A stretch of 58,865 nucleotides of DNA, from NCBI RefSeq assembly GCF_016595495.1, contig NZ_JAENIM010000012.1, forward strand, positions 1 through 58,865, given 5' to 3'. Shown in pieces: positions 1 to 58,865 of the stretch. Position numbers and translations under genes: made by a program. Position 1 is the stretch's first letter. Each line of letters opens with the position of its first letter. The notes under the pieces were generated by a model. That model saw only the letters and a program-made list of their open reading frames with translations, ran no database searches and had not been told where the DNA came from. The stretch comes from Persicirhabdus sediminis (GTDB taxonomy: Bacteria; Verrucomicrobiota; Verrucomicrobiia; Verrucomicrobiales; Akkermansiaceae).

Positions 1-379
1 GAACTCCGTCCTCCATCGAGTAAGAATTTTTTATCACTGATTCAAAGAATCAATGATTAGAGTTAGACCAAAAACACAAAGTTTCAGTCAGTCCCAAATA
101 GACGGTCGCTCGGAAGCAATTAGTCTATTTGTCCTTGAGCAGTCTAATGTGAAATAATGAGACTGACATCATGTTGTTTGAGAGGTGAAACGGGAGCCGT
201 GGAGCGAATCGCCCAAAGAGGTCTGTGCCATGCGCGATTTCCAGCTGGAACCACCACCGCCAAACGAGCTGGAGTGAGCTAGATAGCCGGAATTTTCAGG
301 CGTCATTTGATAAATCCGACTGACCGAACAAATTGACATTAAGAAAAGCAGTTCTATCAGCCTGTCGCTGGAGAACTGT
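1..379. other. Gene-free left edge of the accessory region
   Basis: No open frame with protein-like composition is visible here. The stretch is AT-rich and holds a short perfect hairpin (TGATTC aaa GAATCA, about 41-56) and several AGCTGG hexamers near 241-275. It leads into the first long non-coding repeat, so it may be a decayed copy of the same repeat family, but I cannot align it convincingly. Confidence 0.4.
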
Positions 380-600
380 GTTTTTGTTGGAACTGAAACC
401 AGCTAGAAAAGACTGGAATGAGCTCAGCGAGCTAATTTAGTAACGCATTGAAGCGCAGTTGGGCAGTAATCCAGCCAGCTGGAATGTTAAATTTTGAATT
501 GCTATCTAAATCCAGTAATTTTGGCTAACAAATAGATGCGATTAAATCTTGTATGAGCCGCTAGTTTATTGATAAACCTGTCTTGTGATATGAACGGACT
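380..600 (+). repeat. Family B long repeat, copy 1
   Basis: This is a non-coding repeat. It begins near CTGTGTTTTTGTTG, passes through GCCAGCTGGAATGTTAAATT, then GGCTAACAAATAGATGCGATT, and ends at AAACCTGTCTTGTGATAT. The same order of blocks is found near 600-780, 2840-3080 and 3906-4135, with shorter tails at 1690-1752 and perhaps 1398-1450. The copies are diverged (roughly 70-80 percent by eye) and all in one orientation, and most sit directly upstream of a small gene. The boundaries are approximate. Confidence 0.65.
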
Positions 601-780
601 TCAATTGGCTAGTTTTGCCAATTTCCTTAAGCACTGAAGATCAATGGTCAGAAATCTAGCCAGCTGGAATGTCAAATTCAGAGCAGAGGCCAAAATTCGG
701 TGATTTCGGCTAACAAAATGATGCGATTGGATATTGCGTTTCCTGCTAGTCAAATGTTAAACCTGTTTTGTGATATGTTG
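600..780 (+). repeat. Family B long repeat, copy 2
   Basis: This second, adjacent copy of repeat B shares GCCAGCTGGAATG at about 659-671, GGCTAACAAAATGATGCGATT at about 709 and GTTAAACCTGTTTTGTGATAT near 755-775. Copies 1 and 2 lie in direct tandem with no gene between them, which suggests loss of an intervening gene or a recent repeat duplication. The closing block resembles a promoter -10 region, but that is only a guess. Confidence 0.65.
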
Positions 781-963
781 TAATAAGGCTCCAGGAGCAG
801 CTGAGAAAATACTCGAAGCATACTTGCCTCGGCTTAGGAGAAACCGAGATATGGATGCCTTGACATATATTAAAAGAGAAAACAACAATGTGTCCAAAAG
901 TAGAGGAAATGCGGGCTACAAAGTAGCAGAACCTCCAAAAGCAACACCAACAGCCGTGCTAGC

Positions 964-1395
964 ATGCCCAGAATAATAGTGCTTAATTCGATATTGTTTA
1001 CATTGATATTTTCTTCCTGTATGGATCAACGATCTACCGCACCTCAGGAGAGTGCCAATTTAGGGGGGAACAAAAACAACACAAAACCGATATCATCACC
1101 AGAAACATATTGTGCAAAATCTCAGGAAATGGACTATATCGAAGCGTATCCTTCCTTAGCGCATCTGGTTAAGAACTTTGGTGTTCCGCTTTATACTGAC
1201 GTTGTTAAGATACCTACGATACCTAGAGATCCAGAGAAGAAAATTACAGTTCATCATCTATGGCAAATCTCCCCTAGAATGAGACTGTTAGCAGTAACTG
1301 CATATGATGGAGAACTTGTTCGCGTGTCGAGATCGAAACTGAATAAGAAAGGTATATATGTTACAATAGATAGTGATAGCGAAGCGAATTACTAG
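964..1395 (+). CDS. Small predicted lipoprotein of unknown function
   Basis: This encodes 143 residues. The N-terminus (MPRIIVLNSILFTLIFSSC) is a short basic start, a hydrophobic core and then FSSC, an acceptable lipobox with Cys19 as lipid site, so the product is probably membrane-anchored outside the cytoplasm. The mature part is polar with no domain I recognise; a central segment contains HHLWQISPRM. The ATG at 964 is chosen because it leads directly into the signal sequence. It is the first of several small + strand genes separated by repeat B sequences, and its stop is followed at once by a degenerate copy of that repeat. Function is unknown. Confidence 0.6.
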   Translation: MPRIIVLNSILFTLIFSSCMDQRSTAPQESANLGGNKNNTKPISSPETYCAKSQEMDYIEAYPSLAHLVKNFGVPLYTDVVKIPTIPRDPEKKITVHHLWQISPRMRLLAVTAYDGELVRVSRSKLNKKGIYVTIDSDSEANY

Positions 1396-1397
1396 AC

Positions 1398-1450
1398 AGA
1401 CAAACTGATGCAATTATAGTGGGCTATCTTACCCTCGAATGTAATATGAA
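1398..1450 (+). repeat. Degenerate tail of repeat B (tentative)
   Basis: ACAAACTGATGCAATTA followed by CTATCTTACCC and AATGTAATATG can be aligned to the last 60 bases of repeat B (ACAAAATGATGCGATT ... AATGTTAAAC ... TGATATG). The match is weak but the position, between a stop codon and the next start, is the same as for the stronger copies. Confidence 0.35.
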
Positions 1451-1458
1451 ATGTAGTG

Positions 1459-1725
1459 ATGACTGTGATTAAGTTTAAAAATAAATTTGCCCTCTCAGAG
1501 GTTTTATTTGGATTTGTAGTGCCAGTTCTATCTATTGAAATATTCGATTTGTTGGATCATTACAGCGCTCAAGCAGTGATTTGTGTTTATGTCATATCTA
1601 AATGTATCCAGTATACTTATCTCTATGGTATATGGCGTAAAGAAAAGAACAGAAAACATAACATATCAAATAACCAGACAGACATTCAGAGAGATGCTGT
1701 GATTAGAGGTTGTCATTCTAGCTAG
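1459..1725 (+). CDS. Small membrane protein of unknown function
   Basis: This encodes 88 residues from the ATG at 1459 (an in-frame GTG lies one codon upstream). Two hydrophobic stretches, around residues 11-30 and 36-56, suggest two membrane passes, followed by a basic tail (WRKEKNRKH). I recognise no family. The final codons run into the terminal block of a repeat B copy (GATGCTGTGATTAGAGGTTG), so the natural C-terminus may have been replaced when the repeat was acquired. It lies between two other short genes in the same orientation. Confidence 0.45.
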   Translation: MTVIKFKNKFALSEVLFGFVVPVLSIEIFDLLDHYSAQAVICVYVISKCIQYTYLYGIWRKEKNRKHNISNNQTDIQRDAVIRGCHSS

Positions 1726-1752
1726 CTCAATTCTAAAATTGTATTGTGATAT
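1690..1752 (+). repeat. Terminal block of repeat B
   Basis: GATGCTGTGATTAGAGGTTG is identical to the corresponding block at about 3015-3034 in another copy. It is followed after a gap by TTGTATTGTGATAT, like the end of the other copies. It overlaps the last codons of the preceding gene and lies just upstream of the next one. Confidence 0.6.
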
Positions 1753-1784
1753 CCTACCCTAGTTTCTAATAATAAATTATTTAT

Positions 1785-2372
1785 ATGAATGCATTAATTG
1801 TTACTATAGTTAGCCTAGTTCTAGGTTGTTTTGTTATGCCAGTTGACGCGGGAGAGCTGAATCCTAGGTTTCAAATTTTATTAGAAATGACTAAAGTTTG
1901 TGGAGCTGAACGAGTAAATACAGAGGTTGAGAAGCTATTAGGCGAGGACTCTTCTGATATATTTATAGCTAAAGGTCAGCAACAGGAAATAATACGAATT
2001 TGGTATTTGGGGGGCTGGGGAAGTATTTTATATGAGATACGGCAAAATAATAATGGAGTTTTTGAAGGTAAAAGAATCATTATTCAAAGAGTTGATGAGG
2101 CTCCTAAAATATCGAAGGATGATAAATTACTTAGGTTAGCTGTAGAAAAAGCTGTTTATCCACTGTTAAATGAGCCATTTCCAATCAAATCAAAAGATGA
2201 AGAGCCTAGTATATATAAGCGGAACGAGTCTGTGTTAATTATTGAACGGGTGGATAGAGTCGGTAACTACACATGGTGTGTTAGGTCGCCTTGGCATCTT
2301 TCGAAAAAGAAGGAATCTGAGAAAGGCCGGTTAACAGCTTATTTGCAGAATGTATTTGGTGAGTTGTATTAA
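1785..2372 (+). CDS. Hypothetical secreted protein
   Basis: This encodes 195 residues starting at an ATG that opens a clear Sec signal (MNALIVTIVSLVLGCFVMPVDAG), probably cleaved near Ala22. A Cys at position 15 could instead be a weak lipoprotein site. The mature protein is mixed charged and aromatic with no motif I can assign; two Trp-rich stretches (IWYLGGWGS and CVRSPWHL) stand out. The coding sequence is AT-rich compared with the nuo genes, in keeping with a transferred accessory gene. A family A repeat follows its stop. Confidence 0.6.
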   Translation: MNALIVTIVSLVLGCFVMPVDAGELNPRFQILLEMTKVCGAERVNTEVEKLLGEDSSDIFIAKGQQQEIIRIWYLGGWGSILYEIRQNNNGVFEGKRIIIQRVDEAPKISKDDKLLRLAVEKAVYPLLNEPFPIKSKDEEPSIYKRNESVLIIERVDRVGNYTWCVRSPWHLSKKKESEKGRLTAYLQNVFGELY

Positions 2373-2493
2373 ATAATTAGACCTAGCACGCATGTGAAGG
2401 ATTTAAAGAAAGGGATAGTGGAAATTACCAGACAGGTAATTTGAGAAAGGAATTTTTGACCATATCATATCACTAGACATACAAACTGTGGTG

Positions 2494-2860
2494 AATAATT
2501 TTTGCAAATAGCTCAGCTTGAATTACCTGTTGAGATTATGGCTACAGTTGGGTATCTCTCTCCTTATCGAAAACATCGCTCGGCGGTTTACCTTTGCATT
2601 TGACTCCGTTCCACTTCTCATATGAGGAGAGGGACTTTTCCTTCCGGAAATTGGGTGGTAGCAATGCCGACGAGTTAGGTTCTGATCAGAGCTAGCTGTC
2701 GCAAGCCAATAAACCACAGTTCATCTGACAAGCCTCACTTCATCATGGATGGAGTGGTTTTTTTTACCTTCATGCTGGATCTCGGCATCTAGCAAATTTG
2801 TTAGCTAGTGGCGAGGAGGTGTATTAGATGGGCGAGGTCATGTATGAGATTTGTTTTTGT
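2494..2860 (+). repeat. Family A long repeat, copy 1
   Basis: This is a non-coding repeat of about 360 bp that aligns along its whole length with 3545-3905. Shared blocks are AATAATTTTT.CAAATAGCTC, TATCGAAAACATCG, GCATTTGACT.CGTTCCACTT, CTCCGGAA-like sequence, CAAGCCT.ACTTCATCATG and GCTGGATCTCGGCAT. Near its centre (about 2608-2632) is a stem-loop, GTTCCACTTCTC atat GAGGAGAGGGAC. A second, U-rich terminator-like hairpin lies near 2735-2785. The family B repeat follows directly. Confidence 0.7.
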
Positions 2861-3080
2861 TGGAGGTATAGCCAGCTGGAAAGCATCTCAGATTTCGGTA
2901 ATGGTTTTTAGTTAGGTTTGTTAGTGCGGGTAAGTACCTACTGCTCCAAAAATCCAGTCTGCAGATTTTAGAATTCTGCATTTACTATCAAATCCCAGTT
3001 ACTGAGGCTAACAAAATGCTGTGATTAGAGGTTGTGATATTTGAATGCATGATTAAAAACCTGTTTTGTAATATACAGGA
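2840..3080 (+). repeat. Family B long repeat, copy with insertion
   Basis: This copy keeps TTTGTTTTTGTTGG, AGCCAGCTGGAA, GGCTAACAAAATGCTGTGAT, AGAGGTTG and AAACCTGTTTTGTAATAT. About 80 extra bases lie between the CAGCTGG block and the GGCTAAC block. It ends some 25 bp before the start of the next gene, as the other copies do. Confidence 0.65.
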
Positions 3081-3104
3081 CTGCCATTGATAGAGGAACT
3101 AGCA

Positions 3105-3536
3105 ATGGGTTTCGAATTTATATTCGTAAATCGAAGCATGGCGGATGACACCGTGAAATTTACTCTATTGAAAGAAAATCGTGTATGCAATTTTAGGTTT
3201 AAATATTTACCAATGAAAAGAGGCGACTTAAAAAAATGGTTTAACCCATATGCTGATGACGAGTTCGATGAATTGTGCCGTTTTCGAATATTGGACGTGG
3301 TGAATCTGCTCATTATTGCACTTTGTATAGCATACACTATGAGAAGTTGTAGTAGTCCCGGTGGGGGGGCTATGCCTGCGATAGTTGGGTTAACATGGGT
3401 TAATGCCATGATTAACAGAAGGGTGCTAGCAAAGCAAAATAGTGAAATAAAAGAGCTTAAGAAAATATTGAATGCTGGCTCTGAGTGCAAAAATATACCA
3501 TTACAAATGTATGGATACAAATCACTAGATAGATAG
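3105..3536 (+). CDS. Small membrane protein of unknown function
   Basis: This encodes 143 residues. I prefer the ATG at 3105 over an upstream TTG at 3087 because AGAGGAA lies 9 bases before it. The first 70 residues are soluble and charged. A hydrophobic segment (about residues 66-80, DVVNLLIIALCIAYTM) is followed by a Gly/Pro-rich turn, a second apolar stretch and a basic C-terminal helix. The layout suggests a bitopic or hairpin inner-membrane protein. No family is recognised. It is bracketed by repeat B upstream and repeat A downstream. Confidence 0.5.
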   Translation: MGFEFIFVNRSMADDTVKFTLLKENRVCNFRFKYLPMKRGDLKKWFNPYADDEFDELCRFRILDVVNLLIIALCIAYTMRSCSSPGGGAMPAIVGLTWVNAMINRRVLAKQNSEIKELKKILNAGSECKNIPLQMYGYKSLDR

Positions 3537-3544
3537 TTTTAGAT

Positions 3545-3905
3545 AAATAATTTTTCAAATAGCTCAACCTAAGTTATCTGTAGAGATTTTGGCTACAGCG
3601 AGATATATATCTCTCTATCGAAAACATCGTCCGGCGGTTTACCATTGCATTTGACTGCGTTCCACTTCTCTTATGAGGAGTGGGACTTCCCCCTCCGGAA
3701 GATAGGGGTAGCAATGCGACGAGTTAGGGTCTGATCAGAGCTTGCTAAATCAGGTTATTAAATCACAGTACATCTATCAAGCCTGACTTCATCATGCATG
3801 GAGTGGGGCTTTTTTATTTACCTCCATGCTGGATCTCGGCATGTAGCAAATTTGTTAGCTAGGGGGGAGGAGGTGTACTAGATGCTAGTCGCCATGTATG
3901 AGCTG
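3545..3905 (+). repeat. Family A long repeat, copy 2
   Basis: This second near-complete copy of repeat A starts 8 bp after the stop of the preceding gene. The central stem-loop (GTTCCACTTCTC ttat GAGGAGTGGGAC, about 3658-3685) is fully paired here, where copy 1 has one A-A mismatch. A terminator-like hairpin, GCATGGAG with a T-rich loop and CTCCATGC, lies at about 3795-3830. Confidence 0.7.
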
Positions 3906-4135
3906 TGTTTTTGTTGAAAGTGAAACCAGTTAGGTGTTGGCTGAAATGGCCTTGAATTCAGCTAATTAGGCCCAATTCGTAAAACATTGATGATCTGTGG
4001 CTGAAAAACAGCCAGCTGGAATGTTAAATTCAGATCAGAGGCCCCAATCCGGTGATGAAAGCTAACAAATAGATTCGATTAGAGGTTGCTTGACCTGCTA
4101 GTCTGATGCTAGACTTGTCTTATTATATAAGGTGA
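3906..4135 (+). repeat. Family B long repeat, copy before the second lipoprotein gene
   Basis: This contains CTGTGTTTTTGTTG near 3902-3916, GCCAGCTGGAATGTTAAATT at about 4012-4031, GCTAACAAATAGATTCGATT and AGAGGTTG, and ends in an AT-rich block TCTTATTATATAAGG. It follows repeat A with no gap, so A and B may together form one transferable spacer. Confidence 0.65.
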
Positions 4136-4266
4136 CTCGCCACGACTTTGGGGATGATCTATGTATGGGGCTTGGTTAGCTGCAGCGGGTGTAGCTAAGC
4201 TATAGCCTGGTAAATCATTTAGACTATTTGTGTTCTCGGATGGCGCTAAACCAAGAAGGAATGGAC

Positions 4267-4749
4267 ATGCTGACTTTAGGTAAATCTGTAATTATAGGCG
4301 GAACCGTATTTTTGACTGTTCTAGGGTGTGATAAGTCATCTGAGAGTTTGCAGCAAGTTGATAAAGCTAATGCGCAGCAGTCAGACTTTTATAATGAGTA
4401 CCTATTTGATAGAGCAAAAGGAGAGCTATGGAATAACTCAGAAGGAGTTTATACTGATTCGGTTGCTGTACAGATAAATTGGCAGCAACAACGGTGCCAG
4501 CTATGGAGGCAATACGACATGCCTCCCTTTGACGTGGATGTTTTAATTAGTGATTTTGAAATATTGTCGAATAATAACCTTCACGTTAATGATTGGGGGG
4601 CTGCGACGGCGGGCTTTATCATCAAAAGAGAAGAGAAGAGTGACGGGGAAGAGGTCTTGAAATTGACGATAGCAGGGGTTAATCATGTGTTGACTAAGCA
4701 ACATGCAGATTTGGCACCTAATCCTTTTGTTATAACCTATCAGAATTGA
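4267..4749 (+). CDS. Predicted lipoprotein of unknown function
   Basis: This encodes 160 residues from the ATG at 4267, chosen because AAGAAGGA ends 6 bases upstream and because it opens a standard lipoprotein signal (MLTLGKSVIIGGTVFLTVLGC). The lipobox VLGC makes Cys21 the lipid site. Longer in-frame starts at 4228 and 4240 would bury the signal. The mature region has several Trp and Gln residues and no recognisable domain. The next gene starts 59 bp downstream, so the two may be co-transcribed. Confidence 0.6.
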   Translation: MLTLGKSVIIGGTVFLTVLGCDKSSESLQQVDKANAQQSDFYNEYLFDRAKGELWNNSEGVYTDSVAVQINWQQQRCQLWRQYDMPPFDVDVLISDFEILSNNNLHVNDWGAATAGFIIKREEKSDGEEVLKLTIAGVNHVLTKQHADLAPNPFVITYQN

Positions 4750-4807
4750 GGTTGATTGTTTTGGGTGTGTGGGCACTCCATTGGTGGGCAATTTTAATCA
4801 CATCGTT

Positions 4808-5554
4808 ATGAATACACGTTTTTGGAAATTAAGTGAATTACCTCTAGCATCCGATAGGTTGATTGATATGGCTCATGGTACACTTGAGATACCATATAGG
4901 ATGCCTTTCGTTATGTGCTGTAATGGCTGGGGCGTGGGTAAAACAGTTCGTCATGAATTAGGTGCGATGGGGCAGGCTGAATTAATGAAAGGCATAGATA
5001 AAATGGTTCCAGTAGAATTATTTATGAGCCTAAGAAAGAGATTGTTATCAGTGGAAGCTCCTCATCTGCAAGAAGAGCATGTAATGCCGGGTGTTAGCTT
5101 TTTGCCTTTTCATTACCAGGTGCCCTATGACAAAAGTGATTTCAGTGTTGGCTACGAAGATTACATTATTGTGTCAGATCGCGTGGTGGAATTGTTTGAC
5201 TCCTTTTGCGCTCAGGACATCTCTGCATATCCTTTAAGTTCCGGATATAAGTTACTTTTTACAAATAGATTTACGCCTCTGCCAGATGAGCTTAAGCCCG
5301 AGCATAAAGAGGTATGTAAGAGGTGTGGAAATCCTGATAAGGGTAGGCGAAGAAGATATAGCGTGTGGAATAGATTATATAAAAAATCACTAATTTCAGA
5401 AGATTTTCATTTTTTTTCAGTAGAGGAGGCTTGTCATATATTTTACGTTTCTAATGAGCTAAAGGTATTAATTGAGAATTCTTCTTTTACGAATATTAGC
5501 TTTGAGGCGGTAGAAGAGCTTAGTGTCAATGGGATAGAATATTTAAAGATCTAA
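4808..5554 (+). CDS. Putative immunity-like protein with CxxC zinc knuckle
   Basis: This encodes 248 residues from the ATG at 4808. A CKRCG motif near residue 175 and further Cys residues (FVMCC, EEACH) could bind zinc. The C-terminal part, with the pattern FSVEEACHIFYVSNELKVLIE, reminds me of the end of Imm11/DUF1629-like and double-CxxCG immunity proteins of polymorphic toxin systems, where a helix ends in 'vs..lk..le' before a short strand. This is a weak family resemblance read by eye; no toxin gene is in the window. The gene is AT-rich, and a diverged family A repeat follows. Confidence 0.45.
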   Translation: MNTRFWKLSELPLASDRLIDMAHGTLEIPYRMPFVMCCNGWGVGKTVRHELGAMGQAELMKGIDKMVPVELFMSLRKRLLSVEAPHLQEEHVMPGVSFLPFHYQVPYDKSDFSVGYEDYIIVSDRVVELFDSFCAQDISAYPLSSGYKLLFTNRFTPLPDELKPEHKEVCKRCGNPDKGRRRRYSVWNRLYKKSLISEDFHFFSVEEACHIFYVSNELKVLIENSSFTNISFEAVEELSVNGIEYLKI

Positions 5555-5639
5555 TTTGAGATTGGTTTATATAGGGATAGGTAATTTATGTTGGGGTGGT
5601 TTCGTGATTCTTATAATGAGTTTGTTGTGTTGATTGTGT

Positions 5640-5770
5640 GGGTCGCACGATATTTAACCCGATGTCGGGGCAATCGTTTGACGTTCTACCATCGCATTTG
5701 GCCCCGTTCCTCTTCACTCATGAGGAATGGAAATTCCTCGACCGGTAGTTAGGTGGGTAATGCCCTGCGG
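5640..5770 (+). repeat. Family A long repeat, diverged fragment
   Basis: ACCATCGCATTTGGCCCCGT, CATGAGGAATGGA, CCTCGACCGG and GGTGGGTAATGCC align with the centre of the two full copies. The central stem-loop is retained with different bases (TTCC..TTC.CTC / GAG.GAA.GGAA). Pairing is therefore maintained while sequence changes, which would fit a structured RNA. Confidence 0.55.
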
Positions 5771-5902
5771 AGCTGTCATTCGCCTGTGGTATACCGCTGA
5801 TATATTTTTTTGGATGCTGAGCGCGAGCTTGGCATTGGGTTAATCATTACGGCTTTGGCTTATCTGGCCTACTTTCAGCAGGCTTGATCAGTGGTGGGGG
5901 AT

Positions 5903-5922
5903 CCTAGGGCTGAAGCCCTAGG
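5903..5922. repeat. Perfect palindrome
   Basis: CCTAGGGCT ga AGCCCTAGG forms a 9-bp perfect stem. It lies just before the tandem array and is followed by a second small palindrome (GGGTCTTCGGCCC). No gene is visible between 5555 and 5997 apart from the repeat A fragment. Confidence 0.6.
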
Positions 5923-5997
5923 CTTTGTTCTTATGGGTCTTCGGCCCGTTTGGGGGTATTTGAGCGCGAGGGTTAGTTTTGGTGCGTTGGGTGGATT

Positions 5998-6735
5998 GAA
6001 AGCGGCGAAGGATCGCCGCAGTCCGAAAGCCTTCGGCTGATCTTGTGTTGTTGGTTGGTTTTTTTTGTGGGCATAAAAATGCTGATCTCTGGGTGAGATT
6101 GGAGCTAGCTGGCTGTGATTGTGGGTTGTTGTATGGATAGGGCTGGTTGATGATTTGGGCACCGTTGTTTATTTGGTGCTGGTGAGTGAGGTGATGCGGA
6201 AGCTTGATCGAAAGCGGCGAAGGATCGCCGCAGTCCGAAAGCCTTCGGCTGAGCTTGTGTTGTTGGTTGGTTTTTTGTGGGCTCAAAAATGCTGATCTCT
6301 GGGTGAGATTGGAGCTATCTGGCTGAGATTGTGGGTTGTTGTTTTGCTAGGACTGGCTGATGATTTGGGTGTCGTTGTTTATTTGGTGCTGGTGAGTGAG
6401 GTGATGCGGAAGCTGGGGTGAAAGCGGCGAAGGATCGCCGCAGTCCGAAAGCCTTCGGCTGAGCTTGTGTTGTTGGCTGGTTTTTTGTGGCCACAAAAAT
6501 GCTGATCTCTGGGTGAGATTGGAGCTAGCTGGCGATGTCTGTGGGTTTTGGTGTGGCTGGGACTGGTAGGTGATTGGGAGGTCGTTATCTATTTCTTGCT
6601 GGTTAGAAATATGATGCGGAAGCTGGATTGAAGGCGGCGAAGGATCGCCACAGTCCGAAAGCCTTCGGCTGAGCTTGTGTTGTTGGCTGGTTTTTTTGTG
6701 GGCACAAAAATGCCGATCTCTGGATGAGATCGGCA
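5998..6735. repeat. Four-unit ~210-bp tandem array of palindromic units
   Basis: Units begin at 5998, 6210, 6420 and 6630 (spacing 212, 210, 210). Each opens with two REP-like hairpins, GCGGCGA agga TCGCCGC and CCGAA agcc TTCGG. Each continues with CTTGTGTTGTTGG and a T-run, then a hairpin AAAAATGC.GATCTCTGG.TGAGAT; in the first three units this hairpin has decayed on one arm. The last unit ends in the intact hairpin that serves as nuo terminator. The array seems to have grown by duplication of a terminator-plus-REP segment. Open frames here have repeat-derived, low-complexity translations and are not genes. Confidence 0.8.
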
Positions 6736-6740
6736 TTTTG
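6706..6740 (-). terminator. Rho-independent terminator of the nuo operon
   Basis: The stem AAAATGCCGATCTC / GAGATCGGCATTTT with a TGGAT loop is perfect. On the minus strand it is followed by a T-rich run, 27 bp after the nuoN stop. The A/T-rich arms would let it act in both directions. Confidence 0.8.
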
Positions 6741-6766
6741 AGATTAGCTATTTATTGGTGGCTGGA

Positions 6767-8218
6767 TTAGCCGCCGATGAGGCACTGCAGTGGCTGAGGG
6801 TAGACGCCAACGATGAGGATGGCGAGGGTCAGCACGATGAGGCAAACTTTAGTGATGGTAGGCACCACGATAGCTGTATCGTTGGCTGGTGCGTTCCAGT
6901 ACATGTTGCGCAGGACCTTGAAGTAGTAGTAGAAACCAGCGGCTACAGAAGCAAAGGCGATGACGAGGATCGGCCAGTTTGCGCCATTTTTAAGAGCTGC
7001 CATAAAGACGAAAAATTTGCCGTAGAAACCAGCGGTGAGTGGTACACCAGCGAGTGCTGCAGCAATGATGGTCATTGACATGGCCAGTACTGGGTTCTTT
7101 TTACCGAGGCCGTCGAATGCGCTAAGCTGGTCGGATTCAGCTTGCTGGCCGACGATGGAAAGGATGAAGAATGCTCCTAGTGTCATGAGCAGGTAGGTAC
7201 CGAGGTAGAAGCTGACTGCATTTTGGTCGCCGTAAGCAAATCCGAGGATGAGGAAACCAGCGTGAGCGATGGATGAATAAGCGAGCAGGCGCTTGAAGTT
7301 GCTCTGTGAGATGGCGGCGAGGTTACCGTAGAGGAGAGTCGCGCCAGCGATGATGAGCAGGGCAATTTGCAATTTATCACTGATTCCAGCTACTTCCATG
7401 AATGGTGAGAAAACACGCATGAGGACGCAGAATCCAGCTGCTTTGGAAGCGACTGAAAGGAAGGCGGTGATAGGTGTTGGTGCACCTTGGTAAACGTCAG
7501 GAATCCACAGCTGCATTGGAGCCGCGCCGACTTTGAAGCCGAGGGCGATGAGCATGAGCGCAAGACCGAAGAGTAGCGCTGGCTGGCTGATGAGTTCGCT
7601 GTGTGAGTTGAGGAATTCAGCCATCACTGAGAGATCCATGGTGCGAGTGCTGCCGTAGATCCAAGCGATACCGTAAACGAGGAATCCGGTGCTAAGTGCG
7701 CCGAGGATGAGGTATTTCACACCAGCTTCGAGTGAGCCAACGTTGCGGCGCATGTAAGTAACCAGCACGTAGAATGTGATGGTGACTAGCTCGAGAGCTA
7801 CAAACATGGAAACCAGGCTCTTAGCTGAAGCCATCCACATGAGGCCGGCACAAGCGATGATTGGCAGGCAGTAGAACTCGCCAGTATTTTCATCGTTCTT
7901 TTTCTCGCTAGAGAAGCGGTTGAGCACTTTGCTGTAGTCGACAGACATGAGCAAAACGGCGATGGTGGTAAGCAGCGCGATGATCTTGTAGAAACGCGCT
8001 TGAGCATCGTACTGGTAGAAGTTTTCCAGCCACGCTGGGATGGATTGACCGCTGGAGCCTGGAGCTGGAACAGCAAAGGCGAGTAGGGCCAGAATCACGG
8101 CAAGTCCGGCCGCGGCGTAGAGCCCCAGCTGAGATTTTTTGCCATTGGTGAAGGCTTCAAACATCAGGAGGAAGAAGCCTAACCCAACAGTGATGAATTC
8201 TAGATGATAAGATTGCAT
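6767..8218 (-). CDS. nuoN: NADH-quinone oxidoreductase subunit N
   Basis: This encodes 483 residues, the usual length. It is one of the three antiporter-like proton-pumping subunits of respiratory complex I. About 14 hydrophobic segments are visible, with the proton-antiporter (Proton_antipo_M) core between roughly residues 120 and 420. Conserved pieces such as LVSMFVALELVTITFYVL (Glu in TM5), FKVGAAPMQLWIPDVYQGAP and LLAYSSIAHAGF are present. It is the last gene of a minus-strand nuo operon, 35 bp after nuoM, and a strong terminator follows its stop. Confidence 0.97.
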   Translation of the reverse strand: MQSYHLEFITVGLGFFLLMFEAFTNGKKSQLGLYAAAGLAVILALLAFAVPAPGSSGQSIPAWLENFYQYDAQARFYKIIALLTTIAVLLMSVDYSKVLNRFSSEKKNDENTGEFYCLPIIACAGLMWMASAKSLVSMFVALELVTITFYVLVTYMRRNVGSLEAGVKYLILGALSTGFLVYGIAWIYGSTRTMDLSVMAEFLNSHSELISQPALLFGLALMLIALGFKVGAAPMQLWIPDVYQGAPTPITAFLSVASKAAGFCVLMRVFSPFMEVAGISDKLQIALLIIAGATLLYGNLAAISQSNFKRLLAYSSIAHAGFLILGFAYGDQNAVSFYLGTYLLMTLGAFFILSIVGQQAESDQLSAFDGLGKKNPVLAMSMTIIAAALAGVPLTAGFYGKFFVFMAALKNGANWPILVIAFASVAAGFYYYFKVLRNMYWNAPANDTAIVVPTITKVCLIVLTLAILIVGVYPQPLQCLIGG

Positions 8219-8253
8219 GGATCTAAACGTGGATTTTCTTGGAAATTCTCAGA

Positions 8254-9678
8254 TTACTTAAGCAACTGAAGGATGATGTTGGGGTACAGACCGACGATTA
8301 AGAGCACGGCAGCTAGGAAGATAGCTGGAGCTTTTTCGATCAGCGTGAGGCGAGTGGCATTTTCGGTGGTTTTCACCAGTGGGCCTTGGAAAGTATTGCG
8401 GTAGCCGCGCAGCATGTAGACTGCGGAGATGACCACACCCCAGAGTGAGATGATGGTGGCAATCTGGATGATACCCAGCTGGCCGCCGCAGCAATCCCAG
8501 CTCCAGCCGTAGAAGCCAGCGATGAAGACCATGACTTCACCAGCGAAGTTGGCGAGGCCAGGCAGGCCGATAGAGGCCATGGCAACAAGACCGAATAAGA
8601 AGGCGAGTGATGGCATGGTTTTAGCCAGACCACCGAGCTGGGAAATTTCCAGTGTGCCGGTGCGGTTTTCGATGCGATCCACCAAGTTGAATGACATGGC
8701 AATGGAGATACCGTGAGCAAACATGAGCAGAACGGCAGCTGGCAGTGCGATGTGGTTTTCGCCATTGGCAATGAGAGCGGCGATGGCGAGGAAGATGTAG
8801 CCCATGTGCATCACGGATGAATTACCGAGCATGGTATCGAGGCGCTTCTGAGAAATGGTCACTAGACCTACCCAGATGATGTTGGCGAGCAGTGCCCAAA
8901 CGAGCAGTGTGAGCCAGTGGTTGAGGCCGTCAGGGCAGACAACCATAGCGACGCGAAGCAGACCGTAGAGGCCGAATTTCTTCAGCACACCAGCGTGAAG
9001 CATGGCGATAGGTGCTGGGGCACTTGCGTAGGCAGGTGCGGCCCATGAGTGGAATGGGAACAGGGAAACCAGCGTACCGAAGCCGACCAGCAGAAGCAGT
9101 GCGATGGCATTTTGGTGTTCGCCAGCCGCCTTGAGATCTTCGAAGGCGAAGCTACCGATTTGGTTAACGGCAAGCAGCAGACCTGCGAGCAGGACGATGG
9201 AGCCGAGGCCAAGGTAGATGGTAATTTTCCAAGCCGTGGCCTTACGGTCGCCGCGGCCGAGAATACCAATCATCAGGAAGGTAGGAATCAGCGCGAGCTC
9301 GTGGAAGGCGTAGAAGAAGAAAATATCCGTGGAGAGGAAGGCACCCATAGCGCCAGCTGCGATGAGCAGTGAGCTGCTGAACCAGAGTTTTTCGCGACCG
9401 TCTGGGCAGGTGCCAGAGAAAACAGCGGCGAGAGTCACGATGGCGGTGAGCATCATCATGACGGTGCTCATGCCGTCGTAGAGGGCAAGGTTCAGGTTAA
9501 TATTTGGGTCAGCGAGAACTTGTAAGCTGATTTTTACAGTATCTGGTGAGCTGGCTGCAAACAAGGCAATGGCCAAGTTTAGGGCAGCTGCCACGATGGC
9601 GCTCATGCGGGCTGGTACACCAAAGAAAAAAATGGCGACCGCGGCAATGAGTGGGATGAGAACGAGTGCGAGTAACAT
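8254..9678 (-). CDS. nuoM: NADH-quinone oxidoreductase subunit M
   Basis: This encodes 474 residues. It is a proton-pumping antiporter-like subunit of complex I in the cytoplasmic membrane. FYAFHELALIPTFLMIGILG carries the essential TM5 glutamate. LFPFHSWAAPAYASAPAPIAML and SVMHMGYIFLA are the other recognisable core segments. It follows nuoL by 36 bp and precedes nuoN by 35 bp in one transcription unit. Nothing is odd about its length or key residues. Confidence 0.97.
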   Translation of the reverse strand: MLLALVLIPLIAAVAIFFFGVPARMSAIVAAALNLAIALFAASSPDTVKISLQVLADPNINLNLALYDGMSTVMMMLTAIVTLAAVFSGTCPDGREKLWFSSSLLIAAGAMGAFLSTDIFFFYAFHELALIPTFLMIGILGRGDRKATAWKITIYLGLGSIVLLAGLLLAVNQIGSFAFEDLKAAGEHQNAIALLLLVGFGTLVSLFPFHSWAAPAYASAPAPIAMLHAGVLKKFGLYGLLRVAMVVCPDGLNHWLTLLVWALLANIIWVGLVTISQKRLDTMLGNSSVMHMGYIFLAIAALIANGENHIALPAAVLLMFAHGISIAMSFNLVDRIENRTGTLEISQLGGLAKTMPSLAFLFGLVAMASIGLPGLANFAGEVMVFIAGFYGWSWDCCGGQLGIIQIATIISLWGVVISAVYMLRGYRNTFQGPLVKTTENATRLTLIEKAPAIFLAAVLLIVGLYPNIILQLLK

Positions 9679-9714
9679 CTTGGTTCGTCGAGTTGAGTTA
9701 GTAAAATAAGGAGC

Positions 9715-11535
9715 TTAGAAGAATACGGTGAAGTAGATGACCAGAGCTGAGCCAATTCCCATGAGGAAGGCGTAGCGCTGCAGGTCGCCGGACTGGAATT
9801 TCTTGCGGAAGATATTGCCGAGGCCAGTAGCGCTGCGGGCGAGACCACCTACACAGAGGCTGCCGATGACAAATTCGTCGACGAACTGAGCGATGGCAGC
9901 AAGCAGATCTTGTGTCCACTTGACGATGCTGGCGTAGATTTCATCGATGTAGAACTTGTTGCGGAATACCTTAAACAGCGGGTTGTTGATCGTTTCGCTG
10001 TCTTTGCCCCAGTAGAATACGTAGGCGAGGACTGAGCCAATGATCAGTGAGCCGATAGATGCATACAGTGCCAGACCAGCGTGTGGGGCAATGTGTGGTG
10101 CTACTTCAGCAAATCCTGGGTGAGGAACCAGCTGCTTGGCGCCGAGGGAACCAGCTACGAGTGCTGGAATGGCGAGCAGGGCAAGTGGTACCCACATGAT
10201 TGGGCCAACTTCTTTGGCTTCTTCTGCACCGTGAGCGCGTGCTTTACCGAAGAATACGATGAAGACGAGGCGGAGCATGTAGAAAGTAGTCAGAGCGGCT
10301 ACACCAGCTGCGATCCAGAAGAATGTAGGATGGCTGTGGTGAAGAGCTGCTTCGAGGATCATTTCCTTAGAGTAGAAACCTGAAGTGAGCGGGAAGGCGA
10401 TGAGAGCCAGCGTACCGATGATGAAGGTGGTGCTGGTGATTGGCATCTTCTTGAACAGACCGCCCATTTTCCAAGCATCTTGCTCGTGGTGGCATGCGTA
10501 GATGATGGCACCAGATCCGAGGAAGAGAAGTCCCTTGAACCATGCGTGAGTGTAGAGGTGGAACATTGCGGCTTCTCCTGCGAGAAGACCAACAGCCATG
10601 ACCATGTAGCCGAGCTGAGAAAGTGTGGAGTAAGCGAGCACCTTTTTGATGTCGTCTTGCTGAGTAGCCATGAGCGCAGCGAGCAGGGCAGTGATGCCAC
10701 CGATCCAGCTGATGACTTCCCAAGCGAAGTTGGCGCTGAGGTCAGCACCGAGTGAGAGCTGGAAGCGAACGAGCATGTAAACACCGGCGGCTACCATGGT
10801 AGCGGCGTGGATGAGTGCGGAAACTGGAGTAGGGCCTTCCATAGCGTCTGGAAGCCAGACGTGCAGCGGGAACTGAGCTGATTTACCCATCGCACCACCA
10901 AAGATGCAGAGGATAGAAACACCGAGTAGGCAGCTGGAAACGGCACCAGGAATGGCCATTTCTGAGAAGACAAAAGTACCGGAGATTCCCCAGAAGAGCA
11001 GGATGCCTGCCATGAAGAGGAAGTCACCAATGCGGTTGGTGATGAAGGCTTTTTTCGCGGCGTCAGCAGCTGAGTCTTTCTGGTACCAGTGACCGATGAG
11101 AAGGTATGATGACAGACCAACAAGCTCCCAGAAAACAAACATCATGATGAAGTTTGTCGCCAGTACGATACCAGTCATGGAGAACATGAACATGGACAGG
11201 TTGCCAAAGAAGCGTGCTTTGGCAGCGTCGTCCTTCATGTAACCGAGCGAGAAGATGTGAACCAGCATGCCGATGCCGGTAACCACAACCATCATGCCTT
11301 TGGACAGTTGGTCGAGCTGGATGCCGATCTGCAGTTTGAAATCGCCAACTGTGATCCAGTCGTAGGGGAGGACACCTTCAGGTGCTTTGTAGTTGAAGAG
11401 CATCAGAGTGACAACAAATGTGGCCACTACAGAAGCTGTAGAAAGGATGGATGAAAAGAATGCGTGTCTTTTCAAACCTAGCTGGATAATCGCAGCTGAG
11501 GCTAAAGGTAGGATAAATAGTAACCAAGGATTCAT
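9715..11535 (-). CDS. nuoL: NADH-quinone oxidoreductase subunit L
   Basis: This encodes 606 residues, typical for the distal proton-pumping subunit of complex I, which carries the long lateral helix. Seen motifs include FVFWELVGLSSYLLIGHWYQ (TM5 Glu), GKSAQFPLHVWLPDAMEGPTPVSALIHAATMVAAG and AYSTLSQLGYMVMA. The C-terminal region, about residues 490-606, corresponds to the lateral helix and last transmembrane segment. A 435-bp gap separates its start from nuoK, filled by an S23/IVP gene flanked by inverted repeats. Confidence 0.97.
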   Translation of the reverse strand: MNPWLLFILPLASAAIIQLGLKRHAFFSSILSTASVVATFVVTLMLFNYKAPEGVLPYDWITVGDFKLQIGIQLDQLSKGMMVVVTGIGMLVHIFSLGYMKDDAAKARFFGNLSMFMFSMTGIVLATNFIMMFVFWELVGLSSYLLIGHWYQKDSAADAAKKAFITNRIGDFLFMAGILLFWGISGTFVFSEMAIPGAVSSCLLGVSILCIFGGAMGKSAQFPLHVWLPDAMEGPTPVSALIHAATMVAAGVYMLVRFQLSLGADLSANFAWEVISWIGGITALLAALMATQQDDIKKVLAYSTLSQLGYMVMAVGLLAGEAAMFHLYTHAWFKGLLFLGSGAIIYACHHEQDAWKMGGLFKKMPITSTTFIIGTLALIAFPLTSGFYSKEMILEAALHHSHPTFFWIAAGVAALTTFYMLRLVFIVFFGKARAHGAEEAKEVGPIMWVPLALLAIPALVAGSLGAKQLVPHPGFAEVAPHIAPHAGLALYASIGSLIIGSVLAYVFYWGKDSETINNPLFKVFRNKFYIDEIYASIVKWTQDLLAAIAQFVDEFVIGSLCVGGLARSATGLGNIFRKKFQSGDLQRYAFLMGIGSALVIYFTVFF

Positions 11536-11548
11536 GGTAGAATAGTAG

Positions 11549-11576
11549 TTTTCAGTTTCAAGTTGTCAGTTTCAAG
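11549..11576. repeat. Left inverted repeat of the IVP insertion
   Basis: TTTTCAGTTTCAAG followed by TTGTCAGTTTCAAG is the reverse complement, with few changes, of CTTGAAACTGAAAACTTGAA at 11929-11956. Together these bracket the four-helix-bundle gene inside the nuo operon and look like the ends of a small mobile unit. Confidence 0.6.
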
Positions 11577-11925
11577 CCCCTTGAATCGAGCGGATCAGTC
11601 CTTGTAGCATGCTTGAGATTTCTTTGGTCTCTTTGATCATATCGAGTGCGGGTTGTTCTGGGATCATGGATGATTTGTAGGCGAGATAGAGTTGGGTGCG
11701 GAGTTCGCCGCATGATCCTTTAGCAATTCTTAGAAAGCGTATAAAATCTCCTTGGCTATCTCGTTCTTGTCCTTCAGCGATGTTCGACGGAACTGATATC
11801 GCTGATCGAATCATTTGATCTTTTAGTGCGTAGTTATTTGAGTTTTGTGTTTGTTCCATCACTTTCAGTGAGAGGCGGCATGACCTTTTCCAGACTTCTA
11901 AATCTTCGAATGAATGGAATGCCAT
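11572..11925 (-). CDS. Four-helix-bundle protein, S23/IVP family
   Basis: This encodes 117 residues. The sequence MAFHSFEDLEVWKRSCRLS at the N-terminus, the central IRSAISVPSNIAEGQER and the RFLRIAKGSCGELRTQL helix are hallmarks of the family first found as proteins encoded in 23S rRNA intervening sequences; many members lie outside rRNA. They fold as a four-helix bundle that forms pentamers; the cellular role is uncertain. Here the gene sits between nuoK and nuoL in the same orientation and is bracketed by imperfect inverted repeats rich in TTGAAACT. I read it as a later insertion that left operon transcription intact. Confidence 0.9.
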   Translation of the reverse strand: MAFHSFEDLEVWKRSCRLSLKVMEQTQNSNNYALKDQMIRSAISVPSNIAEGQERDSQGDFIRFLRIAKGSCGELRTQLYLAYKSSMIPEQPALDMIKETKEISSMLQGLIRSIQGA

Positions 11926-11928
11926 AGC

Positions 11929-11956
11929 GCTTGAAACTGAAAACTTGAAACTTGAA
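11929..11956. repeat. Right inverted repeat of the IVP insertion
   Basis: GCTTGAAACTGAAAACTTG and AAACTTGAA lie 4 bp upstream of the four-helix-bundle start codon (minus strand) and mirror the sequence at 11549-11576. Confidence 0.6.
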
Positions 11957-11970
11957 TCTTAGTTTATGAT

Positions 11971-12288
11971 TTATCCTTTGAGCGAGGTAAGTTCGTCCGT
12001 GTTGATGGTTTGACGTGCGCGGTAGAGGGCGACGATGACGGCGAGGCCGACAGCAACCTCAGCGGCCGCAACGGTGATGACAAAGAAGACCAGCATTTGG
12101 CCGTCGTAGTCAGGTAGACCTTGCACAGTATTGAAGCGGGTGAAGGCGACCATTGTCAGTGAGGCAGCAGCGAGCATGAGCTCGAGGCACATGAAGATCA
12201 CGATGATGTTCTTGCGAACGATGACCCCTGTGAGGCCGATGCAGAACAGCAGGCCGGAGATGAATAGATATTCGTTAAGCGATGGCAT
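11971..12288 (-). CDS. nuoK: NADH-quinone oxidoreductase subunit K
   Basis: This encodes 105 residues with three transmembrane helices, the normal NuoK build. The conserved glutamates of the proton path are visible in [17 protein letters not shown] and in [21 protein letters not shown]. It starts 34 bp after the nuoJ stop. The operon order nuoJ-nuoK is kept, but nuoL is displaced by the inserted four-helix-bundle gene. Confidence 0.96.
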
Positions 12289-12322
12289 TGATTTGAGATG
12301 TTCAGATTAACGGTCGGCGAAA

Positions 12323-12889
12323 TTAGCTGCTGATTTTTTTGGAAAGAACCACACATCCCACAGTGGCGGAAAGCAGCAGAACTGCGATCACCTGAATTGG
12401 GAAGTTGTAGTCGGTGAACAGGTAGTGACCGATGAGGTGAACATCGGGAAGCTTGCCAGCTGAGAGGTCGGTGGCGATCACGCTGCCCTCAGGGAAATTC
12501 TTAGCGGCTTCAGCCAGCTCGAGTTCCGGTGCTTGGCTGTACTGCTCGTCTTGGTGGCTGACGTGAAGCACGGATGCCAGCTGGATGAGCAGGACGATAG
12601 GAATGATGATGCCAGCTGCGATGGCTGCTGGTTTGAATGCATCTTTATCTTCTTTCTGCAGGTCGAGCAGCATGATGATGAAGATGAAAAGCACCATAAC
12701 GGCGCCTGAGTAGACCAAGATCTGCAAGATGCCGATCAGGTATGAGTTCAGACCAATAAAGATGGCGGCGAGTGAAATGAAGCTCAGCAGCATTGATAGA
12801 GCACTGGCGACTGGGTTACGGTTGAAGATAACCATCAGCGCGCCGAGGCACATGATTGCTGAGAAGATATAAAAGAGAATGCTAGGCAT
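12323..12889 (-). CDS. nuoJ: NADH-quinone oxidoreductase subunit J
   Basis: This encodes 188 residues from the ATG at 12889 (MPSILFYIFSAIMCLGALMV). The open frame continues 62 codons further upstream, but that part overlaps the end of nuoI and lacks NuoJ character. Five hydrophobic helices are visible; the TM3 segment with LVYSGAVMVLFIFIIMLLDL, which forms the pi-bulge and links redox and pumping modules, is intact. It is a membrane-arm subunit of complex I. The spacing is 31 bp to nuoI and 34 bp to nuoK. Confidence 0.95.
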   Translation of the reverse strand: MPSILFYIFSAIMCLGALMVIFNRNPVASALSMLLSFISLAAIFIGLNSYLIGILQILVYSGAVMVLFIFIIMLLDLQKEDKDAFKPAAIAAGIIIPIVLLIQLASVLHVSHQDEQYSQAPELELAEAAKNFPEGSVIATDLSAGKLPDVHLIGHYLFTDYNFPIQVIAVLLLSATVGCVVLSKKISS

Positions 12890-12920
12890 TGTTCTGTGAG
12901 TTGATGATTGAAATTGAGGA

Positions 12921-13487
12921 TTATTTAACTTCGTTCCACTTGTTGACGAGGCCCTCGCGAACACCACCAATTTCGTAGAGGCGTTCTTTGTTGTGGACCA
13001 TGTTTTCGCGGCTGGTGCCAGTGACGGCGTAGTCTTGGCGGAGGAAAATAGCTTGCTCAGGGCAGACTTCTTCACACATGCCGCAGTAGATGCAGCGAGT
13101 CATGTCGATGTCGAATTCCTGTGGACGCTTCTCCACTTTTGCCCATTCGTCGTCAGATGGGATTTCACCAGGAAGGATAGAAATAGCTTTTGGTGGGCAG
13201 ATGAACTCGCACAGCTGGCAAGAAACACAGCGCTCGCGACCGATTTCATCAGTAACCAGAGCTGGTACACCGCGGTAGTACTCAGGCAGCTGGTCGTCCC
13301 ACTTGGTTTCTGGGTACTGCATGGTGGCACCGGTGCCAGAGCCTTTGAGCGACTCAGCGGCTTTGGTTTTGCCCAGTACTGATTTGATGGCGTGGGTCAT
13401 GGTTACAGCCATGCCCTTAAGGATCGTAGGAAAGATGAGCTTTTCAGAAAGCGTCAGCTTTGGACGAGTAAGTTTTTTGATAGCCAT
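12921..13487 (-). CDS. nuoI: NADH-quinone oxidoreductase subunit I
   Basis: This encodes 188 residues. It is the ferredoxin-like subunit that carries clusters N6a and N6b in the peripheral arm. Two complete 4Fe-4S motifs are visible, ERCVSCQLCEFICP and TRCIYCGMCEEVCP, near residues 85-100 and 128-143. The N-terminal 40 residues are amphipathic, as expected for membrane-surface contact. The C-terminus is slightly longer than in E. coli NuoI. It sits between nuoH and nuoJ. Confidence 0.96.
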   Translation of the reverse strand: MAIKKLTRPKLTLSEKLIFPTILKGMAVTMTHAIKSVLGKTKAAESLKGSGTGATMQYPETKWDDQLPEYYRGVPALVTDEIGRERCVSCQLCEFICPPKAISILPGEIPSDDEWAKVEKRPQEFDIDMTRCIYCGMCEEVCPEQAIFLRQDYAVTGTSRENMVHNKERLYEIGGVREGLVNKWNEVK

Positions 13488-13514
13488 GGGAAAATGTGAG
13501 TGGTTGGGCGTGAA

Positions 13515-14654
13515 TTATTTGACGTAGAAAAGGATGAGCGCAGCGATGACGATGTTGACTACAGCGAGCTCGAAGAAGATCACCCAGCCAAGTTTCATCA
13601 GTTGGTCGAATTTGAAACGAGGCACTGTCCAGCGCACCCAGATGAAGGTGACGATGAAGGCAACCACTTTGACGAGGAAGACCAAGAGGTGGATAATGCC
13701 GCCCCAAGCCATCTCTGAGATAGCTGAGTCTACTGCAGGAATACCTACTGCCCAGCCACCGAAGAAGAGAGTCACTACAAGCGCGGATCCAACGATCATG
13801 GCGCAGTATTCGCCCATGAAGAACATGGCGAATTTCATGGATGAGTACTCAGTGTGGTAACCACCAACCAGCTCAGTTTCACACTCTGGAAGGTCAAATG
13901 GCATACGGTTGGTTTCCGCAAATACAGCGGTGAGGAAGATCACAAATGAGATGAACATTGGGATCCACAGAAGCAGATTCTGCAGGTAGAAACCGAATAC
14001 ACCGTCTTTCCAAAGTGGCAGAAGTAACCAGCCGTTTTCAGCTTGGTACTGAACGATGTTATTGAGGTTGAGGTGACCGTAAACCATCAGCACTGGGATG
14101 ATGGAGAGGCCCATGGCGATTTCGTAGGAAATCATCTGCGCCGTAGAACGCACACCACCGAGGAATGAGTATTTGTTGTTGGATGCCCAACCGGCGATAG
14201 TGATGCCGTAAACACTGAGTGAAGCAATGGCGAAGACAAAGAGTGGGCCGATGTCGATGTCGGCAATCACGAGCTTGATTTCATCACCAGTTGGCAGAGT
14301 AACGCTGCTGCCAAATGGAATTACTGCCAGACAGAGGAAGGCTGGAATCAGCGTCAGTGCCGGTGCAATCCAGAAGAAGAACTTGCGCACGTGGGCTGGG
14401 GTGAAATCTTCCTTAAGAAGGTTTTTTACACCATCAGCAATTGGCTGAATGAGGCCAAAGAAGTGCCAATCTTTTTTGCCACCAAATAATGTCAGCGGGA
14501 TACCGGTACGGTTTGGGCCGACACGGTCTTGAATAATCGCGGATACGCGACGCTCAGCGTAGGTGGCGTAGGCCACCATGAGCAGAGAAATCACAAAGGT
14601 GAAGAGGATGATCTTCACGGCTGTGGATAGAATGAATACGAGATCGATGTCCAT
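13515..14654 (-). CDS. nuoH: NADH-quinone oxidoreductase subunit H
   Basis: This encodes 379 residues with eight or more transmembrane helices. It is the membrane subunit that forms much of the quinone-binding cavity. Typical segments seen are ERRVSAIIQDRVGPNRTG, QPIADGVKNLLKED, AETNRMPFDLPECETELVGG (acidic loop facing the quinone channel) and YSSMKFAMFFMGEY. Spacing is 37 bp from nuoG and 27 bp to nuoI. All key loops are present. Confidence 0.96.
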   Translation of the reverse strand: MDIDLVFILSTAVKIILFTFVISLLMVAYATYAERRVSAIIQDRVGPNRTGIPLTLFGGKKDWHFFGLIQPIADGVKNLLKEDFTPAHVRKFFFWIAPALTLIPAFLCLAVIPFGSSVTLPTGDEIKLVIADIDIGPLFVFAIASLSVYGITIAGWASNNKYSFLGGVRSTAQMISYEIAMGLSIIPVLMVYGHLNLNNIVQYQAENGWLLLPLWKDGVFGFYLQNLLLWIPMFISFVIFLTAVFAETNRMPFDLPECETELVGGYHTEYSSMKFAMFFMGEYCAMIVGSALVVTLFFGGWAVGIPAVDSAISEMAWGGIIHLLVFLVKVVAFIVTFIWVRWTVPRFKFDQLMKLGWVIFFELAVVNIVIAALILFYVK

Positions 14655-14691
14655 TGATCTGAAAGGTTCTGTGTTTAATAAATGAGTTTAA

Positions 14692-16437
14692 TTAGCCAAC
14701 GATCTCGCCGCGTTCTTTACGGGCTTTTTCGTATTCCAGAAGTGGAATGGTCTCACCGGTTTCAGTGATTTGCACACCGAGGTCACCGATCTTGGAGAGT
14801 GTTTGTCCTTGGAATTCTTCGATGTTCTCAGCCAGAGCATTGAACAATGATTCCAGTGTTGGGATGGAGTTCGCTTCGCCAGAAATAGCGAGCACGAAGT
14901 CGCGCAGAAGCATCCAGTCGTCGCGAGCGTCACCCGGAGGCACACAGGCGTTGTTGAGGCGCTGAAGGCGACCAGTGATGTTGACCATAGATCCGCGCTT
15001 CTCTGAGAATGCGGCGCCAGGCAGAACGATGTCACTTGCCTGAGCAGTTGGGTTGGCCAGGATGTTGGAAGAAATGAGCAGTTCGAGTTTTTCGAGGTCT
15101 TCTGCGCTGAATCCAGCTTCCTCAGTGAGGTCTTCGCCAAGGGCAATGACTGCTTTGATCGATCCCTTACGTACACCTTCGCGGATGCTTTCCAGCTGGC
15201 TGGCTGGCTTGGCATTTTGCCATACTAACTTAGCTCCTGTGGTATTTGGGTTGCGGTCAGCTGAGATCAACTTGCCGTCAGATTCGCCGATGCGCTCGAC
15301 GATGCTGAGTGCTTCAGTTTCCAGCTCGGCAGCAAGTGCGCGAACGAGGAAGAGTTCTTCGTTGGTCTGGCGAGCTGAGGCGATCACAGCGATTTCTTTG
15401 GCATCAAATTGCTTCAGAGCATCAGCGGCGCCCTCAAGCGCGAGCTGCCAGCTAGTGGCTTCGTGCTGGCCGTCTACTTTCACCATTGGCTCAGTGAGGC
15501 GAGCGCCATCATTGATGTGGTGGAAATTGAGACGGTGGCTGTCTGGCATCCAGTTGGAGTTCACATCATTGTTCTCACGTGGAGTGATGCGGAAAATCTT
15601 ATTACCACGAGTCCAAACAGTGATGTTGGCGCCGGTGGCACAGTTAACGTCGATGGTTTTGGTTTCCTTGAGGAACCAAGTACGCATCTGGAAACGGAAA
15701 TCATTAGAAGTAAGAGCACCTACTGGGCAGAGGTCCACGGTGTTGAGGCCGTAGTTGTTGTCCAGCTCGCGGCCAGGGTAAACGGCCACTGTAGTGTGGG
15801 TGCCACGCTCGGTGAAACCAAGCACTGGTTCGTCAGCGACTTCATCCATGAAGCGGATACAACGTGAGCACATGATGCAGCGCTCGTCGTCGAGGCGGAT
15901 GCGAGGGCCGATCTGTACGTTCTTAGGCTTCTTGACTTTGTCTTCCTTGAAACGTGATTCGCTCTTACCGTGTTCTACGGAGAATTCCTGCAGGCGACAC
16001 TCACCAGCTTGGTCACAGATTGGGCAATCGAGTGGGTGGTTGATGAGCATGAACTCCATCACACCTTCGCGGCACTTAGTGACGATTTCGCTCTTGGTGG
16101 AGATGCCCATGTTTTCCGCTACGGTATTTGCACAAGCAATCACTGGACGTGGCATCCAGCCGATTTCTTGATAACCGTCGTCGTTATACTCAGGATCTTG
16201 ACCCGGAGCCAGACGAGGTGGCATGCCCATTTGTACCAAACACATACGGCAGTTGCCCGGTGATGATAGTTTCGGGTGGTAGCAGTAATGAGGCACTTCT
16301 ACGCCAGCAATCTTACAGGCTTCGATCATGCGGGTACCGCGTGGTACTTGAATCCAAGTGCCATCAATTTGCACGTTGACCATGCCTTTGTCGGCGGCGA
16401 GGTCTTTAGGTAATTTTGCTGTTTCAGTGTCGCTCAT
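14692..16437 (-). CDS. nuoG: NADH-quinone oxidoreductase subunit G (short form)
   Basis: This encodes 581 residues, against about 900 in E. coli. The N-terminal 240 residues hold the iron-sulfur part: a 2Fe-2S site (HYCYHPKLSSPGNCRMC and VIACA), the N5 ligands (HPLDCPICDQAGECRLQ) and a 4Fe-4S site (ERCIMCSRCIRF ... CPVGAL). After this comes a shortened molybdopterin-oxidoreductase-like domain (FLKETKTIDVNCATGANI onward). It is a peripheral-arm electron-transfer subunit. The reduced C-terminal domain is a length feature, not a frameshift: the frame is open and the end is followed normally by nuoH. Confidence 0.94.
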   Translation of the reverse strand: MSDTETAKLPKDLAADKGMVNVQIDGTWIQVPRGTRMIEACKIAGVEVPHYCYHPKLSSPGNCRMCLVQMGMPPRLAPGQDPEYNDDGYQEIGWMPRPVIACANTVAENMGISTKSEIVTKCREGVMEFMLINHPLDCPICDQAGECRLQEFSVEHGKSESRFKEDKVKKPKNVQIGPRIRLDDERCIMCSRCIRFMDEVADEPVLGFTERGTHTTVAVYPGRELDNNYGLNTVDLCPVGALTSNDFRFQMRTWFLKETKTIDVNCATGANITVWTRGNKIFRITPRENNDVNSNWMPDSHRLNFHHINDGARLTEPMVKVDGQHEATSWQLALEGAADALKQFDAKEIAVIASARQTNEELFLVRALAAELETEALSIVERIGESDGKLISADRNPNTTGAKLVWQNAKPASQLESIREGVRKGSIKAVIALGEDLTEEAGFSAEDLEKLELLISSNILANPTAQASDIVLPGAAFSEKRGSMVNITGRLQRLNNACVPPGDARDDWMLLRDFVLAISGEANSIPTLESLFNALAENIEEFQGQTLSKIGDLGVQITETGETIPLLEYEKARKERGEIVG

Positions 16438-16518
16438 GTCTTGAGGAAATGCGAAATTTTATAGGAAGCGGGGGCTTGGTTATTTTTGAGTGAATTTACC
16501 CGTACTAGCTGGGTGAAA

Positions 16519-17907
16519 TTAGAGATACTTCATCTGCTCGAGTGCTTCGGCAGATTTGTATTCGTTGTCTTCTGAGGTTTCAGCTACCAGCTCGTCGCGG
16601 AACTTGGAGATGATGGCTTCAACTGGCCATGATGACGCTTCACCAAAAGCACACACGGTGCGGCCATCGATCTGGTAGGCCACTTCCTCGAGTGTTTTGA
16701 CGTCTTCTGGGTTGGCTTTACCACTGACGATACGGTCAGAGATTTTCTTCATCCAAGTAGAACCTTCACGACATGGCGTACACTGGCCACATGACTCGTG
16801 AGCGTAGAAATGGTTGAGGTTGTTAAGCACCCATGAAATCTTGCGTGAATCATCCATGACGATCACACCGCCAGAACCAGCCATAGAACCACAGGCTGCT
16901 ACGGTATCAAAGTCCATGTCGATGTCCCAGAATGAGATCTCCTTGGCATCGTCGCCGCGGCCGATCTTGTAAGTTTCATCACAGCGCAGGATCTTAGCTG
17001 ATGATCCACCAGGAATCACAGCCTTGAGTGTGCGACCGTCTTTTGGTCCACCACAGATGTCATTGAGCAGCTCGCCCATAGTCAGCTTGCCAACTTCCAC
17101 TTCGTAGTAACCTGGCTTTTTCACATCGCCAGATACGCAGAGAATGCGGGTGCCGTTGTTGCGAGGTACACCTAGCTTGGCGTATTCTTCGCCACCGCGC
17201 TCGATGATGTGTTTGACGTGGCACAGTGACTCAACGTTGTTCACGATAGTCGGTGCCATGTACAGACCCAGAGCAGCTGGGAAATATGGTGGTTTAATTC
17301 GTGGGTACGGGCGCTTGCCTTCGAGTGACTCGATCAGGCCAGTTTCCTCACCACAGATGTACGCGCCAGCGCCACGGTGGACGTAAATTTCTAAATCAAA
17401 TCCTGAGCCAAGAATGTCTTTGCCGAGGAATCCTTTGGCACGAGCTTCTTCGATCGCGGTCTCGAGGATTTCAGCGCCAGCTGGAAATTCCTCACGGATA
17501 TAAATGTAAGCAACGTGAGCGCCAACTGAGAATGCTGAGATCACCATGCCCTCGATCAGCTGATGCGGATCTTGGTGAACGATGTAGCGGTCCTTAAATG
17601 TGCCCGGCTCAGATTCATCGCAGTTACAGATCAGGTAAACTGGCTTGGTATTGTTTGGTGGAATGAATCCCCATTTAACACCAGTAGGGAAGCCAGCACC
17701 ACCACGACCACGTAGGCCTGAGGTTTTGACTTCTTCGCGAATCGCGATTGGATCCATCTTCAGTGCTGCTTTCAGCTGGTCGTAACCGCCGTCATTCATG
17801 TAGCACTCGATGCTTGGATCCCAGCCAGCACGATCGACGTTTTTGAAGATCATGCGGTATTCGCGTGGGTGTGGCTCTTTGCCAGGAAGGTATTGGACTT
17901 CGCTCAT
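16519..17907 (-). CDS. nuoF: NADH-quinone oxidoreductase subunit F
   Basis: This encodes 462 residues. It is the flavoprotein subunit that oxidises NADH. The Gly-rich NADH/FMN motif GRGGAGFPTG lies at residues 67-76. The segment GAGAYICGEETGLIESLEG binds FMN. The N3 4Fe-4S ligands are in ESCGQCTPCREGS, with the fourth Cys in TVCAFGEAS. It follows nuoE by 25 bp and precedes nuoG by 81 bp. It forms the dehydrogenase module with NuoE and NuoG. Confidence 0.97.
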   Translation of the reverse strand: MSEVQYLPGKEPHPREYRMIFKNVDRAGWDPSIECYMNDGGYDQLKAALKMDPIAIREEVKTSGLRGRGGAGFPTGVKWGFIPPNNTKPVYLICNCDESEPGTFKDRYIVHQDPHQLIEGMVISAFSVGAHVAYIYIREEFPAGAEILETAIEEARAKGFLGKDILGSGFDLEIYVHRGAGAYICGEETGLIESLEGKRPYPRIKPPYFPAALGLYMAPTIVNNVESLCHVKHIIERGGEEYAKLGVPRNNGTRILCVSGDVKKPGYYEVEVGKLTMGELLNDICGGPKDGRTLKAVIPGGSSAKILRCDETYKIGRGDDAKEISFWDIDMDFDTVAACGSMAGSGGVIVMDDSRKISWVLNNLNHFYAHESCGQCTPCREGSTWMKKISDRIVSGKANPEDVKTLEEVAYQIDGRTVCAFGEASSWPVEAIISKFRDELVAETSEDNEYKSAEALEQMKYL

Positions 17908-17932
17908 GTTCTTAGTTGGCAGAAGTTAAAAG

Positions 17933-18493
17933 TTATTTAGCAGGTGAGTTGTACTTCTCCATCAGCTCGGCAGCTTTTTCAGCTGGCACGTCTTCGTGGA
18001 AGTCGTCGTTTACAAGTACCACTGGGCCAGTGCCGCATGATGCGAGACATTCGGCAAATTCCAGCGACCAAGTACCATCTGGTGATACGGCGATCGGGCT
18101 GTGGTGTGGGTCACACTTCGAGCGGTCTGCTCCAGTGAGTTCTTCCAGCTTGTCCATCAGCTCAGCTGAGCCAGCCATGGCGCAAGAAAGCGTACGGCAC
18201 ACACGGATGTGGAATTTACCCGGTGCTGATTGGCGGAATCCTGGGTAGAAGGAAACCACTTCGAGAACCTGAATCGGCTCGATGCCTAGCTTGCTAGCGA
18301 TCCATTCGATAGCTTCTGGGGCAATGTAACCAAACTTGTGCTGGGTATTGTGCAGAAGTGGCAAGACAGCTGAGCGCTTCTTGTCCTCTGGATATTGGGC
18401 AATGCGCTTATCTGCGGCCGCTTCAAACTCAGCGTCCACCGCGAATGGTGGAAAGTGCTTCTCTCCCGGTGATGGGGCGTGCTCTGCGTTCAT
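17933..18493 (-). CDS. nuoE: NADH-quinone oxidoreductase subunit E
   Basis: This encodes 186 residues of thioredoxin-like 2Fe-2S ferredoxin type. The four ligands are CRTLSC (Cx4C) and CLASC (Cx3C), carrying cluster N1a beside the NuoF flavin. The N-terminal helical part (LPLLHNTQHKFGYIAPEAIEWIA) is typical. It lies 44 bp after nuoD and 25 bp before nuoF. Confidence 0.96.
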   Translation of the reverse strand: MNAEHAPSPGEKHFPPFAVDAEFEAAADKRIAQYPEDKKRSAVLPLLHNTQHKFGYIAPEAIEWIASKLGIEPIQVLEVVSFYPGFRQSAPGKFHIRVCRTLSCAMAGSAELMDKLEELTGADRSKCDPHHSPIAVSPDGTWSLEFAECLASCGTGPVVLVNDDFHEDVPAEKAAELMEKYNSPAK

Positions 18494-18537
18494 GGAAATG
18501 GTGGAAATGGATTTGGCTCAGGTTAAAATGATGTCGA

Positions 18538-19797
18538 TTAACGGTCACACTCGCCCATCACGAAGTCCAGCGAGCCGAGGATGGCTGGAACGTCGGAAAC
18601 CGAGTGGCCAGGAAGAAGGTGAGAAAGGATGGATAAGTTACAGAAGGACGGGCTGCGAATATGCATACGGTTCGGCACACCACCTCCTTTTGAGTTGATG
18701 TAGAAGCCGAGCTCGCCCTTAGGGTTCTCCGCTGCAAAGTACACTTCGCCAGCTGGAGCGTCGAGGCCTTGAGTCGCCACGATGAAGTGGTGAATCAGCT
18801 CTTCCATGCTAGTAAGCGCTTTTTCTTTGCTTGGTAGGTAGTTCTTGTAGTCAGCTACATTCACTGGGCCGTCTGGCATGTTGGCCAGCACTTGCTTGAT
18901 GATGCGTATTGACTGACGGATTTCCTCCATACGTACGAGGTAGCGTGCGTAGGAATCACCGTCTTCAGAAATTGGTACATCGAAGTCGTAGTTCTCGTAG
19001 CCGAGGTACGGGCTGTCTTTGCGCAAGTCACGAGCTACACCAGAACCACGAAGGTTCGGGCCAGTCAGACCCCATGAAATGGCGTCTTCCTTAGAAATGG
19101 TGCCAACGTCGCACATGCGGTCGAGGTAGATTTTGTTGCGGTCGAGCAGGCCAGCTGACTCTTCCAGCGCTACCAGACACTCGTCACAGAACTTGAGAAG
19201 TTCTTTGTCGAAGCCTTCTGGCATGTCACGCACCTGACCACCTACACGGGTGTAGGATGTGGTGAAGCGAGCGCCGGTAAGCTGCTCACACAGGTTGTAA
19301 GTTTTTTCACGCTCAGTGAAAGTATAGAGGAAAACGGTCATGGCACCCACGTCCATCGCGCAAACACCAACGCCGAGAAGGTGTGAAGCAATACGTGCAA
19401 GCTCACAGCAGAGAACTCGAATCGCCTGGCCACGTGGTGGCAGCTCCCAGCCCATCAATTTCTCCACCGAGCAGGTGAAGGCAACGTTGTTGGCTAGTGG
19501 GGCAAGGTAGTCGAGGCGGTCAGTGTAAGGCACGTACTGGTTGTAGTGCATGTTTTCTGCAATCTTCTCATCACCACGGTGGAGGAAGCCAATGTCTGGA
19601 TCCGCCTTGGTGATTGCCTCACCGTCGAGCTCAAGTATGAGACGCAATACACCGTGGGTCGCCGGGTGGGATGGGCCCATGTTTAGGGTCATCTTTTCGC
19701 CGAGGAGATCCTGAGTCTCCGATTGGTAGTGATCCTGCGCGCGCGCCAGGGTGTCAGGAGCTTGATATTCTGTTGTCGTCTTCATAGAATTCGCCAC
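18538..19797 (-). CDS. nuoD: NADH-quinone oxidoreductase subunit D
   Basis: This encodes 419 residues. It is the 49-kDa-type subunit that lines the quinone pocket of complex I. Diagnostic segments are LNMGPSHPATHGVLRL, DIGFLHRGDEKIAENM, YTDRLDYLAPLANN and the C-terminal DFVMGECDR. It is a standalone NuoD, not a NuoCD fusion. It is the first nuo gene of this operon: no nuoA, nuoB or nuoC lies upstream between here and the RAYT gene, so those three must be encoded elsewhere. Confidence 0.97.
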   Translation of the reverse strand: MANSMKTTTEYQAPDTLARAQDHYQSETQDLLGEKMTLNMGPSHPATHGVLRLILELDGEAITKADPDIGFLHRGDEKIAENMHYNQYVPYTDRLDYLAPLANNVAFTCSVEKLMGWELPPRGQAIRVLCCELARIASHLLGVGVCAMDVGAMTVFLYTFTEREKTYNLCEQLTGARFTTSYTRVGGQVRDMPEGFDKELLKFCDECLVALEESAGLLDRNKIYLDRMCDVGTISKEDAISWGLTGPNLRGSGVARDLRKDSPYLGYENYDFDVPISEDGDSYARYLVRMEEIRQSIRIIKQVLANMPDGPVNVADYKNYLPSKEKALTSMEELIHHFIVATQGLDAPAGEVYFAAENPKGELGFYINSKGGGVPNRMHIRSPSFCNLSILSHLLPGHSVSDVPAILGSLDFVMGECDR

Positions 19798-20356
19798 GCG
19801 CTAAATGCCCGAGATGCCTAGGTAAAAGCAAGCACTTTGTGAAATTTTTCACAATGGGCACCAAGGGCAATTTCGTGGATAGTTAATTTTTCTTAAGTAT
19901 AATGGGGGTTTGAGCAATTTTACCTGCCTGTAGAGCCATGGCTGATTTGCCAGTCACAACTTCGCCTGATTTCCCATAAGGTCAATTTTCCCGTCAGTTT
20001 CCGAGCTATCCCGCATTGCCTAGCCATCTCGTTCAGGGGTTTAGCAGCAAAATATGCGGAGTTTTCGGGCGATTGTCGTGCCTTGATTGCTCAAGCGCAG
20101 TGATTGGGCAACCGCAGTGATTGGGCAACCTATACCATCGGCGTTGCAGAACTGTACACCTCCGGATCTGCGCACTTCGTGTAGTCGAGTTGGTTCTGCT
20201 GCTGACCAATGGCTAAATGTGCTGCAAAGTGTAACGCTCGGTTATGCGGTTATGATAACTATAGTTGATTTAGAGATACCAAATCACGCTGAGGTGAGCA
20301 TGTTCATGAAGGGGGGGGCGAATAGAAAAAATGCACGGCATTTTTGAGCGGTAATG
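19798..20356. other. Non-coding leader between nuoD and the RAYT element
   Basis: No convincing gene is seen. The nuoD leader should lie here on the minus strand, but I could not assign a promoter with confidence. At 20096-20129 the 17-mer CGCAGTGATTGGGCAAC occurs twice in tandem. A run of eight G lies at about 20311-20318. The first 19-bp palindrome of the RAYT-associated family is at 20327-20345. Confidence 0.5.
20327..20345. repeat. 19-bp palindrome, RAYT-proximal copy
   Basis: AAAAATGC acg GCATTTTT is a perfect 8-bp inverted repeat with a 3-base loop. The same palindrome in the other orientation (loop cgt) occurs at 45328-45346, 45601-45619, 45875-45893 and 46679-46697. Partly decayed copies lie in the duplicated leader at about 20362-20380 and 20467-20485. 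Confidence 0.75.
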
Positions 20357-20566
20357 GTAGCTAAAAGATGTACGGCATTTTTCAGATGCAAGCCACTGAT
20401 TACGTGCGATATTGGTGATTATGAAATCTCCAGAATCAACGCAGAATCAACAAAAACCAGCGTAGCTAAAAGATGTACGGCATTTTTCAGATGCAAGCCA
20501 CTGATTACGTGCGATATTGGTGATTATGAAATCTCCAGAATCATCGCAGAATCAAAAAAAACCAGC
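20357..20566 (+). repeat. Two tandem 105-bp units upstream of the transposase
   Basis: The segment from GTAGCTAAAAGATGTACGGC to about AAAACCAGC occurs at 20357-20461 and again at 20462-20566 with only a few changes. Each unit holds half of the RAYT-type palindrome (ATGTACGGCATTTTT) and the ATG AAA TCT CC start region of the transposase gene. The duplication therefore copies the gene's own leader and first codons. Confidence 0.85.
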
Positions 20567-21734
20567 GGAAACGAAGCCGCTGACGCCGCTGCAGCTGGCG
20601 GATTGTAAAACGGGTTTTTCTGGTGGCGCGGCGGGCATGATTTGTGCGCCGCCGTCTGGCGGGCATGTGCGCATTGTTGGTGATGATCAGCACTCGTATT
20701 GTTATCATGTGATGAGCCGCACGGCGGGTGGAGATTATCTGTTTGGCGACCAGGAAAAAGAAGCGTTTTTACGCATCATGTGGCGCATGGCGCGCTTCTC
20801 AGGCATTAAGATCCTGACTTATTGTTTGATGGATAACCATTTTCACTTACTCATTCGCGTGCCTAGCAGGGTGAAATTCAATGCCAAATTTGAAGCCTAT
20901 GAGTCACAAGGTCGGCCAGACGAAAGACCGTCGCAAACCAAGCAGCAAGGGGAAGAGCGGCTGATCGAGCACTTACGAACGCTGTATAGCAAAGCGTACA
21001 TCAGCCAGCTACGAGCCGAGCTGGCGCACATGCGCTCCAATGGCATGGAGCGCTATGCTGATGAGCAACTAACTAAATACAAAGAGCGATTTTGTAACTT
21101 AGAAAAATTCGTTAAAGAACTCAAAGAGCGCTACAGCCGATGGTATAACAAAACTCACGGAAGGCGCGGCGCGCTTTGGATGGGCCGCTACAAAAGCGTG
21201 TTGGTAGAATCTACTAACAAACCAGTCGAACACGAAACCGGTGAAGATTTCAGCGCGCTGCATGCCATCGCCGCCTACATCGATCTTAATCCAGTTAGAT
21301 CGGGCATCGTTAGCGATCCAAAAGACTACCGCTGGTGCGGTTACGCCGCTGCGCTAGCTGGCAGCAAACGCTGTCGCTACGGGCTCTGCGAGGTGATGCG
21401 TGTGGCGCAAACCAGCTGGAAGAAAAACGCCCATCGTTACCGACTCTGGCTGATAGAAGATGCTGCCGTCACTGATGAAAATGCCAAATCCCAGCTAGAA
21501 AATGAACGTGCTAGAGAGGGCAAAATCTCTCCCGCTGAGCTACTGCGGCACAAAATAAAATACTTCACCGACGGCGTCGCCATCGGCGGCAAAGCCTTCA
21601 TCAACAATCAATTCAGAATTCACCGCAAAAAATTTGGCAAGAAGCGCAAGCAAGGCGCCAAGGCAATTTCGCCAGCTGGAGAGTCGACTAACTCTATCTA
21701 CTCGCTCAGGCACTTCGTAGACGGAAGTGCCTGA
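20526..21734 (+). CDS. REP-associated tyrosine transposase (RAYT), IS200/Y1 type
   Basis: This encodes about 402 residues from the ATG at 20526. The Y1 HUH nuclease core begins near residue 45 (RIVGDDQHSYCYHVMSRTAGG) and contains the histidine pair in YCLMDNHFHLLIRVP. The later block AYIDLNPVRSGIV is typical of RAYT proteins. This class cuts and joins single-stranded DNA at REP palindromes through a tyrosine. Two Lys/Arg-rich stretches, one in the middle (about 130-185) and one at the C-terminus, make it longer than simple IS200 TnpA. The start and leader are duplicated just upstream. A 12-bp inverted repeat overlaps its stop. I infer it acts on the 19-bp palindrome family nearby. Confidence 0.88.
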   Translation: MKSPESSQNQKKPAETKPLTPLQLADCKTGFSGGAAGMICAPPSGGHVRIVGDDQHSYCYHVMSRTAGGDYLFGDQEKEAFLRIMWRMARFSGIKILTYCLMDNHFHLLIRVPSRVKFNAKFEAYESQGRPDERPSQTKQQGEERLIEHLRTLYSKAYISQLRAELAHMRSNGMERYADEQLTKYKERFCNLEKFVKELKERYSRWYNKTHGRRGALWMGRYKSVLVESTNKPVEHETGEDFSALHAIAAYIDLNPVRSGIVSDPKDYRWCGYAAALAGSKRCRYGLCEVMRVAQTSWKKNAHRYRLWLIEDAAVTDENAKSQLENERAREGKISPAELLRHKIKYFTDGVAIGGKAFINNQFRIHRKKFGKKRKQGAKAISPAGESTNSIYSLRHFVDGSA

Positions 21735-21735
21735 G
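21705..21735. repeat. Inverted repeat at the end of the RAYT gene
   Basis: CTCAGGCACTTC gtagacg GAAGTGCCTGAG is a perfect 12-bp stem that includes the transposase stop codon. No T-run follows on the + strand, so it may be a structural recognition end, although weak termination between the converging genes is also possible. Confidence 0.65.
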
Positions 21736-21762
21736 GTAGTATTGGTGAAGCTAGCTGTGTAA

Positions 21763-23505
21763 TTACTCAGGCAAGGCATCACGCACGAGCTCTGCGAATG
21801 AAGCTTTGGCTTCGTTGAGTGGCGTGGTGAAGTCTTTGGCTGTCTTCTTGTCAATGTTGACTAACTTATCGAGTAAGTTGTCTAACTTTTTGAGTGACTC
21901 TTTTCCTGCGTCACCTTGGTCGGCAAAGATCTCGCGCACGATGCGGATCTTTTCGAAATCCTGAATGCCTTCACGCAACCTTTCAAATCGCACGGAGCTG
22001 CGTGCGCCTGGGTAGATGAGGAAACAATCGCCGCTGAGCCAGTCTTTGCGTAGGTAGTCGGTGGACATGAATGGATCCTCTGTGTAGCTGCAAAGTGCCC
22101 AGCGCAGAATACCATCGTATCCTTCGGCCGCAGCATTCCAAGCTAACCAGGTGCTTTCAGCTGGAGGGCTAAAGGTGAATGTATTTGGGCGCACTGGGTT
22201 GCAGCAGACGTAAAAAGTACTTTTTTTGTTATCGTTAGATCGAGCTCGGTTTAACTCGCGGTTAGCATCAAATTCAAATGCATAGCTATAGTCTTGCACT
22301 CTATCAATGATGTCAGTTAGGTTGTGATCAGCTGCTAGGGCGATTTTAAATTCAGGGTCGACTTCGTCTACCAGCTTAATGACCTCTTTGAGTGCGCGCA
22401 GCGGGCGTTCATCCATAGCGATGGTGGTGATATCAAACCAGCCTTTTTCTTTTAAGTGTGCTGAGAATGATTTGAGAAATGGTTTCCAAAAATCGGCATA
22501 TTCAGGGGTGCCAGGCTTAGCTATGATAGATGTGTACTCGCCGCTCGTTTCGTCATGAAAGAAGAACTCGTTATTCCATGGAACCATTGAATAACAATTA
22601 ATCTGCGAGGTGATGCCACATTGCATGCCAAACTCGACATAACGATCAAACAGAGAATAGTTGTAGCTCCAACTACCGTCGCTGTGACGTGTTGGATTTA
22701 CCATTGGGCCAAAGGCGTCGAGTGTCTGTTGCCCCCAAGGACGGTTAATCAAACTTACCGTTAGGCATTTTTGCCCCGCATCAGCTGCTAGTTTGAGTAC
22801 AGCCGCCATTTTTTCCCAGTGAGCTGGTGACCACGGTTCTAGTGCGTGAACGCGAGCTACTGCCCACGGGTGCTGCCAGAGGTCGAGGTGGAATGACCAT
22901 TGGTCGGGCTTAGGTAATAAGAGAGGAAGTACTTCAAGCTCGAGATTGAAAGAAACTGACTGACCTGATTTGGCGATTGCCTTCAGCTCACCTGTATAGG
23001 TTCCCGGTTTGGCGTCAGCTGGCACATTGATGCTTAGCCAGATTGGACGTGAGGTTCCAGCTGGAATACGGATAGGTTTGTTAGGCTCTAAAATATCACC
23101 ATACAGAGCACCCGCAGCCATGGTGTAGCGAACGTAGCTAGGAGTAACACTCTCAGCTGGGATGATGTCACCATTGGCATTTTTTAAATCCGTCGCGCTG
23201 AGCACAACATCGCGCTGGCCTCTACCAGTCCAGGTGACAAATTGCCCGTGCACTCGCTCTCCGCGCCAAGCGCTAGCCGACCAATTGAGCTCATTTTCCA
23301 GCTGGGGAAATGAATCTCTAGCATAGCGTTCATCTATAGAGCCTACTGCGCCGGCGAATGCTACCTTCTTAACTTCTTCAGTGAGCTTGATTTCATCAAT
23401 AGCTTTGGGCTCACGTAGCGGTTTTGCCTCGAGCGCTAGCGGTGATGCGAAAATGAGCAGGGCAAGGGCGGGAAGCCATTGGTGATGAATTTTTCTTAAC
23501 TTCAT
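21763..23505 (-). CDS. Secreted glycoside hydrolase-like protein, DUF4091/GH123 type
   Basis: This encodes 580 residues with an N-terminal signal (MKLRKIHHQWLPALALLIFASPLALEA). About residues 75-190 form a beta-rich accessory domain (RPIWLSINVPADAKPGTYTG). The central TIM-barrel-like part includes SFHLDLWQHPWAVAR and TIAMDERPL, whose acidic pair is the likely catalytic region by analogy with GH123 N-acetylgalactosaminidases. The C-terminal segment (FLIYPG, SSVRFERLREGIQDFEKIR) is the DUF4091 signature. It probably acts on host or algal glycans outside the cytoplasm. Exact substrate cannot be read from sequence. Confidence 0.82.
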   Translation of the reverse strand: MKLRKIHHQWLPALALLIFASPLALEAKPLREPKAIDEIKLTEEVKKVAFAGAVGSIDERYARDSFPQLENELNWSASAWRGERVHGQFVTWTGRGQRDVVLSATDLKNANGDIIPAESVTPSYVRYTMAAGALYGDILEPNKPIRIPAGTSRPIWLSINVPADAKPGTYTGELKAIAKSGQSVSFNLELEVLPLLLPKPDQWSFHLDLWQHPWAVARVHALEPWSPAHWEKMAAVLKLAADAGQKCLTVSLINRPWGQQTLDAFGPMVNPTRHSDGSWSYNYSLFDRYVEFGMQCGITSQINCYSMVPWNNEFFFHDETSGEYTSIIAKPGTPEYADFWKPFLKSFSAHLKEKGWFDITTIAMDERPLRALKEVIKLVDEVDPEFKIALAADHNLTDIIDRVQDYSYAFEFDANRELNRARSNDNKKSTFYVCCNPVRPNTFTFSPPAESTWLAWNAAAEGYDGILRWALCSYTEDPFMSTDYLRKDWLSGDCFLIYPGARSSVRFERLREGIQDFEKIRIVREIFADQGDAGKESLKKLDNLLDKLVNIDKKTAKDFTTPLNEAKASFAELVRDALPE

Positions 23506-23645
23506 GATGGTTCGTAGGATACGCTAGGAAATTCCTTTATGTCACACAGATTGCGATTTTGTCAAAACTTAGCCAAGAGGTAAACAAGCGATCAAATCTG
23601 CACGGTCATGATGAGCTGACTAGTTAGGTGTGTACCATGCAGAAA

Positions 23646-23678
23646 AAAATCCAGCTAGCTGAAGAAAGCTAGCTGGAT
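23646..23678 (-). terminator. Terminator of the PEP-CTERM gene
   Basis: ATCCAGCTAGCT gaagaa AGCTAGCTGGAT is a perfect 12-bp stem. On the minus strand it is followed by seven T, 21 bp past the stop. Both arms are built from the abundant AGCTGG motif. Confidence 0.85.
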
Positions 23679-23698
23679 GGCAGATCGATGCTAACAGT

Positions 23699-24595
23699 CT
23701 ATCGATTTCTTCTAAGCAGGAAAACTAATGAAGAACACCAGAGGATGATGATAGATGAGGGCTCAGGAATAGCGCTTGCTGGGACTGCGGCAACAAAACC
23801 AATACTGCTTTGGTTGCCATTATCGCCAACGTAGTCGCCATCAGTTAGCGTGGTGGCTCTGAGAATGGTGTAGCTAGAAGACGAAGTTAGGTTAATGTGG
23901 TACTCGGGGTCTTCCTTTGCTAGTGTTATAATATGAGCGTTATTGAAGGCGAAATCAAAACCTGAAAGGACGGTTGGTCCATTTTGCTCGTCGCTGGTGA
24001 TGATCTGGTCTCCGTTCATCTCAACTACTTCACTAACGGTACCTCCTGCAACTTGATAGACTTCTTGGTTGTGTAAGTTTTTGATAGAGCTGCTAGGCTG
24101 GTAGTTCATCGATGATATGCCGAGCTCTAATGAGGCAGCTGTGCCGGTACCCGCGGCCCAGTTATTATCATCGGCGTTGAAGGCGCCAACGTTGTAGCTT
24201 CCTTGCACGTAGAAATTTAAGATGATGCCAGCTGTCCCTGTGCCGCCGTTATTTTGATCTTCTAGCGCTGAGTGGAAATCAGCTGAGCCATCGGCATTGA
24301 TCAGGAAGGCGTTATTTGTTGTGGATTCATCATTGTGAGTCGCATTACTATTGTCATCTGGGCCGTTAAGTAATGTTGTCGAAGAATGCAAAATAACCTC
24401 AAAGTCGTAGGTGACATTGTCCACTGTCACGGTGCCAAAGTTAATTACCTTGCCGGCGTCATTTTCCATGAACTTGCCGTTAGCGGCATTGGTAACTGCC
24501 GAATCTTGAGTCCAACTCAGGGTGCTAGCCGCTTGCGCGCATGTGGGAAATATCGTCAGGAGGATGGCTATTTTTTTTAACGATAATGGGTGCAT
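23699..24595 (-). CDS. PEP-CTERM sorting domain protein
   Basis: This encodes 298 residues. It has a signal peptide (MHPLSLKKIAILLTIFPTCAQAA), a Ser/Thr/Asn-rich beta-type body and a C-terminal PEP-CTERM tail: IPEPSS, a hydrophobic helix, then LLRRNR. Such tails are processed by an exosortase during export, commonly with exopolysaccharide production. No catalytic motif is seen, so a structural surface role is likely. Its own terminator follows; it is not in an operon with the hydrolase downstream. Confidence 0.9.
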   Translation of the reverse strand: MHPLSLKKIAILLTIFPTCAQAASTLSWTQDSAVTNAANGKFMENDAGKVINFGTVTVDNVTYDFEVILHSSTTLLNGPDDNSNATHNDESTTNNAFLINADGSADFHSALEDQNNGGTGTAGIILNFYVQGSYNVGAFNADDNNWAAGTGTAASLELGISSMNYQPSSSIKNLHNQEVYQVAGGTVSEVVEMNGDQIITSDEQNGPTVLSGFDFAFNNAHIITLAKEDPEYHINLTSSSSYTILRATTLTDGDYVGDNGNQSSIGFVAAVPASAIPEPSSIIILWCSSLVFLLRRNR

Positions 24596-24766
24596 AGAAT
24601 ATATTTATAATATGAATTCACTGCAACGGTCAAACTTTGTTTTAATCTAAGTTTACTAAGCTTAACGACTTGCATCTTATGTGGTGTATCAACAATGCCG
24701 AAGTTGATGATATTTTTCTCATAGCTAAATCTGGTGAGTGAAGAATTCTATGGCTAACATATTTTT

Positions 24767-25474
24767 GTGAGCGGGAAGAGCCAGTTGATAGATAACGATC
24801 TGATTAGGGTATCTTCCTATGGTGTTAGCTTCTATGTGTTAAAAGGTGATCATCAACTCTACTTGATAGATAGCGGGTTTATTGGCGGGGTTAAGGCTTT
24901 GCGTATGGCCTTAAAAAATCATGGATGGGGTGATTTGCCGCTGGCTGGAATTTTGCTAACGCACGGGCATCTTGATCACATTCTCAACGTGGTGGAGGTA
25001 GCTGCTGCATATGGAGCCTGGGTTGCTGCGCCGCGGCTAGATCTGCCTAACTACCGTGGTGAGGGTAGCTATGGTGGTTGGGCAAAAATTACTGGCTGGC
25101 TCGAGGCTACGGGCATGAAGCTATTTGGCTTTAGCGGCTTTGAGCCCGATCGTTTATTGGACGATGGAGATCAGATAGATGTTTGGGGCGGTTTGAGTGT
25201 GGTGCATTTTCCTGGCCACACGGCGGGTCATTGCGGCTATTATTGTCACGCGCGCCAATGTCTTTTTAGCGGCGATTTATTTGCTAGTTTTGCTGGTGGT
25301 TTTAGCCATTTGCCTCCAGCCATTTTTAATCAAAATACAGCGCTTGCTAGAAAAAGTATCCACACAGCGCTAGAGTTAGATATTCAAGCGATCTATCCGC
25401 ACCATTGTGACACCACTGATGGAGAGACGCATTTGGCGCGGCTGGTGCAGCTGAGTATGCTGCCCAACAAGTGA
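24767..25474 (+). CDS. MBL-fold metallo-hydrolase
   Basis: This encodes 235 residues from a GTG start. The metal-binding signature THGHLDH is at about residues 64-70. It is followed by HFPGHTAGHCGYY with the third metal His, FSGDLFAS with the bridging Asp, and a final His in IYPHHC. This is the glyoxalase-II-like branch of the metallo-beta-lactamase superfamily, cytoplasmic, usually binding two metal ions. The substrate is not predictable. It is a single gene between divergent neighbours; the start is uncertain because no ribosome binding site is evident. Confidence 0.88.
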   Translation: MSGKSQLIDNDLIRVSSYGVSFYVLKGDHQLYLIDSGFIGGVKALRMALKNHGWGDLPLAGILLTHGHLDHILNVVEVAAAYGAWVAAPRLDLPNYRGEGSYGGWAKITGWLEATGMKLFGFSGFEPDRLLDDGDQIDVWGGLSVVHFPGHTAGHCGYYCHARQCLFSGDLFASFAGGFSHLPPAIFNQNTALARKSIHTALELDIQAIYPHHCDTTDGETHLARLVQLSMLPNK

Positions 25475-25564
25475 TAAGGTTAGTTGGAGCTCGGCAAAAT
25501 GCTCACGGGCTATCAAGCTCTCCGCGGCGCAGTCAGAGAGCGTTGATCTAGCTGATTAGCTGGC

Positions 25565-26173
25565 TTAGAGTTTATCGAGGATGCGCATGAGGGGAGCATT
25601 ATCTGAGTGTTCGTTGCGCAGCTTTTTCTCGAAACGAATCCAGCGGCGGTGGATTTTCTTTTGCGCTAGGAAGTCGATATAATTAGAGATGGGAATAAGG
25701 TCGAGGTTGCCAATATTGTCGATCACGCTGAGGCGGAAAATCCCTTGTTCATTTTTCTGACAGACAATATTTCCAGGATCTAATGTTTTGGTGATGATGC
25801 GCTGGCTGGCTAGATAATCTCTGAACTCGTATAATAAAACGCGCAGTTCGTCATAATGCGCTGCAGTGATTTCACTTTCGCTGATGTAGTATTCTAGAGT
25901 TTTCGAAACTTCATCATCGTGATCAGTAATGAGTTCAAAGACTGATGCTGGGCCCATATCTGTGATCACATCTCCGTGGTAGCGAGATAACATTTCCCAG
26001 CTGATATTTCGTTTCTCGAGATGTTTGTAGTAGCTTTTTTCGCGAATGACTTGTCGCGAGTTTTCACTGCCATCAAAGACGATTTTCACACATAGCTTGT
26101 TGTTTTCAGGATGGCGATAAACCTCTCTGTGGTTGCCCTTGCCTATGTAGCTTTTTTTATCAATCGTGATCAT
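25565..26173 (-). CDS. YrbL-family protein with kinase-like fold
   Basis: This encodes 202 residues. It matches the PhoP-regulatory-network YrbL family: IGKGNHREVYRHPENNKLCVKI at the N-terminus (Gly-rich loop and Lys), RITKTLDPGNIVCQ in the catalytic-loop position (normally HxDxxxxN in kinases) and LSVIDNIGN in place of the DFG motif. Family members are protein-kinase-like with little known biochemistry. It stands alone on the minus strand between the MBL gene and gnd. Confidence 0.82.
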   Translation of the reverse strand: MITIDKKSYIGKGNHREVYRHPENNKLCVKIVFDGSENSRQVIREKSYYKHLEKRNISWEMLSRYHGDVITDMGPASVFELITDHDDEVSKTLEYYISESEITAAHYDELRVLLYEFRDYLASQRIITKTLDPGNIVCQKNEQGIFRLSVIDNIGNLDLIPISNYIDFLAQKKIHRRWIRFEKKLRNEHSDNAPLMRILDKL

Positions 26174-26290
26174 GGTATTTGTTTGCTAGGGGGTATCTTT
26201 TATTGTTTTCTATGCTGTAATATGCACGCGTTCAAACATATATTTCCGCATCTTGGTGTGCTGGCTGCTAGACTCTAGCTGGCACAAAAA

Positions 26291-26323
26291 AAACCGTCAG
26301 CCGCTGTGAGCGACTGACGGTTT
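26291..26323 (-). terminator. Terminator of gnd
   Basis: AAACCGTCAG(C)CGCT gtg AGCG(A)CTGACGGTTT forms a long stem 51 bp past the gnd stop. On the minus strand a T-run (TTTTTTT) follows. Confidence 0.85.
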
Positions 26324-26373
26324 CTAAATAATCCAGCAGGCTAGATTTGCCAGCTGGAAGTTAGATTGTTGGA

Positions 26374-27804
26374 TTAGCTGATAAGCTCAGGCCAATCTTC
26401 TGTGTGGAAGAATTCGCCTTCTGGCTTGTCAGTACGCTCGTAGGTGTGGGCACCAAAGAAGTCACGCTGAGCTTGCAGCAAGTTAGCTGGAGTACGCTCT
26501 GCACGGTAGGCATCGTAGTAGCTGAGTGAGCCACCGAATGAAGGAACTGGGATGCCGTTAGTAGCAGCGAGGGCTACGACTTCACGCCAGTCTTGTTGGC
26601 CTGAGTTGAGGATCTCAGTGAAGAATGGAGCAAGCATCAGGTTAGAGAGGTTTGCGTCAGCTTCATAGGCTTCGGTGATGCGGTTGAGGAAGCGTGCACG
26701 GATAATGCAGCCGCCACGCCAGATGCGAGCGATGGCGCCGAGGTCGAGATCCCAGCCTTGCTCTTTGCCCACCTTAGTGATGAGGTCGAGGCCTTGTGCG
26801 TAGGAGACGATCTTAGATGCGTAGAGTGCGTTGCGAACTTTCTTAACGAGCTCAGCTTTGTCCATCTTGAGGTCGAAGTTCCAGTTATCTGGTCCCTGAA
26901 GGATGCCAGATGCTACCTTACGCTGGTCGCGCATGGATGAGAGGATACGAGCTTCTACAGAACCTGCGATGGTTGAGAATGGAACTGCTTGCTCAACTGA
27001 ACCCATAACGGTCCAGCGGCCTGTGCCTTTCTGGCCAGCTTTGTCAACGATGAGGTCAACGATGTCTTTGCCAGTTTCAGGATCTTTTTGTTTGAAAATG
27101 TTAGCTGTGATTTCGATGAGGAAGCTCTCGAGGTCGCCTTCATTCCATTCGGTGAAGATGTCTGCGAGTTCTTCGTTGGAGAAGCCAGCTGCTTTGAAGA
27201 TGTTGTAGGCTTCGCAGATGAGCTGCATGTCGCCGTACTCGATGCCGTTGTGCACCATTTTCACGAAGTGACCTGCGCCACCTTCACCGATGTGAGTTAC
27301 ACATGGTACGCCGTCAACTTTAGCTGAGATAGCTTCGAAGATTGGCTGCATGACTTCCCAAGTAGAAGCTGGGCCGCCTGGCATGATTGATGGGCCTTTG
27401 AGTGCACCTTCTTCTCCACCTGAAACACCAGCGCCGATGAAGCGGAAACCTTTGTCAGCGAGATATTTCTCACGACGTACAGTGTCTGTGTAAAGAGTAT
27501 TGCCGCCGTCGATGATGATGTCACCTTGGTCGAGCAGAGGAATGAGTGATTCGATCACTGCGTCTACTGGGCCACCAGCTTGAACCATGATCTGAATCTT
27601 GCGTGGGCTAGCGAGGCTGTCGACGAAGTCTTCGAGGGTTTCTGCGCCGTAGAGGTTCTTGTCTTTGTTCTCAGCGATGAATTCCTGAGTCTTAGAAGTT
27701 GTACGGTTGTAAACAGAAACGCGGAATCCACGAGACTCGACGTTGAGAACAAGGTTTTGGCCCATTACTGCGAGGCCGATCAGTCCGAAATCAGATTTTT
27801 CCAT
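26374..27804 (-). CDS. gnd: 6-phosphogluconate dehydrogenase, decarboxylating
   Basis: This encodes 476 residues, close to the family norm of about 470. It converts 6-phosphogluconate to ribulose-5-phosphate with NADP reduction, in the oxidative pentose phosphate pathway. The start at 27804 gives MEKSDFGLIGLAVMGQNLVLN, placing the dinucleotide motif GLxGLAVMG where it belongs; an in-frame ATG at 27843 would add 13 unconserved residues. IIDGGNT, GVSGGEEGA and KMVHNGIEYGDMQ (catalytic Lys and substrate-binding residues) are present. No partner pathway gene is adjacent. Confidence 0.96.
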   Translation of the reverse strand: MEKSDFGLIGLAVMGQNLVLNVESRGFRVSVYNRTTSKTQEFIAENKDKNLYGAETLEDFVDSLASPRKIQIMVQAGGPVDAVIESLIPLLDQGDIIIDGGNTLYTDTVRREKYLADKGFRFIGAGVSGGEEGALKGPSIMPGGPASTWEVMQPIFEAISAKVDGVPCVTHIGEGGAGHFVKMVHNGIEYGDMQLICEAYNIFKAAGFSNEELADIFTEWNEGDLESFLIEITANIFKQKDPETGKDIVDLIVDKAGQKGTGRWTVMGSVEQAVPFSTIAGSVEARILSSMRDQRKVASGILQGPDNWNFDLKMDKAELVKKVRNALYASKIVSYAQGLDLITKVGKEQGWDLDLGAIARIWRGGCIIRARFLNRITEAYEADANLSNLMLAPFFTEILNSGQQDWREVVALAATNGIPVPSFGGSLSYYDAYRAERTPANLLQAQRDFFGAHTYERTDKPEGEFFHTEDWPELIS

Positions 27805-28365
27805 AAGTTGAATAGTTGCTGGTAATGCGGCGGCATTATTCATGGCTTGCCATCAGGATCAACAGGAACTTTACATAATGACAGAAAATGCATTTAAGTT
27901 ATTTATTTTAAAGGGTTTGCTTGTCAATTTTGACTTCCTGCTGTGTCATAATCCAGCTGGAAATGGGTAATAATTCTCAACATTTGACTCATGCTGACCA
28001 TGAATTTGTGTCAAACTACACGACTTGATTTGATTGAATTAGCTGATATTCACGCTGTCGTTGAGTGGTTTTATGGTGAGCTTCAGCTGGCGTGGAAGTG
28101 GTCGTTGTGTTGTTTTTTCTTCACCTAGACTGGCGAAATATGCATTTCTAAAAAATTCAGCCACCAGCTGGCTGCTAACCTTAAGCTAAATGTGACTCGC
28201 TGCGAGCTGTGGGCGGGGAGCTGCTTGGCGTATTATTTTGCACGGCGGCATACCTGAGTCATTGAGCCTATGATGAGCCATGCGAGGTAGTTTCAATTGA
28301 CGGCGATTTTTAAGAAACTATTCATTGTAGAAACATGTGAGCTCGACCATAGTTCGCCCGCCGAG
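27805..28365. other. Long intergenic region between gnd and pgsA
   Basis: This divergent intergenic region must carry promoters for gnd (minus) and pgsA (plus). I see no gene. Several AGCTGG hexamers are present near 27955, 28085 and 28166, but no clear hairpin or riboswitch-like fold. Confidence 0.4.
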
Positions 28366-28956
28366 ATGAATTTGCCAAATACCATCACCTTGCTCCGACT
28401 CGTTCTGACAGCTATTTTCTGTCTGGCTGCATCCTATCCAGGGAAGATCGGTTACGCGATTGCTCTGATTACCTTCGTGATTGCTGCCATCTCCGACTTT
28501 TTTGACGGCTACCTTGCGCGTAAGCTCAATCTCGTCACCTCCATGGGCAAATTGCTCGACCCTCTAGCTGACAAAATTCTCGTCTGTGCGGGATTTGTTT
28601 TTCTCACTGCGGCAAACCTATGCCCTGCGTGGATCACTGCCTTGATCTTGTGCCGTGAATTTCTCGTCACCGGTATCCGCCAGATTGCTGTAGAAAAAGG
28701 TACCGTGATCGCTGCTGATAAACTCGGTAAGTGGAAAACTACCTTCCAGCTGACCTACGTCATCACGCTGCTTGTTCACCTCATGCTGCGTGAATATTCC
28801 GAGTTTAATTGGTTCTTTGGATTCTTCAACTGGCTCAGCCAGCCGACTAACTTCCTTGTGCCGACTTCACTCTGGTTAGCGGTTATCTTCACCGTTTACT
28901 CTGGTTATTCCTACTTCTGGAATGCCCGCGACATGATCTTTGATCGCGACCAGTAA
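28366..28956 (+). CDS. pgsA: CDP-diacylglycerol-glycerol-3-phosphate 3-phosphatidyltransferase
   Basis: This encodes 196 residues from the ATG at 28366 (MNLPNTITLLRLVLTAIFC), the expected start of PgsA proteins; an upstream in-frame start would add 23 unrelated residues. The CDP-alcohol phosphotransferase motif D..DG..AR........G...D...D is complete in DFFDGYLARKLNLVTSMG followed by KLLDPLAD. The product makes phosphatidylglycerol phosphate in the inner membrane, with about five to six hydrophobic helices. Confidence 0.94.
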   Translation: MNLPNTITLLRLVLTAIFCLAASYPGKIGYAIALITFVIAAISDFFDGYLARKLNLVTSMGKLLDPLADKILVCAGFVFLTAANLCPAWITALILCREFLVTGIRQIAVEKGTVIAADKLGKWKTTFQLTYVITLLVHLMLREYSEFNWFFGFFNWLSQPTNFLVPTSLWLAVIFTVYSGYSYFWNARDMIFDRDQ

Positions 28957-29024
28957 GATGACTTGTCAGAAACTGCGGCTTCTTCGGTGATATAATAATC
29001 TTCCGTCAATCTTTGTCGCGAACC

Positions 29025-29269
29025 GTCTCTAGCTGGAAATGTTCTCTAGCTGGAAATGTTCTCTAGCTGGAAATGTTCTCTAGCTGGAAATGTTCTCTAG
29101 CTGGAAATGTTCTCTAGCTGGAAATGTTCTCTAGCTGGAAATGTTCTCTAGCTGGAAATGTTCTCTAGCTGGAAATGTTCTCTAGCTGGAAATGCTCTCT
29201 CTAGCGGGAAATGCTCTCTCTAGCTGGAAATGCTCTCTCTAGCGGGGAATGTTCTCTCTAGCGGGAAAT
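29025..29269. repeat. Minisatellite of 17-bp and 19-bp AGCTGGAAA units
   Basis: Ten units of 17 bp (TTCTCTAGCTGGAAATG, the first one base short) run from 29025 to 29193, the 17-bp copies identical. Four 19-bp variants follow to 29269 (GCTCTCTCTAGC.GGAAAT type, with T to G changes in the core). There is no spacer between units and no open frame across the array. The unit contains the AGCTGGAA motif that is dispersed over the whole window. Confidence 0.95.
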
Positions 29270-29362
29270 AGGAGCCTGGTAGATTAGCTGAACTCCTAGC
29301 TGTGATGATCTGGCGTATTTCTCAGGTAAGAGGACGCCTCAGCTCTAGCTAGAAAACAATAA

Positions 29363-29389
29363 AGCGCGAGCCGTATGACGGCTCGCGCT
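29363..29389 (-). terminator. Terminator of the first sulfatase gene
   Basis: AGCGCGAGCCGT atg ACGGCTCGCGCT is a perfect 12-bp GC-rich stem, 33 bp beyond the sulfatase stop. On the minus strand it is followed by TTATTGTTTT. Confidence 0.85.
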
Positions 29390-29421
29390 GGGAAATTAGA
29401 GGGGGGAATGTAGGACGCTGC

Positions 29422-30834
29422 TTACTTCTTGGCAGTGCCTTGTATTTTGTCAGTCTCGTTAAGTTTATCGAAGTCCTTAATGTCTTTGCACAGAGCTTCG
29501 ACGATTTCAGGGAATTGATCAGCAATGTCATTTTTCTCTTCCATGTCTTTGCTTAGGTCAAAGAGCATTGGCTTGAGATAGTAGTCCTGGTCGTAGAGTG
29601 GCAGGTCTTGCTTTCTCACTTTGCGGCCAAGGCGTTTTTCAAGTTCAACAGCTGATGTCTTGCGGTTCACTGGCCAGTGCAGCTTGTATTTGCCTTTGCG
29701 AGTGAAGTGGCCGCTTCCCGCGCGCCAGAACAACTGGTCGTGTGGTGCACCTTTGATTTCACCCTTCAGGTATGGTAGCAGATCTTTGCCGTCATAGTCG
29801 CGGTCAGTTAGCATTTCGCCCTTCGCTGCAGCGATGGATGTTGGGAAAATGTCTAAGTTAGACATCATGCCGTCGAAGGTAGTGCCAGCCTTGATTTGGC
29901 TAGGCCACTTGATCGCAAATGGCATGCGCACGCCGCCTTCGTAATAAGAGGCTTTGTTGCCGCTAAATGGTGGGTTCATGCGTTGGCCTGTGCCACCGTT
30001 GTCATTAGTTAGGAAAATAAGTGTATCGTCTGATAGGCCGAGTTCGTCGAGTTTGCTAACGATTTTTCCAACCTGCGCGTCAAAGCCTACAACCATGCCA
30101 TCATAGATGGTGTTAGCTTTCACATCATTGGTGCCAAGCTTCTTGTCCCATTTGGCTTTGTTGTAAGGTGTACCTGGAGGCAGGTATTTTGGGTCCACGT
30201 CTAACGGGGCGTGCACGTTGTATGGTGCAAAGTAGATGAAGAAGGGTTTGTCTTTGTTGCGATCGATAAACGATACCGCTTTGTCTCCCAGCGCATCTGT
30301 GAGGTAACCTTCACCCTTGGCTTCGACGCCATTTTCGTAAACACCTTCCCAGTTGAAGTAGCCATTGCCGCCACCGTAAAAACCGAAGTGGTAGTCAAAA
30401 CCACGTGCTGCTGGCCGGAACTCTTCATTCACACCAAGGTGCCATTTACCAAATGCCGCTGTGGTATAGCCTGATTTTTTCAGCTGGCGTGATAGAAATA
30501 CCTCGTCGGTAGAAACACCGTGGCGAAGCTCGACCGCCTCTTTGTCATTGCCTGATAGAGTTTCATAGTGGAAGCGTGATTGATATCTGCCAGTAAGCAA
30601 ACCGGCGCGTGATGGGGCGCAAACGGCGTGTGTTGCGTAGGCTTGATTGAAGAAAACACCGTCGTTGATCAACTTGTCAACGTGTGGAGTCTTGATGTTC
30701 TCATTGCCAGTGTAGCTGTAGCTGGAGTATGAAAGGTCGTCAGTTAGAATGACGATGATGTTCGGCTGTTTGGCTGCCGATAGACTGGCCGCGCAGACGA
30801 GTGCGGACAAACTGATCAGTGTAGTTTTGTTCAT
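29422..30834 (-). CDS. Secreted sulfatase, formylglycine type
   Basis: This encodes 470 residues with signal MNKTTLISLSALVCAASLSAA. The metal site begins with ILTDDLS. The activation motif CAPSR lies at residues 72-76; its Cys must be converted to formylglycine. FGKWHLG and FLTNDNGG give further metal and sulfate ligands. It belongs to the alkaline-phosphatase superfamily (type I sulfatases) and should remove sulfate from a polysaccharide in the periplasm. It is next to a second, clearly different sulfatase on the same strand, but each has its own terminator. Confidence 0.93.
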   Translation of the reverse strand: MNKTTLISLSALVCAASLSAAKQPNIIVILTDDLSYSSYSYTGNENIKTPHVDKLINDGVFFNQAYATHAVCAPSRAGLLTGRYQSRFHYETLSGNDKEAVELRHGVSTDEVFLSRQLKKSGYTTAAFGKWHLGVNEEFRPAARGFDYHFGFYGGGNGYFNWEGVYENGVEAKGEGYLTDALGDKAVSFIDRNKDKPFFIYFAPYNVHAPLDVDPKYLPPGTPYNKAKWDKKLGTNDVKANTIYDGMVVGFDAQVGKIVSKLDELGLSDDTLIFLTNDNGGTGQRMNPPFSGNKASYYEGGVRMPFAIKWPSQIKAGTTFDGMMSNLDIFPTSIAAAKGEMLTDRDYDGKDLLPYLKGEIKGAPHDQLFWRAGSGHFTRKGKYKLHWPVNRKTSAVELEKRLGRKVRKQDLPLYDQDYYLKPMLFDLSKDMEEKNDIADQFPEIVEALCKDIKDFDKLNETDKIQGTAKK

Positions 30835-30911
30835 GGTATTGTGGTGATCTAGCTCACTAGTTCAAGTGAACGATTTGGTTGTTAGGTTGGTTGGTGTTGC
30901 AAATGAAAATA

Positions 30912-30938
30912 GCTAACGAACACGATGTGTCCGTTAGC
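30912..30938 (-). terminator. Terminator between the two sulfatase genes
   Basis: GCTAACG(A)ACAC gat GTGT(C)CGTTAGC forms an 11-bp stem with one mismatch, 45 bp after the upstream sulfatase stop. On the minus strand TATTTTCATTT follows. Confidence 0.8.
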
Positions 30939-30983
30939 CATTGCTTCCATTTACATTGGATGAGTATTTTTATTTAGAGCTTA

Positions 30984-32585
30984 TTATTTGCTCTTTTTGC
31001 TTTTCTTGCTCTTAGGTTTAGGTGCTTCGAGAGCTTTTGGTGGCCAATTGTTCATCCAGTCCAGTTGTGGCCATGGATAGTTAGCATTAGTTAGCTCGGC
31101 ACCATCTGTAGTGCGGCCTCGTGTCACAACCTTTGTTCCTGCAGCGAGAATGCGCTCAACAATCTCAGGGTTTTGGTCAAAGAGGTTCTTTTTCTCATAC
31201 GGGTCTTCTTTGATGTTGTAGAGCTGACCGGTACGTGAATAGGCTTCAAATTCTACACCGAAGCTTTTGTCTGAGTAGGTGTTACCACCGCTGCCTGCAT
31301 TTGTGAGGAGCTTCCAGTCGCCTTGGCGGAATGCTAGATCTCCTTTAGAGCTGCGGTAGGCATAAACGCGTTGGTTATTGCCAGGAATTTCTTCACCGCG
31401 AAGCGCTGCTGCAAAGCTGAAGCTGTCTGGTAGGTCGTCAGCTCCGTATGTTGCGCTGGCGAGTTCGGCACAAGTAGCTGGCCAGTCAACTAATGAAACA
31501 ACTTGGTCAGAAGTGGTACCTGGCTTGATGACTGCTGGCCAGCTAACGATAAATGGCACGCGGTGGCCACCTTCCCAGTTGTCGCGCTTAGCTCCAAGCA
31601 GTTTGCCTGAGCTATCGTGGCCTGTGGTATTACGTGTACGGTACATGTTGCGCTCAGGTCCGTTGTCGGAGCTGATGAGTACTAATGTATTATCGTTAAT
31701 GCCTGAGTCTTTAAGTGCCTTCATTACGCGTCCAACATGGTAGTCGCACTCGATAACAAAATCACCATATTTGCCAACTTCACTTTTCCCTTGGAATTCT
31801 TTGATAGGGACGTGTGGTGAGTGTGGTGAGTTGAATGGCAGATAGATGTAGAATGGCTGCTTTTTATCGTGGTTTTTAATGTAGTCGATAGCACGGTCAG
31901 TTAGGTCACCCATAACAGCTTCATTGCTCCATGTGCTGGTACCTGGACCAGGGCGGCCAAATGCAGAGTTAGGGAAGTCAGCAGATGAAAGCATCTTGTC
32001 TGGAACTTCAGTCGTGCGGTCATTTTCAATATAAACATATGGCGGCATGTCTAGGCTGGCAGAAATACCAAAGTAGTAATCAAAACCAACTGAGGTAGGG
32101 CCTCCTGTAATTGGAGCTTTCCAGTCGATGTTCTCCAAGCTCATTTTGTTTTTACCTGCTTCACCATCTTTCACAGGCCAGTTCATGCCAAGGTGCCATT
32201 TACCAAACATGGCAGTTTTATAACCAGATGATTTTAGCACTGAAGCCACAGTAGCGCGGTCTGACTCTACCAAGTTTGGAGAGAATCCGCCGAGTACGCC
32301 TTGCTTAAGTTCTGTACGCCAGCTGTAACGACCAGTTAGTGCTGCATAACGACTTGGTGTACAGGCAGCAGCTGAACAGTGACCGTCGAGGAAACTAAGG
32401 CCTTCGCTGGCAACTTGGTCAATGTTAGGAGTTTGGATTTTTGACTCAGAGCTTAATGAGCTGATGTCGCCGTATCCAAGGTCATCAAAAAAGATGAAAA
32501 CGATATTAGGTTTCTCTTGAGCGCTTGCTAAAAGCGGCATTGAGCAGATTCCTGCCAATAATGAGTTTTTAAGAGCTTTTTTCAT
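30984..32585 (-). CDS. Secreted arylsulfatase-like sulfatase
   Basis: This encodes 533 residues with signal MKKALKNSLLAGICSMPLLASAQ. The DD pair of the metal site is in IFFDDLGYGD. The formylglycine motif CTPSR lies at residues 75-79. MFGKWHLGMN and LISSDNGPERN complete the active site. The extreme C-terminus is Lys/Ser rich (PKPKSKKSKKSK). It differs strongly from the neighbouring sulfatase, so the two probably act on different linkages of one polymer. Periplasmic or surface location is expected. Confidence 0.93.
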   Translation of the reverse strand: MKKALKNSLLAGICSMPLLASAQEKPNIVFIFFDDLGYGDISSLSSESKIQTPNIDQVASEGLSFLDGHCSAAACTPSRYAALTGRYSWRTELKQGVLGGFSPNLVESDRATVASVLKSSGYKTAMFGKWHLGMNWPVKDGEAGKNKMSLENIDWKAPITGGPTSVGFDYYFGISASLDMPPYVYIENDRTTEVPDKMLSSADFPNSAFGRPGPGTSTWSNEAVMGDLTDRAIDYIKNHDKKQPFYIYLPFNSPHSPHVPIKEFQGKSEVGKYGDFVIECDYHVGRVMKALKDSGINDNTLVLISSDNGPERNMYRTRNTTGHDSSGKLLGAKRDNWEGGHRVPFIVSWPAVIKPGTTSDQVVSLVDWPATCAELASATYGADDLPDSFSFAAALRGEEIPGNNQRVYAYRSSKGDLAFRQGDWKLLTNAGSGGNTYSDKSFGVEFEAYSRTGQLYNIKEDPYEKKNLFDQNPEIVERILAAGTKVVTRGRTTDGAELTNANYPWPQLDWMNNWPPKALEAPKPKSKKSKKSK

Positions 32586-32993
32586 TTGTGTTGGAGTTAG
32601 TATGATTTGCTAGCAATGATTGATTCCTTAGTTGGCATTGGTAGATGGCTGTTGATAGAGCCAGTTTACTTATAACAACTGAGGGGTAGAGCTTGTACTT
32701 TGGTAATTATGTTGGTTTTACCAAAGTAAATGATTTTGAGATACGCTGGCTGGTGAGACGTTTTTTCATATCCAGTCATTTTATTAAATTCCGGTGCTAG
32801 GGTTTCTGTTTGGTTTGGGGCTTAGTCGTCTGGTTTTGATTGATATTGAGATGGAAGAATGGCTTCGCACACCTGCTTGATGTGTCATCGAAATCGACTA
32901 GAGACAGAAAAAATCCAGCCATTCGAAATGGCTGGATTTGTGCAATGAGGACTATAATAAAGTCGACTAAATCTATTTTATGTATTTTGTGAA
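32586..32993. other. Intergenic region downstream of recD
   Basis: No gene is seen. The region holds the leader of the sulfatase gene and the terminator of the rec operon. A run of weakly AT-rich sequence near 32650-32760 has no recognisable site. Confidence 0.4.
32911..32939 (-). terminator. Terminator of the recCBD operon
   Basis: AAATCCAGCCA ttcgaaa TGGCTGGATTT is an 11-bp perfect stem, 55 bp past the recD stop, followed on the minus strand by TTTTCTGTC. Confidence 0.85.
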
Positions 32994-34694
32994 TTAGTCG
33001 ATTTGTAGCATGGGTGCCAGGCCGCTAGCTCGGTTGACTTTTTGTTCGATGGCAAATTTGAAGTGCCGCTCACTCGTCCATAAATGGGCATGATTTTTTG
33101 CACGGCTCAGGCCTGTGTACATCAACTCGCGGCTGAGCATTGGAAAATCATCCACAGGGGGTACGATCATCAAGATGTTATTATACTCGGATCCTTGCGT
33201 GCGGTGAATGGTTAGAGCCCATGCTGTCTGGTGTTTGGGCAATCTAGCTGGGTCTATCGTTCTCACTCCATCTGCGGAACGTAATACGATCATGAATTTC
33301 CCAGGCTTGGTTGGGTCTGGCAAACAGAGTCCTGTGTCACCGTTGTATAAGCCTAACTGGTGGTCGTTCTGGCCGATGATGATAGAGCGTCCAGCGTACC
33401 ATTCTCTCTCGGTATTGATGCCGGCCTGATAGAGGGCTCGATCAACTGCGGCATTGACGGCAGCTACGCCATATGGGCCACGGTGAATAGGCGTCAGTAT
33501 ACGAAATTGATCTATCAAATCCAATTTCTCAGCTGGCAATAGCGAGGTGTCCTGAATCACTGGCAGCCAAAACTTTTCAACCCAAGGAGTGAGCTTGGAA
33601 ATCAGCTGATGGGGGACTTTTTCATGGCTGATAGATCCAGCGTCGTTGGTATGACCAGCTAGCACCGTGTCCCACGCTTCATTGGCCTCGCCGTCGCGGA
33701 TGGCTTCGCAGCAGGCTTTGACTGGGCCACTCGTACGATAGCTCTTTTGTAGAGTGACACAGTTAGCTGAGACGCAGCTTGAGCCGTCTTCTGCAGCTGC
33801 CATCAGATCTGCGAGTACGGTGCCGACTTGAATGGACGAGAGTTGGTGTTGATCGCCTAACATGATGATGCGGGCGTTGTCAGGAATGGCATCTAGCAGG
33901 CGCTTCATTAATGGTAGATCAACCATAGAAGCTTCATCGATGATGACTAACTGTGTCTGCAGCGGATGGTTCGCGCCATGACGAAATTCCAGCTTGCCGG
34001 GTCGGTAGCCGAGTGCTCGGTGAATGGTAGCGGTTTCACTTGGTAGCTGATCTAGCAAGGTGCTGCTGATCTCACCTGTGGCTTGGATGTAGTTGATTCC
34101 CGAGAGGATGGACTGGCGCAGTCTATCAGCCGCTTTCCCTGTAGGTGCTAGTATCATGACCTGTTCAGGTGAGGTGAAGGCGGCTGCACTTTTCAGCAAA
34201 GTTAGAATTTTCACCACCGTGGTCGTTTTGCCTGTGCCTGGGCCGCCAGAGATGATGGTTAGGCGGCTCTTCATGGCTAGCTCTGCGGCTTTTCTCTGGT
34301 AATCGACTTCACCATCTAGCGGTGGAAATAGTTTGTCTAGCAATGTGGTTTCAACATCTAATGCGCTAGTTGAATCTTGCTGGCTGAAGGATCTGAGTTT
34401 GGCCGCTAGCTGTGACTCAAAGTGGTAATAGCGTCTTAGGTAGAGCCTATCCTCTGCGAGTACTAGCGGCGAGAACCCAGCACCAGAAGAAACGGCGCTG
34501 CCATCTTTGTCGCAGGCTAAGGCCTCGCGGGTGTGTTGTTCATCAAGTTCTTGATGGGCAAAGTATTCAGCCAAATTGAGGCATGACGAGCCAGCGTCAA
34601 CTGCACGACTGAGGTCGGCAAAGAGCGTGTCGAGTTGGTGGTTTTCGACGCGATGTTCGCGGCTGAGAAATTTTGAAAAATGGTCGGCTAACAT
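32994..34694 (-). CDS. recD: Exodeoxyribonuclease V alpha subunit
   Basis: This encodes 566 residues. It is the 5'-3' helicase motor of RecBCD. The Walker A motif GGPGTGKTTTV is near residues 150-160, Walker B LVIIDEASMVDL near 255, and the terminal superfamily-1 motif WALTIHRTQGSEYN near 520. The N-terminal 120 residues are the subunit-interface domain. It is the last gene of recC-recB-recD, 12 bp after recB. A classical RecD1 rather than RecD2 is indicated by context and length. Confidence 0.94.
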   Translation of the reverse strand: MLADHFSKFLSREHRVENHQLDTLFADLSRAVDAGSSCLNLAEYFAHQELDEQHTREALACDKDGSAVSSGAGFSPLVLAEDRLYLRRYYHFESQLAAKLRSFSQQDSTSALDVETTLLDKLFPPLDGEVDYQRKAAELAMKSRLTIISGGPGTGKTTTVVKILTLLKSAAAFTSPEQVMILAPTGKAADRLRQSILSGINYIQATGEISSTLLDQLPSETATIHRALGYRPGKLEFRHGANHPLQTQLVIIDEASMVDLPLMKRLLDAIPDNARIIMLGDQHQLSSIQVGTVLADLMAAAEDGSSCVSANCVTLQKSYRTSGPVKACCEAIRDGEANEAWDTVLAGHTNDAGSISHEKVPHQLISKLTPWVEKFWLPVIQDTSLLPAEKLDLIDQFRILTPIHRGPYGVAAVNAAVDRALYQAGINTEREWYAGRSIIIGQNDHQLGLYNGDTGLCLPDPTKPGKFMIVLRSADGVRTIDPARLPKHQTAWALTIHRTQGSEYNNILMIVPPVDDFPMLSRELMYTGLSRAKNHAHLWTSERHFKFAIEQKVNRASGLAPMLQID

Positions 34695-34706
34695 AGTGGT
34701 TTTTTG

Positions 34707-37700
34707 TTAGTTTAAGGCTTCGCGGAGGGATTTTAAACGGGCTGGCGTAATGCGATCGCGGAATACACCAGAGCCTGCGTCGTCAGGGTGAGTCGCTCTG
34801 AGGAAGACGTAATAGATGTCGCCGAGATAATTAGCCGGATCGTAACTATCACCGAGCTTGCTCTGCAGGAAACGGTCGAGCGCCAAGGCGTAGAGGTGGT
34901 ATTGCAGGTAGTAATGGCTTTTTGCCATAGCGTCGGCAATGGTTGCTGGGTCGCTATCAGCTAGCTGGTTTGTTTTCCAATCAAGTATGTGATAGCGGCC
35001 ATTGTGCTCGAAGATCAAATCGATGATACCTTCAAGGTAACCATCTAACTCGCGCTGGTTGATTTTCTGCAAACTTTCAGGATAGTAGTTAGGCATGCCT
35101 TGTGGGCTGTCAGTTGCCAGCACGCCAGCGAGTTGGCGTAGTGAGAAGTTTTTGCCGCTAAGCAGGAAATCAGCTTCATTCAGTCGTTGGCTGTGGCTGA
35201 TCTGTGCTAGCTGGAGATCCTCCGCTAGTTGGTGATTCATGAGTTTTTTAAGGTAGTCAACGATGGCCTCGATGAGCTCCTCAAGTTCATTGCCTGTCAT
35301 GGCTTCTGGCCATGGTTGGTATTTATCGAGCTTGTTAGCGATGAGTGGGCGAATATCATCTAGCTGTTGAAAATTGCACTCTTCGAGGATCTCGTGAAAG
35401 ACCAAACCTAGTGATGCGCCAGGGGTGAAATGGTTCCAAAACGCTGCTTGCTTCAGCAGCCCTGTGTTCGTGTTAGCATCCTGATAATCGTAGTCGCGTG
35501 TCTGGCTGTGCAGTCTACGGGTGATGCCAGTAAATGAAGTCGAGCGGTGGCTCTGCTTCACTTCGATAGATTTTGCTGAGCGCGTGCAGAGGTCTTCAGC
35601 TTGGCTTTCCTGCGGTTGAACTTCAGACCATTTTTCTATTTCTATAGTTTCATCACTGAGTTCTAGCAATTGGTGTTTTATGGTTGCGTGAGAATTGTCT
35701 TCTAGTGACTGGAAGTCAGTAAGTTCAGGTTGTTCTAGTATTTGGAATGCCGCGTGGGATTTGCCATTGCCTTCTCGCGAGTTCGCTGAACGATAATAGA
35801 AATAGCACAGTTGCTCCGCGCGTGTTAGGGAGACGTAGATGAGTCGGGCTGCATCAGCGAGGTCTTCATTGAGGCGCAGTTGTTGGATTTCTTCGTCTGA
35901 TTTTCCATAAGGGGCAAATTTTGCCAACTGGCTTACCGGGTCGTGATAGACTTTGGATAGCATCTTGTCGGCGACTTTCGAAAAACACGGGAAGGGAATA
36001 AATACGATTGGGTACTCCAGACCTTTACTGGTGTGTTGAGTGAGGATTTGTAGCGCCGCTGTATCGCTGGAGATCCGCAGTTCTAGTGTTTCGCTATCAA
36101 TGTCACGTAGCTGACCTTGAATGGCTTCGTTTAACCAGCCAGTGAGCCCTTCGGGTGACAAGTGGTCAACGCGTGACTTTTCATCTAAGACTTCAGCTAG
36201 ATGGAGGAAGTTTGTTAGCCTGCGCTCGCCATTGTCTAATGAGAGGAGCTGTTTGTGGATGGAGAATTTCTGACTCAGCTTGAGCAGCATCGGCATGAAG
36301 CCGCTGTCTAACCAGGTTTGTTTGAGGTTGAGAAAAACAGCAATCCATTCGTTGAGAGCATCCGTATCCTCTTCGTCCAGAGAGTCGGGGAAGAGCTTGC
36401 CGCAGCCTAGTGTGGGTGTGAGCAGTGCTAGACGGCTTAGCCCGTGGTCACGTGGGTTGAGCACAGCGTTGATGATAAACATCAGCTCTTTGGCTTCGTT
36501 GCTTTCTAGCAGAGTTGTACGTGTGTTGAGCGTCGCAGGGATATTCAGTTGGCTCAGCGCGTTGGCTACCATCTGCCCTTGTTTGGCGCTGCGCACCAGA
36601 ACTGCTATTTCTGGCGCGGTGATACGCTCGTTAGAGTGGTCGTGTTTGGGGTTAATGTCACCCCATGTTTTGTCTAGCAGCGCGCGGATTTCCTGACACA
36701 GGTCGTCTAAGATGAGTTGTTCGGAGGCATCGCTTTTTTGCGCACTGCCATCGATGACTTTGAGTTGCAGCGCTGGGTAGCTTTCATTAGCTGGCGGTGT
36801 GGAACCATCTTGATCTGGCCAGCTAGCTGGGATGAAGTCGATTTTTTTGTTAGTTAGGAACGGGTCGTCACTCTGGGTAAAGAATTCATTAATCGCGTGG
36901 ATCATGGCTGGGGTCGAGCGATAGTTAGTGCTCAGACTGTATTCATGATCAGCTTTTTCTTTAGCTGCTAGATAGGCAAATACATCAGCGCCGCGGAACT
37001 TGTAGATCGATTGTTTTGGGTCGCCAATGATGTGTAGGTAGCCAGCTGAGTGATGAAATAGGCGCAGGAAAATTTGGCATTGTTCCGGGGACGTATCTTG
37101 GAACTCATCAATCAGAGCTGCTTGATAGCGCTGACGGATAGCTTGTTTGATCGCTTCGCTAGCTGGGCTGTCATCGTGCAGAATTTTATAGAGTCTAGCA
37201 GTGATATCGCCGTAACCTTGTACGTTGAGTGAGCTTTTTAGCTGATACAGGGATTTGCTAACTTCCCTGTGAATGTGGCCAAGGAAGGCGGACCGGTAGG
37301 CTGCCTCGCTGACGCGGCTGACTTCTTCAGCTAGCTGGAAAAATGACCACAGCGCATTTTCTTCCAGTGCATAGCTTTTGCCTTTGCCAAAGCGAGCTGA
37401 GTCTTGCAGGTAGCTTGCTGATAGGCAGGCGATGGTTTCGTGGTCAAATTGTGGTTTGCCTCTATCGGCTAACAATTCTTGCAGGCAGCCAATATGTTTA
37501 AGCTCTCCTTTGAACTTGCGAAATGGTTTACCAGTCTTTTTGTAGGCAGCTGGAGGCGAGCTAATGAATGCTTCCACAGCTTCGATGTTTTTTTCTAAGC
37601 TGGAGATGAATTTTTGCCACAGCTTGATGAACTGGTTTGGTGACTGCGAATACGCTGGATCTAGCTCGGCTGAGGCATTTTGTTTGGTCTCGTTGAAGAA

Positions 37701-38261
37701 TGAACGAGCAGCCTCAAAGTCGACCGCAGCGTCGAAAATGGCTAACTCGTCAGCGCTTTTAACATAAACAAACTGGCGCCAGTAATCGCGCAGCGCGGTA
37801 TCTATCAGCGCGGATTCATCGGGCATGAGTTCAGAGGTGAACAGCGCGTTAGACTCGAATGCAAACTCTCGCAGGATGCGCTGGAAAAACCCATCAATGG
37901 TGAAAACCGAGCTGCTATCAAAGGTGCAGAGTGCAACTAGGAGTTGTCTCTGGGCATGTGCGCAGAAAAGTTCGCCGCGATTATGCCATTCACTAACGAG
38001 GTCGTTGAAATCTTCAAATTGCTCTGGGTTTTTCAGCTGGCTGTAGCACTCGCGTACTAACTCTTGCAGACGGCCAGCGATTTCAGCAGTGGCAGCACGG
38101 GTGAAGGTGACCACTAAGGTATTTTCGATAGGAATATCTAGCTCGACGAGTTGGCGGACAACTAGGCGAACTAGTGAATAGGTTTTGCCTGTGCCGGCAC
38201 CAGCCTCAAGCAGCGTGAGCCCTTTATCAATCGGCGTATGGATTGGATCAAATGCGTTCAT
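34707..38261 (-). CDS. recB: Exodeoxyribonuclease V beta subunit
   Basis: This encodes 1184 residues, as in E. coli. It is a 3'-5' UvrD-type helicase and nuclease. Helicase motifs seen are LLEAGAGTGKTYSL (residues 17-30), LIDEFQDTSPEQCQ, IIGDPKQSIYKFRGAD and LTQHTSKGLEYPIVF. The C-terminal nuclease domain has LEGIIDLIFEH and YHILDWKTNQ, with the catalytic D and DxK near residues 1065-1095. With RecC and RecD it resects double-strand breaks and responds to Chi. It lies 13 bp after recC. Confidence 0.96.
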   Translation of the reverse strand: MNAFDPIHTPIDKGLTLLEAGAGTGKTYSLVRLVVRQLVELDIPIENTLVVTFTRAATAEIAGRLQELVRECYSQLKNPEQFEDFNDLVSEWHNRGELFCAHAQRQLLVALCTFDSSSVFTIDGFFQRILREFAFESNALFTSELMPDESALIDTALRDYWRQFVYVKSADELAIFDAAVDFEAARSFFNETKQNASAELDPAYSQSPNQFIKLWQKFISSLEKNIEAVEAFISSPPAAYKKTGKPFRKFKGELKHIGCLQELLADRGKPQFDHETIACLSASYLQDSARFGKGKSYALEENALWSFFQLAEEVSRVSEAAYRSAFLGHIHREVSKSLYQLKSSLNVQGYGDITARLYKILHDDSPASEAIKQAIRQRYQAALIDEFQDTSPEQCQIFLRLFHHSAGYLHIIGDPKQSIYKFRGADVFAYLAAKEKADHEYSLSTNYRSTPAMIHAINEFFTQSDDPFLTNKKIDFIPASWPDQDGSTPPANESYPALQLKVIDGSAQKSDASEQLILDDLCQEIRALLDKTWGDINPKHDHSNERITAPEIAVLVRSAKQGQMVANALSQLNIPATLNTRTTLLESNEAKELMFIINAVLNPRDHGLSRLALLTPTLGCGKLFPDSLDEEDTDALNEWIAVFLNLKQTWLDSGFMPMLLKLSQKFSIHKQLLSLDNGERRLTNFLHLAEVLDEKSRVDHLSPEGLTGWLNEAIQGQLRDIDSETLELRISSDTAALQILTQHTSKGLEYPIVFIPFPCFSKVADKMLSKVYHDPVSQLAKFAPYGKSDEEIQQLRLNEDLADAARLIYVSLTRAEQLCYFYYRSANSREGNGKSHAAFQILEQPELTDFQSLEDNSHATIKHQLLELSDETIEIEKWSEVQPQESQAEDLCTRSAKSIEVKQSHRSTSFTGITRRLHSQTRDYDYQDANTNTGLLKQAAFWNHFTPGASLGLVFHEILEECNFQQLDDIRPLIANKLDKYQPWPEAMTGNELEELIEAIVDYLKKLMNHQLAEDLQLAQISHSQRLNEADFLLSGKNFSLRQLAGVLATDSPQGMPNYYPESLQKINQRELDGYLEGIIDLIFEHNGRYHILDWKTNQLADSDPATIADAMAKSHYYLQYHLYALALDRFLQSKLGDSYDPANYLGDIYYVFLRATHPDDAGSGVFRDRITPARLKSLREALN

Positions 38262-38274
38262 GTTCTAGCTGATG

Positions 38275-41200
38275 TTAGTCTTGCATGAGGTGGTCAAACA
38301 TTGGCTTCCAGAGAAGCTCAGTGAGGCTTTCAAATTCATCGTTGAGCGGCGGTTCTGTGCCGTAGATTATAAAATGACTGTCTTTGCTATCATCGCCATA
38401 GCTATGACTGCCAGATTTCCAGCCAGTAGTTAGCGCTGCCCGGAGCGCGGCTTCTTTGTTGTCGGGCTCACCTTTGGGGGCGTAGAGCGCGCTTGCGTAT
38501 TCGTAGCAGCTATTTGGGAAATGTGGCACCGGTTGGTGATTCATTTTTTCATAGATGTTCAGCCATTGAGTTAGGATTTCCTCAGCTTCTTTTGGCTGAA
38601 CGTAATCAAAGTTGAGTACTTCCAGTTGACCCTTTTTACTGTCGAATTGGTGGCTGCCGCCATGTGCTTTTTTAGTAGCGGCGCTGGCTACGAGTGTGTG
38701 CAACCACAGCTTCATCCAATCTTTTGCTTTGACCTTAGCTGGTCGGCAGGTGACAGCCAGTTCTCCATCGTTAGCTAGCTGGATCTGACCGGTGATGCGA
38801 ATATGTTGAATCGTTAGGTCGAGCTCGTAAGGGCTGGAAGGAATCACCTGATCAATCAAGGGCGCGTAGCTGCGGTTGATTTTTTCCATCGCCACATCGC
38901 CGAGGATATCAGCTGGAATGTGGCTGAGTTGGTGGTGAGCACGTATTTGCTGGCTGGAAAATAAACCATCCTGCAGCACGCGGTCTTTAATTTGATAGCT
39001 ACTCAGACCATCCATCGCGTATGGTTCATGCTCGCTGACGGGAGGGGATTGATAGGCCAGATAGGCTTGCAGTCCATGGCGGATGAAATGACGTGAGCTG
39101 TCATCAAATGCGCTGACTAACTCGTGAATGCCGATTTCTCTCACCGTTTGCTCATCATCTGGAATGCGAGGGATTTTCGGCCGGCTCGATTGGTCTGGTT
39201 GCTGGCTGAGCAGTTCACGGCTAGCAGCTAACAATGAAGCATCGTATTGCTGGCGTCTGTTTGCTGCAGAGGAGAAATACAGCGGGTCAAAACCGTGTAA
39301 GGCTTCCCTGGTGCACAGTTGGTCAGCGGTTGGAAACTGGTCGATGAAACTTTGTAGTAAGGTTGACGGTGGACGTTCCTTACCATCTTTGATAGAGGCG
39401 CCGGTGTAGCTGATGTAGAGAGAATTGCGGGCTGATAGAATTGCTTCGAGAAACAGGTAGCTGTCGTCGTCACGTGATGAACGGTCGCATGGGCGGCGGT
39501 TTTTGATGGTTAGGTCAAATTGCAGTTCGCCTGGGCGGCGCGGGTAACTGTCGTGGTTGATGCCAATCATGCAGACGATTTTTGATGGAATCGCGCGCAT
39601 TGGTTTGAGTTCGCAGAAGGTGACTGAGCCATTGAGGAATCCACCTTCAGGGCTTTCGTTAGCCAAGTGGTCGCTGATGTACTGAGCAAATGTGGCGGCT
39701 TCAATGTTTTCGTCGATTTGCGCGGCTTGGCTAGCTTCAGCCAATTTGTCTAATGCCTGATTTACCGGGATGAGGCGTTGTTGGGTGTCGGCATCGGCGC
39801 GGAAGGCATCAGTAATCCATGAATGGGCGATTTCTATCCATTCTGCGACGGTTCTTTTTTCCTGTTGGGCTTGCCAAATTTTATGCATCAGTTGGACAAA
39901 GTCACACAGTGAACCAAGGAGTTCAGCGCTCTGCCCTTCGACTTGATCGTAGGGGAGGGTATCGTGCCAGAGCAGTTCCGCGTCAGGGTCGCTGAGCGAG
40001 TTCTCAGGCATGGCGTATCCTAACATGAGCCGCTCTAGGCCAGCTTGCCACGACCAGTCAGCGCTGATTTTTTGCTGAGCAATCATCTGCACGTGCTGGC
40101 GGTCAAATCCCCAGCGAATACCAACATTTTCTATCCATTGTTGGATTTCTTTTAGTCCGTCTTCCTTGATGTTGAAGTTTTCAGCTAGAGACGGGACGGC
40201 TAACAATGATAGGGCGTCGCGGCTGGTAAAGCGTGAGTTTTGTAACTGAAGCAGCTGAATCACTGCCTGAATGCACGGCTCAACTGCTGGCGCTGATCGG
40301 TCACTAATGTGGTAGGGTAAGAAACACGGGTTAGAGTAATCATAGGAGCCAAATACAGCCTCAATAGCTGGTGAGTATTTTTCAATCTGCGGACACAGAA
40401 CTAGAATCTCAGAAGCGTCTAACTCGGGGTGTTTTTCAAATTGATCTAGCAGGTAGGTGTGCAGTGTTTCTACCTCGCGCAGTGGGGTGTGGCAGCTGCG
40501 GATGTCAATGCTATCATCATCAGCTGCTACTGCTAGCTGATCCTCATCGTAGATGTTTTGATAGATCTGATCTTGTAGCCGCTGTAGTAGAGATTGCGGC
40601 TCATAGGGTACTGGGTGGCTGGGATTGAAGTCTACCTGTTGGAGCTCGTATTCAGCCTTCTCACCACTGTGCAGCGAGTATAGAAACTCGCGGCCCATAC
40701 GCCCGTAGCTGGCTAACAATGGGTTTTGTAGATCAAATAGCCAGTCATCTTGCAGTTCGCTGCCAATCTCTTTTTCCATCATCCACTGGCGTTTGCTTTG
40801 GCTTTCACCGGTGTAGCCGTCTACAGGATTGAGCCAGTAGATATTTACCTCGACCACTTCACTGAGCAGGTAGAGGAAGTTGATGTAGCTCGGTGCTAGG
40901 TTAGACATACCAAACACGTGAATCGCTGGAGGTAGATGGTCCTTGCACGCTGCTAGAGCGGTGGTTGAGTTTTCGCTTAGCTGGATGAGTGCCTGTACCC
41001 AGTGCTGGCTATCGGGTTGTAGCTGGCGAAGGTGCTGCCAGAGTAGTCGTTGCCAAGTTTCGCTGGTTTTATCATCCGTAGCTACGGATTCGCCATTCTC
41101 CCATGCCTGAATCCAGAAAGGGCGATAGATCAGGTATTTATCAAACAGGCGCGCGATTCGGTCGCTGAGTTGGTAGCGTTTGAGGTCGGATTTGTCCTCG

Positions 41201-41556
41201 AGGTAATGGGCTAGTGGGGCGAACTCAGCTTTGTCTAGCAGGTCTGGCAGGGCGCGGTAGATCAACCATAGTAATCGATCACCTTCTAGCAAGTCAGCTG
41301 TTGATGATAGCTCTGGGATATGGCTGAGTGTTTCGCGCAAAAACTTATCAGGCAGCGGGAAATCTAGCTGCATGCAAATGCCATGTTTGGCTGCGATGCG
41401 TTGGCGCAGCCAGGTGGCCATGCCGCGATTTTGGATGAGCACCGTAGATCTAGCAAAGGGATTTTTTTTGCCTTCTTGGCCAAGTTTATCGATCAGTAGA
41501 TCGGCTAGCGATTCTTGGCGAGGGTGGTGGTGCAGGTAGAAATGAGCGTTGGCCAT
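38275..41556 (-). CDS. recC: Exodeoxyribonuclease V gamma subunit
   Basis: This encodes 1093 residues, near the 1120 of E. coli RecC. It is the subunit that splits the duplex and reads Chi. Recognisable parts are VLIQNRGMATWLRQRIA near residue 45, the inactive helicase folds in the N-terminal half, LKPMRAIPSKIVCMIGIN and LTIKNRRPCDRSSRDDDSYLFLEAILSAR, and the C-terminal inactive nuclease-like domain. It is the first gene of the operon. The Chi-contacting residues cannot be identified by eye, so the Chi sequence of this organism cannot be predicted from it directly. Confidence 0.93.
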   Translation of the reverse strand: MANAHFYLHHHPRQESLADLLIDKLGQEGKKNPFARSTVLIQNRGMATWLRQRIAAKHGICMQLDFPLPDKFLRETLSHIPELSSTADLLEGDRLLWLIYRALPDLLDKAEFAPLAHYLEDKSDLKRYQLSDRIARLFDKYLIYRPFWIQAWENGESVATDDKTSETWQRLLWQHLRQLQPDSQHWVQALIQLSENSTTALAACKDHLPPAIHVFGMSNLAPSYINFLYLLSEVVEVNIYWLNPVDGYTGESQSKRQWMMEKEIGSELQDDWLFDLQNPLLASYGRMGREFLYSLHSGEKAEYELQQVDFNPSHPVPYEPQSLLQRLQDQIYQNIYDEDQLAVAADDDSIDIRSCHTPLREVETLHTYLLDQFEKHPELDASEILVLCPQIEKYSPAIEAVFGSYDYSNPCFLPYHISDRSAPAVEPCIQAVIQLLQLQNSRFTSRDALSLLAVPSLAENFNIKEDGLKEIQQWIENVGIRWGFDRQHVQMIAQQKISADWSWQAGLERLMLGYAMPENSLSDPDAELLWHDTLPYDQVEGQSAELLGSLCDFVQLMHKIWQAQQEKRTVAEWIEIAHSWITDAFRADADTQQRLIPVNQALDKLAEASQAAQIDENIEAATFAQYISDHLANESPEGGFLNGSVTFCELKPMRAIPSKIVCMIGINHDSYPRRPGELQFDLTIKNRRPCDRSSRDDDSYLFLEAILSARNSLYISYTGASIKDGKERPPSTLLQSFIDQFPTADQLCTREALHGFDPLYFSSAANRRQQYDASLLAASRELLSQQPDQSSRPKIPRIPDDEQTVREIGIHELVSAFDDSSRHFIRHGLQAYLAYQSPPVSEHEPYAMDGLSSYQIKDRVLQDGLFSSQQIRAHHQLSHIPADILGDVAMEKINRSYAPLIDQVIPSSPYELDLTIQHIRITGQIQLANDGELAVTCRPAKVKAKDWMKLWLHTLVASAATKKAHGGSHQFDSKKGQLEVLNFDYVQPKEAEEILTQWLNIYEKMNHQPVPHFPNSCYEYASALYAPKGEPDNKEAALRAALTTGWKSGSHSYGDDSKDSHFIIYGTEPPLNDEFESLTELLWKPMFDHLMQD

Positions 41557-41758
41557 AGTGGTGCGACTGGATGGAGGCGGGCGATACGAGGCAAAACTAT
41601 CGCATTTCCCGATGATGGAAATACAAATTTTCTGCCGTGTTCTCGCTGGTAGTCGACTTTATACCACATGGTGTGGGACATTTAGCGGGTTAGGGTGGTG
41701 AAAGTTTGCTAATAGGCTGCGATGCTGTTGGCTGCACCGTTGTCAGAGAATGGCTCAG

Positions 41759-42913
41759 CTAGCCTTCCATCAGCTGGATGATGTGGCGGAATTCTGAGAT
41801 GATCTGTTGGGTGAGCCCTTGTTGGAGGTTGTTGGGTAGGACTCCCCAGGTGTAGGTTTCGATCTCAAAATGTTGGCAGGCATCTGGGTGCTCTTTGCAC
41901 CAGCTCAGCGTCTCTTTGAGTGTCTGCATGGTCGAGCTGAGAGGGGCTTCAGGCTCGGCGTAGACGGGGATGTGGAAGTGAACTCTAGCTTCGTTAGCCT
42001 TGACGTCGTGTTGTCCTAGCTGCCGCGCACGAAGGTAATCTGGCAGGTCAGCGTAACGATTGAGTTGACCTTCTGGTCCACGAGTGATCACCTGATGCAA
42101 GTAGGTTGGTTCGTTGAATTGGCTGATTTTTTCTAATCCAGCTGGATCATTAGGGTTGAATGATAGAGCGCTGGATAGGTGAATCTTGGAGATTTTGATA
42201 TCATGCTTTTGGAGTTGGCTGAGCGCTTGTCCAGCTTGGTCAAATTCGATAGCAAAGTGGCAGGTGTCGAAGTTGACGCCGATGAATTCGCGCACCACAT
42301 CAGCATCTTTGGCGGCGGCAAATAGGCGCTGGAAAAAGGCGATGGTTTCTTCGGTATTCTCGAAATGTCCGAGAGGTTCCGGCTCGAGGCCGAGGTGGAG
42401 GTCTAGGCCAGTTTCGAAGCTGAGATCTTCGATGAATTCTGCACATTCTTCTAGCTGGCTGAAGATGATAGATTCATCGGCGCCAAAGGCTTTGAATGAG
42501 GCTGGCAGGGTGGACACTGATCCGCTCATGTGGCTGGGGAGAATGGCTGCTAGAATGGTGAATAGCTGCTTGGTGTAGTGAAGACGCTCTGGCGTAGTCC
42601 AGTCAGGCTGATAGACTTTTTCTTTCACTGAGGTGCCGTGAAAGGCCCCGTAGGGGAAGCCATTGATGGTGAAAACGTGGCAGTTTTCTGCTGCCAGCCA
42701 GTCGATAAATATTTGTAACTCTACGCCTTGGTTGGCTAGCAGTTCTTCTGCTGCTAGGGCGGAGAGACGCAGGCCGATGGGGAATGATTGGCCGGCGAAT
42801 GCGGTGTCTTGAGCGAGCCCATCACGCACGGCAAGCACGTCGGTTTTGAGAACATGGAATGTTTCTTCCCAGTTCTCAGCTGGGTGGATGTTAGTGCAGT
42901 AGGATGGGAGCAT
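41759..42913 (-). CDS. eboE: EboE-like TIM-barrel protein
   Basis: This encodes 384 residues. It resembles the xylose-isomerase-like TIM-barrel protein EboE of the ebo cluster, a conserved set linked to trafficking of metabolites or polar compounds in cyanobacteria, algal plastids and several bacterial phyla. Typical features are the opening YCTNIHPAENW, FTINGFPYGAFHG, LGLEPEPLGHFENT, NFDTCHFAIEF (metal-site His) and ETYTWGVLP. Other ebo genes (eboC, eboD, eboF) are not in the window. Between it and the EboB-like gene lies a small toxin-antitoxin-like pair. Confidence 0.85.
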   Translation of the reverse strand: MLPSYCTNIHPAENWEETFHVLKTDVLAVRDGLAQDTAFAGQSFPIGLRLSALAAEELLANQGVELQIFIDWLAAENCHVFTINGFPYGAFHGTSVKEKVYQPDWTTPERLHYTKQLFTILAAILPSHMSGSVSTLPASFKAFGADESIIFSQLEECAEFIEDLSFETGLDLHLGLEPEPLGHFENTEETIAFFQRLFAAAKDADVVREFIGVNFDTCHFAIEFDQAGQALSQLQKHDIKISKIHLSSALSFNPNDPAGLEKISQFNEPTYLHQVITRGPEGQLNRYADLPDYLRARQLGQHDVKANEARVHFHIPVYAEPEAPLSSTMQTLKETLSWCKEHPDACQHFEIETYTWGVLPNNLQQGLTQQIISEFRHIIQLMEG

Positions 42914-42955
42914 GGAATCTGGTGTGTGTGATCCGTGAAGGGTGATTAGAGGGGG

Positions 42956-43213
42956 TTAGTTCTCGAGACGCTCTAGGGTGAGTAGGCGGGTTTGTTGGGC
43001 GTAGGGGTCGACGAAGTAGAACAGCGCGTGGCGACCGAGAACCTTGATGTGGTATTCGCGGCCGCGCGGGTCTACTTGCACGTCGTCACCTTGTAATGTT
43101 GGATCTGCGCTGAGTGCTTTGATGAACTCAATAAGGTGCTTTTTGTTAGCCAGCTGGAAAAGCGCTAGGCTCACTTCCGTGTGTAGCAGCGTGGTGTGTT
43201 TATGGGAAAACAT
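42956..43213 (-). CDS. Putative RelE/ParE-like toxin
   Basis: This encodes 85 residues. The C-terminal pattern IKVLGRHALFYFVDPYAQ and TRLLTLERLEN is like the strand-rich end of RelE/ParE toxins (basic strand, 'yrvlY.vd', then a hydrophobic strand). The N-terminal half has a helix (HLIEFIKALSADPTL). It lies 10 bp after a small helical gene on the same strand, in the usual antitoxin-toxin order. The assignment rests on size, pairing and this resemblance, so a non-toxin role is possible. Confidence 0.5.
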   Translation of the reverse strand: MFSHKHTTLLHTEVSLALFQLANKKHLIEFIKALSADPTLQGDDVQVDPRGREYHIKVLGRHALFYFVDPYAQQTRLLTLERLEN

Positions 43214-43223
43214 GGCCGTTAGC

Positions 43224-43442
43224 TTAGGCGTCTGGTTTGTCTAATGCCTTCTGGGCGACTTCCCAGTCGGTCCATTTTGTTGGTTCACCGTCGTCGATGC
43301 GCTTGTGCACTTTTTCGATGGCACTGCCGCCGGCGTTAGAGCGCTTCATGCGTAGCACTAACAAGCGTGCAGCCAGCTGGTCTTGCTCAGCTGCGCTGAG
43401 CGATTCGATTTTTTGCAGAATGATATCTAGCATGGTGTCCAT
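43224..43442 (-). CDS. Putative antitoxin partner
   Basis: This encodes 72 residues. The N-terminus MDTMLDIILQKIESLSAAEQDQLAARLL is a leucine-rich helix like those of addiction-module antitoxins whose first line is 'i..i..Ls..eq..l...ll'. The C-terminal part is polar and charged and would fold on its toxin. It is placed just upstream of the RelE-like gene, within the ebo gene group. No DNA-binding motif is obvious. Confidence 0.5.
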   Translation of the reverse strand: MDTMLDIILQKIESLSAAEQDQLAARLLVLRMKRSNAGGSAIEKVHKRIDDGEPTKWTDWEVAQKALDKPDA

Positions 43443-43451
43443 GACGTATTG

Positions 43452-44249
43452 CTATGCTTTAAAGTGTTTTGATTGCGAGAGAAATTGTTTTGGATTGTCG
43501 TAGATCGCCTTTTGGATCGTTTGCTCTAGGTGCTGGCGTTTACGCATTTCCAGCGCGCATTTGACAACGGCGAGCGGGTCTGAGACTCCCCAGTCACATG
43601 CTGAGTTCATCCAGATCTGCTCCATGCCGTAGCATTCCAGCATGTCAATGGCGCGGGCGTGTGAGCATTTTGATTCTGGATAGAGAGTCATGCCGGCCCA
43701 GAATCCAGCGTCTAACACAGGTTTGATGGTGTGTTCTTCAACGTGATCGATGATCACTTTGCTAGGGTCGACACGGGCATTTTTCAGCGCATCGAGAATA
43801 AGCAAGGTGCCTTTGCGTTTGTCCTCTAGGTGTGGAGTGTGGATGAGGATGGGCAGGTCGTGGCTGAGCGCCAGCTGGACGTGTTCTTCAAAGATGACCA
43901 ACTCGCTTTTGGAATTTTTGTTAAGGCCAATTTCGCCAATGCCGAGCACGTTAGGTTTATCTAAAAACTCAGGAATAATCTGCATCACCTCACGGGCGAA
44001 GCCTGAATCTTCGGCTTCCTTTGGGTTGATGCACAGCCAGCTGTAGTGGTCGATGCCAAACTTAGCAGCGCGTGCTGGCTCGTACTGGGTGAGCTGGCAG
44101 TAGTAATCGTAAAACCCCTGCGCTGATGTTCTATCAAATCCAGCCCAGAATGCGGGCTCGCAAATAATTTCACAGCCAGCCATGGCCATGGCCTGATAGT
44201 CATCTGTGGTGCGCGACACCATGTGCGCGTGAGGCTCGATGTATTTCAT
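43452..44249 (-). CDS. eboB: TatD-family hydrolase, EboB-like
   Basis: This encodes 265 residues. The metal-binding TIM-barrel signature begins at once with YIEPHAHMVSRTTDDY. VLGIGEIGLN, PILIHTPH and VIIDHVEEH supply the other metal ligands, and SACDWG carries the terminal Asp. Within the TatD superfamily this arrangement matches the EboB proteins of ebo clusters. It lies upstream of eboE on the same strand, separated by the toxin-antitoxin-like pair. Confidence 0.85.
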   Translation of the reverse strand: MKYIEPHAHMVSRTTDDYQAMAMAGCEIICEPAFWAGFDRTSAQGFYDYYCQLTQYEPARAAKFGIDHYSWLCINPKEAEDSGFAREVMQIIPEFLDKPNVLGIGEIGLNKNSKSELVIFEEHVQLALSHDLPILIHTPHLEDKRKGTLLILDALKNARVDPSKVIIDHVEEHTIKPVLDAGFWAGMTLYPESKCSHARAIDMLECYGMEQIWMNSACDWGVSDPLAVVKCALEMRKRQHLEQTIQKAIYDNPKQFLSQSKHFKA

Positions 44250-44346
44250 GAAAATCTAGTGGTAGTGTGATGGATAGATCTGCTGGAATGCTGGCGATTA
44301 GCTAGCGAAATGCACGATCTTTGGGAAATGTTTAGCAAACGACAGT

Positions 44347-44634
44347 TTATTGTTTTTCAGCTGGCGGACACGCTCCAACGGCTCCCTGAATAGTCGCTTT
44401 GTCGATGGGCTCGGTGCTGTGATCAGACAGCGCGTTGAGCACCGCCTCCGCTCGAGATTGATCGCCAGGGGCCAGCATCGCTTGCAGCGCCTGCAAAAAC
44501 GCAGGGTGGCGAAAGTCGGCGTCGCCGTCGTGGCGGTCTAAGCGGTCGAGAAAAGCCGCGATATCGATCAGCTTATGGCGGTTGTCCATAAAGTACAGGT
44601 CGAGGATCTCATTCTTGCTAGGCATGATTTGCAC
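44347..44634 (-). CDS. Small conserved protein next to the ebo genes
   Basis: This encodes 95 residues (or 92 from an inner ATG at 44625). The sequence ILDLYFMDNRHKLIDIAAFL and DRLDRHDGDADFRHPAFLQAL is helical and acidic. I think I have seen similar small proteins beside ebo genes in related phyla, but I cannot name the family. It starts the minus-strand ebo group, divergently from the gene at 44683. Confidence 0.65.
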   Translation of the reverse strand: MQIMPSKNEILDLYFMDNRHKLIDIAAFLDRLDRHDGDADFRHPAFLQALQAMLAPGDQSRAEAVLNALSDHSTEPIDKATIQGAVGACPPAEKQ

Positions 44635-44682
44635 GATAATTTCAAATTTCTAAATTCCAAATTTTTAATTTTGGTTTACACG

Positions 44683-45030
44683 ATGTGCATGGAAAGAGAT
44701 TTCGGCGACCAGCCACTCGACAGAATGATGCAGGCATGGGGCATGTCCAACCACGATTTGGTTGAAGTGTCCACTGAGCAAATGACCCACAAGCAGGTGC
44801 AAAAAGCCCGCAAGGGACGTAGGCTCACGCTTAAAATGATGCAGAAAGTCTGCCGCGCATTTAATGTGGCTATCTGGTACCAGCTCAACGACGAGGAAAA
44901 AGAAGCGTATTATGAATACATGCACCGTGATTTATTCTCCTACGCTAAAGGTGCTGATGAAAACTGGGTAGACCCAAATACCAAACTCATCGAAGCCTTC
45001 CTCGAACGTAAGGCTGATACTGATAAATAA
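44683..45030 (+). CDS. Conserved helix-turn-helix-like protein
   Basis: This encodes 115 residues from the ATG at 44683 (another ATG lies two codons later). The central region (EVSTEQMTHKQVQKARKGRR followed by LTLKMMQKVCRAFNVAIWYQL) has the spacing of a Cro/CI-like helix-turn-helix that begins after a short N-terminal helix. The tail is acidic with many aromatic residues (YYEYMHRDLFSYAKG). It is divergent from the small ebo-adjacent gene and could regulate it. The exact role is unknown. Confidence 0.65.
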   Translation: MCMERDFGDQPLDRMMQAWGMSNHDLVEVSTEQMTHKQVQKARKGRRLTLKMMQKVCRAFNVAIWYQLNDEEKEAYYEYMHRDLFSYAKGADENWVDPNTKLIEAFLERKADTDK

Positions 45031-45039
45031 ATTTAGTTT

Positions 45040-45905
45040 GAACCTGCTCCCGCGCTAGCGGGTGGCAGGTGTGCTTCGCTCCGCGAAGGTGCGTGGGGTT
45101 GGAGGTTCGCTCGCAAGCTCGCTAAGGTGCGGGCTGCGCCCTGAAGGTTCGCTTCGCTGAAGGTTCGGGTAATGGAGACTCTCTCGTGTTTACGGGATTG
45201 AAATGATAAACAAAACGCTATTTGTGCGTCCGCTAGCTAGCTGGAAAATCCCCAGAAAAACCCGCAAGATTTCTATGGAAAGCTGGATGGATCGTTGATT
45301 TTATAGGGTTTGGTAAGGTTGTTGCTGAAAAATGCCGTGCATTTTTTTTCGCGGGCTTGAAGGTTCGCTCGCAAGCTCGCTAAGGTGCGGGCTTCGCCCT
45401 GAAGGTTTGCTGCGCTGAAGGTTTATTGCGCTGCGGATTTGGGTAATGTCTATTCTCCCGCATTTACGGGATTGAAATGATGGGTGGTTGCTTGTTTCTG
45501 TCCAGCTAGCTGGCTGGAAAATGCCCAGAAAACCCCGCAAGATTTCTATGGAAAGCTGGATGGATCGTTGATTTTATAGGGTTTGGTAAGGTTGTAGCTG
45601 AAAAATGCCGTGCATTTTTTTTCGCGGGCTTGAAGGTTCGCTCGCAAGCTCGCTAAGGTGCGGGCTTCGCCCTGAAGGTTTGCTGCGCTGAAGGTTTATT
45701 GCGCTGCGGATTTGGGTAATGTTGATTCTCTCGTATTTACGGGATTGAAATGATGGGGAGTTGCTTGTTTCTGTCCAGCTAGCTGGCTGGGAAATCCCCA
45801 GAAAAACCCGCAAAATTTCTGCTAAGAGCTGACGGGATCGTTGATTTTATAGGGTTTTGCCTGATTGCAGCTGAAAAAATGCCGTGCGTTTTTTTTTCGC
45901 GTTAA
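45040..45905. repeat. Long tandem repeat region, ~273-276-bp period
   Basis: Blocks CAGAAAAACCCGCAAGATTT recur near 45251, 45524 and 45800. GGTTCGCTCGCAAGCTCGC recurs near 45106, 45363 and 45636. TTTACGGGATTGAAATGAT recurs at three places. Two units are nearly identical and two are partial. Each unit holds several REP-like hairpins (GCGGGCTTCGCCC type), the 19-bp palindrome AAAAATGCCGTGCATTTTT and an AGCTAGCTGGCTGGAAAA block. Two near-identical 79-codon minus-strand frames here are products of the repeat, not genes. Confidence 0.85.
45328..45346. repeat. 19-bp palindrome, copy in tandem region
   Basis: AAAAATGC cgt GCATTTTT is identical in stem to the copy beside the RAYT gene at 20327-20345 and reversed in loop. 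Further copies are at 45601-45619, 45875-45893 (one change) and 46679-46697 (one change). Confidence 0.75.
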
Positions 45906-45915
45906 TATGCTATTA

Positions 45916-46251
45916 TCAATGGTGTCGTAGTACATGCGACACCGCGAGGAGAGACAAGATAGCGGTCATGATGCCCGCAGCACCAAGTTCTTTCGGGTAT
46001 TTGAGTAGCCCATCTTTTTTATTGCGCACATAATTAAGGATCGGTTTCCAATTGTACTTCATGTGCACAATTGCGGCAATTAAACACACCAGAGCCGTAA
46101 CATTATGCAAAGCCATTGAAATGAATTTAAGCCTTTCGGCTTGATTTGCGTCGGCGCTATGCAATGTCACTCCTGAAAACAAGAGAATTGGGGCGGTGAA
46201 CATCATCAAGAATACTACCAAAACGCGGGGATTGAGTGTTGTCTTTTTCAT
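45916..46251 (-). CDS. Small membrane protein, DUF4405-like
   Basis: This encodes 111 residues with three hydrophobic helices: residues 9-28, 43-65 and about 88-105. A HN..A...LIAAIVHMKYNWKPIL pattern with two histidines resembles DUF4405 proteins, which are thought to be b-type cytochrome-like membrane components. The N-terminal helix could act as a signal anchor. It stands alone between repeats and has no clear operon partner. Confidence 0.65.
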   Translation of the reverse strand: MKKTTLNPRVLVVFLMMFTAPILLFSGVTLHSADANQAERLKFISMALHNVTALVCLIAAIVHMKYNWKPILNYVRNKKDGLLKYPKELGAAGIMTAILSLLAVSHVLRHH

Positions 46252-46759
46252 TGTGTTAATCTTCGAATCTAAGTGTATTATAGTTTGTCGTTGTAATTAG
46301 AGTGATAGGAGCCCGCTGCAGTGATTAAGCCTCGGATATTAGCCATGGAATAGATCTTTAAGCATGACTTATGATCATCTTTGCTAGTTTGTAGTAGCAG
46401 TTGTGTGATTAGCTGAGGCTGCGATTATGGATGGCATTCACTAGTTATCATCTTGTTATGTTTGGATGATAGGTTTTCATCATGGCAGAAGTGGCAAAGC
46501 TACGATTTATATAGGTATAGCGAAGTATTTCAAATGAAGATAGAAATATCTAATCAGTCAATGAATTAGCTAGCAGTTAGTCTGACTGTTGTTTTATGAC
46601 TCAATCATCAAGGTTCCAGTTAGATTTTAATGCGAAGTATGTGCGAGTGGTTCTGCCACGAATTGAAATGGCGCTGTGAAAAATGCCGTGTATTTTTTTC
46701 GGTAGAAAACTAAGCGGAATATTTTTTTGTTATCTTGATCTGTGGTGTTGGAATTGTTG
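46252..46759. other. Gene-free region with dispersed repeats
   Basis: No gene is seen. At 46538-46582 lies a copy of a dispersed 45-bp repeat (core TAATCAGTCAATGA) and at 46679-46697 a copy of the 19-bp palindrome family. Confidence 0.5.
46538..46582. repeat. Dispersed 45-bp repeat, copy 1
   Basis: GATAGAAATATCTAATCAGT, CAATGAATTAGCTAGCAGTT is one of three related copies; the others are at 49466-49512 and 51563-51610. Shared pieces are AATCTCTAATCAGTCAA and ATATCTAGCGGTTAG. All three are intergenic. Confidence 0.65.
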
Positions 46760-47641
46760 TTAGTTAGAGGCCTTAGCTAGACACCATTGTTTTGGTGATT
46801 GGCCGTGGGCGCGCTTGAACTCTCGGCTGAATTGTGAGGGGCTTTCGTAGCCGACGTTTAAGGCGGCTTCACTTACACTAATTCCTTCAGCTATCATCAT
46901 AGCGGCTTTATTTAAGCGCATAGATTTTACAAACTGGATGGGCGATAAGGTGGTGGCTTGTTTGAATTTTCGGTGGAATACCGCACGGCTCATGCCGGCA
47001 TGCTGAGCCATTTTTTCTACGCTCATTGTTTGATTTGATGATGATGACAATAGCTTGATGACTTGGGCGATTTCATTGCCGACGCCAAATGCGCGTCTAG
47101 CGGAATCTCCCGCCTCACCTTTGAGCACGGCGTAGTAGAGTTCGCGCAAGCGTGAGCGACCCAGTACGGCTGCGTCAGCTGGCTGGCCTACTAACTGCAG
47201 TAAACGCAAGAGGGCATCGGTGAATGTTTCATCCCAATGTGCTAGAGCAAATCCTTGTGGCAAGGTGCTGCTCTTGGGGGCGGAAATTGCACCTGCTGCG
47301 CTTTCTATTTCTATGGCTAGCTGAGTCATCACTCTGGTATCTAGCGAAATGTAAACTCCCAACAGCGGATTGTCGGGCGAGGCGTCTGGTGTGCCAGCCT
47401 CAACAGGCATCGACACGGAACAGCACATGTATTGGCTGTTGTCGTAGAGATAATGCTTGCCGTCCAAAATGGCTTCTTTACTACCGCTAAGGATGGCGAC
47501 CACGGTTGGCTCGTACACTGCTGGGGCGCAGCGGTGACACTCGGTGATGCGGAAAAGTTTTACCCCTTCGATGCCAGTTTCTATCAGCCCTTCATCGATA
47601 GTTAGGTCCTCGATGAGATGTTTTATTTTGTTTTTACTCAC
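46760..47641 (-). CDS. AraC-family transcriptional regulator
   Basis: This encodes 293 residues. The N-terminal domain (about 1-170) matches the AraC_N cupin type: LFRITECHRCAPAVYEPTVV, AILSGSKEAILDG and SVSMPVEAGTPDASPDNPLL. The C-terminal double helix-turn-helix includes MSVEKMAQHAGMSRAVFHRKFK and MMIAEGISVSEAALNVGYES, ending PSQFSREFKRAHGQSPKQW. It is divergent from a short-chain dehydrogenase gene 91-163 bp away, a frequent pairing in which the regulator controls the enzyme gene. Confidence 0.93.
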   Translation of the reverse strand: MSKNKIKHLIEDLTIDEGLIETGIEGVKLFRITECHRCAPAVYEPTVVAILSGSKEAILDGKHYLYDNSQYMCCSVSMPVEAGTPDASPDNPLLGVYISLDTRVMTQLAIEIESAAGAISAPKSSTLPQGFALAHWDETFTDALLRLLQLVGQPADAAVLGRSRLRELYYAVLKGEAGDSARRAFGVGNEIAQVIKLLSSSSNQTMSVEKMAQHAGMSRAVFHRKFKQATTLSPIQFVKSMRLNKAAMMIAEGISVSEAALNVGYESPSQFSREFKRAHGQSPKQWCLAKASN

Positions 47642-47804
47642 GATAATTACATAAGGCTAGATGAGCATAAGTTCAAGCTGGCGAGACAATTGGGCAAGTT
47701 TTGGCGATGATCACCCCTAGTTTTGTCACCATTTGAGAGTTATGGTTAATCATCGCTGGGACGCAGATTTTCTATCTGTAGCCGGTAAACCCAATCTTAG
47801 AAAA

Positions 47805-48755
47805 ATGATGGATAATAAAAATTTTGAATTGAATGGATGGACGCCTGATCAACTTGGATCGCTAGCTGGAAAAACCTACGTCATCACTGGCGCTAACAGT
47901 GGGGCGGGTTTTGAAGCCACTCGCATCTTTCTAGCTAAAGGCGCCAAAGTGGTGATGATGAACCGCAGTGAGGAAAAGTCAGCTGCAGCCATTGCCAAGC
48001 TGCGAGAAGAATTTGGAGCTCATGCCGAGGTGAGTTTTGTACGCATGGATCTAGCAGTGCTGGATTCAGTTCGTGCTGCCGCGGCCGAATTGCTAGAAAA
48101 GGTGCTGCAGATTGATGCCCTGATCTGCAATGCCGCCATTGCTCAGGTGGCCAGGCAGGAGATCACCGTGGACGGCTTTGAAAGCCAGTTAGGGGTGAAT
48201 CACTTTGGACATTTTCTCTTATGTGGTTTGCTTTTCGAGCGCATAGCGGCGTCTTATGGGCGCATCGTAGTTGTCGGTAGCAACGCGTATAAAATGGGTC
48301 TGAAGAAAATTCAGTTTGATGACCTTAATTTCGACAATAACTACACGGCGTGGAATTCTTATGCGCAGAGCAAGCTGGCGCAGATGATGTTTGCCTACGA
48401 GCTGCAGCGCCGTGTCCAGTCAGCTGGTAAAGATGTCCAAGTGCTGGTTTGCCACCCAGGCGCGTCGCGTACCAATTTGTTGAAGGACACTGCCAGTTGC
48501 TTCAATAAAATGCTGTGGGCGATGCTTTCGCGCATCATCGCACAATCCGCTGAGCGGGGAGCTTGGCCTGAAGTGATGTGCGCCACTCGTGATGGGCTAA
48601 AAAGTGTGGCCAATTATGGTCCAACAAAAAGAGCTGAAACCGTCGGCCCAGTTGGTGAGTGTTCATTAGATAGATTGGCACTAGATCGTGAGATGGCAGC
48701 CAAGCTGTGGACAATTTCCGAGCAGAAAACTGGTCATGCTTGGTCGCTTAGTTAG
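47805..48755 (+). CDS. Short-chain dehydrogenase/reductase
   Basis: This encodes 316 residues from the ATG at 47805; an upstream in-frame ATG at 47733 would add 24 residues not typical of the family. The NAD(P)-binding motif TGANSGAG is at about residues 30-37, NAAIAQ near 105 and the catalytic YAQSK near 185. The length and ELNGWTPDQLGSLAGKTYVI start fit oxidoreductases of the retinol-dehydrogenase-like branch. It is divergent from the AraC regulator and probably controlled by it. Substrate unknown. Confidence 0.92.
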   Translation: MMDNKNFELNGWTPDQLGSLAGKTYVITGANSGAGFEATRIFLAKGAKVVMMNRSEEKSAAAIAKLREEFGAHAEVSFVRMDLAVLDSVRAAAAELLEKVLQIDALICNAAIAQVARQEITVDGFESQLGVNHFGHFLLCGLLFERIAASYGRIVVVGSNAYKMGLKKIQFDDLNFDNNYTAWNSYAQSKLAQMMFAYELQRRVQSAGKDVQVLVCHPGASRTNLLKDTASCFNKMLWAMLSRIIAQSAERGAWPEVMCATRDGLKSVANYGPTKRAETVGPVGECSLDRLALDREMAAKLWTISEQKTGHAWSLS

Positions 48756-48807
48756 CTGACTGCTGCTAAGCATTGGAAGTGACGTGGTAAATTTAGTCTA
48801 ATGATGA

Positions 48808-49260
48808 CTACTGCTTTGTTATGGCAAAGAAGTCTTCAGAAATACGCGTATAGTCATCGTGCTGAAATTGATGCCCTGAGATAGCGCCAATGTATTGCGG
48901 CCTATCAGCCCCTTTTTTCTTGATGGCTATCCAGCCAATGGGATGCCCAACAACGAGCCCCCAGCGGGCTAAGGAAATGGATTCTAGTTCATTTAGTGAA
49001 GATGAATAAATAACTCGTTCTGATTTGTTAGTTATCTTTACCTCTGTTTCAGTAAATTGCACGGTATAGGTTTGAGGCCTCAGGTAAATAGTCGAACCTA
49101 GCAGAATGGTCAAGATGGCTGAACCAATTAACTGAAAACCAGACGGGTTGTTAGCTGTTTCTACGAAAGAAGGGATAGCCGTGAAGGAGGCGACAGCTAA
49201 TAGTATGGGTACAACACGCGTCCAATAATGAGTGGCATTTGAAGTGAAATGATGAGTCAT
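48808..49260 (-). CDS. Membrane protein with PH-like soluble domain
   Basis: This encodes 150 residues. Two hydrophobic helices (about 16-33 and 42-60) are followed by a beta-rich domain (YTVQFTETEVKITNKSERVI to WIAIKKKG) that resembles bacterial PH-like domains. No catalytic residues are seen. It is a single gene; function unknown. Confidence 0.6.
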   Translation of the reverse strand: MTHHFTSNATHYWTRVVPILLAVASFTAIPSFVETANNPSGFQLIGSAILTILLGSTIYLRPQTYTVQFTETEVKITNKSERVIYSSSLNELESISLARWGLVVGHPIGWIAIKKKGADRPQYIGAISGHQFQHDDYTRISEDFFAITKQ

Positions 49261-49626
49261 GGGAGATTGATAGAGAGCTAGTTTAGCTAGCCGGTATAGT
49301 TAACTGGATGGGGGAAAGTTTTGAGCTCATCATAGTTCATCGTGTCCGCCAGCTGCTTAGCTTTTTCTGTATTTAGTAGGTCCGGGTCGGGCAGAACTCC
49401 GAGTCTAGTTAGGTCTAGCCTGTCTGCATCCCAACAGCTCTGAATAGTTGGGTGAGTTTATCTGAAGGTGATAGAAATCTCTAATCAGTCAACGAAATAT
49501 CTAGCGGTTAGTTTCGGGCTGTCACCAATTTCTCCACTAGCTTGCTGGCGTGTGCTTTGTCGCTAGCTTGAATGAACCAGCATCAGCTTGCTTGGCTCAA
49601 ATCGTTGGGTTTGGTGCCCAGTTAGG
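49261..49626. other. Intergenic region with a dispersed repeat copy
   Basis: No gene is recognised. It contains a copy of the dispersed 45-bp repeat at 49466-49512 and several CTAGC words. Confidence 0.4.
49466..49512. repeat. Dispersed 45-bp repeat, copy 2
   Basis: GTGATAGAAATCTCTAATCA continues as GTCAACGAAATATCTAGCGG TTAGT. It aligns with 46538-46582 and 51563-51610 at about 80 percent by eye. Confidence 0.65.
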
Positions 49627-50559
49627 TTACTTGTAAATCTGCTGCTCGAGACTTCTAGCTTCTTCTGCAGCAGATTCGAGTGTGCCGCCTTTTGGTACAT
49701 TGGGCCGCAGGGGATTGGTTTCCGCATGAATGGCTTTTTGATAGCTACGCATTCGCTGCGTGATGGCGTTCAGCCTTGAGCTGTCGAGGAGTGCATTCGC
49801 GGAGCTTAGCTGTGCGCAATCAGGGTCACCAAAGTATTTGATTAGACACTGTGCCATCATCCAGTGGCCATCGCCGTTTGGATGGATACGATCTTTCTGC
49901 ACAGTAAAGTTAGGTTGTTGTTGCTTGGCGAGGTCAACCTTGGTGCGCATTTCTGAGTGAACATCGACGACGTGCCATGCTAGCTCTTGTTGATCTACCA
50001 GCCACTTTGCGTAGCTGGTGAGCACGCTGTCGTAGTCAAAACCATCTTTGCCATGGTTATCGAAAATTGGCGGAGTTAGATGCACGATCTCGGCTTCGTA
50101 TTGTCGGGCGGCTGCCCGTAGGCGCAGTATGCCGTTGCGGTAACGAGCGAACCTCATTTCGTCTAACTCACGGTAGATGCCGCAATTCATGCCGTAGCAG
50201 GCAATGATTAGATCAGGTTTGGTTTTATCGAGCACTCGCTCTAAGCGCTCAAACAAACACGGTCGTGAGAATTTCCCGCCAGCGTGGTTTTCTTCGCTTA
50301 AACCGGAAACTGTTTCACTGCTTAATCCGCCGTTGATTACGGTAAACCGCTGCAGGGGAAAGCGTTTCACTAACCAGGCGTCGAAGTTTGCCACGTAGCC
50401 ACCAGCTTGTGTAATGCTGTCTCCGAGGAAGAGGATCTTTTGGCTATTCTTTAGGAGCTGTTCAGGCGTGGTTTTGTTAGCTTGACTGGCATCGTGTTCT
50501 GTTGCGAATGCGTGACCTGTACCAAGCATCAAAATGACAATCAGGATCAGATATTTCAT
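49627..50559 (-). CDS. Secreted SGNH/GDSL hydrolase
   Basis: This encodes 310 residues with signal MKYLILIVILMLGTGHAFA. Block I is ILFLGDSITQ with catalytic Ser48. The Gly of block II is in INGGLSSETVSG, the Asn of block III in CYGMNCGI, and the Asp-His pair in DRIHPNGDGH near residues 220-229. It is an esterase, likely removing acyl groups from a sugar polymer, in keeping with the neighbouring hydrolase genes on the same strand. Confidence 0.9.
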   Translation of the reverse strand: MKYLILIVILMLGTGHAFATEHDASQANKTTPEQLLKNSQKILFLGDSITQAGGYVANFDAWLVKRFPLQRFTVINGGLSSETVSGLSEENHAGGKFSRPCLFERLERVLDKTKPDLIIACYGMNCGIYRELDEMRFARYRNGILRLRAAARQYEAEIVHLTPPIFDNHGKDGFDYDSVLTSYAKWLVDQQELAWHVVDVHSEMRTKVDLAKQQQPNFTVQKDRIHPNGDGHWMMAQCLIKYFGDPDCAQLSSANALLDSSRLNAITQRMRSYQKAIHAETNPLRPNVPKGGTLESAAEEARSLEQQIYK

Positions 50560-50628
50560 AGGCTGCCTTTAGTCGAATGTGCGTGTCTGTTAGTTTGAGT
50601 AGCTAAGATATTTTCTATCAGCTAGGCG

Positions 50629-51468
50629 CTACGGTTGGACATTTTTTAAGATGAAATCAACGATGGGCTTGGGGTCTTTAAGGCTATGAGGGTGGTGGCC
50701 AACATCCTTTTTGTGAATCACCTGAATGGAGCCGCCCAGCTCCTTATAACGTTTTTCAATGATAGCGGAATTTTCAGCCACGGGCACGACCAGATCCGCG
50801 TCGCCGACAACATGCAGTAATGGGATGCCGGCAGCGGCTATGGGTTGCAGCTTGTCGATAGGGTTATTTTTATATGCTAGAGCTTCGTCTTCCGTCATGC
50901 CATAGGCTTGCAGGCACTTCAGCCAAGCTTTAGGAGCTCCTTTTCCTGAGCCTTTGCCAGCTGGCCAACTTTTGAAGTCGCACACAGGGGCATCTGCGTA
51001 GATGCAGCCAACTTTTTCAGGGTTTGCTGAAGCCCAATTGTATACTATCAATCCACCTCTAGACATGCCCTCTAACGCTGGTTTCTTGTGGAACCCATGC
51101 TCAGTTGTCAGGTATTGATAGAAAGTATTCCATCGCTCAACCGCTGCAGGTGAGCCAAATAGTCCAGCTACATCAACATAGGCTACATGAAATCCATTTT
51201 CCAAACAGGCGATATCAGTCTGAGGTTCAATGCCAAAAAACCTAGCTCTCCAAATCCACGGTTTTCCTGCGGCAACCTCATTGGGGATGACAAGCCTGCA
51301 GTTAAGTTCCTCAATCTGGAAGTCATATTGCTTAAAAGAATGGAAGGAGGATTGAACGCCTGGCCACGTGGTCTCTGATTTGTTTGAGTCCGCTGCCGTA
51401 GTTGTTACTGGCAGTAGTAGGATCAGCCCGAATATTAGGGCTACATTTTTTAAGTTTATCATCTTCAT
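50629..51468 (-). CDS. Secreted alpha/beta hydrolase
   Basis: This encodes 279 residues with signal MKMINLKNVALIFGLILLLPVTTTAA. The nucleophile elbow is EGMSRGGLIVYNWA near residue 136. A likely acid residue is in LLHVVGDADLVVP and the His in KKDVGHHPHSL. The family fits prolyl-oligopeptidase-like or carbohydrate-esterase-like hydrolases. It is 69 bp upstream of the SGNH gene, so the two may be co-transcribed. Confidence 0.88.
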   Translation of the reverse strand: MKMINLKNVALIFGLILLLPVTTTAADSNKSETTWPGVQSSFHSFKQYDFQIEELNCRLVIPNEVAAGKPWIWRARFFGIEPQTDIACLENGFHVAYVDVAGLFGSPAAVERWNTFYQYLTTEHGFHKKPALEGMSRGGLIVYNWASANPEKVGCIYADAPVCDFKSWPAGKGSGKGAPKAWLKCLQAYGMTEDEALAYKNNPIDKLQPIAAAGIPLLHVVGDADLVVPVAENSAIIEKRYKELGGSIQVIHKKDVGHHPHSLKDPKPIVDFILKNVQP

Positions 51469-51562
51469 GATATCGGGTGAACTTCAGAGTTTGTTAGTAT
51501 ATTTTCAGAACATAAGTATTTCAGTAGCCGTTCTGATAGTCTGTGGTGATAATATTTCCGCA

Positions 51563-51610
51563 GGATGAAACAAATCTCTAATGAGTCAATCAGATATCTA
51601 GCGGATAGGG
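51563..51610. repeat. Dispersed 45-bp repeat, copy 3
   Basis: GGATGAAACAAATCTCTAAT continues as GAGTCAATCAGATATCTAGC GGATAG; it is the most diverged of the three copies. Confidence 0.6.
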
Positions 51611-51633
51611 GGGGGAGGGCTGTGAAAACAAAA

Positions 51634-51680
51634 AAAGCCCATTACCTAGCTAGCTGTGGCAAGCATGGGTGAATGGGCTT
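51634..51680 (-). terminator. Terminator of the HzsA-like gene
   Basis: AAGCCCATT.CC and GG..AATGGGCTT pair across a 26-base loop. On the minus strand a T-run (TTTTTT) follows. It lies 43 bp past the gene's stop. Confidence 0.75.
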
Positions 51681-51722
51681 GAGCTTAGGTCTGGGTGGTT
51701 AGACCTAATTTAGCTGAAGGGA

Positions 51723-54251
51723 TTATTTTTCGCCAATTCCTGGGTCGTAGACTTTCATGCCTTTCTGAATGGCACGTCGAGTTTGAAGTTCTCGATCTAC
51801 TAACTCATCGTAGCGATCAAGTCGTCGCTGGTCCTCAGCTGACGGCTTGTATCCAGGCATATCATTGCGTGGTGTTTGTTTGAGTTTTTCGGCGCCTTTT
51901 CTAATCAGAGCTAGGGCATGTTCTTTGTCATTTGCTTCCAGTTTTTTTAGAACTGGGCTGCGTTCTGGACGAGTGAAGTTGACGTAAGTTGGTGAATAAT
52001 AGCCGAATGGACGTTTTCTAATCCCTTCGATAGAGTGAAACTCTTCCAATGTTAGAGGGGATCTGCCGGCAGCTCCCTCAGGGTAGGCGCTGCTGTAGTC
52101 CGGGTAATACGGAGCGTTCAGATCAATCCATGTGAGCAGGGTGTGATATTCTTCTGCCGAGAGTTTTACCCCTTCATGTCCTTGATCAAGTATCTCTATC
52201 AGCTTGCTTTTGGCTGATCCCCATTCGTATGCGCCGTATACTTTATTAGCTCCGCCACCTACTGTGGAAATGTACTTTTTCTTGTGTAGCTCGAGATATG
52301 ATATCGAGAATGTTTCCGTTAGGTCGCCACAGAGTAGTAGCTTTTCACCACCTTCGGTATCGTAGTCGTGACATGATAGGCAATGTTTATCAAAGATAGG
52401 TTGCACCAGTGCTTGATAGGAGAAGTTGCCCTCAGTTTCAGCGGTCTCTTCTGTGATCTTATAGGGAGGTTTTGATAGGGCTGACAATTTACCTGCATGT
52501 GGAGGTGGGGCATTATCGCGATCATAGTGGCAGCCGATGCATGAGTTGACCTCACCGGGCTGGGCGACCATGCCACTGCGCATGGACTGGATCATTTTGC
52601 CTTCTTCATCTAGCAACTGAAGGTAAATAAATTTATCTGAGGGGACGGTAAATTGCACGGAGCCGTCTTCTTCAACAGGAATGGTTGCCATCACTCGCTT
52701 GTTATCGAAGTCGTGGAAATTCATCGCTGGAGACTGCGTTCCTTGACCTTGGTATTCAGGGTAGGTCCAGTTCATTTTTGGTGGGTTGTCAACAACGCGC
52801 AGCCATTTGATAGATCCTGGAGCCACTCCTTCCATCTGGCTACCCTCATAAACGTTCATGATTAGGAAGGTGCCTTCTGTCTTTGATAGATCAGTCTTAT
52901 CAGCTAGGAGAGCTGGTTTTTCATACTTCTGAATTGGCATTGGGTCGTAATAACCACCGCCTGGTTTGTCAGACTTGGCTAACATGACTTCATTGCCAAA
53001 CATATCGATGAGGAACATAGCTACTTCTGTGTTAGCTATGTCGCCAATGCTACGTGATACGAGGAAGTAGTTTTTTGAAAGCGGCAGTGGATCTTCGTAT
53101 TTCACTGGCAACCTTCTGAAGTTATCAAAACCACCAGAGCCTGAGTAATCTTGAGATTCATCAGCGATTAGAGCACGCGCTGCTTCTGGCCAGATCTTAA
53201 CAACTGTCTCAGACCCTTCGACCCCGCGGTTACGGTCGAGAATTGCTAGCGCGCCCCATGCCTTGTCGTGACATGAGCTGATGATGGCGATGAGTTTATT
53301 GCTGCCAGGAATAGGGCGGGCATTCAGTAGGGGATGCGGAGTGCTCTGCCACATGTAAAGCGCTGGATTAGTTCCGTCTGGGTTAGATGTCCAGAGTCCT
53401 TGAGCACCTCCGAAGTTACGGTCTACATATTCCCAGCGGTTATAGAGCAGTCTGCCATCTGGCATCTGAATGCCGTGACCTTCGAATTCTAAACTCTTGC
53501 CGATCTGAAGAATGTTAGCTCCATCACTGTCCATCTTGTAGATGTTAGCCATGATGTGGCGGTTACAGGTACAGAACTTCGGTTCTCGAGTTGAGCTGAA
53601 GGCAATTTTGCCATCTGATAGATAGAATGGATCGATGTCAGAGACACCAGCTAGAGAGGTCAACTGCTTCATGCTGGAGCCGTCAACATTCATCTCGTAG
53701 ATAGAATAATCGTCATCAATGTTCTCACGATAGGAAAATACTAGTTTCTCGCCTGAGAAGTGAACTTCTGGGTCGCGAATAGCGCCTGTTTCTGAGCGGA
53801 AGATGGTCTTCTCCTTGTTTGTATCCAGTGAGAGCACTTTAAGTTCGCTCCCTTGCATCTTGAGGAACTTTTTCTCGTTGATCTCACCCTTCTGGAAGAT
53901 ATTGCCCGTATTGTGGTGATCTTTTGGATACTGTGGGCGCTCAACAAAAAGGATGTCTTTATCTTTCAGTAATGGGTTTTCTGCCGCCAGTGCCTTAACC
54001 GCAAAATTGTTCAATGCTTCTTGGGTATCATCGATAGATTCCAGCTGCTTGAGAAAGGCTTTTCCGTGCGGGTATTCAGCGCCGTAGGCATCTATCAGGT
54101 TCAGGATAGACGCCTTAAGGCTAGCTTTTGTCATGGTTCTTTTTGGCGCTTCAATAACGATTGGGTCATTATTCTTAGCGGCATTAAGCTCTGATATGGG
54201 TACGGCTAGGATCATTGCCGACATGGCCCATAATGCATATTTTTTCTTCAT
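51723..54251 (-). CDS. HzsA-like exported protein with two c-type haem sites
   Basis: This encodes 842 residues with signal MKKKYALWAMSAMILAVPISELNAA. Residues about 110-480 read as a TolB/WD40-like propeller (FSYRENIDDDYSIYEMNVDG, KIAFSSTREPKF and related repeats). CIGCH at about 570 and CLSCH at about 627 are CxxCH haem-attachment sites. The block VNSCIGCHYDRDNAPPP is like the hydrazine synthase alpha subunit relatives common in Verrucomicrobia and Planctomycetes. In these organisms such proteins are usually not hydrazine synthases. The product should be periplasmic and redox-active; no partner subunit is adjacent. Confidence 0.82.
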   Translation of the reverse strand: MKKKYALWAMSAMILAVPISELNAAKNNDPIVIEAPKRTMTKASLKASILNLIDAYGAEYPHGKAFLKQLESIDDTQEALNNFAVKALAAENPLLKDKDILFVERPQYPKDHHNTGNIFQKGEINEKKFLKMQGSELKVLSLDTNKEKTIFRSETGAIRDPEVHFSGEKLVFSYRENIDDDYSIYEMNVDGSSMKQLTSLAGVSDIDPFYLSDGKIAFSSTREPKFCTCNRHIMANIYKMDSDGANILQIGKSLEFEGHGIQMPDGRLLYNRWEYVDRNFGGAQGLWTSNPDGTNPALYMWQSTPHPLLNARPIPGSNKLIAIISSCHDKAWGALAILDRNRGVEGSETVVKIWPEAARALIADESQDYSGSGGFDNFRRLPVKYEDPLPLSKNYFLVSRSIGDIANTEVAMFLIDMFGNEVMLAKSDKPGGGYYDPMPIQKYEKPALLADKTDLSKTEGTFLIMNVYEGSQMEGVAPGSIKWLRVVDNPPKMNWTYPEYQGQGTQSPAMNFHDFDNKRVMATIPVEEDGSVQFTVPSDKFIYLQLLDEEGKMIQSMRSGMVAQPGEVNSCIGCHYDRDNAPPPHAGKLSALSKPPYKITEETAETEGNFSYQALVQPIFDKHCLSCHDYDTEGGEKLLLCGDLTETFSISYLELHKKKYISTVGGGANKVYGAYEWGSAKSKLIEILDQGHEGVKLSAEEYHTLLTWIDLNAPYYPDYSSAYPEGAAGRSPLTLEEFHSIEGIRKRPFGYYSPTYVNFTRPERSPVLKKLEANDKEHALALIRKGAEKLKQTPRNDMPGYKPSAEDQRRLDRYDELVDRELQTRRAIQKGMKVYDPGIGEK

Positions 54252-55142
54252 CTGTTATTTTTTAAATCTTTATGCGGATCGATTTTTTCAGCGTTATCTA
54301 ACGCGTTAGCTAATTTCGATCATGTTATTCTTAGCTTGCTCTTGTTGAATCGCGAGATGGACTGCATCATCTGGGAGCTGTGTGCATATTCATCGCGATG
54401 GCTGGAGTGGGCTGTTAGCCTGTTTGCTAGGTATTCTTGTCTGCGCTCAGCTGAAAAGACAGGGGGGAGTGGGGCGCACTAAAATGATTATGTTAGAATC
54501 ACTTTGTCAGCAAATTTTCAAATTTTGCCGAATTCAATGAGACGCAAATACTAGTTGAGGTCGGGTCTATGGCTGCTGGGTTGTCGGTTAATAATCATTA
54601 ATTCATTTTGCTCGGCGAGCGGCTAGGGTGGTGAGGCATATTTGGGAGAGCTTCGATTCATTCTGTGCTTGCTAGAAATACTTTCGAGCAATCACAGCAT
54701 ACTATTTACGTGTGAAGGTTCATCATCTTTCGCTCTCCGCTGTATTGGGTCAGTATTGAAACGTTATTATTAAATGATTTAACAAGAGCCTTCCTAGTGA
54801 TTTTTGTGTTAGGTTCTTGCTGAATCGATATACCGATTTTGGGGTCAGCGACTGCTCGAAGCAGGGGAAAAGAGATGTTTCCGACATGACATCTATCTAA
54901 GTGCAGAAATGATGAGCCGGTTGCAAGCAAGTTGCCATCATCTGATAGGCAAGTGTGTTGGCTCAATGCTGCTTTCAAGCAATGCTTTTAAGAAGTGCCG
55001 TTTTCAATTTCACTTCTTATAGCGCTTGGAATACGTACGCATTCATGTGATCCATGATCACTTTATGGGAGCACAGCGCTGAACCCTAATAAAGTAAGTA
55101 GCTGAATTCAATTAATCTGAGAGGCTGTAGACAATTTTTAGC
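54252..55142. other. Long region without a confirmed gene
   Basis: A 90-codon minus-strand frame at 54706-54978 has the only protein-like composition (DRCHVGNISFPLLRAVADPK) but no start signal or family, and I regard it as a possible gene fragment. The rest shows nothing clear. Confidence 0.4.
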
Positions 55143-55770
55143 CTATCTATAGAGCTGCTTCACAATGGCTCGGGCATAGGAAATAATGGAAAGCGAGTTG
55201 CTCCGTGTTGTCGAGAAGTAGACAACGACTGTATCGGTTTCAGGGGAAACGTAGAGCGCCTAGCCGCCGAGCCCAGCTTTTATAGAGGTCGCCGTCGGCA
55301 AAGATGGCATCCCACTGATAGGAGGTTCCTTTTGGTGGGTCGTCTTCACCAAACGACCTGATCATGCGCGGCCCTTGAAAGCCTTTGCCGTAGATACCCG
55401 CATTGACCGCGGCGTAGACGGCGTCGAGATAGTCTTCTGGCACGACACGTTCCTCGGCGACTACATTCCAGCTGGGGGTAAACAAGAGCCCAAATCGCGC
55501 ACAATCATGCAGCGAGGATGCAAATGCGCCACCGTGGAGCCCTTCACCCGCAGATGAGAGACCTAGCAGACCATCGCCTTCCATGCCGGCTTTCGACCAA
55601 ATTCTATCGCTGACCGCACGGTTCCACGCCCATTGTAAATTAGCGCTTGCAGCTGACTGCCGCTGAACCCGCCACGACTGAGCCGATAGACGTCGTTAGA
55701 GTCTTCAATAATTGCAATTCCGTCACTTGCAGCCGCGATGTGTCGGTATCGGGCGCTTGTTGTGCGCATT
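55143..55770 (-). pseudogene. Decayed serine hydrolase (beta-lactamase class C family)
   Basis: Translation of the minus strand across several frames gives the C-terminal half of a beta-lactamase-like protein: QWAWNRAVSDRIWSKAGMEG, then GLHGGAFASSLHDCARFGLL, PSWNVVAEERVVPEDYLDAV, YQWDAIFADGDLYKS, and after a frameshift GLGG*ALYVSPETDTVVVYF with a premature TAG, ending QLYR and a stop at 55143. The SxxK and YxN active-site part is missing upstream, where an ankyrin gene starts. At least one frameshift and one nonsense change make it non-functional. Confidence 0.8.
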
Positions 55771-56370
55771 CATGTTAGAGGTCTGCCATGACGTGCCATA
55801 TTCAGGTATCTCCTCATTGGAACTCTTGGTTAGCTCTCGTAGAAGCAAGTAAATCTCTTCATGACTAGCTGCCTTCGCTGCATCCACTGGTTTCCACCCG
55901 TTCACCCCCTTCAAATGTGGGTTCGCTCCTGCTTCCAATAGAATAGTAACGATCTCGAGATGTCCCTTGAATGCTGCATTGATGAGAGCTGTATTTCCTT
56001 CACCCTCCATATTATCTACCATAGCTCCTTCTTCGATTAAGATATTGACGATATTAGTATGACCGTTCCAGGCAGCCTGATTGATTGGCCAACTTGGCTC
56101 GACACCCCAACCTGTGTCTTCAACGTATCCCGCCTCGTAAAACTCTTTATAGTCGTTGATCCCGTCAACATCAGCTCCAAGACGGAGCAGAATTCTTACT
56201 CCAGTCTCGTCACCTGTGCGACAAGCTTCACGAAAAAGCCAAAACCTATCTCCAGCTGTCATTTGAGTGACTGTTTCAGGCGCTGTAGTAGCAGCTTTTT
56301 CACACTGAGATTGTAGGGCTATCATCACTACAATCAGAACTAGAAGTATAATCGCAGAGGTATGTTTCAT
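55723..56370 (-). CDS. Ankyrin-repeat protein, exported
   Basis: This encodes about 215 residues from the ATG at 56370 (MKHTSAIILLVLIVVMIALQSQC), a signal anchor or lipoprotein-like start with Cys23. Ankyrin repeats follow: EACRTGDETGVRILLRLGAD, NQAAWNGHTNIVNILIEEGA, ALINAAFKGHLEIVTILLEA and the incomplete KPVDAAKAASHEEIYLLLRE. It is a protein-binding scaffold in the periplasm or at the membrane. An integron-like GCATAAC (GTTATGC on the coding strand) lies immediately upstream. The last 25 residues run into the pseudogene and may be non-native. Confidence 0.8.
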   Translation of the reverse strand: MKHTSAIILLVLIVVMIALQSQCEKAATTAPETVTQMTAGDRFWLFREACRTGDETGVRILLRLGADVDGINDYKEFYEAGYVEDTGWGVEPSWPINQAAWNGHTNIVNILIEEGAMVDNMEGEGNTALINAAFKGHLEIVTILLEAGANPHLKGVNGWKPVDAAKAASHEEIYLLLRELTKSSNEEIPEYGTSWQTSNMNAHNKRPIPTHRGCK

Positions 56371-56375
56371 TTTTT

Positions 56376-56382
56376 GCATAAC
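56376..56382 (-). repeat. Integron-like core sequence before the ankyrin gene
   Basis: On the coding strand GTTATGC stands at the start codon. It has the invariant GTT of attC core sites but departs from GTTRRRY at one position. The upstream side (AGTTCACCGGCGG on the + strand) is GC-rich and partly palindromic. Confidence 0.35.
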
Positions 56383-56472
56383 ATAAAGTTCACCGGCGGC
56401 GATGGCAGCTTCTATAAACGATTAAAGCTATAAATAGTGTGAGACAGTCTGAAAAACCTAGCTGCTCAGCTG

Positions 56473-56988
56473 CTAGCGGTCGGGGGCATCGCCTTGTTCG
56501 CTTTTGATTTTCAGTTTGGCGTTAGACTTCAGTTCCAGGGCGAACAACTCAGCAAAAACATCGTTCACACGCCCAAATCCCCAGTGGCCATCGCCATTGA
56601 TTTCGACCATGTCGGCTTCATGTGTCTCCGATCCGTCGGGGGAGTAAAAGAATGTCCGAAGCTCGCCCGGAACTGTGGAAACAAAGCGCCCGTTGAACCG
56701 CTGTGCATCCTCAATGAAATGTACATACTGAACCTTCTGTCCGATCTGCCATTCCCCACAGTGGACATGCGTGACAACAGCTCTCTGAATCAGCTGGCCT
56801 TTGGGTAATGTAGCAGAAGGCGGAACCCACTCTTGCTCGTAAACGCAAATGTCGACGATGATAGAATTGTGCCTAATGTAATTCTGTAAGGTCTCCAACA
56901 TGCCATTCTTCTTGGCGGACTCGATAGAAATTTCACCTGCCGAGGCCACTTGAAGAAGCAAGAGTATTGTTATGAGTTGGCGGATCAT
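56473..56988 (-). CDS. Small secreted protein of unknown function
   Basis: This encodes 171 residues from the ATG at 56988, which opens a signal peptide (MIRQLITILLLLQVASAGE); a longer frame to 57075 lacks signal character. The body has a strand-rich pattern (RAVVTHVHCGEWQIGQKVQY, FVSTVPGELRTFFY, EINGDGHWGFGRVND). No family is recognised. The start follows an AACGTTAAC sequence by about 7 bp. Confidence 0.6.
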   Translation of the reverse strand: MIRQLITILLLLQVASAGEISIESAKKNGMLETLQNYIRHNSIIVDICVYEQEWVPPSATLPKGQLIQRAVVTHVHCGEWQIGQKVQYVHFIEDAQRFNGRFVSTVPGELRTFFYSPDGSETHEADMVEINGDGHWGFGRVNDVFAELFALELKSNAKLKIKSEQGDAPDR

Positions 56989-56994
56989 TTTTGA

Positions 56995-57001
56995 AGTTAA
57001 C
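56995..57001 (-). repeat. Integron-like core sequence
   Basis: The coding strand reads AACGTTAACTTCAAAAATG: GTTAACT shares GTT with attC core sites and stands 7 bp before the start codon. Confidence 0.3.
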
Positions 57002-57160
57002 GTTAAGTACTGGCGACCAACCCCGCTGGATACGAAACCGCGCCGCATATCAATTTCTGCCACAACCAAGTCCAAGAGTCACCGTAAATCTATCAGCTGG
57101 AGAGATAGGGGCGCCTGCTTCGGCTTGTTCACCTAGACATTTTTTGTTGGAGCTGACCGA

Positions 57161-57457
57161 CTAGCCGGGAGCCAAAATCCAAGACCTGCACAGAAAAACA
57201 ACCAAGCTTCCAATTAAAGCTACTACGGAAGGCAACATAGGGCTCTCACCTCTGCTAAAGCCAATAAGGGCAAGTAAGCCAGTGAAAATCGGCCCGACAA
57301 TGAGCAATAAGTGGCCAACTATCGTCCCTCCGAAATTGGAAGGACCAGATCCGAAGCTACTCTGAAAAGTAGAATATCCTATCAAGACAATGGTGACGAG
57401 AATAGCCAGAGCAGAACCACCGCACGTGGCAGGTTTAACATTTTCTGGATCAGCCAT
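57161..57457 (-). CDS. Small membrane protein
   Basis: This encodes 98 residues with three hydrophobic helices (about 15-30, 45-65 and 73-92) after a short polar N-terminus (MADPENVKPATCGGS). It has no known motif. A GTT core-like sequence is 6 bp upstream. Together with its neighbours it looks like one of several unrelated single genes inserted in the same orientation. Confidence 0.6.
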   Translation of the reverse strand: MADPENVKPATCGGSALAILVTIVLIGYSTFQSSFGSGPSNFGGTIVGHLLLIVGPIFTGLLALIGFSRGESPMLPSVVALIGSLVVFLCRSWILAPG

Positions 57458-57462
57458 TTAAA

Positions 57463-57530
57463 GGAGAACGTCGAAAGCCGCCCAGCCGCTACCAGCGAGC
57501 GAGCTTTGATTTCAGGTTATAGTTAGTAAG
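57463..57530 (-). repeat. attC-like imperfect palindrome
   Basis: On the coding strand AACCTGAAATC and CGACGTT flank a hairpin AAAGC.CGC.CGCT ggt AGCG...GCG.GCTTT. The GTT end lies just before the start codon of the next gene and the AAC end just after the stop of the previous one. This is the layout of an integron attC site, but the outer cores match the consensus poorly. Confidence 0.4.
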
Positions 57531-57537
57531 AATCATT

Positions 57538-57999
57538 TCAACGTTGACTCGGCGCGGGTAGAGCATTGGTGTAGGCTGTCTTGTTAGCCCAGTTTGTTCG
57601 CCAAATCGATCTATTACGAATAAGGTGAAAAAGAAAACCTAAAACCAGCAGACTTTGAATCCCTCCATCCTCAAGAGGTAAACTACTTAAAAAATGCCCG
57701 TAACTAATCACTCCTAGAGCGGATAGAGAATACGCAATGCCAAAATCGTAAGCGAATTTACATCTAGTTAGGATGAAAATCCCCGTGAGTCCACCTAGAA
57801 GAATCGTACCTGTTAGCATAACAGTAAAATGCACTTCGCCAGCTCCCTCTTCAATTGAAAAACCGTAGGCAGATAAGCCAAATATGTCTCCTCGATAAAT
57901 CATTTGCCCTATAACCAGTATTGGAATGATAGTGAGAAATGCAAAACACCATGAGAAGAATCTTATCCATTTCGGTGGTGATTTATCTGATTGTTTCAT
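57538..57999 (-). CDS. Small membrane protein
   Basis: This encodes 153 residues with four hydrophobic helices, a short basic N-terminus (MKQSDKSPPKWIRFFSW) and a polar C-terminus. No family was recognised. The start codon follows a perfect attC-type core, GTTAGGC, by five bases, and the stop lies at CAACGTTGA. Confidence 0.6.
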   Translation of the reverse strand: MKQSDKSPPKWIRFFSWCFAFLTIIPILVIGQMIYRGDIFGLSAYGFSIEEGAGEVHFTVMLTGTILLGGLTGIFILTRCKFAYDFGIAYSLSALGVISYGHFLSSLPLEDGGIQSLLVLGFLFHLIRNRSIWRTNWANKTAYTNALPAPSQR

Positions 58000-58226
58000 T
58001 TTTAGCCTAACGTTACACCTGACCTTCGGTGTTCATAAACTCAACTTTATCGACTCGCGTTTTCACCGTAAGGTCCAGGTGCTGGTTGTGCATTTTTTGC
58101 CTCAGAATGGCTTTGTGCAAATCTGAAACTGTAATTGGTTTCACTTTATACCCACCAATCCCAAATAGTTTCCTTATACATTTGGGAATCAAAACCGAAC
58201 CTTCGCTGTGAAATAAAAACTCATTA
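58000..58226. other. Short region between the cassette-like genes and the IS element
   Basis: This holds the GCCTAAC core (58005-58011, a perfect RYYYAAC) with a small inverted repeat ACACC...GGTGT beside it, and a hairpin CCCAAAT ... ATTTGGG near 58160-58190. No gene is visible. Confidence 0.4.
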
Positions 58227-58288
58227 TGAACTTCCCCAAAATACTAGCCAGCAGGTCTCCTAATTGATACCAAGAAATCATAGAGACC

Positions 58289-58624
58289 ATGACACAACCA
58301 CGTAGAAGACATAGCGAAGAATTTAAGCAGGAAGTCATCGATTACTTTCTGAGTAGTGCTAAAAGCGTAACCCAAATCTGTAGAGACTTCCAAATCTCGC
58401 CCAGCCAATTTTATGCCTGGAAAAAGAAGCTCCTTGGGGACGCAGAGAGTGACCGAGCCTCAGGCGAGGGCATGAACGAAGTCCCCAAGGAGGCTTCGGT
58501 CGCAGAGTTAGCTGAGGAAGTTAGGAGGCTGCGCCAAGAGCTAGCCAAGTCACAGCGCCGTGAAGAAATCCTAAAAAAGGCTGCGCTCATATTGGGAAAC
58601 GATCCTCACAACAATATGAGCTAG
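58289..58624 (+). CDS. IS3-family transposase OrfA
   Basis: This encodes 111 residues. The N-terminal helix-turn-helix (RRHSEEFKQEVIDYFLSSAK, VTQICRDFQISPSQFYAWKK) binds the element's ends. The C-terminal part (VAELAEEVRRLRQELAKSQR) is a leucine-zipper-like coiled coil. The frame overlaps the start of orfB. A heptamer A AAA AAG at 58573-58579, in the correct phase, should cause -1 slippage and yield the OrfAB fusion transposase. Confidence 0.93.
   Translation: MTQPRRRHSEEFKQEVIDYFLSSAKSVTQICRDFQISPSQFYAWKKKLLGDAESDRASGEGMNEVPKEASVAELAEEVRRLRQELAKSQRREEILKKAALILGNDPHNNMS
58573..58579 (+). promoter_or_regulatory. Programmed -1 frameshift site
   Basis: A AAA AAG lies in the phase of orfA codons CTA AAA AAG. 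Reading continues in the -1 frame as an open orfB frame to the window end. This is the classical IS3-family slippery heptamer. Confidence 0.88.
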
Positions 58625-58865
58625 TTCAGAAAATGAAGGATCAGGGTAACTATTCGGAGCTAGAGCTGTGCGCAGCTTTCGGCGTTTCAAGAGCTGGTTA
58701 TAGGTACTATGTTAGCCAGCCGTCAACTCAGAGAAAATGCACTCAGTTAGAATTGCTTGCAGAAATTAAAGCCATACATAAAGACCACAACCTTAAGGTT
58801 TATGGCTCGCCTCGAATGACTAAAGAGCTACAGGCCAGAGGCTGGAAGTGCTCTGAAAATACCGT
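58573..58865 (+). CDS. IS3-family transposase OrfB, 5' part
   Basis: The -1 frame is open from the slippery site to the window end. It reads QKMKDQGNYSELELCAAFGV, SRAGYRYY and, at the end, HNLKVYGSPRMTKELQARG. This corresponds to the HTH_21 region that precedes the DDE integrase core of IS3-family OrfB; the catalytic residues are beyond the window. An internal ATG at 58633 could also be used. The protein is incomplete only because the sequence ends. Confidence 0.88.

Follow-up and report, generated by a model that had tools for sequence, protein, structure and literature searches.

Small AT-rich genes arrayed between the ends of a RAYT-like transposon family in Persicirhabdus sediminis

At the left end of contig C12 of Persicirhabdus sediminis, a complete contig of 58,865 nucleotides that constitutes the window analysed here and that starts within an array of small genes, the genes are separated by copies of two repeats, A and B, which are the 5' and 3' ends, respectively, of a single multicopy RAYT-like (HUH/Y1) transposon family. 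Throughout the genome, AT-rich genes lie in a recurrent order relative to two pieces of these ends, namely RE, the last ~130 bp of repeat B, and LE, a short motif from the element's 5' end. One of the genes has a homolog in an integron array, and the same order is seen in a second genus. We consider it about an even call that these arrays consist of gene cassettes, in the order RE–gene(s)–LE, whose limits are set by ends of the RAYT-like transposon. Judging from sequence patterns, a gene and its ends would move as one unit and RE would probably act as a promoter, while the cargo may be used at the cell surface, in competition or in immunity.

The left end of the window, in which all the following features lie on the plus strand, opens with the 3' end of a cargo gene (96–178; last ~18 codons, read by eye in the frame DGRSEAISLFVLEQSNVK, stop at 155–157). 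Its 83 bp are 100% identical to C27:457–539, and the intact counterpart on contig C27 is a 128-aa lipoprotein-like ORF. A C-terminal remnant of the transposase with stops (182–274; tblastn match at 182–244, and at 65–274 with four stops, E = 1.2e-8) overlaps a long copy of repeat B (200–592; 87% identity to C47:199413–199815) that comprises the transposase 3' end, a hairpin and an RE at 462–592 (108 bits). A second repeat B copy (593–779; RE at 647–777, 109.2 bits) precedes the cargo gene c01 (964–1395; 143 aa, lipoprotein-like, no Pfam family at E ≤ 0.1), whose stop is overlapped by an LE motif (1386–1428, core 1393–1406; an exact 14-base match, with a profile E of only 0.19). The ORF c02 (1456–1725; 89 aa, membrane-like) has repeat DNA as its 3' end, where it overlaps a micro-element (1658–1752) in which a worn LE-like stretch, recognized by eye, is fused to a 59-bp RE piece (1694–1752; 31.2 bits). 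Beyond c03 (1785–2372; 195 aa, secreted or lipoprotein-like, no Pfam family), the first repeat A (2466–2875) sets in 94 bp past the stop. Sequence comparison resolves it into an LE, a frame remnant of the transposase N-terminus (2502–2600) and a ~280-bp segment, and it holds an intrinsic-terminator-like hairpin with a T-run (2735–2764). Fused to it is a repeat B (2846/2943–3075; RE at 2947–3075, 77.5 bits), behind which lies the membrane protein gene c04 (3105–3536; 143 aa), with a distant homolog, c25 (27% identity, E = 5e-7), that is itself positioned behind an RE on contig C43. The second repeat A (3518–3929; LE and transposase N-terminal remnant at 3553–3651 by sequence comparison), which is 80% identical to the first over 415 aligned bp, overlaps the end of c04, and is followed by a repeat B (3900/3945–4129; RE at 4001–4129, 96.2 bits), by c05 (4240–4749; 169 aa, lipoprotein-like, no Pfam family) and by c06 (4808–5554; 248 aa, without an evident hydrophobic start). 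A worn piece of repeat A (5673–5764; 70–75% identity) marks the end of the array. At gathering scores, Rfam returned no family on A or B, its sole match in the window being Acido-Lenti-1 at 5903–5948. The six small ORFs reported in the first-pass annotation all exist on one strand, with c02, which runs into repeat DNA, as the weakest call, and the remark that repeat B ends shortly before start codons holds for c01, c03, c04 and c05, whose ATGs lie ~30–190 bp 3' of a B end. The same annotation took A and B for two families; both repeats are real, but they are ends of one.

Full copies of this transposon occur on other contigs, and A and B map to their 5' and 3' ends. The transposase is represented by a 391-aa ORF on contig C47, which matches PF01797 (E = 1.1e-12; 48.5 bits against a cut-off of 23) and displays, by eye, the motifs NHFH (HUH) and YIDLNP (Y---NP). 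Because it scores 67.6 bits with the NCBIfam model NF047646 (REP_Tyr_transpos), under the cut-off of 80, we call the element RAYT-like. There are six long copies along with fragments: in addition to that on C47, two intact copies on C41, one with a single stop on C8, one on C43 broken by an N run with a repeated stretch, and one with two stops on C45. The C45 copy is 76% identical to the C47 copy, and the other four are ~94–97% identical to it. LE and RE flank the transposase copies of C47, C41 and C8 as terminal inverted repeats (ATATCAC-TAGACA ... TGTCTTGTGATAT), and a hairpin is found within repeat B (z = −2.5). Solitary, cargo-free copies are present on C43 and C45. The genome also contains a second RAYT family with eight long copies and fragments, one of them at 20517–21734 of the window; in a comparison confined to its copies, no cargo pattern was noticed.

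A profile search of the 4.17-Mb genome (E < 1e-3) recovered at least 27 RE copies on 12 contigs at 14 loci, with a best E of 1.9e-32. The number is a lower bound because scoring covered 150 of the 2476 first-look candidates, and the model was built from 17 of the 27 copies, most of them found earlier by BLAST and nhmmer. The direct repeats with small same-direction genes between them are accordingly present beyond chance, and the whole-genome search that the first-pass annotation had proposed shows them to be spread over at least 14 loci rather than confined to the window. A gene on the same strand starts just behind 22 of the 27 RE copies, and a hydrophobic N-terminus is found at 20, compared with 31.9% and 7.75%, respectively, at 4000 random control positions; an ORF in the opposite direction follows only two. 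LE yielded 31 motif matches against a single one for the reversed motif, 12 of them at −2 to +130 bp from a same-strand stop (positions without a random control). The location of RE just before genes and of LE close after stops gives the unit order RE–gene–LE. Several observations count against the cassette reading: the other 19 LE matches are not closely behind a gene (some precede transposases, five fall within a C41 tandem repeat and two within ORFs), no clean unit boundary was seen because the RE copies start at differing points of B, and neither an empty site nor a target duplication was observed. RE lies ~0–190 bp before the start codon and has a conserved TTG...18 bp...TAAA arrangement, which together suggest a probable promoter; against this, a generic promoter scan flagged just one of the five RE copies in the window (1710–1739), with 22 sites overall versus 16.3 in shuffled sequences.

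The cargo is AT-rich: its GC content is 38.8% (28 ORFs, a set that omits a 64-aa ORF following the RE at C8:153451 and in which c08 and c18 begin slightly inside their frames) against 50.1% in a comparison set of 127 (p = 1e-14). Of the 20 distinct cargo genes that immediately follow an RE, 19 have a hydrophobic start versus 83/202 other ORFs, a rough comparison in which the best of several starts was used on both sides. When 27 of the 28 cargo proteins (all except c18) were scanned against Pfam, one, a YkuD transpeptidase, exceeded the cut-off, and none of the six ORFs of the window did. The pair c10/c11 has no homolog in 191 relatives at E ≤ 1e-5. Single-sequence structure predictions for c06 and c03 reached mean pLDDT values of 31 and 39 and were discarded.

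An integron connection emerged from c06. The sole homolog that a search of 191 other genomes found for it is a gene of genome G012 situated among the attC sites of an integron cassette array; neither the 57 relatives compared nor the matches listed in this homolog search included a genome of the same genus. The idea of modular units with unrelated genes between constant repeats is borne out genome-wide, by at least 27 RE copies at 14 loci, AT-rich foreign-looking cargo and this homolog. The genome encodes an integron integrase on contig C16 (346.7 bits; cut-off 265), the only one above the cut-off, and none was seen beside the RE/LE arrays, within a view limited by contig breaks. The right end of the window bears an attC-type integron cassette array on the minus strand (55240–58050), which is not part of the element and is recognized from one profile match (E = 0.037) and from boxes identified by eye, e.g., GTTAGGC and GAACAAGC. 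These three points, i.e., the integrase, the right-end array and the family of c06, would favor the arrays themselves being integron arrays of the ordinary type whose attC sites are unusual. Yet the conserved parts of the spacers are transposon ends, an attC profile built from the G012 array had no match in the left-end arrays, and the R''/R' box pair is absent from five of the six window spacers (the one instance being at 5652–5754). Both attC tests are weak, as the profile reached just E = 0.037 on the 55–58 kb array and the box search was blank there, and attC-type spacers could not be told apart from RE or LE by hairpin energies and z-scores. For this reason we retain an ordinary integron array as a very improbable explanation.

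In the cassette reading, AT-rich small genes, of which at least some would stem from the pool of integron cassettes, would be captured between element ends, and the arrays would grow by repeated insertion and by recombination between like ends. Intact transposases on other contigs would act in trans, RE would supply a promoter upstream, and the A segment would add a terminator. Alternatively, with a likelihood that we place clearly short of even, foreign genes may gather at island hot spots independently of the element, through integron leakage, phage or homologous exchange, and the RAYT-like elements may simply hop into the gaps, the order looking fixed because insertions that put RE upstream survive, RE giving a promoter. 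This would fit the arrays on C41, C27 and C29, which begin ~180–360 bp past tRNA-Ser genes, a classical island site (no duplicated tRNA ends were found at these loci within the stretches compared), those on C8 and C39, which begin just past a hairpin with a T-run, the solitary copies lacking cargo, and the second RAYT family with its eight long copies and no noticed cargo pattern. It accounts less readily for lone genes that have an end piece on either side but no element body between these (C45:27.2–27.9 kb and the C39 array), which are difficult to produce by plain insertion, for the rarity of opposite-direction ORFs behind RE, or for the recurrence of the same order in genome G009 with different sequences. 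Shared regulatory regions, with RE as promoter/operator and LE as terminator of a dispersed secreted-protein regulon of no present mobility, appear improbable. The placement of RE shortly 5' of start codons, its two conserved hexamer-like blocks and the terminator-like hairpin in A speak for them, but A and B hold remnants of transposase coding sequence and match full transposon copies, the cargo is AT-rich and mostly unrelated, and a search of 55 relatives (under stricter filters, with 60 candidates scored in each) did not recover RE, a negative that also counts against the cassette reading.

Several described systems share features with these arrays. TIRtrons (TIRYT), in the cited parts of PMC3733652, comprise the gene of a RAYT-like transposase between terminal inverted repeats that bear no relation to REPs. 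The present element likewise has a HUH/Y1 RAYT-like gene and inverted-repeat ends that are also dispersed as a repeat family (at least 27 RE, 31 LE); it departs from TIRtrons in that foreign genes lie, in a single order, between pieces of its ends, cargo genes being absent from those parts of the description (PMC3733652). The first-pass view that no described element has this architecture is thus half right, because the repeats are ends of a described kind of RAYT-like transposon. As with RAYTs/REPtrons, the PF01797 domain, the HUH motif and YIDLNP are present. The consulted parts of the RAYT literature define class 2 (TnpA-REP) by the Y---NP motif (PMC6006769) and describe it, except for subclass 2.3, as low-copy with low conservation between copies (PMC6006769, PMC2817692); the element here is instead multicopy, with four of the five further long copies ~94–97% identical to that of C47, and has an NF047646 score below the cut-off. 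The cargo resembles integron cassettes in that its genes are small and AT-rich, mostly belong to no family and point the same way between repeats, with one family common to the G012 integron, but the spacers are transposon ends, no integrase was seen adjoining and the units are spread over 14 loci. HUH elements of the ISCR/IS91 kind could carry genes beside an element end through one-ended or composite transposition; here, in contrast, the transposase is of the Y1 type and single genes are bracketed by partial ends. In searches on RAYT with integron or cassette, RAYT in Verrucomicrobi, Y1 passengers or capture, and TIRtron, no such cassettes were described in the titles and abstract beginnings of the matches listed (bioRxiv preprints and most subscription papers being outside the scope).

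A broader and more tentative proposal, which we consider rather unlikely as it stands, is that of a second cassette system beside the integron, in which single foreign genes, taken from integron arrays, are enclosed by HUH/Y1 RAYT-like ends that express them and scatter them across the chromosome, other Akkermansiaceae having this architecture with different ends. The portions of PMC8266576 cited here propose that RAYTs are domesticated transposases mobilising short palindromes; if their relatives in this genome carry genes, they would constitute a machine for capturing genes and would offer cassette genes an exit from integrons to the chromosome. RE before and LE after a gene would also provide a searchable signature by which genes for surface proteins, and possibly for immunity, could be found in Verrucomicrobiota, the genes so tagged in this genome being mostly without a known family. 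Among relatives, 99 RAYT loci were collected, 89 of them testable; a further copy of the ends was found at 39, and only three (L201, L204 and L120) looked array-like by eye.

Whatever the mechanism, the arrays may function as poly-immunity loci that competition maintains and that protect from polymorphic toxins of the RHS type, which we regard as a doubtful though compatible role. The tandem small unrelated genes with immunity-like families nearby recall immunity gene arrays (e.g., of T6SS), from which they differ in that most cargo has no assigned family. The toxin-immunity locus suggested by the first-pass annotation finds little in the window, where the ORFs lack a Pfam family and the weak resemblance of c06 to Imm11 (E = 0.026) is below the cut-off; likewise, the sole Pfam pass among the 27 scanned cargo proteins is the YkuD transpeptidase, the only RHS match of this genome (C45) adjoins the other RAYT family, and the folds of two cargo proteins were uninformative. 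Hints come from elsewhere: a SUKH gene on C34 has an LE-like motif, with two mismatches, 73 bp past its stop, and RHS ORFs lie within the arrays of G009 and G012. In G009, from a second genus, distinct LE and RE sequences stand in the same order around an RHS gene, and a DMP19-like gene is present. In Verrucomicrobium sp. BvORR106, a RAYT is followed after 347 bp by a SUKH gene (5e-19), and an RHS core ORF lies upstream.

The small genes separated by two long non-coding repeats, reported by the first-pass annotation at 380-5860, are present as described, and a genome-wide search returned copies of both repeats at many further places; the observation is thus real and broader than stated. In the Persicirhabdus sediminis genome (4.17 Mb in 47 contigs, the window being the whole of contig C12), a query of 2480-3080 (repeat A and the end of repeat B) matched 11 places and one of 1-790 (repeat B and the first 199 bases) matched 24, self included, with some of the 24 due to those 199 bases and not to repeat B. 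On contig C47, the two repeats are the ends of a single 391-aa gene, which starts within the first ~120 bp of repeat A, while repeat B comprises its final codons and ~310 bp of non-coding DNA. Its product matches PF01797 in a Pfam scan (E=1.1e-12), scores 67.6 bits against REP_Tyr_transpos (cut-off 80, not reached) and displays the motifs NHFH and YIDLNP; judged by sequence, it is a RAYT-like Y1/HUH transposase. The closest named matches come from MAGs labelled Akkermansiaceae, Verrucomicrobiales and Rubritalea. LE and RE alignments, covering the short 5'-end motif and the last ~130 bp of repeat B, respectively, show an inverted-repeat relationship between the two ends: ATATCACTAGACA... and ...TGTCTTGTGATAT. 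Repeats A and B are thereby explained as the termini of a transposon of a known kind, named TIRtron in PMC3733652.

Within the window, the elements at 2466-3075 and 3518-4129 retain both ends and have lost the middle, those at 200-592 and 593-779 consist of the 3' end only, and that at 1658-1752 has shrunk to about 95 bp. Elsewhere, C41 holds two intact long copies and C8 one with a single stop; the copy on C45 is 76% identical and has two stops, and the one on C43 is interrupted by a string of Ns with a repeated segment, which may reflect a gap in the assembly. Eight long copies, mostly 92-95% identical, and fragments make up a second RAYT family, found at window 20517-21734 and on further contigs; in the window copy, among others, the gene is preceded by a tandem ~105-bp repeat. 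Members of both families, in several genomes, carry partial tandem copies of the transposase 5' coding region directly ahead of the full gene (L012 12815-13195, L203 7918-9156, L152 185-1225, L248 13236-15428 and L120 2707-4624).

A profile of the final 133 bp of repeat B, built from 17 copies, recovered at least 27 RE copies (E<1e-3) at 14 loci on 12 contigs, a lower bound from 150 scored candidates out of 2476 and with 17 matches by construction; under stricter filters, with 60 candidates scored per genome, the profile found no copy in 55 relatives. Behind 22 of the 27 copies, an ATG-initiated ORF of 90 aa or more begins on the same strand within 260 bp; 20 of these ORFs have a hydrophobic N-terminus, and in the opposite direction an ORF lies at 2 of 27. 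At 4000 random positions, the respective frequencies were 31.9% for an ORF and 7.75% for one with a hydrophobic N-terminus. Among the five remaining copies, two precede another RE, one has only a 64-aa ORF, one lies near a contig end and one is on C34. Setting aside one transposase and counting once a gene shared by two copies leaves 20 distinct cargo genes, 19 of which exceed the hydrophobicity mark versus 83 of 202 other ORFs in a rough comparison. The LE motif (at most one mismatch) matched 31 times versus once for its reversed pattern; 12 of the 31, an uncontrolled count, lie at -2 to +130 bp of a same-strand ORF stop, and among the remaining 19 are copies close to transposases, five in a C41 tandem repeat and two within ORFs. 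Both C45:27.2-27.9 kb and the C39 array clearly contain units lacking a transposase body. Three arrays begin a little downstream of tRNA-Ser genes with the anticodons gct, gga and tga (L013 8618-8707, L017 1769-1858 and L191 1761-1848); duplicated tRNA ends were sought in the sequence examined around these three loci and none were found.

The 28 cargo ORFs have a mean GC of 38.8%, against 50.1% in the 127 non-cargo ORFs (200 aa or longer) of the examined loci (p=1e-14). At E<=0.01, only two cargo similarities were seen: c04 with c25, from separate loci, and c10 with its tandem neighbour c11, a pair for which 191 other genomes yielded no homolog (E<=1e-5). A tandem copy of c28 is present too. 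A Pfam scan of 27 cargo proteins yielded one above a cut-off (c24, YkuD), and the window's c06 (4808-5554, +) weakly resembles Imm11 (E=0.026). A toxin-immunity function, as the first-pass annotation proposed, is a reasonable guess. One lipoprotein-like cargo ORF (L191 771-1079) is mostly an EVQ tripeptide repeat.

As read from the alignment, RE would supply each gene with an upstream region bearing a conserved TTG...18 bp...TAAA, and segment A a predicted terminator, so each cargo gene is likely a separate transcription unit, although a generic promoter scan picked out only one of the five window RE copies. The ends could be substrates in trans for intact transposases, and genes may have been taken up by the transposase or have come by another route and then been bracketed. 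An 83-bp gene tail identical at window 96-178 and C27:457-539, with differing DNA beyond, hints at shuffling, or may be an assembly effect, since both sites are near contig ends.

At E<=1e-5, the sole homolog of c06 in 191 other genomes (G012:C25:2370-3053, E=6.7e-10, 25% identity) belongs to an integron-type array on a 3.3-kb contig of the relative G012, so one cargo family, at least, also circulates in the form of an integron cassette. An attC-like profile made from five spacers of that contig matched it six times (five by construction) and contig C17 of G012 six times, upstream of an integron integrase that scores above its cut-off. By eye, an attC-type cassette array also occupies window 55240-58050 (-), at the opposite end of the same contig, beside a transposase-like ORF (58289-58624) that recurs near the end of C27. 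An integron integrase above the TIGR02249 cut-off lies near the start of C16 (L247 983-1894), with no cassette array visible on that contig.

In the relative G009, whose transposase is 45-47% identical and whose ends differ in sequence, small genes at C2:449-463 kb are preceded by RE copies and trailed by LE copies, accompanied by an RHS gene; this array directly adjoins ~20 small genes with attC-like spacers (by eye), and no integron integrase above cut-off was found in that genome. In G012, an array that includes secreted small genes and an RHS ORF has six LE-like repeats, the transposase's own among them, all on one strand. In Verrucomicrobium sp. BvORR106, a RAYT with four further same-strand RE copies is flanked by an RHS core ORF on one side and a SUKH gene on the other. 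Other genomes, e.g., M30B22 and JARGPJ, have plain ~1.2-1.3 kb elements common to several loci. Among 99 RAYT loci of relatives, 89 were testable, and at 39 the ends occurred at least once more; by our reading, only those few in G009, G012 and BvORR106 look like arrays. The only RHS match in P. sediminis itself (L248 16077-19835, on C45) has tandemly repeated members of the second RAYT family close by. The titles and abstract openings listed in the literature searches showed no earlier description of the cassette order, its genome-wide spread or the integron-pool link, all of which are, to our knowledge, new.

Between the window array and NADH-dehydrogenase-like genes lies a tandem ~210-bp repeat of three to four copies (5980-6709), just behind an Acido-Lenti-1 RNA match (5903-5948); C47 has nine further such matches in tandem. 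The first 95 bp of the window recur unchanged at the end of C23 and at C9:221-315, and in similar form at C34:124086-124170; they are another repeat situated near contig ends.
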